Part shown: positions 1 through 39,382 of the stretch, piece after piece | How positions within the stretch are numbered: the stretch's first letter is position 1 | How the letters are laid out: each line of letters opens with the position of its first letter | Assembly (NCBI GenBank): GCA_902766015.1 | Contig: CACXCC010000088.1 | Coordinates: forward strand, 1-39,382 | Length of the DNA stretch: 39,382 nucleotides | DNA from: an uncultured Veillonellaceae bacterium | GTDB lineage: Bacteria > Bacillota > Negativicutes > Selenomonadales > Selenomonadaceae | Reading direction: 5' to 3' | Notes under the pieces: generated by a model | Database searches by the model: none | The model's input: only the letters and a program-made list of their open reading frames with translations | What the model was told of the DNA's origin: nothing | Program-made: the position numbers and the translations under genes

Positions 1-76
1 GCGGCATAGCTCAGTTGGCTAGAGCATGCGGTTCATACCCGCAGTGTCCGGAGTTCAAATCTCTGTGCCGCCACCA
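1..76 (+). tRNA. tRNA-Met (CAT), elongator type, 5' base outside the window
   Basis: The cloverleaf is complete except for one base: the acceptor 3' arm (66-72) pairs with bases 1-6 plus a G that must lie just before the window. The anticodon stem TGCGG/CCGCA closes a TTCATAC loop, so the anticodon is CAT. The T stem pairs with one G-T wobble and the CCA end is encoded (74-76). An opening of GGCGG and a fully paired acceptor end favour elongator Met over initiator Met, whose first pair is mismatched. A tRNA-Ile2 with modified CAT cannot be excluded from sequence alone. Confidence 0.93.
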
Positions 77-87
77 TTTGCAAATTG

Positions 88-120
88 AAAGCCTGTACGC
101 AATCGCGTACAGGCTTTTTT
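88..120 (+). terminator. Intrinsic terminator of the tRNA transcript
   Basis: A 13-bp perfect stem (88-100 with 105-117) with an AATC loop runs directly into a T tract. It lies 12 bases after the CCA end. Confidence 0.93.
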
Positions 121-147
121 CGTGTGCGTATATGGACTTCGATAGAT

Positions 148-177
148 AAACGTAAGGGACAACGGTGCCGTTGTCCC
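148..177. repeat. Short palindrome, apparent deletion derivative of the large nested repeat
   Basis: The arms GGGACAACGG (156-165) and CCGTTGTCCC (168-177) leave a two-base loop. The left flank plus arm (148-165) is identical to 1007-1024, the left outer edge of the large repeat at 1015-1188, and the right arm plus CCGT matches that repeat's right outer edge. The simplest reading is that this copy lost everything between the outer stems, as long palindromes often do by replication slippage. Confidence 0.7.
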
Positions 178-239
178 GTCTCCGGCAGCTTTTAAGCAGA
201 TCGGGCGCGTCCCCTCCCGTCTCGGTAATCGAAGAGTTC

Positions 240-899
240 TCACGATTCTTCCTGCATTTTCGGTGTAGCAAGGAGTTCGCGGATGCGCGAAATCTCGGGG
301 GCGGTGAAGAGACCGGCGGGGGATTCGCGGATCATGACCATCTGGAGCAGGCGGCTCTGCTCCTCCTGATCGTTAGAGCGAAGCGTTGCCGGATCAGCCG
401 CGGCGCGGGTTAGGGCAATCGCACGGTGTTGCGCGGCGGCGTAATCGTTCGTGCGGCGCACAACGACGGCGAGCTGATCGTAACATTCGTTATTGAGGGC
501 AAGCGGCGGATTGTGCTGAGCGATATGTTCCTGCGTGCGGCGGCTTTCCTCCTCGAGCTGGTTCAGGCGCAGATATGTGGTTTGAATGCTGATATTGTCT
601 TCTTTAAAATCCTCGAGGATATGATGATACTGCGTCCAATTGCGGTCGAGTTCACCGAGATCTTTCTGATAATCCGCATACCAGCCGGCAAAAATCTGCT
701 GCTGCTGCTCATGCTGTTCGAGCTCAGCGGCGGAAATCGTCGGTTTTTCCTCGTGCGCAGGCCAGAGCGTATAGGTCAGTCCGCCGATCGCGGCGAGCAC
801 GAGAACCGAGATAAGGAAAAAACGGCGGCGCGGGGCGTAATGCGCGAGCAAAATGAGCAGCACGCAGAAAACGACCGTACCCATATAAAAGAAAAGCAT
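240..899 (-). CDS. Hypothetical membrane-anchored protein with two N-terminal helices
   Basis: The protein has 219 residues. Two hydrophobic segments near residues 3-20 and 27-44 are separated by a basic PRRR stretch, which predicts a hairpin in the membrane. The rest is hydrophilic, rich in Gln, Glu and Arg (a run of four Gln near residue 65), and probably helical or coiled-coil; no enzymatic motif is visible. The start was placed at 899 because AGGAGGAGAT lies just upstream; an ATG 21 bases further out contains this ribosome site inside its own reading frame. It stands alone, diverges from the ABC transporter gene, and is framed by repeat elements at 148-177 and 1015-1188. I do not recognise the family. 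Confidence 0.75.
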   Translation of the reverse strand: MLFFYMGTVVFCVLLILLAHYAPRRRFFLISVLVLAAIGGLTYTLWPAHEEKPTISAAELEQHEQQQQIFAGWYADYQKDLGELDRNWTQYHHILEDFKEDNISIQTTYLRLNQLEEESRRTQEHIAQHNPPLALNNECYDQLAVVVRRTNDYAAAQHRAIALTRAAADPATLRSNDQEEQSRLLQMVMIRESPAGLFTAPEISRIRELLATPKMQEES

Positions 900-1014
900 A
901 AAATCTCCTCCTGAAATCATTTGCGTATCTTTATTATTTTACCATATTCCCGGAGTATTGTACTGACTTTTTCCGGAAACTGACCGTCAAAAAGCCCTCG
1001 ACAAACAAACGTAA

Positions 1015-1188
1015 GGGACAACGGCGCCGAACAGCTGACTTGCTGCATAAAGCCGTTAAGAAAGAATCCGCTTTCGCCCTGCCGCCTGAATTGTTTAAGC
1101 GCAGCGGTTTGATTCAGGCGGCTTTAATTCGGCGAAAGCGGATTTCTTTTAGGCTGCAGTGTGGAGGACTGTTCGGCGCCGTTGTCCC
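1015..1188 (+). repeat. Large nested palindromic element, copy A
   Basis: Three stems nest inside each other. The outer stem is 20 bp perfect (1015-1034 with 1169-1188), the middle stem 14 bp perfect (1065-1078 with 1131-1144), and the inner stem 11 bp perfect (1081-1091 with 1112-1122). The loop 1092-1111 is TGTTTAAGCGCAGCGGTTTG. Between outer and middle stems lie TTGCTGCATAAAGCCGTTAAG on the left and a TTTTAGGCTGCAGTGTGG-type segment on the right; both recur in copies B and C. No reading frame of note spans it. It sits between two divergent genes. Confidence 0.88.
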
Positions 1189-1230
1189 GTCCGTAGTATT
1201 TTGCAGCGTTGACACCATTTTCGAACGGGC

Positions 1231-1259
1231 TTGCGGGAAAACGGGGAAACGGCTATACT
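1231..1259 (+). promoter_or_regulatory. Promoter of the ABC transporter gene
   Basis: -35 TTGCGG (1231-1236), 17-base spacer, -10 TATACT (1254-1259). The possible TTG start at 1231 coincides with the -35 box, which argues against translation beginning there. Confidence 0.6.
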
Positions 1260-1287
1260 GATAAGAAGCAAAAAGGATGTGATTGAT

Positions 1288-3003
1288 TTGAAACGAAGCT
1301 TTATCCGGCAGTTCTGGCATCTGTTTCGGGGCTACTGGAGATCCGAACATAGATGGAAAGCCTGCGGCCTGCTCGCTTTTGTCATTATACTGAATTTCGC
1401 CTCCGTATACCTGCTCGTGCGCATCAACAGCTGGTATAACGAATTTTACAACGCACTGCAGCAATACCAGGCGGATCAGTTTTGGCCGCTCGTCGGTGAA
1501 TTTACGGCACTCGCGTTCACGTATATCGTCATTGCCGTCTATGCGATTTATCTGCGTCAGATGCTTCAGATCAATTGGCGAACGTGGATGACAGACCGGT
1601 ATCTGGCGGGATGGCTCAGCGATCAGACGTATTATCGCCTGCAGGTGTTAAAAACCGACACGGATAACCCGGACCAGCGTATCAGTGAGGACATCAACCA
1701 GTTCGTGTCACTCACGCTGCAGCTGCTGCTCGGTTTCCTCAAACAACTCACGACGCTCGGCGCATTCGGCGTCGTTCTCTGGCAGCTTTCGGGCGCGTTC
1801 ACCGTTCCGATCGGGAGCCATGAATTCGTCATTTACGGTTACATGTTCTGGTTCTCCTTGGCGTATTCCGTCATCGGCACGGGACTTGCGCATCTCGTCG
1901 GCCGCAAGCTCATCGGACTTGACTTTGAGCAGCAGCGCTATGAAGCGGATTTCCGTTTCCATATGATGCGTCTGCGCGAAAACAGCGAAAGCATCGCGTT
2001 TTACCGCGGCGAACAACCCGAAATGACGGGACTCAAGGAGCGTTTTGCCCATGTCATCCAAAACTATTGGCAGCTCATGCGGCGGACAAAACTCCTCAAT
2101 TTCTATGTCAACGGTTACGGGCAGCTCGCGATCATCGTGCCGCTCGTCATGGCGGCGCCGCGGTATTTTTCCGGCGCGATGGCGCTCGGCGGACTCATGC
2201 AGACCGTTTCGGCGTTCGGGCGTGTGCAGGATGCGCTGTCGTATTTTGTCAACGCGTATGACACGATCGCCCAGCTCGCTGCCGTCATTCGTCGACTCGC
2301 GGCCTTTACGGAACACATGGAGGATGTCGCCGCAGTCCGCAGTAAAGTCGCGTACGGGAAATCGGAGGGATCGTCAATCGGACTTGCCGATCTTGCCGTC
2401 GAGCTTCCGGACGGACGCAAACTCCTCAATGACTGCACACTCTCACTCGATCCGGGAAGCCGCATTATCGTGACGGGACCTTCCGGCGTCGGCAAAAGCA
2501 CGCTCCTTCGCGTACTTGCGGGCATTTGGCCGTATGCGGAGGGCGATCTCCGTTACCCGGAAAACGGACACATGCTCTTTTTGCCGCAGCGCCCGTATCT
2601 TCCGCTCGGCAGTCTGCGCCGCGCACTCTGTTATCCGGCGGCAACGGCGGGGAGTGACGCGGATCTTCGCGCTGCGCTCGAAAAGGTCGGCCTTGACGGA
2701 TTAAAAGACAAACTTGACGTCATTGACGATTGGAGCCGTATCCTTTCCCTCGGCGAACAGCAGCGCCTCGCGTTTGCGCGCATCCTGCTCACGCGTCCGG
2801 ACTGGGTGTTCCTCGACGAAGCGACGTCAGCACTTGACGAACCGCGCGAACAGGAACTCTACGAACTTTTGCGGCGCGAACTCCCGCATACGGGCATCGT
2901 GAGTGTCGGTCATCGTTCGACGCTTCTGCGTCAGCACGAACGCGAACTCCGACTCGAAGGCAGCGGTCATTGGCAGCTCCGCCCCGTGACCGTCATCGCG
3001 TGA
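1288..3003 (+). CDS. ABC transporter, fused permease/ATPase, SbmA/BacA (YddA) type
   Basis: This half-transporter of 571 residues has an N-terminal six-helix permease of the ABC_membrane_2/SbmA-BacA type (about residues 20-330) and a C-terminal ATPase. The nucleotide-binding domain shows Walker A GPSGVGKST at 397-405, signature LSLGEQQ near 486, Walker B VFLDEATSALD with D510/E511, and the H-loop in SVGHRS. It should act as a homodimer in the inner membrane. Relatives move peptides, cobalamin or other large solutes; the substrate cannot be read from this sequence. The start is a TTG at 1288 preceded by AAAAGGATG; the earlier TTG at 1231 lies in the promoter. The gene is monocistronic, with a terminator at 3075. 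Confidence 0.9.
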   Translation: MKRSFIRQFWHLFRGYWRSEHRWKACGLLAFVIILNFASVYLLVRINSWYNEFYNALQQYQADQFWPLVGEFTALAFTYIVIAVYAIYLRQMLQINWRTWMTDRYLAGWLSDQTYYRLQVLKTDTDNPDQRISEDINQFVSLTLQLLLGFLKQLTTLGAFGVVLWQLSGAFTVPIGSHEFVIYGYMFWFSLAYSVIGTGLAHLVGRKLIGLDFEQQRYEADFRFHMMRLRENSESIAFYRGEQPEMTGLKERFAHVIQNYWQLMRRTKLLNFYVNGYGQLAIIVPLVMAAPRYFSGAMALGGLMQTVSAFGRVQDALSYFVNAYDTIAQLAAVIRRLAAFTEHMEDVAAVRSKVAYGKSEGSSIGLADLAVELPDGRKLLNDCTLSLDPGSRIIVTGPSGVGKSTLLRVLAGIWPYAEGDLRYPENGHMLFLPQRPYLPLGSLRRALCYPAATAGSDADLRAALEKVGLDGLKDKLDVIDDWSRILSLGEQQRLAFARILLTRPDWVFLDEATSALDEPREQELYELLRRELPHTGIVSVGHRSTLLRQHERELRLEGSGHWQLRPVTVIA

Positions 3004-3074
3004 CATTCGTTTGACTGCATACGCCTCGACAGAACATACACAAAGAAAACCGAAACATAATCAAGATTTATCAT

Positions 3075-3119
3075 AAAATAACCCGGACAGATACTCAAAA
3101 CGTCTGTCCGGGTTATTTT
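3075..3119 (+). terminator. Intrinsic terminator after the ABC transporter
   Basis: A 17-bp perfect stem (3075-3091 with 3103-3119) around an 11-base loop ends in a T run. Confidence 0.92.
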
Positions 3120-3280
3120 TACGCCTAAAATCTGTGTTTTAGCATGTTTGACGCGAAAATAACAAAAATATGTCATCGAGAATTTCTGTTTTAAAGACAC
3201 ATAAAACAACATTTATTCTGGGTAAAATCCATATTTCAAATAATTTCAGAAAAAAATTAACATAAAAACAAAAATAACTA

Positions 3281-3309
3281 TTGCATTATCTGTAATCGTG
3301 TGATATTAT
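3281..3309 (+). promoter_or_regulatory. Promoter of the rhamnose operon
   Basis: -35 TTGCAT (3281-3286), 17-base spacer, -10 TATTAT (3304-3309), in an AT-rich stretch (3190-3350) that otherwise holds no gene. No obvious operator palindrome overlaps it. Confidence 0.65.
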
Positions 3310-3380
3310 ATGAACTGTAATCAGGGTAAAACAAACAAAAACAAAAATTACAGCTAGTGAAAATGAGGGTGAAGGGTGAA

Positions 3381-4799
3381 ATGGAAAACACAACGTATTA
3401 TCTGGCGATCGATATCGGCGCCTCCAGCGGCCGTCATATCCTCGGCTGGATGGAAAACGGCAAGATCCGCATGGAAGAGATGTACCGCTTCGAAAACAAA
3501 TTGACGAAGCGTGACGGTCACCTTTGCTGGGATCTCGAGTATCTGTTCCGTGAAGTCAAGGCCGGCATCAAGGCCTGCGGCGAAAGCGGACGCGTACCGT
3601 CAAGTATCGGCATTGACACGTGGGGCGTTGATTTCGTCCTGCTCGACAAGGACAACAAAGTCCTCGGCGACACGGTTGCTTATCGCGACAGCCGCACGCA
3701 GGGCATTGACGCCGATGTCTATCAGGTCATCAGCGAACCGGAACTCTACGGACGCAACGGCATCCAGAAACAGGTTTTCAATTCGATCTACCAGCTCATG
3801 GCGATCAAAAAGGAACATCCGGAACAGCTTGACGCTGCCGAAAGTTTTCTGATGATTCCGGAGTATTTGAACTTTTTACTGACGGGCGTCAAGAAAAACG
3901 AGTATACGAACGCAACGACGTCGCAGCTCGTCAACGCCAAGACGCAGGATTGGGATTACGAACTTATGGAAAAGCTCGGCATCCCGACGAAGATCTTCGG
4001 ACCGCTCAACATGCCGAAAACGCTTGTCGGACCGTTTTCCGATGCAATCGCCGAAGAAGTCGGCTATCAGGCTGACGTCATTCTGCCGGCCACGCACGAT
4101 ACGGGTTCCGCCGTCATGGCAGTGCCGACGATGGCCGAAGATTCCATTTATCTCTGCTCCGGGACATGGTCGCTCATGGGTATCGAACGTCTCGTACCGG
4201 ACTGCACGGAAAAGAGCCGTCAGCACAACTTCACGAACGAAGGCGGTTATCATCACCGTTACCGTTTCCTGAAAAACATCATGGGTATGTGGATGATGCA
4301 GTCGCTGCGCCGCGAATTCCGTCACAAATATACGTTTGAAGAGCTTTACATGCTCGCTCACATCGCGCGCTACTTCCCGTCCCGCGTCAATGTCAATGAC
4401 AATTCCTTCCTCGCTCCGGCCAGCATGAGCCAGGCACTCAAAGATTACTGCAGAAAGACAGGTCAGGAAGTTCCGGAAACGGAAGGCGAACTTCTCTACT
4501 GTGTTTATAAAAGCCTCGCAGCCTGCTACGCCGAGACGGTGAAAGAAATCGAAGCCGTCACGGGCAAAACGTACACGACGATCCACGTTGTCGGCGGCGG
4601 CTGTCAGGATAAATTCCTCAACCGCCTCATCGCCGAGGAAACGGACAAAGACGTTTACGCCGGTCCGATCGAGGCTACGGCAATCGGCAACCTGATGACG
4701 CAGATGCTTCTCCGCGGCGTGTTCAAGGATCTCCCGGATGCCCGCAAAGTCGTTGCTCATTCCTTTGACGTCAAACGCGTCAGCACAGATGTCGAGTAA
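3381..4799 (+). CDS. rhaB: Rhamnulokinase
   Basis: It phosphorylates L-rhamnulose to L-rhamnulose 1-phosphate with ATP in the cytoplasm. The 472 residues match the usual length of the FGGY-family enzyme. Visible motifs are the N-terminal nucleotide-binding stretch DIGASSGRHILG, the substrate region GIDTWGVDFVLLD, and the ATHDTGSAV segment whose D240 aligns with the catalytic base of E. coli RhaB. The ATP-domain motifs GTWSLMG and VVGGGCQDKFLNRL follow. The start at 3381 is preferred because GAGGGTG lies nine bases upstream; GTG/ATG codons at 3357 and 3363 lack a ribosome site. It is the first gene of the rha operon, with rhaA 61 bases downstream. Confidence 0.96.
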   Translation: MENTTYYLAIDIGASSGRHILGWMENGKIRMEEMYRFENKLTKRDGHLCWDLEYLFREVKAGIKACGESGRVPSSIGIDTWGVDFVLLDKDNKVLGDTVAYRDSRTQGIDADVYQVISEPELYGRNGIQKQVFNSIYQLMAIKKEHPEQLDAAESFLMIPEYLNFLLTGVKKNEYTNATTSQLVNAKTQDWDYELMEKLGIPTKIFGPLNMPKTLVGPFSDAIAEEVGYQADVILPATHDTGSAVMAVPTMAEDSIYLCSGTWSLMGIERLVPDCTEKSRQHNFTNEGGYHHRYRFLKNIMGMWMMQSLRREFRHKYTFEELYMLAHIARYFPSRVNVNDNSFLAPASMSQALKDYCRKTGQEVPETEGELLYCVYKSLAACYAETVKEIEAVTGKTYTTIHVVGGGCQDKFLNRLIAEETDKDVYAGPIEATAIGNLMTQMLLRGVFKDLPDARKVVAHSFDVKRVSTDVE

Positions 4800-4860
4800 A
4801 TCAGAAATCATTTCATCGAATTATAGATAAACAGACAGAAAATTTTAGGAGGAAAACATC

Positions 4861-6099
4861 ATGTCAAACTTTGAAAACGCAAAAGAACAGTATGCCGCTT
4901 TCGGTGTTGACGCGGAACAAGCTCTGCAGACGCTGCAGCAGGTCCGCATTTCGATGCATTGCTGGCAGGGCGATGACGTCATGGGATTTGACTCGGACGC
5001 TCTGACGGGTGGCATTGCAACGACCGGCAACTATCCGGGACGCGCACGCAACCCGGAGGAACTCATGGCGGATATCCGCAAAGCTTATTCGCTGATCCCG
5101 GGCAAACACAAACTCAACCTGCACGCTTCCTACCGCATCACGGACGAAAAAGTCGACCGCGACAAACTCGAGCCGAAACATTTCGCCGCCTGGGTTGACT
5201 TTGCCAAAGAAGAAGGCATCGGCCTTGACTTCAACCCGACGTTCTTCGGTCATGAAAAACTCGTCGACAACATGACGCTCTCCCATCCGGATAAAGCAAT
5301 CCGCGATTTCTGGATTGAACACGGCAAAGCCAGCCGTAAAATTGCCAACTACTTCGGTGAAGAGCTCGGCATCACGGCTCTCGACAACATCTGGGTTCCG
5401 GACGGCACGAAAGACGTTCCGGCCGATCGTATCGGACCGCGTGCCCGCCTGAAGGATTCCCTCGATCAGATCCTCGCCGAAAAATACGACAAGAAGAACA
5501 TGATGGATGCCGTCGAAGGCAAAGTCTTCGGTATCGGCGTTGAGTCTTATACGGTCGGCTCGCACGAATTCTACATGAATTACGCAGCGAAAAACGGCAT
5601 CATGTGCCTGCTTGACACGGGTCATTATCATCCGACGGAAGTTGTCTCCGACAAGATTTCCTCGATGCTCCTCTTCAATGACAACATCGCACTGCATGTC
5701 AGCCGTCCGGTTCGTTGGGACAGCGACCATGTCATCAAACTCGACGACGAACTCAAAGAACTCTCCGAAGAACTCGTTCGTTGCGATGCCCTGCAGAAAA
5801 CGTTCATCGGACTCGACTTCTTCGATGCTTCGATCAACCGTATCGCGGCTTGGACCGTCGGCATGCGCAACATGCAGAAAGCTCTCCTCTATGCACTCCT
5901 CACGCCGAATGATCAGCTCAAGGCTGCTCAGGACAACCGCGACTTCACGAGCGTTCTCGTCGGCCTCGAAGAGATCAAGACGCTGCCGTTCGGCGAAGTT
6001 TGGAGCGAATTCTGCCGCCGCAACAATGTTCCGGTTGACGGTCAGTGGTACCCGGTAGTAAAACAGTATGAGAACGATGTCCTCAGCAAACGTAACTGA
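4861..6099 (+). CDS. rhaA: L-rhamnose isomerase
   Basis: It interconverts L-rhamnose and L-rhamnulose, a metal-dependent aldose-ketose isomerisation in the cytoplasm. The 412 residues agree with the family (about 419 in E. coli) and the fold is a TIM barrel. Metal-ligand regions are visible as [26 protein letters not shown] and [14 protein letters not shown], which carry the expected Glu, Asp and His residues. AGGAGG precedes the ATG. It lies between rhaB and rhaD, and no frameshift or truncation is seen. Confidence 0.97.
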
Positions 6100-6134
6100 G
6101 ATTTGACGCATAGAGAAGGAAAGGTATAAACATC

Positions 6135-6953
6135 ATGGATATTTTAAATGCACCGTTTATGGAAAGTTTCAAACGTCTGACGTCAGACGCCTTCAAAAAA
6201 GGCTGGCATGAACGCAACGGCGGCAACTTGACGTACCGCGTACCGGCAGAAGAAGTCGAGTCAGTCAAAGAGTCCCTGCATCCGGCAGAACAATGGCAGC
6301 CGATCGGCAACACGGTTCCGGACCTTGCCGGCGAATATTTCCTCGTAACGGGCAGCGGCAAATACATGCGCAATGTCGAAATCGCACCGGAAAAGAACGT
6401 CGCCCTCATCGAAATTGACGCGAAAGGCGAAAATTACGCCATCCGCTGGGGCCTTGTCGACGGGGGACGTCCGACGAGCGAACTGCCGACGCATCTCGCC
6501 GCACATGAACTCAAGAAAAAAATGACGAACGGCAAAAACCGTATCATCTACCACGCACATCCGACGAACCTCATTGCTCTGACGTTCGTTCTCCCGCTCG
6601 AAGACAAAGCCTTTACGCGTGAGCTCTGGGAAATGGCAACGGAAGACCCCGTTATCTTCCCGGAAGGCATCGGCGTTGTCCCCTGGATGGTTCCGGGCGG
6701 CAAAGAAATCGCGGACGCATCCGTCAAACTGATGGAGAAATACCGCGTCGTCGTTTGGTCGCACCACGGACTCTTCGTCTGCGGCGATGACTTCGACGAA
6801 GCATTCGGCCTCATGGATACGGTCGAAAAAGCAGCCGAAATTTGCGTCAAAGTTCTCTCGATGGGCGGCAAGAAGCAGACGATTCCGCGTGACGGCTTCA
6901 TCCAGCTCGCCAAAGACTTCAACATTGACCTCAACACGGAACTTCTCGACTGA
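6135..6953 (+). CDS. rhaD: Rhamnulose-1-phosphate aldolase
   Basis: It cleaves L-rhamnulose 1-phosphate to dihydroxyacetone phosphate and L-lactaldehyde. The 272 residues match E. coli RhaD (274) and the class II aldolase/adducin fold. Zinc ligands are visible as HAHPTN (H140, H142) and the later SHHGLF histidine. An early NGGNLTYR motif is the phosphate-binding part. The gene begins 35 bases after rhaA, with GAAGGAAAGG upstream of the ATG. No lactaldehyde reductase or dehydrogenase gene is found in the window, so the fate of lactaldehyde is handled elsewhere. Confidence 0.96.
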   Translation: MDILNAPFMESFKRLTSDAFKKGWHERNGGNLTYRVPAEEVESVKESLHPAEQWQPIGNTVPDLAGEYFLVTGSGKYMRNVEIAPEKNVALIEIDAKGENYAIRWGLVDGGRPTSELPTHLAAHELKKKMTNGKNRIIYHAHPTNLIALTFVLPLEDKAFTRELWEMATEDPVIFPEGIGVVPWMVPGGKEIADASVKLMEKYRVVVWSHHGLFVCGDDFDEAFGLMDTVEKAAEICVKVLSMGGKKQTIPRDGFIQLAKDFNIDLNTELLD

Positions 6954-6984
6954 GAAACCGGAAAAGACAAGTACATAGGGAAAA

Positions 6985-7006
6985 GGGGAGCGGGAAACCG
7001 CTTTCC
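6985..7006 (+). other. Intercistronic stem-loop with GAAA tetraloop
   Basis: A nine-pair stem (two G-T wobbles) is closed by a GAAA loop, a stable GNRA type, between rhaD and the permease gene. No T run follows, so it is more likely an mRNA-stabilising or processing hairpin than a terminator. Confidence 0.5.
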
Positions 7007-7097
7007 CTGACACCTTACAAGTCGCAATAATCCGAATATAAATAAAATTCGTTCTTTTATATGTCAATTTGACACGTAAGAAAGGTGGAATCTAATC

Positions 7098-8411
7098 ATG
7101 CTTGGCGTCAAGCTGGATTATAATATGTCTCCTTGGAAGAAGACACTGATCGCCGGCCTTATCAGTTACATCGATGCCGGTTCGATCGTTGCCGGTGCAT
7201 CCGGACTCAGTATGTGGCAGGATTATCTCGGCATGAGCAGCGTCCAGATGGGCCTCCTCGCCGCACTTTCCTCCAACACGGGCGGTGCCGCAATCGGCGC
7301 GCTCATCGGCGGCCGCATCTGCGATAAGTACGGACGTAAATTCGTTTACAACTGGGCACTCCTCATTTACATGCTCGGCGTTCTCATGATCTGTCTCGCA
7401 ACGAATTATCCGATGTTCCTCCTCGGTTACGTTGTTGTCGGTCTCATGGTCGGCGCAGACGTTGTTGCCAGCTGGACATTCATTGCCGAGGAAGCACCGG
7501 CGAGAAACCGCGCAAAACACTGCGGTTCCGCCCAGATCGCCTGGATGCTCGGACCTGTCGTTGTTTTCGCCGCAGCCATTCCGCTCAACTCCATGTTCGG
7601 ACTGCTCGGTAACCGTATCATCTTTGCTCACCTCATCGTCGTTGCCGCATGGATCTGGTATCAGCGCCTGAAGATGCCGGAATCGACGGAATGGGTTGCT
7701 GCCAAGAAACGCGAAAAAGAACTGGAAGCCAAAGGCATCAAAGAACGCCGCGTCAAATATTCCGATCTCCTCCACGGCACGGCACTCAAAACGGTTCTCA
7801 TGTGCTGCGGCGTTTACACCTTCTGGAACCTCGCTGCTTCGACCAACGGATTCTTCATGCCGTACATTTACGAGCATGTCGGCAACCTCTCGAATGCCAT
7901 GTCCCTCTTTATGACCTGCCTGAACTTTGCCGTCTGCATTTTGACGACGTTCATCTTCATGTACACGGCGGACCGCTTCAACCGCCGCAAGATCTTCGCA
8001 CTGTTCTCCGGCCTCGGCGTCATCAGCTGGGTTGTTTGGACGCTTCCGGGTGACATGCTTCAGACTTGGATGCTCTTCTTCTTCACGATCGTTTGGGGCT
8101 TCTCGATGCAGCAGCAGTTCTATCAGCTTTGGAGCTCCGAACTCTTCCCGGTTCGTTACCGCGCAACGGCGCAGGGCTTCACGTTCTTCGTCACGCGCTT
8201 CTCGGCAGCAGCTTGGGGATTCCTCGTTCCGATTCTCATGGCGACAGTCGGATTCCAGGTAGCCGCATTCATCATGATCGGTTTCTGCGTCATCAGCTGG
8301 ATCGCCGGAACGTTCTTCGGCGGCGATGACCGCGGTAAAACGCTTGACGAAATCACGGCAGACCGCTACGGCGATGAAATCGACGAGAACGGTTGGCTCG
8401 TCAATAAATAA
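7098..8411 (+). CDS. MFS sugar permease, probable L-rhamnose transporter
   Basis: The protein has 437 residues and about twelve hydrophobic segments in two halves, typical of the major facilitator superfamily. The loop 2-3 signature is present as GGRICDKYGRK, and a similar TADRFNRRK follows in the second half. Its place inside the rha operon, between rhaD and rhaM, makes L-rhamnose (proton symport) the likely substrate. It is unrelated to the E. coli RhaT family, so this looks like a non-homologous replacement. AAAGGTGG precedes the ATG. A 144-base gap with a stem-loop separates it from rhaD. Specificity is inferred from context only. Confidence 0.88.
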   Translation: MLGVKLDYNMSPWKKTLIAGLISYIDAGSIVAGASGLSMWQDYLGMSSVQMGLLAALSSNTGGAAIGALIGGRICDKYGRKFVYNWALLIYMLGVLMICLATNYPMFLLGYVVVGLMVGADVVASWTFIAEEAPARNRAKHCGSAQIAWMLGPVVVFAAAIPLNSMFGLLGNRIIFAHLIVVAAWIWYQRLKMPESTEWVAAKKREKELEAKGIKERRVKYSDLLHGTALKTVLMCCGVYTFWNLAASTNGFFMPYIYEHVGNLSNAMSLFMTCLNFAVCILTTFIFMYTADRFNRRKIFALFSGLGVISWVVWTLPGDMLQTWMLFFFTIVWGFSMQQQFYQLWSSELFPVRYRATAQGFTFFVTRFSAAAWGFLVPILMATVGFQVAAFIMIGFCVISWIAGTFFGGDDRGKTLDEITADRYGDEIDENGWLVNK

Positions 8412-8437
8412 ATATCACGGTTAACGTTAGCGTCAAT

Positions 8438-8465
8438 CGGGCGGGGATGATTTCCCGTCCGTTTT
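8438..8465 (+). terminator. Weak terminator or attenuator hairpin before rhaM
   Basis: A 10-bp stem (8438-8447 with 8452-8461, two G-T pairs) and TGAT loop are followed by only four T. It may lower expression of rhaM relative to upstream genes. Confidence 0.5.
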
Positions 8466-8503
8466 GACGAGAATACGAAACATACGAAAGGCGGTAATTT
8501 ATC

Positions 8504-8821
8504 ATGGAACGCTTTGCATGGAAAGCCGTTGTCAAAGACGGTAAACTCGACGAATACATTGATCGTCATGCCCACATTTGGCCCGAAATGAAACAGGTCC
8601 TCAAAGAGGCCGGCATTTCGAACTATACGATCTGGAATGTGGGCAATGAACTCTTCGGCTATTTTGAATGTGAAAAAGGCGTTGCCTTTGCCGAGAAATA
8701 TCAGGCCGAAAGCCCGGTCGTCGACAAATGGAACGAATACATGAAGGACGTCATGGTCATGGAAATGGATCCCGAGACCGGCGCCCAGCCGAAGATGAAA
8801 CAGGTATTTTTCCTTCCCTGA
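8504..8821 (+). CDS. rhaM: L-rhamnose mutarotase
   Basis: It interconverts the alpha and beta anomers of L-rhamnose, feeding the form that RhaA uses. The 105 residues match E. coli RhaM (104) and the dimeric ferredoxin-like fold. The HAHIWPEM segment (with a conserved His) and the W-N/Y-M-KD-M stretch near the C terminus are typical. AAAGGCGG precedes the ATG. It is the last gene of the operon, followed by a strong terminator at 8865. Confidence 0.96.
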   Translation: MERFAWKAVVKDGKLDEYIDRHAHIWPEMKQVLKEAGISNYTIWNVGNELFGYFECEKGVAFAEKYQAESPVVDKWNEYMKDVMVMEMDPETGAQPKMKQVFFLP

Positions 8822-8864
8822 GGAAGATACTGCGGGATCCTCCGACCACACACCACTTCCCCTC

Positions 8865-8897
8865 AGCTTCCCCGTTTCCCGCGGGGAAGCTTTTTTT
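8865..8897 (+). terminator. Terminator of the rhamnose operon
   Basis: A 10-bp perfect stem (8865-8874 with 8882-8891) is followed by seven T. Its tail overlaps the 12-base palindrome TTTGACGTCAAA (8895-8906). Confidence 0.9.
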
Positions 8898-8913
8898 GAC
8901 GTCAAACGGGCAT

Positions 8914-8938
8914 AAAAAAAGCGCCCGGATGCGGGCGC
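8914..8938 (-). terminator. Terminator of the DeoR regulator gene
   Basis: Read on the minus strand, GCGCCCG/CGGGCGC (921-927 and 932-938) forms the stem and a run of T follows. Two back-to-back terminators therefore separate the convergent genes. Confidence 0.85.
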
Positions 8939-8949
8939 GTGAAAATCGG

Positions 8950-9705
8950 TCAACTGATGAGGCGGACCTGGCGTTCCTCGAGATATTTCTGCCACGACGG
9001 CGAGGGGAGGTCGTCCGTGACGAGGCAGGAGATGTGCGAAAAGTCATCGCATTTGACAAAAGCCGTCTTGTCGAATTTCGAGTGGTCGGCGAGGAGGATC
9101 GAGCGGCGTGCCTGACGCAGCATGATCTTTTTGACCTCGCTTTCGCTTTCGTTCGATTCCATGAGGCCTTTTTCCTGGTCGAGACCTTTGCAGCTGATGA
9201 GGGCAAAGTCAACGTAGTAGCTCGCAAGAGCCTGACACGTCAAAGCTCCGACGAGAGCACAGGAACTCGTGCGGAGCGCACCGCCCGTGCAGATCATCGT
9301 GAAACTGCTGCTGAGGAAATCATTCATCAGGCGGATCGAATTCGTGATGACCGTGATGTTTTTCTTGTCCTTGAGCTGCTGCAGCAGAGCCTGACATGTC
9401 GTACTCGAGTCAACCATGATCGAGTCACCGTCATGGATGAGCGGCGCCGCTTTCTGTGCGATCGAAATTTTGCTTTCGCTGTTGATGTTGCTGCGGCGCG
9501 CATAAGAAAGTTCTTCACTCGTGTTGTTGGCCAGCATCGCACCGCCGTAACTGCGGCGGAGCAGGTCCTTGTTTTCGAGTTTTTCGAGGTCGCGGCGGAT
9601 CGTCTCCTCCGTGACATGAAACATTTTGGCTAATTCAGAAACGTACACCTTGTTTTCCCGGCGTAATTTCTTCATAATCAGCTCACGCCGTTCCAGTCCT
9701 AACAT
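8950..9705 (-). CDS. DeoR-family transcriptional regulator, probable rhamnose regulator
   Basis: The 251-residue protein has an N-terminal winged helix-turn-helix (VYVSELAKMFHVTEETIRRDLEKLE, residues about 19-43) with the DeoR signature, then a DeoR-C sugar-phosphate sensor domain with DSSTTCQALLQQL and a C-terminal DHSKFDKTAF motif. DeoR proteins usually bind a phosphorylated sugar and repress or activate the adjacent operon; rhamnulose 1-phosphate would be the natural ligand here. It faces the rha operon tail-to-tail. GGAGGTG lies upstream of the ATG. The link to rhamnose is inferred from position. There is no AraC-type RhaR/RhaS in the window. Confidence 0.92.
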   Translation of the reverse strand: MLGLERRELIMKKLRRENKVYVSELAKMFHVTEETIRRDLEKLENKDLLRRSYGGAMLANNTSEELSYARRSNINSESKISIAQKAAPLIHDGDSIMVDSSTTCQALLQQLKDKKNITVITNSIRLMNDFLSSSFTMICTGGALRTSSCALVGALTCQALASYYVDFALISCKGLDQEKGLMESNESESEVKKIMLRQARRSILLADHSKFDKTAFVKCDDFSHISCLVTDDLPSPSWQKYLEERQVRLIS

Positions 9706-9749
9706 AGACCAACACCTCCATTGTGTGGTATAGTCGTTCCTTTGTCTTT

Positions 9750-9778
9750 ATTATACGATAGATGGGACAAAAATACAA
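9750..9778 (-). promoter_or_regulatory. Promoter of the DeoR regulator gene
   Basis: On the minus strand: -35 TTGTAT (9773-9778), 17-base spacer, -10 TATAAT (9750-9755). Confidence 0.75.
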
Positions 9779-9784
9779 TTAAAA

Positions 9785-9846
9785 CAGAAGAAAACAAATG
9801 ACTAAATGTGAAAAATTTGACGTCAATTGTCAATGGTTTTCTTCTG
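9785..9846. promoter_or_regulatory. Inverted repeat enclosing TTGACGTCAA, possible operator
   Basis: CAGAAGAAAAC (9785-9795) and its exact complement GTTTTCTTCTG (9836-9846) enclose the palindrome TTGACGTCAA (9817-9826). The site lies just upstream of the deoR promoter and of the divergent amidase gene. It could be an autoregulatory operator; no second copy was found ahead of rhaB. Confidence 0.4.
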
Positions 9847-9944
9847 ATGTTTTTGCCGTGAGCCTATCTTTTTTTCAGAAAAGACGTTTATAATAATATT
9901 AATAATGAAGTGAACGTTTTTTTAGATGGGACTCTGGTATATTC

Positions 9945-10538
9945 ATGAATCGCAGACAATTTATCCGCCGCGCGGCGATTTTAGGGGCGGGAATCGCCGT
10001 GCTCCCGGGGATTCTCGGCCGGGAAGCGGCGGAAGCAGCCTGGCAGTCGGGCGGAGGACTTGACGGTGTGTCGGTTCGTCCGACGTATTTAAGTTTTCGC
10101 AGTTTGTGGAACCGCACGACAACCGATGCGATCATTGTCCATCATATCGGCAATACGAATGATGACGTTTCGGCGGCAACGGTACACCGCTGGCATAAAC
10201 AAAACGGCTGGGCCGGGATCGGTTACCATTTTCTTATTCGCAAGGACGGCACGATCGAGCGCGGGAGACCGATGGGGACGATCGGTGCGCATTGTTACGG
10301 CGAAAATGACCACACGATCGGTGTCAATCTCGTCGGCAATTTCGAGGAATATATGCCGGAACCGGCGCAGATCGCGTCAGCGAAGCGTCTTATTGCGGCG
10401 ATTTGCCGTTTTTACGGTTTTGCGCCGTCAGCCGATACGATTTTCGGACACCGCGATTTTAATGCGACGGCATGCCCGGGGCAAAATCTTTATGATCTGC
10501 TGCCCGATATTATTGACGGTGCGGCCGCAATTTATTAA
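9945..10538 (+). CDS. N-acetylmuramoyl-L-alanine amidase, Tat-exported
   Basis: It cleaves the bond between MurNAc and the peptide stem in peptidoglycan. The first 31 residues form a twin-arginine signal (NRRQFIRRAA, hydrophobic stretch, cleavage near REAAEA). The mature part is an Amidase_2/PGRP domain. Zinc ligands are visible: one of H66/H67 in VHHIG, H169 in GHRDF and C177 in TACPG; GYHFLIRKDG is also typical. At 197 residues it is one domain without a cell-wall binding module. No strong ribosome site precedes the ATG; a TATAAT lies at 9889-9894. The gene stands alone with its own terminator. Confidence 0.92.
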   Translation: MNRRQFIRRAAILGAGIAVLPGILGREAAEAAWQSGGGLDGVSVRPTYLSFRSLWNRTTTDAIIVHHIGNTNDDVSAATVHRWHKQNGWAGIGYHFLIRKDGTIERGRPMGTIGAHCYGENDHTIGVNLVGNFEEYMPEPAQIASAKRLIAAICRFYGFAPSADTIFGHRDFNATACPGQNLYDLLPDIIDGAAAIY

Positions 10539-10549
10539 AGAAATTCTTT

Positions 10550-10582
10550 CGCTTCCCGGATTTTTTGACGGGGAGCGTTTTC
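10550..10582 (+). terminator. Terminator of the amidase gene
   Basis: A nine-pair stem (10550-10558 with 10569-10577, one wobble) is followed by a T-rich run. Confidence 0.85.
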
Positions 10583-10662
10583 TTTTTATCGCTTTTTTTA
10601 CAAATTTACGGGATTTTGATAAAAATGTATGAAATTTCTTTGGATTTGTAGAAGGATATTTT

Positions 10663-10690
10663 TTTACTACGGCGAATAATTAGGTATAAA
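10663..10690 (+). promoter_or_regulatory. Candidate promoter of the glycogen operon
   Basis: -35-like TTTACT (10663-10668), 16-base spacer, -10 TATAAA (10685-10690). If right, the transcript carries a leader of about 195 bases before glgC. Confidence 0.45.
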
Positions 10691-10694
10691 GTAA

Positions 10695-10891
10695 ACGATT
10701 TATTGGTTTTTCTTTTATGAGGATTTACTTCGGCAGCGGAACGACAAAGTTCCGACTGCTGCTCATCAAAGTGCAGGCGCGGCTGTCAAGGGATGAAACC
10801 GGATGCCGTAACTTTTCGGGCAACTGCCGCCCGAAAGGATCGGTTTTGACCTGAGATGTCCGTGTATGTATTTGTCGTAGGGGGATTTATT
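10695..10891 (+). ncRNA. Structured 5' leader of the glycogen operon, unassigned
   Basis: A stretch of about 200 bases with no gene folds into several helices. The first is CAGC-GGAAC paired with GTTCC-(bulge)-GCTG (about 10733-10762). A perfect hairpin TTTCGGGC/GCCCGAAA (10814-10821 with 10829-10836) has a seven-base loop AACTGCC. Enclosing helices are AAACCG/CGGTTT (10796-10801 with 10841-10846) and GTCA/TGAC. The hairpin loop CTGCC could also pair with GGCAG near 10732, a pseudoknot. It does not match the cobalamin, c-di-GMP-I, FMN, TPP or lysine consensus as I know them. It ends a few tens of bases before the glgC ribosome site, so control of translation is conceivable. Confidence 0.5.
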
Positions 10892-12046
10892 ATGAGAAAG
10901 ACAGAATGCTTAGCAATGATTCTTGCTGGCGGTCAGGGCAGCCGTCTCGGCGCCTTGACGAAGAAGATCGCTAAACCGGCTGTACCGTTTGGCGGTAAAT
11001 ATCGTATTATCGACTTCCCGCTCAGTAACTGCGCGAATTCCGGTATCGACAAAGTCGGTGTTCTGACGCAGTATCGTCCGCTGGAACTGCACAACTATCT
11101 TGCATCCGGCAGCGCATGGGACCTCGATAAACGCGACGGCGGTGTCTTCATTCTTCCGCCGTATGCCCGTGAAAAAGGTGCGGACTGGTACCGCGGCACG
11201 GCTGACGCGATTTATCAGAACCTGAATTTCATCGATCTCGCCGATCCGGATTACGTTCTGATTCTTTCCGGCGACCATATTTACACGATGGATTATTCCT
11301 GGATGCTCGAAGCGCATAAACGCAACAAGGCAGATGCTACGATCGGCGTTTTCGAAGTTCCCTGGGACGAAGCACCGCGCTTCGGCATTATGAATACGGC
11401 AAAAGACGGCCGTGTCGAAGAATTCGAGGAAAAACCGGCTAAACCGAAGAGCAACCTCGCTTCGATGGGTATTTACATCTTTAATAAAGAATTCCTGAAA
11501 AAATATCTGGAAGATGACGCGAAAGATCAGACGTCAAGCCATGACTTCGGTAAAAATATTATTCCGCAGATGCTCAAAGATGGCGCACGTCTCTTTACGT
11601 ATGCCTTCCAGGGTTACTGGAAAGACGTCGGAACGATCGAAAGCCTCTGGCAGGCCAACATGGACCTGCTGCAGGATGAGCCGCCGTTCGAACTCCACGG
11701 TGAATGGCGTATCCGTTCCTCGAATCCGCCGCTTCCGCCGCATTATATCGGCAAGGATGCCAAAGTCAAAAATGCGATGGTCAGCGAAGGCTCCATGGTC
11801 CTCGGTGAAGTCGAAAACTCCGTAATCTTCTCGGGCGTTACGATCGGAAAAGGCGCCAAAGTCAAGAATTCGGTTGTTATGCCGGGTGCCGTTATCGGTG
11901 AAAATGCCTCCGTCGATTATGCAATCCTCGCCCAGAGAAGCGAAATCGCTGCCGGCGCCGAAGTTGCAGGCGAAAAAGGTGCGATTACGGTCGTAGCCGA
12001 AGGCGAAACGATTGAAAAAGCCGCAGGAAGCAAACAGGCCGGCTGA
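10892..12046 (+). CDS. glgC: Glucose-1-phosphate adenylyltransferase (ADP-glucose pyrophosphorylase), catalytic subunit
   Basis: It makes ADP-glucose from glucose 1-phosphate and ATP, the committing step of glycogen synthesis. The 384 residues show the nucleotidyltransferase motif [21 protein letters not shown] at the N terminus, the [11 protein letters not shown] segment that binds the metal and sugar nucleotide, the FEEKP motif, and a C-terminal left-handed beta-helix with hexapeptide repeats. The start at 10892 follows AGGGGGATTT; an ATG at 10856 lies inside the leader and has no ribosome site. glgD follows 31 bases on. In Firmicutes, GlgC works with GlgD as a heterotetramer. Confidence 0.96.
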
Positions 12047-12077
12047 TTTAGACCGGAGAAGATCGGAGTGAAGTATC

Positions 12078-13178
12078 GTGAAAACAGTAATGGGGATTAT
12101 CAATCTTCAGGAAGATAATAAACTGATTCGTGAATTGGCGGAGCACCGTGCAGTCGAGTCGATCCCGTTTGCCGGCCGTTACCGTCTCATTGACTTTTCG
12201 CTGTCGAGCATGGTCAATTCCGACATCCCGAATGTCGCTGTCATGCTCCCGGATCGCCCACGTTCCATCCTTGACCACCTGCGTTCCGGTAAAGACTGGG
12301 ATCTGGCGCGTCGTCATGAAGGTATGTTCTATCTGCCGTCCTCCACGGAGGAAGGCCGTGAAGGCGATCTGAAGAATTTCTACTTTAACCTTGACTTTGT
12401 TGAGCACAGTGCCGAAAAATACGTTCTGCTCGCGTCAGGCAGCTTTGTCTACAACATTGACTTCACCGAACTGCTTCGTTTCCATCAGAATACGGAAGCA
12501 AACGTTACGATGATGTATCATACGGTATCCGGCGAGCAGACGGGCAGCAACATCGTCATTGACGTTGCGGAAAACGGCCTCGTCAAAGACATCGCGGAAA
12601 AACCGGTTGTCTATGACGGCTCGAAAGCCAGCATGGGCGTATATCTCTTCGATAAAGGCGTCTTCGTAGAAATGGTCCGCTATGCATACGAACACGGCGG
12701 ATCGGATCTCATCCTTGACGGCATTATCCGCCGCGCCGATGTATATAACATCTACGCTTGCGAACACGACGGTTACGTTTCCCACGTGGATTCGACGGCT
12801 GCTTATTATCAGGCAAACATGGATATCCTGCAGCCGGAAGTCTGGAGCGAACTCTTCATGGGTGAGCATCCGGTTTACACGAAGACACTGGACAACGTTC
12901 CGGTCGAGTATAAAGCAACGGCATCGGTCAAGAATTCCCTGATTGCGAACGGCTGCATCATCCGCGGCGAAGTCGAGAACAGTATCCTGTTCCGCGGCGT
13001 CACGGTCGGTAAAGGCGTCAAGATCAAGAATTCGATCGTTATGCAGAAGGGCGACATCCAGGATGGCTCGCTCATTGAAAATGTAATTTGTGATAAGAAT
13101 GTTGTGATCAGCAAAGACAAGTGGCTGAAAGGCGCACCGAACTATCCGCTGATCGTAGCCAAAAATGCGGTAATTTAA
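12078..13178 (+). CDS. glgD: GlgD, regulatory subunit of ADP-glucose pyrophosphorylase
   Basis: The 366-residue homologue of GlgC lacks the glycine-rich catalytic loop at its N terminus: where GlgC has GGQGSRL, this has INLQEDNKLI. That is the hallmark of the GlgD subunit, which is poorly active alone and activates GlgC in the GlgCD complex. The SIPFAGRYRLIDF stretch and the C-terminal hexapeptide beta-helix are conserved. The start is GTG at 12078. It lies between glgC and glgP in one operon. Confidence 0.95.
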   Translation: MKTVMGIINLQEDNKLIRELAEHRAVESIPFAGRYRLIDFSLSSMVNSDIPNVAVMLPDRPRSILDHLRSGKDWDLARRHEGMFYLPSSTEEGREGDLKNFYFNLDFVEHSAEKYVLLASGSFVYNIDFTELLRFHQNTEANVTMMYHTVSGEQTGSNIVIDVAENGLVKDIAEKPVVYDGSKASMGVYLFDKGVFVEMVRYAYEHGGSDLILDGIIRRADVYNIYACEHDGYVSHVDSTAAYYQANMDILQPEVWSELFMGEHPVYTKTLDNVPVEYKATASVKNSLIANGCIIRGEVENSILFRGVTVGKGVKIKNSIVMQKGDIQDGSLIENVICDKNVVISKDKWLKGAPNYPLIVAKNAVI

Positions 13179-13280
13179 CATTGGAGGCGGCCGCTGTAAT
13201 GAGGTGGATGCATCGTTCAAGGCGCAGAGACTGAGTTACGGCGGCTTTTGTGTTTATTGGGAAACAAGGGAGTGTTACTT

Positions 13281-15740
13281 TTGGTCAGAAAAACGAGAAA
13301 ACAGCAGGATAAAAATTTCGATATACTGAAAGCAACCCTGAAGAAACGTTTCGTTGACACGGCGCACATCATGTGGGGCCGTGAACTCAAAGATTTGACG
13401 AAAAACGAAATTTATCAGACGGTTGCAGCTACGGCAAAACAGTATATTTCCGAAAACTGGATCAGTACCAACAAGGCATATGCGGAAAATCAGTCGAAGC
13501 AGGTCTACTACTTCTCGATCGAGTTTCTGCTCGGCCGTCTGCTGAAGTCAAACCTCATGAACCTCGACATCGAGGAAGCACTCAAAGAGGTTCTCGCGGA
13601 TTTTGACCTGAACCTCGACAAGACGTTTGAGGAAGAACCGGATGCCGGTCTCGGCAACGGCGGACTCGGCCGTCTCGCGGCCTGCTTCATCGATTCGATG
13701 GCAGCACATCGTCTTCCGGCTCACGGTTGCAGTATCCGTTATCAGTACGGTCTGTTTGAGCAGAAAATCATCGAAGGCAACCAGGTTGAAATTCCGGATA
13801 ACTGGCTGAAAAACGGTTTTGCATGGGAATACCGCAAACCGGATAAAGCCGTTGACGTCAAATTCTACGGCAATGCCTACATGAAGAAACTCGAGGACGG
13901 CAGTCTGAAGCTCGTTCACGAACATCCGATGACAGTCATGGCCGTTCCGTACGATGTACCGGTTGTCGGTTACCATACGCGCACGGTCAACACGCTGCGT
14001 CTTTGGAATTCCGAAGTCAACCGTGACTTCTCCGATTACGGCACGTTGACGCCGGAACAGCTGCGTCAGAAAACGGAATACCGTCATTTCGTCGAGAGCA
14101 TCACGCATTATCTTTATCCGGATGACAGCACGGAAGACGGCCGCCGTCTCCGTCTCATTCAGGAATACTTCTTTGTTTCGGCCGGCGTACAGAGTATCGT
14201 CCGCCACTATAAGAAAGTCGGCATGGATATCCGTGATTTCGCGGAGAAGATTGCCATCCATATCAACGATACGCATCCGGCATTATGCGTTGCCGAACTC
14301 ATGCGTATCCTCGTCGATGAAGAAGGCCTCGAATGGTCGGATGCATGGGCGATTACGAAAAACACGATCGCTTACACGAACCACACGATCATGCCGGAAG
14401 CGCTGGAGAAATGGCCGATTGACATGTTCAAGCCGCTTCTGCCGCGTATCTATATGATTATCGACGAGATCAACCGCCGCTGGCTCATTGACGTTCGTAA
14501 ACGTTATCCGAACAACGAGGACAAAGTTCGCGAAATGTCGATCATTCAGGACGGCATGGTTCATATGGCGCGCCTTGCCATCGTCGGCAGCCACAGCGTC
14601 AACGGCGTTGCCGCAATCCATACGGGTATTCTCGAAAGAGAAACGCTGCGTCCGTTCTATGAATACAATCCGTCGATGTTCAACAACAAAACGAACGGCG
14701 TAACGCATCGCCGCTGGCTCATGGGCGCAAATCCGGAACTCGAGGAGCTCATTGACTCGACGGTCGGAAGCCGTCGCTGGCACCGTCATCCGGAATTGCT
14801 CGAAGCACTCAATAAATACGTAGATGACCGCCCGCTCCAGCAGGGACTCGACCGTGTTAAACGTCTGCGTAAACAGGCTCTTGCCAATTACGTTCAGGAA
14901 CACAACGGCATTACGGTCAACCCGGATTCGATCTTTGACATTCAGGTTAAACGTATCCATTCGTACAAACGTCAGCTCATGAATATCCTGCATATCATGT
15001 ATCAGTATCACGAGCTCAAGACGAATCCGGACTTCAAGATGACGCCGACGACGTATTTCTTCGGCGGCAAGGCAGCTCCGGGTTACTACATCGCGAAGGA
15101 AACGATCCGCCTGATCAACGCCGTTGCCAAGAAAGTCAATGCCGACAAGGACACGAACGGCACGCTCAAAGTCATCTTCATCGAGAACTTCGGCGTTTCG
15201 ATCGGCGAACTCGTTTATCCGGCGGCTGACGTCAGTGAACAGATTTCGACGGCTTCGAAAGAAGCTTCCGGTACCGGCAACATGAAATTCATGATGAACG
15301 GCGCGATCACGCTCGGCACGCTCGACGGTGCAAACGTTGAGATTCAGGAAGCATGCGGTCCGGAAAACTGCGTCATCTTCGGCCTCAAGGCAGAAGAAGT
15401 CATCAACTACTATGCAACGGGCACGTACCGCGCATGGGATGAATACAATCAGAATCCGCGCGTCCGTCTCGTCCTGAATCAGCTCGTTGACGGTTCGTTC
15501 GGCGATTTCCGTTCGCTCTATGACTATCTGCTGCGCGACAACGACGAGTTCTTCATCCTCAAGGACTTTGACGCATACGCTGAGGCACATAAAGAAATTA
15601 TGCGCCGTTACGCAGACCGTACGGGCTGGCTCCGTTCCGCAGCGATGAACATTGCGAACTCCGGACGCTTCTCTTCGGACCGTACGATTGACGAATACGC
15701 AAACGAAATCTGGAAGATTAAACCGGTTATCATCTCCTGA
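13281..15740 (+). CDS. glgP: Glycogen/starch (maltodextrin) phosphorylase
   Basis: This enzyme releases glucose 1-phosphate from the non-reducing ends of glycogen, using pyridoxal phosphate. It has 819 residues, the usual GT35 length. The N-terminal catalytic part carries DAGLGNGGLGRLAACF; the C-terminal part carries the cofactor lysine K669 in EASGTGNMKF and the NGAITLGTLDGANVEI stretch. The start was set at TTG 13281, eight bases after AAGGGAG; an in-frame TTG at 13248 has no such site and would add eleven residues. It sits between glgD and glgB, so synthesis and breakdown genes are co-transcribed. Confidence 0.95.
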   Translation: MVRKTRKQQDKNFDILKATLKKRFVDTAHIMWGRELKDLTKNEIYQTVAATAKQYISENWISTNKAYAENQSKQVYYFSIEFLLGRLLKSNLMNLDIEEALKEVLADFDLNLDKTFEEEPDAGLGNGGLGRLAACFIDSMAAHRLPAHGCSIRYQYGLFEQKIIEGNQVEIPDNWLKNGFAWEYRKPDKAVDVKFYGNAYMKKLEDGSLKLVHEHPMTVMAVPYDVPVVGYHTRTVNTLRLWNSEVNRDFSDYGTLTPEQLRQKTEYRHFVESITHYLYPDDSTEDGRRLRLIQEYFFVSAGVQSIVRHYKKVGMDIRDFAEKIAIHINDTHPALCVAELMRILVDEEGLEWSDAWAITKNTIAYTNHTIMPEALEKWPIDMFKPLLPRIYMIIDEINRRWLIDVRKRYPNNEDKVREMSIIQDGMVHMARLAIVGSHSVNGVAAIHTGILERETLRPFYEYNPSMFNNKTNGVTHRRWLMGANPELEELIDSTVGSRRWHRHPELLEALNKYVDDRPLQQGLDRVKRLRKQALANYVQEHNGITVNPDSIFDIQVKRIHSYKRQLMNILHIMYQYHELKTNPDFKMTPTTYFFGGKAAPGYYIAKETIRLINAVAKKVNADKDTNGTLKVIFIENFGVSIGELVYPAADVSEQISTASKEASGTGNMKFMMNGAITLGTLDGANVEIQEACGPENCVIFGLKAEEVINYYATGTYRAWDEYNQNPRVRLVLNQLVDGSFGDFRSLYDYLLRDNDEFFILKDFDAYAEAHKEIMRRYADRTGWLRSAAMNIANSGRFSSDRTIDEYANEIWKIKPVIIS

Positions 15741-15788
15741 CGTCAGGGGACTGAACGGATAAGGGATTAAAAAGAGGGGGACTTTTTT

Positions 15789-18062
15789 GTGAAATTATCC
15801 GAACTCAGTGATTTCGACCTCTATCTCTTCCATCAGGGGACGAATTATCACGCTTACGAAATGCTCGGTGCTCATTTCATCGAGCAGGACGGCAAAAAAG
15901 GCGTACGTTTCGCCGTCTGGGCTCCGCATGCCCAGTCCGTCAGTGTCGTCGGTGATTTTAACCATTGGGATGTCAATGCTGCCCCGATGACAAAAGTGCA
16001 GGACGGTGAAGTCTGGCAGGTTTTCATCGAGGGGCTGCAGGAAGGCGAGAATTACAAATACGCGATCGAGCCGCAGGGAGGCGGGCAGCGCCTCATGAAA
16101 GCCGATCCGTACGGATTCTATGCCGAAAAGAAACCGAACACGGCATCCCGTCTCTATGACCTCAATCATTACAATTGGGGCGACGGCGAGTGGTATGAAC
16201 AGAAGAAAAAAGAATCGTCCTATGAGCGCCCGATGCTCATTTACGAAGTTCATGCCGGTTCTTGGCGCCGCACCCCGGACGGAGAATATCTCTCCTATCG
16301 CGACCTTGCCGATTCGCTCATCAGTTACGTCAAAGATATGCATTACACGCATATTGAGTTTATGCCGCTCTGCGAGCATCCGTTTGACGGTTCCTGGGGT
16401 TATCAGGCAACGGGATATTATGCCGTCACGAGCCGTTACGGTTCGCCGGATGATTTCCGTTATCTCGTCGAAACGGCACATAAAAACGGCATCGGCATCA
16501 TCATGGACTGGGTTCCGGGCCATTTCTGCAAGGATGAACAGGGCCTGCGTCAATTTGACGGTCAGACGCTTTATGAGTCCGACAACGTACAGCGCGCCGA
16601 AAACTGGGATTGGGGCACGACGAACTTTGACTACGGCCGTACCGAAGTCCAGAGTTTCCTGATTTCCAATGCGATGTTCTGGTATGAAGAGTTCCATATT
16701 GACGGACTGCGCATCGACGCTGTCGCCAATATGCTCTATCTGAACTACGGCCGCAAAGACGGTGAGTGGACGCCGAACAAATACGGCGATACGGGCAACC
16801 TTGAGGCGATGGATTTCCTCAAGAAACTCAACGAAACCATTTTCAAATATCATCCGCAGGGACTCATGATCGCCGAGGAATCGACGTCATGGCCTCTGAT
16901 TTCCAAACCGGTCTACATGGGCGGTATGGGCTTCAACTACAAGTGGAACATGGGCTGGATGAACGATATGCTCGATTATATGAGCCTCGATCCGATCTAC
17001 CGCAAATGGAACCACGATAAATTGACGTTCTCGTTCATGTATGCCTTCTCCGAGAACTTTGTCCTGCCGCTGTCGCATGACGAAGTCGTTCACGGCAAAT
17101 GTTCACTTATCAACAAAATGCCGGGCGATTATTGGCAGAAGTTCGCGGGCCTGCGTGCATTCTTCGCGTACTGGATGGCTCATCCGGGCAAAAAGCTGCT
17201 CTTTATGGGCGGCGAGTTCGGTCAGTTCATCGAATGGAAATACGACGACAGCCTTGATTGGCATTTGCCGCAGAAATATCCGATGCACGAGAAGATGCAG
17301 CATTATTCGCAGACACTCAATCAGTTCTACAATGACAACAAGCCGCTCTGGCAGGTTGACTTTGACTGGAACGGTTTCCAGTGGATCGACTGCAATGATA
17401 ACGAAAACAGCGTCATTTCCTTCATCCGCAAGGCGGAGGATCCGAATGACAGCCTCATCGTCATCTGCAACTTCACACCGGAAGTCCGCCACGGTTATCG
17501 TGTCGGCGTACCGGCAAAAGGCAGCTACGTCGAGGTTCTCAATACCGATGCCGAAGAATTCGGCGGCAGCGGCGTACGCAATGAAGGCGAACTCTTCACG
17601 GAAGATGTCCGCTGGCATGACCGCAACCAGTCGATCGTTTTGACCCTTCCGCCTCTGGCTGTTGTTTATCTGCGTCAGAAAGACCAGGCTGACGCCCGGG
17701 TGCACCGCTTTGCCAACCGTCAGGATCTGACGGTCAAAGGCTATGAAGCCGGAGCTGCGGCCGAAAAAGTCGTCGCCACGGCGGCAGAAGCGCCCGAAGC
17801 ACCGAAACCGCGCCGCCGCGGTCGTCCGAAGATGACGGAAGAACAAAAAGCCGCCGCTCGCGTCAAACGCGAAGCGGAAAAGCAGGCAAAAATTGACGCA
17901 TTGCTCGCCCAAGGGTTTACCCTCGAAGAGGCGAAAGAAAAGATCAAACGCCGCCGTAAAACGACGAAAAAGACGACGACGACAGCTAAGAAACCGAAAC
18001 GCACGACGACAAGAAAGCGCACGACGAAAACCACCGCGCGCAAGGCAGTCGGCGAAGAGTAA
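15789..18062 (+). CDS. glgB: 1,4-alpha-glucan branching enzyme with a basic AT-hook-like tail
   Basis: It transfers a cut alpha-1,4 chain to a 6-hydroxyl to make branches. Domains in order: CBM48 (residues about 20-110, RFAVWAPHA and VVGDFNHWD), the GH13 barrel with nucleophile D310 in GLRIDAVANML, AEEST at 362-366 and the third acid in LSHDEVVHGK, then the C-terminal beta domain ending near residue 630. The usual enzyme stops there. This one goes on for about 125 residues: an Ala/Glu linker, PKPRRRGRPK at 672-681 (an AT-hook core RGRP in basic context), a charged helical stretch, then a Lys/Arg/Thr-rich end (about 719-757). The extension is in frame and ends at a single stop 66 bases before glgA. 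The tail's role is unknown. Confidence 0.95.
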   Translation: MKLSELSDFDLYLFHQGTNYHAYEMLGAHFIEQDGKKGVRFAVWAPHAQSVSVVGDFNHWDVNAAPMTKVQDGEVWQVFIEGLQEGENYKYAIEPQGGGQRLMKADPYGFYAEKKPNTASRLYDLNHYNWGDGEWYEQKKKESSYERPMLIYEVHAGSWRRTPDGEYLSYRDLADSLISYVKDMHYTHIEFMPLCEHPFDGSWGYQATGYYAVTSRYGSPDDFRYLVETAHKNGIGIIMDWVPGHFCKDEQGLRQFDGQTLYESDNVQRAENWDWGTTNFDYGRTEVQSFLISNAMFWYEEFHIDGLRIDAVANMLYLNYGRKDGEWTPNKYGDTGNLEAMDFLKKLNETIFKYHPQGLMIAEESTSWPLISKPVYMGGMGFNYKWNMGWMNDMLDYMSLDPIYRKWNHDKLTFSFMYAFSENFVLPLSHDEVVHGKCSLINKMPGDYWQKFAGLRAFFAYWMAHPGKKLLFMGGEFGQFIEWKYDDSLDWHLPQKYPMHEKMQHYSQTLNQFYNDNKPLWQVDFDWNGFQWIDCNDNENSVISFIRKAEDPNDSLIVICNFTPEVRHGYRVGVPAKGSYVEVLNTDAEEFGGSGVRNEGELFTEDVRWHDRNQSIVLTLPPLAVVYLRQKDQADARVHRFANRQDLTVKGYEAGAAAEKVVATAAEAPEAPKPRRRGRPKMTEEQKAAARVKREAEKQAKIDALLAQGFTLEEAKEKIKRRRKTTKKTTTTAKKPKRTTTRKRTTKTTARKAVGEE

Positions 18063-18128
18063 GACATAAGTGATGAGATAGCTTTTGAGACTAGAAAGCG
18101 GTAATATTACCGTGAGGAGGATTATGGC

Positions 18129-19568
18129 ATGAAGGTTCTTTATGTAGCATCCGAAGCAGTTCCTTTTATCAAAACCGGCGGACTCGCCGACGTAGCAGGT
18201 TCCCTGCCGAAAGCCCTTGTGGAAAAAGGCATTGACGCACGCGTCATCGTTCCGAAATACGGCAAGATTTCCGAAGAATTCCGTCAGAAAATGACGCATG
18301 TCTATGACGGTGAGATCCCCGTTGCGTGGCGTAAGAAATTCGTCGGTATTGACGCCATCGAGTATGAAGGCGTTACGTACTACTTCGTCGACAACGAAGA
18401 GTATTTCAATCGTGAAGGCTGCTACGGCTACGACGATGATGCCGAACGTTTCTCGTTCTTCTGCCGTGCCGTTCTGAATGTCCTGCCGGCCCTCGATTTT
18501 TGGCCGGATATCATTCATACGAACGACTGGCATACGGCACTCGTCAATGTTCTGCTCAAGATTGAGCATCAGGGTGACGAGCGTTACGAGAAAATCCGTA
18601 CGGTATTCTCGATTCACAACCTCAAATACCAGGGCGTATTCGGCAAGAACGTCATGAGCGATGTTCTCGGTATCGACTGGAAATATTTCAACAACGGCGA
18701 CCTCGAGTTCTACGATGCCGTCAACTTCATGAAAGCCGGCATCATTTACACGGATTTCGTGTCTACGGTCAGCAAATCGTATGCGGAAGAAATCCAGTAT
18801 CCGTATTACGGCGAGCATCTTGACGGACTGCTCCGCAGCCGCAGCAATGACCTGTTCGGTATTGTCAACGGCATCGACTATTCGAAGTACAATCCGGAGA
18901 CGGATAAAGATCTCTTTGAGACGTACAATGCCGATAATCCGCTGTACCACAAACGCAACAACAAAGAGAAACTGCAGGCAATGCTCGGACTGCCGGTCAA
19001 TCGCCGTACGCCGATGGTTGCTCTCGTTTCCCGTCTTGTCGAAGCAAAAGGCCTCGACCTCATCGTTCGCATCATGGACGAAATCCTGCAGCATGAGGAC
19101 ATTCAGTTCGTTCTGCTCGGCACGGGTGATCATGAATACGAAGAATGGTTCAAGGGCCTTGCATGGCGTTTCCCGACGAAAGTATCGGCTAACATCCGCT
19201 TCTCGAATGCGCTTGCGCAGAAGATGTATGCGGCTTCCGATATCTTCCTGATGCCGTCGAAGTATGAACCGTGCGGTATCGGCCAGCTCATCGCACTTCG
19301 TTACGGTTCCATTCCTCTCGTTCGTGAAACGGGCGGCCTGAAGGATACGATCATTCCGTACAACAAATACACGAAAACGGGCAACGGTTTCCGCTTCTCC
19401 GCGTACAATGCTCACGAAATGATGTATGCCCTCAAACGTGCACTCAGCGTCACGGAGAACACGGAAGAATGGCGTCAGCTCGTCAAGAATGCGATGCATA
19501 CGGATTACAGCTGGAATAAATCGGCCGATGAGTACCGTCAGCTTTATGAGAGATTACTTGCAAAGTAA
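18129..19568 (+). CDS. glgA: Glycogen synthase (ADP-glucose type)
   Basis: It extends alpha-1,4 glucan chains from ADP-glucose. The 479 residues match bacterial GT5 enzymes. The N-terminal KTGGLADVAGSLPKAL motif binds the ADP-glucose phosphate, HTNDWHTALVNVLL and FSIHNLKYQG follow, and the C-terminal Rossmann half shows ALVSRLVEAKGLDL and PSKYEPCGIGQLIALRYGSIP with the conserved Glu of the E-x7-E motif. GAGGAGG lies upstream of the ATG. A perfect 18-base palindrome follows the stop. Confidence 0.96.
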   Translation: MKVLYVASEAVPFIKTGGLADVAGSLPKALVEKGIDARVIVPKYGKISEEFRQKMTHVYDGEIPVAWRKKFVGIDAIEYEGVTYYFVDNEEYFNREGCYGYDDDAERFSFFCRAVLNVLPALDFWPDIIHTNDWHTALVNVLLKIEHQGDERYEKIRTVFSIHNLKYQGVFGKNVMSDVLGIDWKYFNNGDLEFYDAVNFMKAGIIYTDFVSTVSKSYAEEIQYPYYGEHLDGLLRSRSNDLFGIVNGIDYSKYNPETDKDLFETYNADNPLYHKRNNKEKLQAMLGLPVNRRTPMVALVSRLVEAKGLDLIVRIMDEILQHEDIQFVLLGTGDHEYEEWFKGLAWRFPTKVSANIRFSNALAQKMYAASDIFLMPSKYEPCGIGQLIALRYGSIPLVRETGGLKDTIIPYNKYTKTGNGFRFSAYNAHEMMYALKRALSVTENTEEWRQLVKNAMHTDYSWNKSADEYRQLYERLLAK

Positions 19569-19592
19569 ACTAAACATTAAGTTTTAAAAGGG

Positions 19593-19610
19593 GCGGCAAA
19601 TATTTGCCGC
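19593..19610 (+). terminator. Palindromic hairpin between glgA and the GH13-GH77 gene
   Basis: GCGGCAAATATTTGCCGC is a perfect 18-base palindrome followed by TCTTTATCTT. The T run is broken, so partial termination or attenuation is more likely than a full stop of the operon. Confidence 0.5.
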
Positions 19611-19637
19611 TCTTTATCTTAGGAGAGGGAGAGTTTT

Positions 19638-22600
19638 ATGCTGGATAGAAATCAGGTCAAGCATGATTCCCAGAACGTTTACTACCGTTCGATTCCCGGA
19701 GCGGTAGAAGCGGGAACGAGGCTGACCTTGGGCCTGCGGGTCTCGACGAGCGAAGAGATTCGTCAGGTGCTGGTGCGTTTCTGGCGCGACAAGGTCGGCG
19801 AGAAACTCGTGTCCATGCAGACGAACGATCCGCCGGAAGCAGAGTCCCGTTTTTACAGCGTGACGTTTGATATCCCGGATCAGGGATGTCTTCTCTGGTA
19901 TTACTTTATCCTGACAACCGCAGACGGGACGATGTACTACGGCAACAACGCCGAACAGCTCGGCGGCCGCGGTGACCTGTACAATCACGTACCGGCATCG
20001 TTCCAGATTACGGTTTACGATAAAGGAGCGAAGACACCGGACTGGATGAAGCATGCGGTGATGTATCAGATTTTCCCGGACCGCTTTTGTCGCGAGGGGA
20101 ATACCCTCGTGAAGAAAAAGGGGGCCGTCATCCATGCCGACTGGTCGGATGATCCCTGCTACTACAAGGATCCGGATACGAAGGAAATCGTCGCTTATGA
20201 CTTCTTCGGCGGCAATTTAAAAGGCATCGAGAAAAAGCTCGATTATTTAAAAGATCTCGGGATCACACTGATTTACCTCAATCCGGTTTTCGAATCGGAG
20301 AGCAATCATCACTACGATACCGGCGATTATTTAAAAATTGATCCGATGCTCGGCACAAATGAGGATTTCCGTCATCTCGTCCAGGCAGCGAAAATGAAGG
20401 GAATCCGGATCATTCTCGACGGTGTGTTCAGCCACACGGGCAGCAACAGCCGTTATTTTAACCGGATGGGTCAATATGCGACGATCGGCGCGTTCCAGTC
20501 GAAGGATTCGCCGTATTACGAATGGTACAATTTCCGGAATTTCCCGTATGACTATGAATGCTGGTGGAACTTTGACACGCTGCCGGACGTGATGGAGACG
20601 ACGCCGTCGTATATGGACTTTATTATCCGTTCCGAGGACAGCGTCCTGCATCACTGGATGAAGGAAGGCATTTCCGGCTGGCGTCTTGACGTCATTGACG
20701 AGTTGCCGGCGGCGTTCTCGCAGGCGTTTTATAAGGAACTGAAGCATACGAATCCCGATGCCGTCATGCTCGGCGAAGTCTGGGAAGATGCGTCAAATAA
20801 AGTCGCTTACGGCGTCCCGCGCGAATACCTCTGCGGGCATGAAATGGATTCGGCGATGAACTATCCGTTCCGCAAGATCCTGTTTGACTTCCTGCTCGGG
20901 AATGTGGACGGCAAGCTCGCGATGCGTCAGTTCGAGTCACTGCGCGAGAATTATCCGAAACAGAATTTCTATGCGATGATGAACCTCATCAGCAGTCATG
21001 ACGTCCAGCGCGCGATTACGGTGCTCGGTGAAGCCGCGTATTACGACGGCATGCCGGCGATCGAACAGTCGCGGTCAAGACTTGACAATGACCATTACAA
21101 TCTCGGTATGGCGCGCCTGCTCCTCGCCGCTTTGTGGCAGATGACGTATCCGGGCGTTCCGAGTGTGTACTACGGCGACGAAATCGCGATGCAGGGCTTT
21201 AAAGACCCGTATAACCGCCGCCCGTATAACTGGGAACACGGGGATACGTTTGTGCGCGGCTGTTTCCGTCAGCTCATCCGTACGCGCAATGAAAATATCG
21301 TTTTGCAGACAGGTGAATTGATTCCGCTTTACGGACAGGGAAATATCCTCGCGTTTGCACGCGTTGTCCGCGGCGGGCGTGATTATTTCGGCGAAGCGGC
21401 CAAGGACGCCGTCTTCATTACGGCGGTCAACCGCAGCAAGACGGAAACGGAAACGTTCTCGATGGATGTCAGCGATTTTGCCGACGGCCGTTTTACGAAC
21501 GTCTTCCATCCGAATAAACATGTCGAAGTCCGTCAGGGCAGGCTCGAACTGCGCCTTAAACCGCTCAACGGCATGCTGCTCCGCCTCGATAATCCGGAGA
21601 GACATTATCCTCGTCAGGCCGGCGTTCTGCTTGCGCCGACGTCACTGCCGTCCAAATACGGCATCGGCGATCTCGGCAAGGCTGCGTATCAGTTTATCGA
21701 TTTCCTGAAGGATGCCGGACAGAAAATCTGGCAGGTTCTCCCGCTCGGTCCGGTCGGTTACGGATATTCGCCGTATCAGTCGGCGTCGTCGTTTGCGGGC
21801 AATCCGCTCCTCATTGACATTAGCGAACTCATCGAGCGCGGTTGGCTGCCGGAGTCGGAAGCACGTCTTTCGTATGCCGGTGCAAGCTCGTTCATTGACT
21901 TTGAACGCGTGCAGAACTTTAAGTCGGACTGCCTGCGCAAAGCGTACAAAAAATTTGTGCGCTACGCGGACATTGACGACGAATATCAGGCATTCTGCCG
22001 CAAAGAAGCGTACTGGCTGGACGATTACGCGCTCTATGAAGCCGCAAAGAAAGAATTTGACGGTGACGCATGGTATCAGTGGCCGGACGAGATCAAGACA
22101 CGTCAGCCGCAGGCGCTTGCGAAACTGCGCGATCGTCTCGAGCTCAATATCGGCCTCGTGAAGTTTGTCCAGTACCTCTTCCATCGTCAGTGGACGCGTC
22201 TGCATGACTATGCGAAGGAACAGGGGATCCGTATCCTAGGCGATATTCCGATTTTCGTTTCGCCGGACAGTGCGGATGTCTGGGCGAACCAGCATCTCTT
22301 TGACCTGAACCCGGACGGAACGGCAAAAACCGTTGCCGGCGTACCGCCCGATTACTTCAGTGCGACGGGTCAGCTCTGGGGCAACCCGCAGTACCGCTGG
22401 GATGTCATGAAGGAAGAGCATTACGCATGGTGGATCTCTCGTCTGCGGAAACTCTACGAATGGGTTGACATCATCCGCATCGACCATTTCCGCGGGTTCG
22501 AGTCCTATTGGGAAGTTGACGGCAAGGCGAAGACCGCGATCAACGGCCGCTGGCTCAAAGGTCCGGGCAAGGAATTCTTTGATACGGTGAAAGAAGCGCT

Positions 22601-23105
22601 CGGCGGCGAAGATCTGCCGATCGTTGCCGAAGACCTCGGCATTATCACGGAAGAAGTCGACAAACTGCGTGATGCCTGCGGTTTCCCGGGCATGAAGGTT
22701 TTGCAGTTTACGCTGCACTTCAACGAGGCAGGCCGTTTCGGTTTCGTCGCGCCGGAGAACAGCATCGTTTACACCGGCACGCACGACAACAACACGGTTG
22801 TCGGCTGGTACAATCAGGACATTGACGCACCGACGCGTGCGGCTGTTGCGCATATGCTTCGTGCCGATTCGCGTCGCCCGCGTGATATCGCGCAGCGTCT
22901 CGTCGAGTTTGCCTACGCTTCGGCGGCCCGCACGGTTATCGTTCCGATGCAGGACCTTTTGGGCCTCGACGAACGCGCCCGCATGAACACGCCGAACACC
23001 GTCGGCCTCAACTGGAAATGGTGCCTCAAACCGGAGCAGATCTATAACATCGATCCTTCGCGCTTAAAGAAACTCTGCGAGCGCTACGACCGCACCGGCG
23101 ATTGA
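19638..23105 (+). CDS. GH13 alpha-glycosidase (neopullulanase-like) fused to 4-alpha-glucanotransferase (GH77)
   Basis: Two enzymes in one chain of 1155 residues. Residues about 1-125 are a CBM34-like beta domain. Residues about 130-650 are a GH13 barrel and beta domain with D351 (GWRLDVIDE), E380 (LGEVWED) and D455 (SSHDVQR), of the neopullulanase/cyclomaltodextrinase kind. Residues about 655-1155 are GH77 (MalQ), with D949 in IRIDHFRGFESYWEV as nucleophile and E998 in VAEDLGIITEEV as acid/base. Together they would trim and disproportionate glucans left by the phosphorylase, doing the work of a debranching system. Both active sites look intact. No signal peptide is visible, so it acts in the cytoplasm. 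GGAGAGGGAG precedes the ATG. No separate glgX or malQ lies in the window. Confidence 0.93.
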   Translation: MLDRNQVKHDSQNVYYRSIPGAVEAGTRLTLGLRVSTSEEIRQVLVRFWRDKVGEKLVSMQTNDPPEAESRFYSVTFDIPDQGCLLWYYFILTTADGTMYYGNNAEQLGGRGDLYNHVPASFQITVYDKGAKTPDWMKHAVMYQIFPDRFCREGNTLVKKKGAVIHADWSDDPCYYKDPDTKEIVAYDFFGGNLKGIEKKLDYLKDLGITLIYLNPVFESESNHHYDTGDYLKIDPMLGTNEDFRHLVQAAKMKGIRIILDGVFSHTGSNSRYFNRMGQYATIGAFQSKDSPYYEWYNFRNFPYDYECWWNFDTLPDVMETTPSYMDFIIRSEDSVLHHWMKEGISGWRLDVIDELPAAFSQAFYKELKHTNPDAVMLGEVWEDASNKVAYGVPREYLCGHEMDSAMNYPFRKILFDFLLGNVDGKLAMRQFESLRENYPKQNFYAMMNLISSHDVQRAITVLGEAAYYDGMPAIEQSRSRLDNDHYNLGMARLLLAALWQMTYPGVPSVYYGDEIAMQGFKDPYNRRPYNWEHGDTFVRGCFRQLIRTRNENIVLQTGELIPLYGQGNILAFARVVRGGRDYFGEAAKDAVFITAVNRSKTETETFSMDVSDFADGRFTNVFHPNKHVEVRQGRLELRLKPLNGMLLRLDNPERHYPRQAGVLLAPTSLPSKYGIGDLGKAAYQFIDFLKDAGQKIWQVLPLGPVGYGYSPYQSASSFAGNPLLIDISELIERGWLPESEARLSYAGASSFIDFERVQNFKSDCLRKAYKKFVRYADIDDEYQAFCRKEAYWLDDYALYEAAKKEFDGDAWYQWPDEIKTRQPQALAKLRDRLELNIGLVKFVQYLFHRQWTRLHDYAKEQGIRILGDIPIFVSPDSADVWANQHLFDLNPDGTAKTVAGVPPDYFSATGQLWGNPQYRWDVMKEEHYAWWISRLRKLYEWVDIIRIDHFRGFESYWEVDGKAKTAINGRWLKGPGKEFFDTVKEALGGEDLPIVAEDLGIITEEVDKLRDACGFPGMKVLQFTLHFNEAGRFGFVAPENSIVYTGTHDNNTVVGWYNQDIDAPTRAAVAHMLRADSRRPRDIAQRLVEFAYASAARTVIVPMQDLLGLDERARMNTPNTVGLNWKWCLKPEQIYNIDPSRLKKLCERYDRTGD

Positions 23106-23136
23106 CACGTCAAACAAGTTAAACCCACCCTACGAT

Positions 23137-23187
23137 AAAAAGCCATTCCCCGCACCGGTTAATCCGGCCGCGGGGAATGGCTTTTTT
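23137..23187 (+). terminator. Terminator of the glycogen operon
   Basis: A 17-bp perfect stem (23137-23153 with 23170-23186) flanks a loop that itself can pair CCGG with CCGG; the stem ends in six T. Confidence 0.93.
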
Positions 23188-23261
23188 GCGTCAATTATGT
23201 TATGCTAAGAGGTATGGTTCGGTTTCCGGGCGCGTCCCGGAGAAGAAAGGGGGATCCTCAG

Positions 23262-23957
23262 ATGATCGATTTACCGGCCGGCTGGCTGGAGCAGATACAA
23301 AACGTCGACTGGAGCCGCGTCGGCAAAGCCGTTGAAGATTACGGACCGGCGCTCGATGTTCTCCGTCATACGTGGACGAGGGAGTCGCTTCGTGACATCA
23401 GTCAGGGGAAACTCTTCGTACCGGATGACGTCATCAACGACGCGATCGCGCAGCGCATCGGCGAAGGCAGCAATGACAGCAAAGTCAAATCCGTCAAGCT
23501 CACGTCGCATGCAAACGGGCGGCTTGACATTGCGGCCGAGACCGGCAGCGGCAAAGTGCAGAAAATCGAGCTTTCCGGCGACATCGAAGAGTTCGTGCAC
23601 AAAGGCGACGAATCGTACATGGTTTACCGTGTCCGCAGCCGCAATCTGCCGGGACACGGTCTCATGTCATGGATGTTTTCACGCGTCTCGCTTTCGATGG
23701 CCGAGCGCATGGTCGGACATCTCGAAACGCCGGAAAATCTCCCGGTGACGATCGGGCACCACAACCGCGTGCGCGTCGATTACAGTCAGGTCCTCGCGGC
23801 GTCGGATTTCGGCAAAACGACGTATCAGGGGCACCGGCTGCTTGACATGATCGAAATCGAAGGCGCCAAGCCCAAAGAGGGGGGCATCGAATTTGACACG
23901 AAACTCCACGTGCCGGATGATGTCAAAAAAGCGCTTATTGCGCTCCTGCGCAATTGA
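23262..23957 (+). CDS. Hypothetical protein, unknown family
   Basis: The protein has 231 residues. There is no signal peptide and no convincing membrane span; residues about 135-165 (GHGLMSWMFSRVSLSMAERM) are amphipathic. Charged beta-strand-like stretches dominate, without a catalytic motif I can recognise. The start at 23262 follows AAAGGGGGATCC; upstream in-frame codons (to 23202) would run across that site. It is 50 bases ahead of the DUF4127 gene and probably co-transcribed with it. Function unknown. Confidence 0.75.
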   Translation: MIDLPAGWLEQIQNVDWSRVGKAVEDYGPALDVLRHTWTRESLRDISQGKLFVPDDVINDAIAQRIGEGSNDSKVKSVKLTSHANGRLDIAAETGSGKVQKIELSGDIEEFVHKGDESYMVYRVRSRNLPGHGLMSWMFSRVSLSMAERMVGHLETPENLPVTIGHHNRVRVDYSQVLAASDFGKTTYQGHRLLDMIEIEGAKPKEGGIEFDTKLHVPDDVKKALIALLRN

Positions 23958-24007
23958 CCGAGGGAAAGTCGACAAAAGTTGACAATAAGAAAGGGGCTTG
24001 ATCCAGC

Positions 24008-25645
24008 TTGAAAAAACGTATCGTGGCAGTCCTGCTGGCTGTTGCCGTCTCGTTGACGGTCATGCCGCAGCAGACATTTGCCCGCCATAAGGACGAAAAC
24101 CATGTGGAGAAGATTGTTTACGTGCCGCATGATAATCGGCCGATTTCCGATAAACAGACTGTCGAAGTCATCAAGAAGATGGGCTACGATGTCGTGGTGC
24201 CGCCGGATGACGTACTCGGTGACCGTACCCGCCTCGGCAATCCGGACGAGCTTTGGTCCTGGCTCGAGACGAATACGCCGGATGCCGATGCCGCCGTTAT
24301 TTCGTCGGACTCGATGCTCTACGGCAGTCTCGTCGGTTCCCGCAAACACGATTACAGTCAGAAAGAAATCCTCGAGCGCGCGAGCCGCTTTAAGAAACTG
24401 CGCAAGGACAACCCGAAAACGAAGCTTTATGTCTTCGGATCCATCATGCGCACGCCGCGTACGGGCGAGGCTTCCGGTCATGAGGAGCCGGGATATTACC
24501 GCAACTACGGTGCCGATATTTTCCGCTACACGGTCCTGCGCGACAAAGAGGAAATGGAAGGCCTCGGCCGCCGCGAACGCAAGGAATACGATTTCCTGCA
24601 GCGCCTGATCCCGCAAAAGGATCTCAAGGACTGGATGGGGCGCCGCAATAAGAATTATGCGGCCAATGAATACATGATCGATCTCACGCGCGGCAACACG
24701 TTTGATTATTTCGTTCTCGGCCGCGACGATAATGCGCCGTATTCGCAGACGCATCTCGAGAGCCGTCATTTGACGGAAGCCGGCAGGGATCTCGGTAAAA
24801 CGCGGTTCCAGAATATGGCCGGTATCGACGAAATCGGAATGCTGATGCTGACGCGTGCCGTCAACGATCTGCACCGTGATGTGCCGTTTGTCTATGTCCG
24901 TTACAACTGGGGACGCGGCGAGAATACGGTGCCGTCGTATTCCGATGAGAAGATCAGTGATTCGATTAACTCGGCGATTGTCGCCGCGGGCGGCATGGCC
25001 GTGCGTTCGCCGGAAAAAGCCGACCTCGTTTTGACGGTCAACACGAACCCGAACGGCAAGACGTACGAGGCCAATGACCGCGCCAATAACGGCACGCCGC
25101 GCGAAGGAACGAAGTATTTCATCGATATCGTGAATGATTACGTCAGCCGCGGCTATCCGGTCGCGATCGCCGATATCGCGTACGCGAACGGTTCGGATAA
25201 TGCGCTCATGGAGCAACTGAAAAATTACGGTCTGCTCTTCAAGATTCGCGCCTACGCGGGCTGGAATACGCCGACGAACAGCTCAGGCTTTGTCATCGGC
25301 GAGGGTATGCTGACGAATTATATGACGAGCGACGCCGTCGATGACCTGCTGCTCACGCGTTATCTTGACGATTGGGCTTATCAAGCCAACGTCCGCAACA
25401 CCGTAGCCCGCCAGCTCACCTGGCTCCGCGGTGACGGCGTTTACGGCAGCCTTGACACGAAGAACGATGCTGTCGCGTACCGTTCGACGCGGCTTTTGAC
25501 CCGTTTTGTCGAGGACAATCTCCCGCCGATTACGTCGCTTGATTACATTCAGGTGACGTTCCCGTGGAATCGTATGTTCGAGTCGGATATTCTTCATTCG
25601 GCAGAACCGATTGAGGATGTGCCGACGTTCGAACTGAAAAAATAA
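24008..25645 (+). CDS. DUF4127 family exported protein
   Basis: The 545-residue protein has a Sec signal (KKRIVAVLLAVAVSLTVMPQQTFA, cleavage after TFA). The mature N terminus YVPHDNRPISDKQ matches the YVPLDDRPVN-type signature of DUF4127 proteins, and RDDNAPYSQTH near residue 240 is another conserved block. The family has no settled biochemical role; the Asp/His/Arg-rich motifs suggest hydrolase-like chemistry, which is inference. The start is TTG at 24008 with AAAGGGG about 12 bases upstream; no better start exists. It is followed by two large palindromic repeats. Confidence 0.85.
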   Translation: MKKRIVAVLLAVAVSLTVMPQQTFARHKDENHVEKIVYVPHDNRPISDKQTVEVIKKMGYDVVVPPDDVLGDRTRLGNPDELWSWLETNTPDADAAVISSDSMLYGSLVGSRKHDYSQKEILERASRFKKLRKDNPKTKLYVFGSIMRTPRTGEASGHEEPGYYRNYGADIFRYTVLRDKEEMEGLGRRERKEYDFLQRLIPQKDLKDWMGRRNKNYAANEYMIDLTRGNTFDYFVLGRDDNAPYSQTHLESRHLTEAGRDLGKTRFQNMAGIDEIGMLMLTRAVNDLHRDVPFVYVRYNWGRGENTVPSYSDEKISDSINSAIVAAGGMAVRSPEKADLVLTVNTNPNGKTYEANDRANNGTPREGTKYFIDIVNDYVSRGYPVAIADIAYANGSDNALMEQLKNYGLLFKIRAYAGWNTPTNSSGFVIGEGMLTNYMTSDAVDDLLLTRYLDDWAYQANVRNTVARQLTWLRGDGVYGSLDTKNDAVAYRSTRLLTRFVEDNLPPITSLDYIQVTFPWNRMFESDILHSAEPIEDVPTFELKK

Positions 25646-25713
25646 CTTCTTCGAGACGTCAGACGGAGGACGCGCGGGCCTGCCCCGCCTTCCTACACTG
25701 CCGGCTAAAAGAC

Positions 25714-25886
25714 GGGGGAGTGGCGCGGAGCCTGACCCCACACTGCGGCTAAAAAAATTCCGTTTTCGCTTAATTAAAGTCGACTGAATCAAATCGCTTC
25801 GCTTAAACAATTCAGTCGACAGGCGAAAACGGAATTTTTTCTTAACGCCTTTTGCAGCAAGGTGTCAGGCTCCGCGCCACTCCCCC
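25714..25886 (-). repeat. Large nested palindromic element, copy B (inverted relative to A)
   Basis: Outer stem 23 bp perfect (25714-25736 with 25864-25886), middle stem 18 bp perfect (25752-25769 with 25823-25840), inner stem 11 bp perfect (25779-25789 with 25810-25820). On the minus strand the 20-base loop reads TGTTTAAGCGAAGCGATTTG, 18 of 20 identical to copy A. The spacer TTGCTGCAAAAGGCGTTAAG matches A as well. Runs of A and T flank the middle stem on both sides, so either strand could end transcription there. The stem sequences differ from A and C but remain fully paired. Confidence 0.88.
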
Positions 25887-26028
25887 TCAGGTTATCTTGC
25901 AACGGAATCCGGGTCAAGCCCGCGCTCCCGTCGTCTGCCTCACGTTTCGGTTTTGAGGTCAAAAGAAAACGTATCGGGGAAAAGAGAGGGGGACAGAATC
26001 CGTTCCTTGCGTCAAAAAGCAAACGTAA

Positions 26029-26202
26029 GGTGAAGGGGCGCGACTCCTGCCGCCTCGCTGCATAAAGCGTAAAGAAAAAAATCCACTTTCGCCCGGAGCC
26101 TGTCACCTGTTCAGCGCAGCGGTTTGGTGACAGGCGACTACATTAAGCGAAAGTGGATTTTTTTTAGCGGCAGCATGGTGGCAGGAGTCGCGTCCTTTCA
26201 CC
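26029..26202 (+). repeat. Large nested palindromic element, copy C
   Basis: Outer stem 23 bp with two G-T pairs (26029-26051 with 26180-26202), middle stem 18 bp perfect (26075-26092 with 26147-26164), inner stem 10 bp perfect (26098-26107 with 26126-26135). The loop TGTTCAGCGCAGCGGTTT matches copy A except for one substitution and one missing base. The left flank shares CGTCAAAAAGC and AAACGTAAGG with copy A. The spacers TCGCTGCATAAAGCG and TTTTAGCGGCAGCATGG are conserved. It lies between the convergent DUF4127 and trpD genes and could act as their bidirectional terminator. Confidence 0.88.
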
Positions 26203-26278
26203 GCCTTTTAGCCGCAGCTTTTAGCAAAGAACGGGCTCCCCGCCCCTCCTTTTCCTAAGAAGCGTAACTTTTACAGGA

Positions 26279-27295
26279 TCATGCCCGAGACAGCTTCTTG
26301 AACTCCTCGAGCTTCTTATGCGCCTCACCCGAAGCGATGAGCTTGCGGGCAACCTCAATTCCTTCGGCGATCGACTCGGCCTTGCCGCCGAGGTAAATAC
26401 CGGCGCCGGCGTTGAGGAGGACGATATCGGCCTTCGGACCCTGCTCGCCGTTCAGAATGCCTTCCGTGATCTCGGCATTCTCGGCCGGGTCACCGCCGCG
26501 GATATCTGCTTTCGTGCAGCGGATAAAACCGAAATCCTCCGGTTTGACCGTATAGCGGCGGTACCAGCCGTCACGGAACTCGCAAACGCTCGTCGGGGCA
26601 CTCATCGAGAACTCATCGAGGCAATCCTGACCGTAAACGACAAAACCACGTTTGACACCGAGCGCGCCCATAACTTTGGCGACCGGCTCGAGGAGATACT
26701 CGTCATAAACACCGAGGAGCATACGCGTCGGATGCGCCGGATTCGTCAGCGGTCCGAGAATATTGAAGACTGTGCGGATACCGAGCTCCTTGCGGATCGG
26801 GCCGACATATTTCATGGACGAGTGGTAAAGCTGAGCGAAGAGGAAACAGAGATTGATCTTCTCGAGCTCTTCGACGGCTTTTTCCGGTGACTGTCGGATA
26901 TTGACACCGAGCGCCTCGAGGCAGTCTGCCGTGCCGCACTTCGAGGATGCGGCGCGGTTGCCGTGCTTCGCGACTTTGATGCCGGCCGCGGCGATGATGA
27001 ATGCCGCTGTCGTCGAAATGTTGATGCTGTGGGCATGATCGCCGCCCGTGCCGACAATATCAAGAACATCCATGTCATGTTCAACTTTTGTCGCGTGGTC
27101 GCGCATCGCGGCCGCAGAGCCCGAGATTTCGTCAATCGTCTCGGCTTTTGCGCTCTTTGTCGACAGTGCGGCGAGGTAGGCGGCATTTTCCGTTGCCGTC
27201 GTTTCGCCCGACATGATCTCATTCATGACGGTGTAGGCTTCGTCGTACGTCAAATCCTGTTTGTCAACAATCTTTTTAATCGCATCTTTAATCAC
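26279..27295 (-). CDS. trpD: Anthranilate phosphoribosyltransferase
   Basis: It joins anthranilate to PRPP in tryptophan synthesis. The 338 residues show the [14 protein letters not shown] motif that binds PRPP and magnesium, the [21 protein letters not shown] anthranilate-site segment, and LGPLTNP. The GTG at 27295 is chosen as the start because AGAGGAG is eight bases upstream; the GTG at 27304 overlaps that site. It is 36 bases behind serC on the same strand, so the two probably share a transcript. No other trp gene is in the window. An unusual placement, but the protein looks intact. Confidence 0.92.
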
Positions 27296-27331
27296 TGGAA
27301 CCACTCCTCTGAAACTTGCTTAACGGGGGTT

Positions 27332-28423
27332 TTATGCGTTGGCTTTCTGGAATTTCTCCATAAAGTCGGCGAGGGCGACAGCACCTTCGTACGGCATCGC
27401 ATTGTAAAGAGACGTGCGCATGCCGCCGACGCTGCGGTGTCCTTTCACGCCGCTGAGGCCGTGTTCGAGGGCTTCGGCGACGAATTTTTTCTCGAGTTCT
27501 TCGCTCGGCAGACGGAACGTGACGTTCATGAACGAACGGCTTGCCGGCTCTGCATGGCCGCGGTAGAATCCGTTCGAATTGTCGATGACATCATAGACGA
27601 GAGCGGATTTTTTCTTGTTGAGTTTTTCCATCGCGGCAAGACCGCCCTGAGCCTTGATCCATGCGGCCGTTTTGCCGACCATGTAAATGCAGAATGCCGG
27701 CGGCGTGTTGTAGAGCGAATCTTTTTTGAGGAACGTATTGTAACGGAACATCGTCGGGAGAGACTCCGGGCTGTTCTCGATGAAGGATTTCTTCGCGACG
27801 ACGAGGACAACGCCCGCAGGGCCGAGGTTTTTCTGGACGCCGGCGTAGATGAGGTCAAACTTTTTGAAGTCAACGGGGCGCGAGAGCATGTCGGAGGACA
27901 TGTCGGCGATCAGCGGAACGCCTTTCGTATCCGGTACGTAATGATACTCCGTGCCGTAAATCGTGTTGTTGTAGCAGACATGGACATAAGCCGCGTTCGG
28001 GTCAATCCGGAGTTCATCCTGCGTCGGAACATGACGGTAGCCGCCTTCCTTGCTCGAGGCGATGATTTCGCCGACACCGAGATGCGCGGCTTCTTTGTAT
28101 GCCTTTTCGGCGAAGCTGCCGGAGAGGACGTAGGAACCCGGATGCTCCTTCGTGGCAAAGTTCATCGGGACGAGTGCGAACTGCGTGCTGCCGCCGCCCG
28201 TCATAAAGAGAACTTCGTAGTCATCACCGAGACCCATGAGCTCCTTGATGTCAGCTTTTGCCTGGGCGTGAACGGCCGCATAAGCCGGTGCGCGGTGGCT
28301 GATCTCGAGGATCGACATACCCGTATGGTTAAAGTTCAAAAACTCGGCCTGTGCCTCCTTGAGTACGTCAAGCGGCAGCGTTCCCGGACCCGGGTTGAAA
28401 TTATAAACGCGATCTGCTTCCAT
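27332..28423 (-). CDS. serC: Phosphoserine aminotransferase
   Basis: It converts 3-phosphohydroxypyruvate and glutamate to phosphoserine and 2-oxoglutarate, the second step of serine synthesis. The 363 residues begin with the family signature YNFNPGPGTLP and carry FMTGGGSTQFAL, with the cofactor lysine in YAGVQKNLGPAG. AGGAGG precedes the ATG. It is divergent from serA, with 549 bases between them, and upstream of trpD. SerC, SerA and no SerB: the phosphatase step lies elsewhere. Confidence 0.96.
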   Translation of the reverse strand: MEADRVYNFNPGPGTLPLDVLKEAQAEFLNFNHTGMSILEISHRAPAYAAVHAQAKADIKELMGLGDDYEVLFMTGGGSTQFALVPMNFATKEHPGSYVLSGSFAEKAYKEAAHLGVGEIIASSKEGGYRHVPTQDELRIDPNAAYVHVCYNNTIYGTEYHYVPDTKGVPLIADMSSDMLSRPVDFKKFDLIYAGVQKNLGPAGVVLVVAKKSFIENSPESLPTMFRYNTFLKKDSLYNTPPAFCIYMVGKTAAWIKAQGGLAAMEKLNKKKSALVYDVIDNSNGFYRGHAEPASRSFMNVTFRLPSEELEKKFVAEALEHGLSGVKGHRSVGGMRTSLYNAMPYEGAVALADFMEKFQKANA

Positions 28424-28480
28424 GAAAAAACCTCCTGTTATATGGACAATACCATGATTTACTTGCCTTAACTGTCACAA

Positions 28481-28495
28481 TCCGCATATTGCGGA
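28481..28495. promoter_or_regulatory. Palindrome upstream of serC, possible operator
   Basis: TCCGCA-TAT-TGCGGA is a perfect inverted repeat 58-72 bases before the serC start, within the expected promoter region. No regulator can be named from it. Confidence 0.35.
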
Positions 28496-28647
28496 CAATG
28501 GCTTTCCTTTCATTTTATCGCGCCCTATAGCGAATGGCAAGAGAAAAATTTCACACCTGCACACCGGAACGGGACAGGAGTCGCCGACAGGCGGAAGAAA
28601 TGACGCCGCGGCTTACATAGATTTGCAAATGTACTTCCGAAAAGGGC

Positions 28648-28676
28648 TTGACGATAAATTTCGGATGCACTATAAT
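28648..28676 (+). promoter_or_regulatory. Promoter of serA
   Basis: -35 TTGACG (28648-28653), 17-base spacer, -10 TATAAT (28671-28676). Transcription should begin near 28683. The stretch between it and serC (28496-28640) shows no gene. Confidence 0.85.
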
Positions 28677-28682
28677 GGCAGT

Positions 28683-28906
28683 ATGCACGAAAACAGGAAA
28701 CGCGACGAACAGGAAGCGTCCTTGACCTATCGCAAAGAGAACCGGCGGGCGGTGCGAGCCGGTAGAAGGTGACGGACGTTCCGCCTGGGAGCGGCTGACG
28801 ACGAGTCAGACGGGTAAGCCCGATACAGCGACAGAGAGACGCATGTGCGTCACTTGGGTGGTACCGCGGAACTGATGCTTCGTCCCAATGGGGGCGGGGC
28901 TTTTTT
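28683..28906 (+). promoter_or_regulatory. T-box leader of serA, probable serine specifier
   Basis: The leader contains the T-box core TGGGTGGTACCGCGG (28855-28869), which pairs with the tRNA acceptor end in the antiterminator. A terminator stem follows (28877-28886 with 28891-28900) with a T run at 28901-28906. Upstream, the stem I apex ACCGGC/GCCGGT and the AGAGA block are visible. The likely specifier loop strand, TTCCG after the helix CGTCC/GGACG, offers UCC (28780-28782), a serine codon followed by a purine. Uncharged tRNA-Ser would then let transcription run into serA. Confidence 0.9.
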
Positions 28907-28972
28907 ATTTGTACCGGTTTTCCTGCACCGAAGGAAACATTGACAGGAGTTTTCGATTGGGGAGAGATTAGG

Positions 28973-30559
28973 ATGAAAGTTTTAGCAGCAGACGGCATTT
29001 CGCCGAAAGGAATTGAGCTTTTACAGCAGGAGTTCGAGGTCGTAGTCAAAAACAAACTGCCGGCCGAGGAATTGCTTGAAATTATCCCGGAATTTGACGC
29101 ACTCATCGTCCGTTCGGCATCGAAAGTCACGGCCGAAGTCATCGAGCGCGCAACGAAACTGAAAATCATCGGCCGCGCCGGTGTCGGCGTCGACAACATT
29201 GACATCCCGGCAGCGACAAAACGCGGCATTATCGTCATCAATTCCCCGGGCGGCAACACGATCGCCGCAACGGAGCACACGATGGCCATGATGCTTTCGA
29301 TGGCGCGCAATATCCCGATCGCGAACGAAACGGTACAGCGCGGCGAATGGAACCGCAAACAGTACGTCGGCGTCGAACTGCGCGGCAAAACGCTCGGTGT
29401 CGTCGGCTTCGGACGTATCGGCAGCGGCGTTGCCAAACGCGCCCAGGCATTTGACATGAACGTCATCGCCTATGACCCGTATATTAATGAAGCGCGCGCC
29501 AAATCCATGGGCGTACGCGTCTGCACGCTTGACGAAGTCGTCCGCGAATCGGACTTCATCACCGTCCATATGCCGCTGACGCCGGAGACGCGCGGCATGA
29601 TCGGCATGGAAGAAATGAAAAAGATGAAAAAAGGCGTCCGCCTCGTCAACTGCGCACGCGGCGGCATTATCAATGAAGCCGACCTCGCCGAAGCCGTCAA
29701 ACAGGGCCTCGTCGCCGGAGCCGCCATCGACGTATTCACGCAGGAACCGCTCCCGGCAGGTCATCCGCTCGTCGGTGTCAAAGGCATTTTCCTGACGCCG
29801 CATCTCGGCGCATCGACCGTTGAGGCACAGATCGGCGTTTCCATGGACGTTGCCAAAGGCATCCGCGCCGCGCTCCACGGCGAACCGGTTGCAACCGCCG
29901 TCAACATGGCCCCGGTTTCCCCGCAGGTCATGCAGGTTATTGAACCGTATCTGACACTCGCGGAACGCCTCGGCTGCACGGTCTGCTCGCTCGCCGCAGG
30001 CCCGATCCAGACGGTCGAAGTCACGTACAACGGCGAAATCACTGACGTCAGCACGAGTCTCATCACGACGGCCGTACTCAAAGGCATGCTGAATCCGGTC
30101 CTCGAAGAAGCGGTCAATTATGTCAACGCACCGGGCCTCGCGAAGGAACGCGGCATCACAGTCTCCGAAGTCAAGAGCCGCAACGCCGTCAGCTACGCCA
30201 ACCTCATTTCCGTCAAAATCACGACGGCAGACGGCAAACAGGTCAGTGTCGAAGGCACGCTCTTCGGACGCGAAGGCCGCATCGTCGAGATCAACGGTTT
30301 CCGCGTTGACGTTGACCCGCACGCGCGCATCCTCATCTGCCCGCATATCAACCGCCCGGGCATCATCGGTAAAGTCGGCTCGATCCTCGGCGACGCCGGC
30401 ATCAACATTTCGGCAATGCAGGTCGGCAAAACGGACATCGAAGGCACGAACATCATGGTCCTGACGATTGACAATGACATCAAGGCTGACACGCTCGCCA
30501 AAGTCAAAGAAGTCGACGGCATCTTTGACGCGAAACTCGTCAACTTCTACGCTCTGTGA
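28973..30559 (+). CDS. serA: D-3-phosphoglycerate dehydrogenase
   Basis: It oxidises 3-phosphoglycerate to 3-phosphohydroxypyruvate with NAD, opening serine synthesis. The 528 residues fit the long form: the substrate/NAD domains with VGFGRIGSGVAKRA near residue 142 and the catalytic His H277 in HLGAST, an intervening domain (about 310-450), and a C-terminal ACT domain from about residue 453 (ILICPHINRPGIIGKVG) which usually senses serine. The start at 28973 follows GGGGAGAG; an in-frame codon at 28940 has no better site. A T-box leader controls it. Confidence 0.96.
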   Translation: MKVLAADGISPKGIELLQQEFEVVVKNKLPAEELLEIIPEFDALIVRSASKVTAEVIERATKLKIIGRAGVGVDNIDIPAATKRGIIVINSPGGNTIAATEHTMAMMLSMARNIPIANETVQRGEWNRKQYVGVELRGKTLGVVGFGRIGSGVAKRAQAFDMNVIAYDPYINEARAKSMGVRVCTLDEVVRESDFITVHMPLTPETRGMIGMEEMKKMKKGVRLVNCARGGIINEADLAEAVKQGLVAGAAIDVFTQEPLPAGHPLVGVKGIFLTPHLGASTVEAQIGVSMDVAKGIRAALHGEPVATAVNMAPVSPQVMQVIEPYLTLAERLGCTVCSLAAGPIQTVEVTYNGEITDVSTSLITTAVLKGMLNPVLEEAVNYVNAPGLAKERGITVSEVKSRNAVSYANLISVKITTADGKQVSVEGTLFGREGRIVEINGFRVDVDPHARILICPHINRPGIIGKVGSILGDAGINISAMQVGKTDIEGTNIMVLTIDNDIKADTLAKVKEVDGIFDAKLVNFYAL

Positions 30560-30612
30560 TCTGCGTTTTATACAACAATAACCAACAAAAGTAATACGAT
30601 GTAATTACCGCG

Positions 30613-30641
30613 AAAAGCACTCCGAAAGGGGTGCTTTTTTT
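30613..30641 (+). terminator. Terminator of serA
   Basis: Stem AAAAGCACTCC with its complement (30613-30623 and 30628-30638, one G-T pair) closed by a GAAA loop, then T. Confidence 0.92.
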
Positions 30642-30681
30642 GTGATTTGTTTACACAATTTGAAGAATACGTGTATACAAA

Positions 30682-30710
30682 TTGACATGTCTGTAAGTCT
30701 GTGTTAACAT
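30682..30710 (+). promoter_or_regulatory. Promoter of the 129-residue protein gene
   Basis: -35 TTGACA (30682-30687), 17-base spacer, -10 TAACAT (30705-30710). Confidence 0.7.
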
Positions 30711-30737
30711 CGTTACATATTCAAGGGGGAATGATGT

Positions 30738-31127
30738 ATGTTTACGAAAGACTTACTCGCAGCAAGAATCCGCATTATGTCGCTGAGCCAGATCCGTCAG
30801 ATGACGGAGGAGGTCCGCAGCAATCCGGATGAATACAAAAAAGACACAATCGAATACTGCGATGCCATGTACGACATCATCTCCTCGCTGTCCGACGAAC
30901 GCAACGCGGAGATCGTCGGCGAGCTCGTCGAAAACTATTCGTCGATGGGCATTTTCGATGAGGTTTACATCGTCGATTCGATGCTGGCGCTCGCACTCGC
31001 ATCGTACCAGAACGAGCTCGGCGAGCCGAACATTTACGATATGGGCTGGACGAAGTCTGCATGGGAATTCTTCCGCACGGCCTGCGAAAGCAAGTGCGGC
31101 GATGCCATGTGGTACTACAATAATTAA
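30738..31127 (+). CDS. Hypothetical small acidic protein
   Basis: The protein has 129 residues, is acidic, mostly helical by composition, and has no signal peptide or membrane span. It carries its own consensus promoter, an AAGGGGG ribosome site and its own terminator, so it is a free-standing, probably well-expressed gene. Repeated Asp/Glu and aromatic residues (EYCDAMYDII, NIYDMGWTKSAWEFF) suggest a compact helical fold. I do not recognise the family and see no catalytic motif. Confidence 0.75.
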   Translation: MFTKDLLAARIRIMSLSQIRQMTEEVRSNPDEYKKDTIEYCDAMYDIISSLSDERNAEIVGELVENYSSMGIFDEVYIVDSMLALALASYQNELGEPNIYDMGWTKSAWEFFRTACESKCGDAMWYYNN

Positions 31128-31171
31128 ATTTTCATTCGATATGAATTAGATTTAAATGAACAAGGAAACGG

Positions 31172-31203
31172 AGACGACCGGCGAGAAGCCGGCCGTCTTT
31201 TTT
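31172..31203 (+). terminator. Terminator of the 129-residue protein gene
   Basis: An 11-pair stem with one A-C mismatch (31172-31182 with 31188-31198) is followed by a T run. Confidence 0.88.
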
Positions 31204-31260
31204 GCGCCGTTTTGCGGCGTCGGTTATGTTTAAATCTCGAAAATGAATTCGGGATGGGTA

Positions 31261-31315
31261 TTTTGCGACAAAAAAAGATGCGTTTTGTGACACGGGATGA
31301 AAAATACGGTAGAAT
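31261..31315 (+). promoter_or_regulatory. Promoter with paired direct repeats upstream of the LytTR regulator
   Basis: GTGACA (31287-31292), 17-base spacer, TAGAAT (31310-31315) forms a promoter. TTTTGCGACA (31261-31270) and TTTTGTGACA (31283-31292) are direct repeats exactly 22 bases apart, two helical turns, the spacing LytTR proteins use. The second repeat overlaps the -35 box. Confidence 0.55.
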
Positions 31316-31383
31316 TGTTTTAAGATTGTTATATAAAAATAAATAGGTAAGCGAAACGAGGATTTCGGGAAGGAAGTGGGGTT

Positions 31384-32106
31384 ATGCTGCGGATTGCGAT
31401 TTGTGATGACGATCGGGATCAGCTCGGGCTGATTAAGATGGCTATCGAGACGTATTGCGGGATTAACGGAGAGTCCGCGGTTTATACGCTCTATGACAAG
31501 GCGTTTGATTTTATCGATGACATCGAGCGGCATCGCCCGTTTGATATTGTTTTTTTGGACATTTGTATGCCGGGGATGCTCGGGACGGATATTGCCGAGC
31601 AGATGCGTCAGGAGAAGATGGCGTGTGAGATTATTTTTTTGACGTCAAGCGACGAGTTTGCGGTCGATGCGTTTGCCGTGGACGCTGCGCATTATATCTT
31701 GAAGCCGTTTACGCAGGAGCAGATCAATACGGCGATGGATCGCGCGCTCGAACGGATTCGCCTGCGCGGCAGCCGGCGGATGATTTTGCATATTGCGGGC
31801 GGCATCCGGGTCGTCCAGATCGACGATATCCAGTATATTGCGAGCAACGGTCATATTTTGACGCTGTATCTGAAGGACGGTTCGACGGTGGAGGTGCGTC
31901 AGACGATGACGGCGATGCTCGCGGACCTCGAAAGTCTCGCGCCGCGTCAGTTTGTGAGCCCGATTAAGGGGTATATCGTGAATCAGCGGGAGATCTGCTA
32001 TATCAAGACGACGCATCTGAAGGTCGGGGATAAGGAGATTCCGCTGACAAAGGGCGGGTATAAGCCGTTCAAGGATCGGTATTTTGATTATTTGTTTTCC
32101 TTATAA
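31384..32106 (+). CDS. LytTR-family response regulator
   Basis: The 240-residue protein has a receiver domain (residues 1-120) with acidic cluster CDDD, phosphorylation site D59 in VFLDICMPG and the conserved lysine in ILKPFT. A C-terminal LytTR DNA-binding domain (about 135-240) contains YIASNGH, FVSPIKGYIVN and the ICYIK segment. Such regulators bind direct repeats as dimers after phosphorylation by a HPK10-type kinase, often in peptide signalling. No sensor kinase or peptide gene is next to it, so it is an orphan here. GAAGGAAGTGGGG precedes the ATG. Repeats ahead of its promoter suggest autoregulation. Confidence 0.92.
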   Translation: MLRIAICDDDRDQLGLIKMAIETYCGINGESAVYTLYDKAFDFIDDIERHRPFDIVFLDICMPGMLGTDIAEQMRQEKMACEIIFLTSSDEFAVDAFAVDAAHYILKPFTQEQINTAMDRALERIRLRGSRRMILHIAGGIRVVQIDDIQYIASNGHILTLYLKDGSTVEVRQTMTAMLADLESLAPRQFVSPIKGYIVNQREICYIKTTHLKVGDKEIPLTKGGYKPFKDRYFDYLFSL

Positions 32107-32135
32107 AAGGCGGGATCGCGAAAAAGTTCGGGAAC

Positions 32136-32249
32136 AAAAAAGCCCCGCCGAAAGGCGGGGTTCGTGCAAAGGAATCCATCAACCGAGCAATCCGGACGCT
32201 CCGGCCGGTTGACATCTGCAAAAACATACTTTTCAAAATTTATATCCAT
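32136..32249 (-). ncRNA. Candidate small RNA
   Basis: On the minus strand a consensus promoter (32256-32284) is followed by about 114 bases that end in a clean intrinsic terminator (stem 32142-32161 with GAAA or TTTC loop, then six T). Inside is a stem TCAACCG/CGGTTGA enclosing CCGGA-GCG-TCCGG. No gene lies on this strand here. An ATG with an open frame begins near the start, but there is no ribosome site and the frame runs through the terminator. Its targets are unknown. Confidence 0.45.
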
Positions 32250-32255
32250 GTGTTT

Positions 32256-32284
32256 ATTATATATCCCAAAGTAGTTATTTACAA
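32256..32284 (-). promoter_or_regulatory. Promoter of the candidate small RNA
   Basis: On the minus strand: -35 TTGTAA (32279-32284), 17-base spacer, -10 TATAAT (32256-32261). Confidence 0.6.
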
Positions 32285-32302
32285 GTAGTTACCATAATAC
32301 GG

Positions 32303-32336
32303 CCGACCTTTATGTCTATATATGAGGTCGGTTTTT
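32303..32336 (+). terminator. Plus-strand terminator before the GH3 gene
   Basis: CCGACCT (32303-32309) pairs with AGGTCGG (32325-32331), followed by five T. It lies about 200 bases after the response regulator stop and would end that transcript before the next gene. Confidence 0.7.
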
Positions 32337-32339
32337 GCG

Positions 32340-32369
32340 TTGTGTTCGGCGGTTTTTCCGTGATATACT
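32340..32369 (+). promoter_or_regulatory. Promoter of the GH3 lipoprotein gene
   Basis: -35-like TTGTGT (32340-32345), 18-base spacer, -10 TATACT (32364-32369). Confidence 0.5.
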
Positions 32370-32406
32370 GGTAGCAAATAACGTTCGGTTTGAAGGAGTG
32401 GTTTGG

Positions 32407-33534
32407 ATGCGGAGTCGGGTTTTGACGGTTTTGGCGGCGGCGGGGTTGTGTTTGACGATGCTCGCCGGGTGCGGGGGGACGGCGGCGAAGGATGCCGGGG
32501 CGCCGGAGAAGGTTTTGACGGTTGAGGAGCGGGCGGATCAGATTGTCGCGGGGATGTCGACGGCGGAGAAGGTCGGGCAGCTCGTGATGATCGGCGTGCA
32601 GGGGACTGAGGTGAATGACGACAGTCTCTTTATGCTGCATCAGTATCATATGGGCGGCGTCATCCTCTTTGACCGGAACCTCGAGTCGGCGGAGCAGACG
32701 CGGAAACTCACGTCAGATCTGCAGGCGCAGGCGGGCGAAAAGGTGCCGCTCTTTATCGGGATTGACGAAGAGGGCGGACGCGTCGTGCGCGGGAAAGCCT
32801 TTATCCCGGCGCCTCCGTCGCAGCAGGAAATCGGACGCAGCGGCGATGTCACGGCCGCGCGGGAACAGGCGGCGAAAACGGCCGGGGATCTCCGGGCGCT
32901 CGGTGTCAATGTCAACTTTGCGCCGGTGGCTGACGTCAGCGCGACGGATCCGCGATCGTACAGCGGTGACGCGAAAACAGCGGCGGCGTTCGTCGATGCC
33001 GCCGCGCAGGGATACCGTGACGGTCATATAATCTACGCGCTGAAACATTTCCCGGGGATCGGGCGCGGCACCGTCGACTCGCATCAGGACATCTCGTCCG
33101 TCAACGCGTCAAAGGAAACGCTCCTGCAGACCGACCTCGTGCCGTTCCGTCAGGTCATGGCGCGCGACACGGACCCGGACTGGTTCGTCCTCGTCTCGCA
33201 TCTCAACTATCCCGCCCTCGACCGCGACAATCCCGCGAGCCTCTCCAAAGCCGTCATGACCGATTTCCTGCGCGGGGAGCTCGGCTATAACGGGCTCGTT
33301 ATCACCGACGATCTCGAAATGGGGGCCGTCTCGCGTCACCATGAGTTCCGCGATCTCGGCGTACAGGCCGTCCTCGCCGGCGCCGACGTCGTCATGGTCT
33401 GTCACGAATACCCGCATGAAACGGATGTCTACCTCGGCCTGCTGGACGCGGTCGAAAACGGCACGATCAGCCAAGCGCGGCTGGATGAGTCGGTGCGGAG
33501 GGTTGTGCTGGCGAAGTTGCGGATGCAGGAATGA
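32407..33534 (+). CDS. GH3-family beta-N-acetylhexosaminidase-like lipoprotein
   Basis: The 375-residue protein starts with a lipoprotein signal ending in LAGC, so C22 should be lipidated and the protein held at the cell surface. The remainder is one GH3 N-terminal barrel. KHFPGIGRGTVDSHQDI is the NagZ-type loop that carries the catalytic His, and VITDDLEMGAV contains the Asp nucleophile. The likely substrate is GlcNAc-containing muropeptide or chitin-like sugar in peptidoglycan turnover; the NagZ role is inferred from these motifs. GAAGGAGTGG precedes the ATG; upstream in-frame codons lack a ribosome site. It is a single gene with its own terminator. Confidence 0.9.
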   Translation: MRSRVLTVLAAAGLCLTMLAGCGGTAAKDAGAPEKVLTVEERADQIVAGMSTAEKVGQLVMIGVQGTEVNDDSLFMLHQYHMGGVILFDRNLESAEQTRKLTSDLQAQAGEKVPLFIGIDEEGGRVVRGKAFIPAPPSQQEIGRSGDVTAAREQAAKTAGDLRALGVNVNFAPVADVSATDPRSYSGDAKTAAAFVDAAAQGYRDGHIIYALKHFPGIGRGTVDSHQDISSVNASKETLLQTDLVPFRQVMARDTDPDWFVLVSHLNYPALDRDNPASLSKAVMTDFLRGELGYNGLVITDDLEMGAVSRHHEFRDLGVQAVLAGADVVMVCHEYPHETDVYLGLLDAVENGTISQARLDESVRRVVLAKLRMQE

Positions 33535-33571
33535 TGTCTACGGGCGATCAAAAAAATTCATAAAAGATCAG

Positions 33572-33607
33572 AAAATCTTCTGCGGTTGGCAGGAGATTTT
33601 TTATTTT
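33572..33607 (+). terminator. Terminator of the GH3 gene
   Basis: A 12-pair stem (33572-33583 with 33589-33600, one wobble) with a GGTTG loop continues into a T-rich tract. Confidence 0.85.
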
Positions 33608-33671
33608 TCGCGAATTTGTCCATTATGAAAAGATAGTCTATACATAACGGACAAATTAAGGAGGATTTTTC

Positions 33672-34304
33672 ATGCCGGTAGTAAAGAAATCGTTGTTGGT
33701 GTTGTTGGTGATCGGACTGATTGCAGCGGGGTGCACATATTACGGATTGTCCGGGAAAGAGGAGCCGGAAACGTTACCGCCCGTAACGGCAGAAAACCGG
33801 AAAGAAGCGTCAAAACGAACGGAAATTGCTGTTTATGTGACGGGCGCTGTCGTCGAACCCGGTGTTGTTTATTTACAACAAGGTGCGCGCGGCGGCGATG
33901 CGGTCAAGGCCTGCGGCGGGTTTTTACCGGAAGCGGCCGTCGATCAGGTCAATCTCGCGATGGTTTTAAAGGATGGTCAGCAATTGCGCGTTCCTGTTAA
34001 ACCGGCACCGGGAACCGGGGCAGTCGGGACCGCAAATCCGGACGGATCCCCGGGGGGTCAATCCGGAATGACGTCAACTGCGTCATCGTCAAAAGCGGCA
34101 ATGTCAGGCGGCGCACTCGTCAATATCAACACCGCAGATGCAAAACAATTGGATACGCTTCCGGGGGTCGGTCCTTCGATGGCACAGCGGATCATCGAAT
34201 ACCGCGAGGCAAATGGCGGCTTTTCGATGCCGGAAGACTTGAAGAAAGTCCGCGGCATCGGTGACGCGAAATTCCAAAAACTGCAGGATAAGATCTGTAT
34301 CTGA
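33672..34304 (+). CDS. comEA: Competence DNA-binding protein ComEA
   Basis: It binds incoming double-stranded DNA at the outer face of the membrane during transformation. The 210 residues contain an N-terminal membrane anchor (an IAAGC sequence could make it a lipoprotein instead), an SLBB domain (about 51-110, VYVTGAVVEPGVVYL), a low-complexity Gly/Ser/Thr linker, and a C-terminal helix-hairpin-helix pair (about 150-210, VNINTADAKQLDTLPGVG and VRGIGDAKFQKL). AAGGAGG precedes the ATG. comEC starts eight bases after its stop. Confidence 0.95.
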   Translation: MPVVKKSLLVLLVIGLIAAGCTYYGLSGKEEPETLPPVTAENRKEASKRTEIAVYVTGAVVEPGVVYLQQGARGGDAVKACGGFLPEAAVDQVNLAMVLKDGQQLRVPVKPAPGTGAVGTANPDGSPGGQSGMTSTASSSKAAMSGGALVNINTADAKQLDTLPGVGPSMAQRIIEYREANGGFSMPEDLKKVRGIGDAKFQKLQDKICI

Positions 34305-34312
34305 GGTGCTAT

Positions 34313-36721
34313 ATGACAGTCAATTCGGATGCGTTTCTCACCAGTGTGCTCGCGGCGCTTTCACTCGGCATCGCTGCGGTTTTTTCCGGCATTTTACCAC
34401 AAAGTACGGCGCTTTTTGCCGCTGTCGCGGTTTTTTTCGGCGTAGCTGTGTTCGGTACGGTTATTTGTCACGCGGGGAACCGATTGACAATACCGGCTGT
34501 ACTCATCTTTTTCCTGGCACTCGGTATTTTGCGCGGCACGGCAGCCTTTGACTTGTCGCCGACGGATATTTCGCATCGGGCAGGTCAGGAAGTGACGGTC
34601 GAGGGAACGGTTGACGGTGAAGTGCGCAGGAGTACGGCTTCAGACGGCAGTACGAAACTCCGTTATGTCGTGGCGGCAGATCGTGTGCGCGGAACTGACG
34701 GTTCGGTTTCTCCCGTGAGCGGGAACCTTGTGGTGTATGCTCGTGCCAAGGCAGGGGAAAAGGTCAAAACAGCGCGGATCGGCGACCGCGTACGTGCGAC
34801 AGGCGAAGTTCGTTTGCCGCACGGATATCGGAATCCGGGACAAATTGACACGGCGCTTCTCTTGCGTACGGACGGGATTACGGCGACCATGTCAGCCGGG
34901 AAAAGCGGTGTTGACGTCAAACCGGTGGAGAACACGGCAGTACTTGAACGTTTCGCCTCCGATGTGCGTGCGCATTACCGCGAATCGATGGAGCAGGTCA
35001 TGTCGAAAGAGGATGCAGCGGCAATTTTTGCGATGCTTTTCGGCGGTTATGACGGGATTAAGGAAGAATTGCTGGAATCGTTTACGGTGACGGGTATCGT
35101 GCATATTCTTTCTGTTTCCGGATCCCATGTCAGTCTTCTTGCGGCGGTCACGGCTCTTCTCTGTCGGCTCCTTCATTTGCCGTCGCGCGTGGCAGCTGGT
35201 TTTGTGATTGTTGTCATTGCGTTTTACTGCGTACTCGCGGGACTCGTACCGCCCGTTATCCGTTCCGGCGTTATGGGCGGACTCGCGTTTCTCGCGTTTG
35301 CACTCGGACGGGAAAATGACAGCAGGCGGCTTCTGATTTTGACGGGATTCTTTATGCTTCTTTGGCAGCCGCTTTTGCTCGGACATATCAGTTTTCAATT
35401 GTCATTTTTGGCGACAGCGGGACTGCTCTTTTTGGGACCGCCGCTGCGAAACTTGTTTTGTCGCTTGAAAATGCCGGATGTTCTTGCGGCGGGGTTTGCC
35501 GTTACGACAGCTGCGCAGCTCGCAACGTTGCCGGTTCTCGCGTGGTATTTTAATCAGTTGTCAATCTCTTCGCTTTTGGCAAACTTGATTGTCGTACCGA
35601 TTGTTGAAGGCATGATTATCATCGGATTATTCGGCGGCATCGCGGCGTTTCTTTTGCCTCCGCTCGGTATGATCGTATTTCTTGCCGACAGTCTGCTTTT
35701 GGGGCTCGTCAGCGAAATGACTCGTGTCCTTGCCGCGCTCCCGTACAGTCAGGTTCAGATTCCGACACCGGGACTTGTGTCGAGTGTGCTGTTTTATGTT
35801 TTACTGAGTTTTCCGTTATGGCCTGAGGAGCGGCGTCAACAGTGTTTTGATTTGACGCGAAAATACCGGAGCATGTTTGTCGGCGTCAGTTTGTGCTGCG
35901 TCTTCGTTTTTACGGTTATTTCCCTGCTCCGTCCGCCGCAGCTTACGGTTCACTTCATTGATGTCGGTCAGGGGGACGCGGCTCTCGTGGTGACGCCGAA
36001 AGGTCATGCGTTTCTGTTTGACACGGGCGGGACGCGCGACGGATTTGACATCGGCGGACGTGTGACGGTTCCATATCTACGCCATTACGGTGTCCGCTCA
36101 CTTGATGCCATTTTTTTAACACATGCGCATGAAGATCACGCGGCCGGATGCGGCGCCGTTCTTCGTCAAATGCCGGTCGGGCGCGTTGTTACGGCTGCCG
36201 AGGATCGATCGGATTACGCGCGCAGCATGCGGCTCGGCGAGGGCGATCCTCTCGTTCAAAAATTGACGCGAGGCCGCGCCGGTGACGTCTGGGAAATCGA
36301 CGGCGTACGCATCGAGATCCTTTACGGCCCGGACAAGCCGGAGGGCGTTGACCTGACAGGCAACGAAGTGTCCAATGTCTACCGCGTCACGTACGGTCGC
36401 GCCTCATTTCTTTTTACCGGCGATCTCGTTAAAGAGCAGGAACAGGCGATGCTTGACGCCGGTATTGACGTCAGCAGTACCGTCCTTAAAGTAGGGCATC
36501 ACGGATCCAATACGTCAACGGGAGATCCGTTCCTCCGTCAGGTCGCACCGTCCTATGCGGTATTCTGCGTCGGCCGGGACAACGGCTTCGGGCATCCGAA
36601 AGCGGATGTGGTCTCGCGCTGCCGCTCGGCCGGCGCACGGATTTTGCGGACGGATCGGGACGGGGCCGTTGTGTTTTCAACGGACGGGGTGCATCTTGCG
36701 GTGCAGTCGTTTGCATTGTGA
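34313..36721 (+). CDS. comEC: ComEC/Rec2 DNA uptake channel
   Basis: It forms the membrane channel for single-stranded DNA. The 802 residues show the N-terminal DUF4131/OB-like part (about 80-200), the Competence multi-helix domain (about 210-510, starting at FGGYDGIKEELL and VSGSHVSLLAA), and a C-terminal metallo-beta-lactamase domain with FIDVGQGDAALV and THAHEDHAAG (H604, H606, D608, H609). The full metal-binding motif suggests an active nuclease domain. GAGGTG precedes the ATG. It is the second gene of a comEA-comEC pair; no comEB lies between them. Confidence 0.96.
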   Translation: MTVNSDAFLTSVLAALSLGIAAVFSGILPQSTALFAAVAVFFGVAVFGTVICHAGNRLTIPAVLIFFLALGILRGTAAFDLSPTDISHRAGQEVTVEGTVDGEVRRSTASDGSTKLRYVVAADRVRGTDGSVSPVSGNLVVYARAKAGEKVKTARIGDRVRATGEVRLPHGYRNPGQIDTALLLRTDGITATMSAGKSGVDVKPVENTAVLERFASDVRAHYRESMEQVMSKEDAAAIFAMLFGGYDGIKEELLESFTVTGIVHILSVSGSHVSLLAAVTALLCRLLHLPSRVAAGFVIVVIAFYCVLAGLVPPVIRSGVMGGLAFLAFALGRENDSRRLLILTGFFMLLWQPLLLGHISFQLSFLATAGLLFLGPPLRNLFCRLKMPDVLAAGFAVTTAAQLATLPVLAWYFNQLSISSLLANLIVVPIVEGMIIIGLFGGIAAFLLPPLGMIVFLADSLLLGLVSEMTRVLAALPYSQVQIPTPGLVSSVLFYVLLSFPLWPEERRQQCFDLTRKYRSMFVGVSLCCVFVFTVISLLRPPQLTVHFIDVGQGDAALVVTPKGHAFLFDTGGTRDGFDIGGRVTVPYLRHYGVRSLDAIFLTHAHEDHAAGCGAVLRQMPVGRVVTAAEDRSDYARSMRLGEGDPLVQKLTRGRAGDVWEIDGVRIEILYGPDKPEGVDLTGNEVSNVYRVTYGRASFLFTGDLVKEQEQAMLDAGIDVSSTVLKVGHHGSNTSTGDPFLRQVAPSYAVFCVGRDNGFGHPKADVVSRCRSAGARILRTDRDGAVVFSTDGVHLAVQSFAL

Positions 36722-36774
36722 TTGTCATTTTCGTGCTTTTTCATGTTCAAATTATATCGAAATCTGTACAGTAA

Positions 36775-36809
36775 ACGGAAAGAACTGGATTTTTTGCGGT
36801 TCTTTCCGT
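36775..36809 (+). terminator. Probable terminator after comEC
   Basis: ACGGAAAGAAC (36775-36785) pairs perfectly with 36799-36809, followed by a weak T-rich run (ATTCTTGTCTT). The rest of the gap up to 36930 shows no gene. Confidence 0.6.
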
Positions 36810-36930
36810 ATTCTTGTCTTAAGGATAAAAGCAAATCGGTGCAGATGGACAGAAAGTTTTATGATTTGCTTCCTTACATTTGCTATCGGTTTGGAATAAG
36901 ATAAGGCAAATGACGAAGGAGGCTGTGACA

Positions 36931-37590
36931 ATGGACTGGAAAACGCGTGTAATGGAAATCCCCCGGCTGAAAAACCGGGTGCTCGGCAGTGTCGTCGGGA
37001 TCGTGCTGATCGCGCTGGCGATCGATCTGCTGCGGTTTGCGATGTTCGGCAATGACCCGTGGTCCTGTATGATCCTCGGCTTCAGTAATGTGTCGGGGAT
37101 ATCGTACGGGATGTGTGCGAATCTCTACAATATCGTGATGATGATCGGGATGCTGATTTTCGGGCGCAAGTATATCGGCATCGGGACGTTCGTGTATCTG
37201 TTCCTGATCGGCTCGGTGACGGATCTGTTTTATTGGATCCTCGCGCCGCTCTGGGGACCCGATGTGACATTGACGCTGTCGATGCGCGTTGTGTTGATGG
37301 CAGCCGGCATTTTCATTTGCAGTCTCGGCGATGCGTTTTATATGGATGCGAATCTCGGGATCGGGCCGTATGACGCGATCAGCTGGATTATCCAGGACGC
37401 GAAGGGCGGCAAGGGGTTCTGGCGGTTCAAGTATCTGCGTGTCTGCCTCGATCTGTCGTCGGCGGCCATCGGGTATGTGCTCGGCAGTATCGTGAGCATC
37501 GGGACGATGATTACGGCGTTTTTCATGGGTCCGCTGATCAATTTCCTCATCGATCATGTCAGCCATCCGCTGATTTACGGGCGGGAGTGA
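36931..37590 (+). CDS. YitT/YczE-like integral membrane protein, first copy
   Basis: The 219-residue protein has about five to six hydrophobic helices. Conserved blocks are FGNDPWSC, NLGIGPYDAISWI and LGSIVSIGTMITAFFMGPLINF, which resemble the YitT/YczE (DUF6198-type) membrane protein group. No transport or enzyme activity is established for that group. The start at 36931 follows AAGGAGG by eight bases; an ATG-like codon at 36880 has no site. A paralogue lies directly downstream at 37705-38373 in the same direction. Confidence 0.82.
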   Translation: MDWKTRVMEIPRLKNRVLGSVVGIVLIALAIDLLRFAMFGNDPWSCMILGFSNVSGISYGMCANLYNIVMMIGMLIFGRKYIGIGTFVYLFLIGSVTDLFYWILAPLWGPDVTLTLSMRVVLMAAGIFICSLGDAFYMDANLGIGPYDAISWIIQDAKGGKGFWRFKYLRVCLDLSSAAIGYVLGSIVSIGTMITAFFMGPLINFLIDHVSHPLIYGRE

Positions 37591-37704
37591 GCGGTTTTTC
37601 CGTTTTTTCGTTTGACATCTGGACAGATCCGTACGCTTCGTAGTAATATGGGCGTCAGTGGGTAGATATCTTTCGGATTTATTTTGGTTTGAAGTGGGGA
37701 TAGT

Positions 37705-38373
37705 ATGAACTGGAAAGAGTATGTTGCGTCGATCCCGTTGCTGAAGCGGCGTGTGGTTGCGCTGATTATCGGCATTACGATTATGGGTTTTGCGGTCAAT
37801 CCGCTGCGGTTTGCGCTGTTCGGCAATGACCCGTATACGTGTATGAATCTCGGCTACAGCAATGTGACGGGGCTGTCGGTCGGTACGTGCATGACGATTT
37901 TTAACGTGGTGTTCCTCGTCTGGATGTTTTTCTGCGGGCGCCGGTATATCAATATCGGGACGCTGATTTATCTCTTTTATCTCGGGATGGCGAGTGACTT
38001 TTTCTATGCGCTGCTGCAGCCGTATTTCGGCGGGGAGCTCGATCTGATGACGCGTGTGCTGCTCATGGGCGGCGGGATTGTCATTTCGTGTTTCGGCGTG
38101 TCGTTTTATATGGCGTCGAATATCGGCATGGGTCCGTATGATGCGTTCAGCTGGATTATGCAGGACAATTACGGGCACAAAGGGAAGTTTTTCCAGTTTA
38201 AGTATATGCGTATCTGCCTCGACTTTTCGGCGGCGGCGATCGGGTTTATGCTCGGGAGTATCGTGAGCATCGGGACGATTATTACGGCGTTCTTTACGGG
38301 CCCGCTCGTCAATTTCTTTATCAATAACGTCAGCCGCCCGCTGATTTACGGGCGCCATTCGGATATCAAATAA
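37705..38373 (+). CDS. YitT/YczE-like integral membrane protein, second copy
   Basis: The 222-residue protein is clearly homologous to the one at 36931-37590: FGNDPYTCMNLGYSNV against FGNDPWSCMILGFSNV, NIGMGPYDAFSWIMQD against NLGIGPYDAISWIIQD, and LGSIVSIGTIITAFFTGPLVNF near the end of both. The pair arose by tandem duplication and has diverged in the middle helices. It may form a two-subunit membrane complex, which is inference. The gap of 114 bases holds TTGACA at 37612 but no matching -10 box at 17 bases. A strong terminator follows. Confidence 0.82.
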   Translation: MNWKEYVASIPLLKRRVVALIIGITIMGFAVNPLRFALFGNDPYTCMNLGYSNVTGLSVGTCMTIFNVVFLVWMFFCGRRYINIGTLIYLFYLGMASDFFYALLQPYFGGELDLMTRVLLMGGGIVISCFGVSFYMASNIGMGPYDAFSWIMQDNYGHKGKFFQFKYMRICLDFSAAAIGFMLGSIVSIGTIITAFFTGPLVNFFINNVSRPLIYGRHSDIK

Positions 38374-38390
38374 GTGCGTTTGACGTCAAC

Positions 38391-38422
38391 GCCCTCCTCG
38401 GGATGACCGGGGAGGGCTTTTT
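38391..38422 (+). terminator. Terminator of the membrane protein pair
   Basis: An 11-pair stem (38391-38401 with 38407-38417, one wobble) with a GATGA loop and five T. Confidence 0.92.
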
Positions 38423-38476
38423 GTATGGGGCGGCTTTTGCTATAATGAAGGAAATGACGCGAAGGAGGACGGTCGG

Positions 38477-39268
38477 ATGAAGCTCAATACGGAACAGCGG
38501 CGTGCGGCGGAGACGTTTGACCGCCATATTTTGCTGCTCGCGCCGGCGGGGACGGGGAAAACGGGGACGCTTGCGGTGCGGATCGCGAATCTCATTGCGG
38601 CAAAGCGGGCGATGCCGGAGGAGATCCTCTGTCTGACGTTTACGAACAAGGCCTGCCGCGAGATGCAGGTGCGTATCGCGGAAACGCTCGACGATCCCAA
38701 TGAGCCGGTCGTGATCCGGACGTTTCACGGGTTTTGCTACGATGTCATCCGTCAGGAAGCGAAACGCCATGATATTTTTGCGGATTTTACGATTTTTGAC
38801 GAGACGGACTGCCGCGCGCTTTTGCGCGAGATTGCGGGGCCGGAGTGGCTGCCTTCGTCGCTCTTTCTTCTTGTCACGCAGCTGAAGGAAACCGCGGCGC
38901 GGTATGATATTCCCTCGACGGAGGGCGCGGCGGGATATCAAAAGGCGCTTTCGCGGCTGCTTGAGGAAAATGAGGAACGCGTGCGCGCGCTGGCGATCGA
39001 TGACAAGTACCGGTTTGACAGTCAGTTTTTTGCTATGTGGTGCGGGCGCGGCGCGGCGCTGACGGCAGAATATGACGCGCGGCTTCATGAGATGCATGCG
39101 CTGGATTTTACGGATCTTATCGTGCGCGCGGATGAATTGCTGCGTCATGAGGAAACGGCGGTACGGTGGCGGCGGCGCTTTTCGTATATCCATATCGATG
39201 AGGTGCAGGATACGAGCGGCCTCGAGTATCGGCTCATTCACCGGATTTTCGGGAGCGGTCAGTTGTAA
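38477..39268 (+). pseudogene. UvrD/Rep-type DNA helicase, interrupted
   Basis: It begins as a normal superfamily 1A helicase: a QRRAAE Q-motif, the Walker A loop APAGTGKTGTL, motif Ia TFTNKACREM, TFHGF, and the Walker B motif HIDEVQDTS. Only about 263 residues remain, where UvrD-like proteins usually exceed 600; motifs III to VI are lost. The frame ends at a stop (TTG TAA) right where base composition turns AT-rich and the transposon-like end begins, so it is cut by insertion, not by the window edge. A residual N-terminal ATPase fragment might still be made. AAGGAGG precedes the ATG. Confidence 0.85.
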
Positions 39269-39300
39269 AATGAACTTGAACAGTTAATCAAAAAATAAAA

Positions 39301-39369
39301 ATCCATAGTGAAGCTTCATGTTAAAATGGTTTTGGAGAAATCATCAACAAAGGAGCAATCACTATGGAT
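39301..39369 (+). promoter_or_regulatory. Inverted repeat sequestering the transposase start
   Basis: ATCCATAGTGA (39301-39311) is the exact complement of TCACTATGGAT (39359-39369), and the second arm contains the ATG at 39364. In a transcript entering from outside, the start codon would lie inside an 11-bp stem. Confidence 0.55.
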
Positions 39370-39382
39370 CACATCCATTCTA
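39364..39382 (+). CDS. Probable transposase, first six codons only
   Basis: ATG GAT CAC ATC CAT TCT gives MDHIHS before the window ends. AAAGGAGC lies eight bases upstream. Calling it a transposase is inferred from its position behind an apparent insertion end. Confidence 0.45.

Follow-up and report, generated by a model that had tools for sequence, protein, structure and literature searches.

What is the function of a long, basic, histone-like tail on a glycogen branching enzyme? This question is raised by the glgB gene of the window, by which we mean the whole stretch of 39,382 nucleotides analyzed here. It comes from a gut/rumen-type bacterium, as contig 88 in a 144-contig, 2.04 Mb genome, whose nearest named relative among those listed is Mitsuokella, Selenomonas being also among the nearest. 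The gene belongs to a glg operon in which five genes follow each other in order on the plus strand: glgC (10856-12046) and a glgD-like gene (12078-13178), both encoding nucleotidyltransferases, glgP for the phosphorylase (13248-15740), glgB (15789-18062) and glgA for the glycogen synthase (18129..19568), all with Pfam support. When the C-termini of the other glg proteins of the window were read, none carried a basic tail, and GlgA is tail-less here. Directly after glgA, a gene (19638-23105) encodes a 1155-aa protein that combines an alpha-amylase (GH13) with a GH77 4-alpha-glucanotransferase, and downstream of the glg genes lies a gene for a DUF4127 protein that seems to have a signal peptide (24008-25645).

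The glgB frame starts with GTG and encodes 757 residues. Its catalytic body, residues 1-632 (15789..17684, plus strand), was delimited from Pfam, invariant residues and PDB alignments. It contains a CBM48 domain at residues 26-109 (PF02922, 87.6 bits), the GH13 amylase domain (PF00128, 62.7 bits) and, as the last one, Alpha-amylase_C at residues 532-629 (PF02806, 103.5 bits), every one above its cut-off. R308, D310, E363, H430 and D431 are invariant among 27 aligned sequences, and the GH13 catalytic Asp/Glu/Asp is kept as D310, E363 and D431. Matching PDB chains, from branching enzymes and related proteins, reach query residue 630 at most (32 of 32). Since both the Pfam domains and the PDB alignments end by 629-630, residues 633-757 are a true C-terminal extension and the protein is, judging from its sequence, a normal branching enzyme with a tail added to it.

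A preliminary description of this locus had noticed about 125 in-frame residues past the normal end of GlgB, and this is confirmed: translation, composition, low pLDDT values and the tails of relatives define an in-frame extension of 125 residues at 17685..18059 on the plus strand. The interval given at the time, 17684-18062, does contain the tail but started one base early, 17685 being correct. The extension has a charge of +20 (36 Lys+Arg, 16 Asp+Glu) versus -32 for the core. No Pfam family matches it, which rules out a fused domain of a known family. When the genome was searched by BLAST with the tail as query, no other copy appeared, the one weak match having an E-value of 0.74. On the plus strand, the tail comprises a proximal linker with a VKGYE motif (17718..17743, from the alignment of tail starts), an AT-hook-like core, PKPRRRGRPK, at residues 672-681 (17802..17831, from the translation), two basic helices predicted by AlphaFold2 at residues 684-707 and 712-728 (TEEQKAAARVKREAEKQAKIDALLA...FTLEEAKEKIKRRRK; 17838..17972), and a terminal stretch of 38 residues (17946..18059). 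As had been described, this last stretch consists mostly of Lys, Arg and Thr (30 of 38 by composition); the repeats of the tail are of the KTT/RTT type. In the AlphaFold2 model, pLDDT is low at 637-679 and 727-757, and about 80-94 across most of 681-720, the region of the helices. The input was limited to 27 sequences (the window and the fetched loci), a shallow alignment that gave a mean pLDDT of 64 for the body. Because the catalytic body is only moderately well modelled, we use the model merely as a hint of tail disorder and of the helices.

We then asked whether the relatives carry similar tails. GlgB was present in 166 of the 189 genomes of the family at the cut-off used, and C-terminal ends were read in 107 closed reading frames. 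Tails of at least 60 residues (60-257 aa) were found in 73 of these 107 proteins, from 17 genera; as genomes with long open frames were over-represented among those fetched, this proportion does not estimate the family frequency. Each of the 73 has a net positive charge (+3 to +38, median +24), while the cores of the tailed proteins range from -19 to -36 (median -30). Their pooled composition (A 22%, K 22%, T 15%, and only 0.5% for the aromatic residues plus Cys, F+W+Y+C), together with the low pLDDT in the window's protein, agrees with the initial comparison to bacterial histone H1-like tails, which are likewise long, disordered, rich in Lys, Ala and Thr/Pro, nearly free of aromatic residues, and net positive. 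The length beyond the core ranges between about 0 and 257 aa inside this one family, and some tails, such as that of G183, are obvious tandem repeats. GlgB ends within 17 residues in those members of g4, g7, g13, g14 and g29 that were read; the tail is therefore not essential. Genus g3 mostly retains just about 45 residues of the proximal linker. The linker motif VKGYE recurs as V(R/K/A)GHE or similar, that is V-[KR]-G-[HYF]-E-like, in several genera, and in its strict form in 19 of 20 members of g17, 2 of 3 of g11, both of g30 and the single one of g15. The preliminary description had reckoned with a tail missing from relatives and traced to a frameshift, or to the assembly; what we observed is an in-frame tail that recurs in independent assemblies. 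The fragmentation of the window's genome into 144 contigs is the one point that could suggest a frameshift, a chimeric assembly or a wrong stop, no other support having been found, and a like architecture exists in independent assemblies, including the single-contig genomes G078 and G029. With the tail in frame, and with assemblies from other genera bearing similar tails at the same point, we consider an artefact as ruled out for all practical purposes.

The segment PKPRRRGRPK had been proposed as an AT-hook core. Its position and motif are right, an RGRP core with flanking basic residues being present (PRRRGRPK, 674-681), but the Pfam AT_hook family (PF02178) is silent, with no match in GlgB at E <= 1, nor at this site in a search of the genome at E <= 10. 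AT-hook-like core is thus a description of a motif and not a family match. RGRP cores are typical of minor-groove binding to AT-rich DNA. A [KR]GRP[KR] core arises in 0.2% of 200,000 shuffles of the window's tail; in the family, [KR]GRP[KRP] is found in 12 of the 73 long tails, in 5 genera, when 0.10 tails are expected from shuffled compositions, a more than 100-fold excess. After the core, g1, g11 and g26, as well as two members of g22, share a similar stretch, (M)T(E/A)E(E/Q)KAxA, and the sequence after the hook resembles that of the window in G010, G089, G090 and G025. In addition, the GlgB tail of G030 (L206) carries KRQRRKLTEEEKAARREKMAANRAAK(K/E)A(V/A)GIAPK twice in near-identical form, a repeat that resembles the post-hook stretch of the window with RQRRK replacing RGRPK. 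An AT-hook as the defining feature is ruled out by its presence in only these 12 of 73 tails: the common denominator of the long tails is a polycationic disordered tail.

Is such a tail maintained by selection? Codon comparison of within-genus GlgB pairs gave tail dN/dS values of about 0.05-0.6 in close pairs with few gaps (0.08 for G188/G186, 0.05 for G204/G206, 0.17 for G010/G089 and 0.62 for G029/G175), 0 in one nearly identical pair, and about 0.1-0.4 in wider pairs, against 0.005-0.1 in the core; many tails show an elevated dS as well, and slippage or misalignment may depress these apparent ratios. The tail thus appears constrained yet fast-evolving, mostly below the neutral rate and not tightly conserved.

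Lys-rich GlgB tails also occur in clostridia labelled Ruminococcus, Acutalibacter, Gallacutalibacter, Anaeromassilibacillus and others (named GTDB species), and were absent from the listed loci of Bacillus, Proteobacteria and Acidobacteria. In a GlgB tree, the Oscillospirales-type clostridial proteins form a branch of their own, separated from the Selenomonadaceae by tail-less groups, and the tail/no-tail states need at least 15 changes on this quick tree. The strongest observation concerns the gene next door: tails of the same kind are found on the glycogen synthase. In two Succiniclasticum loci, GlgA is extended at its C-terminus by 191 and 211 aa (L045:5449-7530 and L090:1626-3716) and GlgB has only 38 extra residues; the GlgA tail runs from an acidic linker through KKTTAKKTT-like repeats to APKKRGRKPG (end PKKRGRKPG...). 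In another family of the class (G374:C94), the GlgA tail is 98 aa long and the GlgB tail 0. An Oscillospiraceae locus (L104, 7649 onward) has a GlgB without a basic tail and a GlgA with N-terminal KPKKTTRSSSGTRKS...TRKKK, its basic stretch KPKKTTRSSSGTRKSASAAKSEPAKTTRKKK being N-terminal as well. Both enzymes are tailed in L049 (GlgA at 5260-7557, C-terminal tail) and G326 (C36; L314 and L315 for G374 and G326). Most of the tailed GlgAs thus accompany a GlgB with a short tail or none. However, a swap of the tail from GlgB to GlgA is not a rule, because most genomes of the window's family with a tail-less GlgB also lack a GlgA tail, as judged by open-frame lengths, and the evidence for it comes from about four lineages. 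Tails on GlgA cannot be accounted for by something particular to the 3' end of glgB; they can by a putative need of glucan-building enzymes for a polycationic tail. The presence of the tail, the conservation of its charge, its recurrence and the GlgA tails of the same kind are established at the sequence level.

To place these tails among the other proteins of the cell, we sampled 447 kb of the window's own genome (about 22% of it) and 400, 320 and 321 kb of three tailed relatives (roughly 11-17% of each), about 1.49 Mb in total. Comparable Lys-rich ends were borne by TopA (G078), two DEAD-box helicases (G183), RNase R (G062) and RodZ-type linkers; TopA, the helicases and RNase R were named from sequence, and the remaining listed matches looked out of frame or marginal. 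A general Lys-rich habit of the proteome is not supported by these four samples, in which such tails seem to belong mainly to nucleic-acid enzymes and glycogen enzymes. The N-terminal segment of TopA, before the VESP motif, is basic and Lys-rich in all 10 genomes with a readable start. Among the TopA loci collected (L281-L291, 11 genomes), some also have a basic C-terminus. The strict KKT[AT][AT]KK pattern, searched at the DNA level, has few matches, and those outside GlgB lie in the N-terminus of a TopA and in a sequence resembling ribosomal protein L1. Two further proteins were noticed: an FtsA-like one in G025 (C9, L224), with a disordered-looking N-terminal stretch that includes KPARRGRPRKN and AKKTMTRKPKAAKPK, and a transposase-like one in G024 (C40:7173-7259, L223), with two AT-hooks above the Pfam cut-off, about 7 kb from glgB.

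We propose that the tail is a selected polycationic anchor that ties a glycogen-making enzyme, and with it the nascent glycogen, to nucleic acid, most likely the nucleoid, and we give this proposal about an even chance of being right. The body of GlgB would hold the glucan through CBM48 and the active site, and the tail would touch a polyanion through many weak contacts. This polyanion is most probably nucleic acid, the chromosome in particular; in the window's protein, one AT-hook-like core and two basic helices may assist these contacts. GlgB would then seed or hold glycogen at the nucleoid surface. Alternatively, the anchor might keep granules dispersed, share them between daughter cells, or locate synthesis near the nucleoid. 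The earlier reading, a histone-like tail with an AT-hook that binds nucleic acid or another polyanion, fits all the findings and is partly supported. We infer binding to nucleic acid, which three points make the likeliest partner: the kind of proteins that otherwise bear such tails, the presence of RGRP cores, and the examples set by PhaF, PhaM and AlgP. Less certain are the choice of the nucleoid over RNA as that partner and granule positioning as the purpose. More tentatively, and with somewhat less than even confidence, we suggest a glycogen-nucleoid tether carried by polymer-making enzymes, which would have grown repeatedly in at least two distant lineages, glycogen being nucleated on the chromosome and divided with it. 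In Escherichia coli, proteins and ribosomes are kept out of glycogen condensates, and GFPs with charges between -30 and +25 distribute alike (PMC12706056), which indicates that charge alone need not place a protein. Our prediction is that a strong multivalent tail could alter this picture.

Other explanations have to be weighed against such an anchor. The tail might bind a different polyanion or surface: polyphosphate or phosphorylated glucan, an acidic phospholipid, or one of the glg operon's enzymes if acidic. It might also act as a charged brush that spaces glycogen particles. Charge is indeed the conserved feature, PPK1 is encoded in the window's own genome and in four other tailed genomes, and the case of AlgP indicates that such tails can accompany polyphosphate granules (PMC9239181). 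On the other hand, a mere brush needs no repeated RGRP core, and PPK1, the one kinase type searched for, was not found in the tested tailed genomes of g9, g17, g22 and g26, a single-contig one included. With PPK1 missing from several tailed genomes, polyphosphate is weakened as a general partner, and we regard this group of explanations as unlikely, while giving it real weight. The tail could also bind RNA or ribosomes and not DNA, which would leave the glycogen enzymes in the midst of polysomes or make RNA the scaffold of a condensate. Polycationic disorder cannot tell DNA from RNA, and similar Lys-rich ends occur on DEAD-box helicases and RNase R in two tailed genomes. However, TopA bears such tails too, and the RGRP cores, which are of the type that binds the minor groove of AT-rich DNA, are enriched over composition, so that we consider RNA rather improbable as the main target.

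Finally, the tail could have no function at all, K/A/T codon repeats growing by replication slippage at the gene end and being merely tolerated. Drift of this kind would be in line with lengths of about 0 to 257 aa within the family, with tails that are tandem repeats, as in G183, and with several tail-less genera. It would hardly produce a net positive charge in 73 of 73 long tails, a dN/dS below 1 or RGRP cores at more than 100-fold their expectation, nor would it single out two glycogen enzymes and few other sampled genes, mostly those of nucleic-acid enzymes. We therefore judge drift very unlikely.

The placing and sharing-out of bacterial glycogen have been little studied: a 2025 review of organelle positioning treats PHB and polyphosphate and leaves glycogen unmentioned (PMC13052382). 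According to recent work, glycogen condensates rearrange the entire E. coli cytoplasm (PMC12706056). If our proposal is true, a DNA-gripping tail on a glycogen-building enzyme provides a molecular handle on glycogen placing, and glycogen becomes the third storage polymer under the PhaF/AlgP principle; the presence or absence of the tail among relatives, and its appearance on GlgA, constitute natural controls. We found no description of GlgB or GlgA with AT-hook, Lys-rich or disordered tails in open-access papers, and the available text of a Chem. Rev. overview of alpha-glucan enzymes does not mention nucleoid, DNA-binding or disordered.

How does the tailed GlgB compare with known systems? It shares with ordinary bacterial GlgB (GH13 + CBM48) the body 1-632, the catalytic residues and the glg operon context, and differs by the tail, no counterpart of which was seen in the 32 PDB chains, solved structures stopping at the position of residue 630. 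With the AT-hook (HMGA) motif, PF02178, it has in common an RGRP core flanked by basic residues, but the window's site escapes the profile, and the core is missing from most long tails of the family. Actinobacterial topoisomerase I offers another enzyme with a Lys-repeat C-terminal tail, which is linked to high DNA processivity (PMC7398561); its substrate, however, is DNA, whereas the tailed GlgB acts on glucan. A further likeness is with granule proteins. PhaF of Pseudomonas putida and PhaM of Cupriavidus necator have, like the tailed GlgB, a C-terminal histone-like domain on a storage-granule protein; this domain binds DNA without sequence specificity, the other end holds the PHA/PHB granule, and granules are thereby held along the nucleoid (PMC13052382). 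AlgP of Pseudomonas aeruginosa is granule-associated, and its H1-like disordered tail is required for normal granule number and spacing: without the KPAA tail, the number and placing of polyphosphate granules are disturbed (PMC9239181). The differences are equally clear. The granule-binding part of PhaF and PhaM does not make polymer, whereas in the window the tail sits on the polymer-making GlgB (in relatives, also on GlgA) and the polymer is glycogen. AlgP has a helical N-terminal domain, a polyphosphate granule and no domain in common with GlgB. The repeats of the GlgB and GlgA tails are KKTTAKK/KRTTTRK-like, versus the KPAA type of PhaF and AlgP, of which the window's tail has none; a phasin-type or AlgP N-terminal granule domain was not found either, the GlgB domains alone scoring above the Pfam cut-off. 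Because these defining repeats and the granule domain are absent, the protein falls outside the PhaF/AlgP family, and we suggest that it works like PhaF, PhaM and AlgP by analogy, without being their homologue. A histone-like tail on a storage-granule protein is thus a known arrangement; as far as we could find, what is new here is a glycogen-making enzyme as its carrier and glycogen as the polymer.
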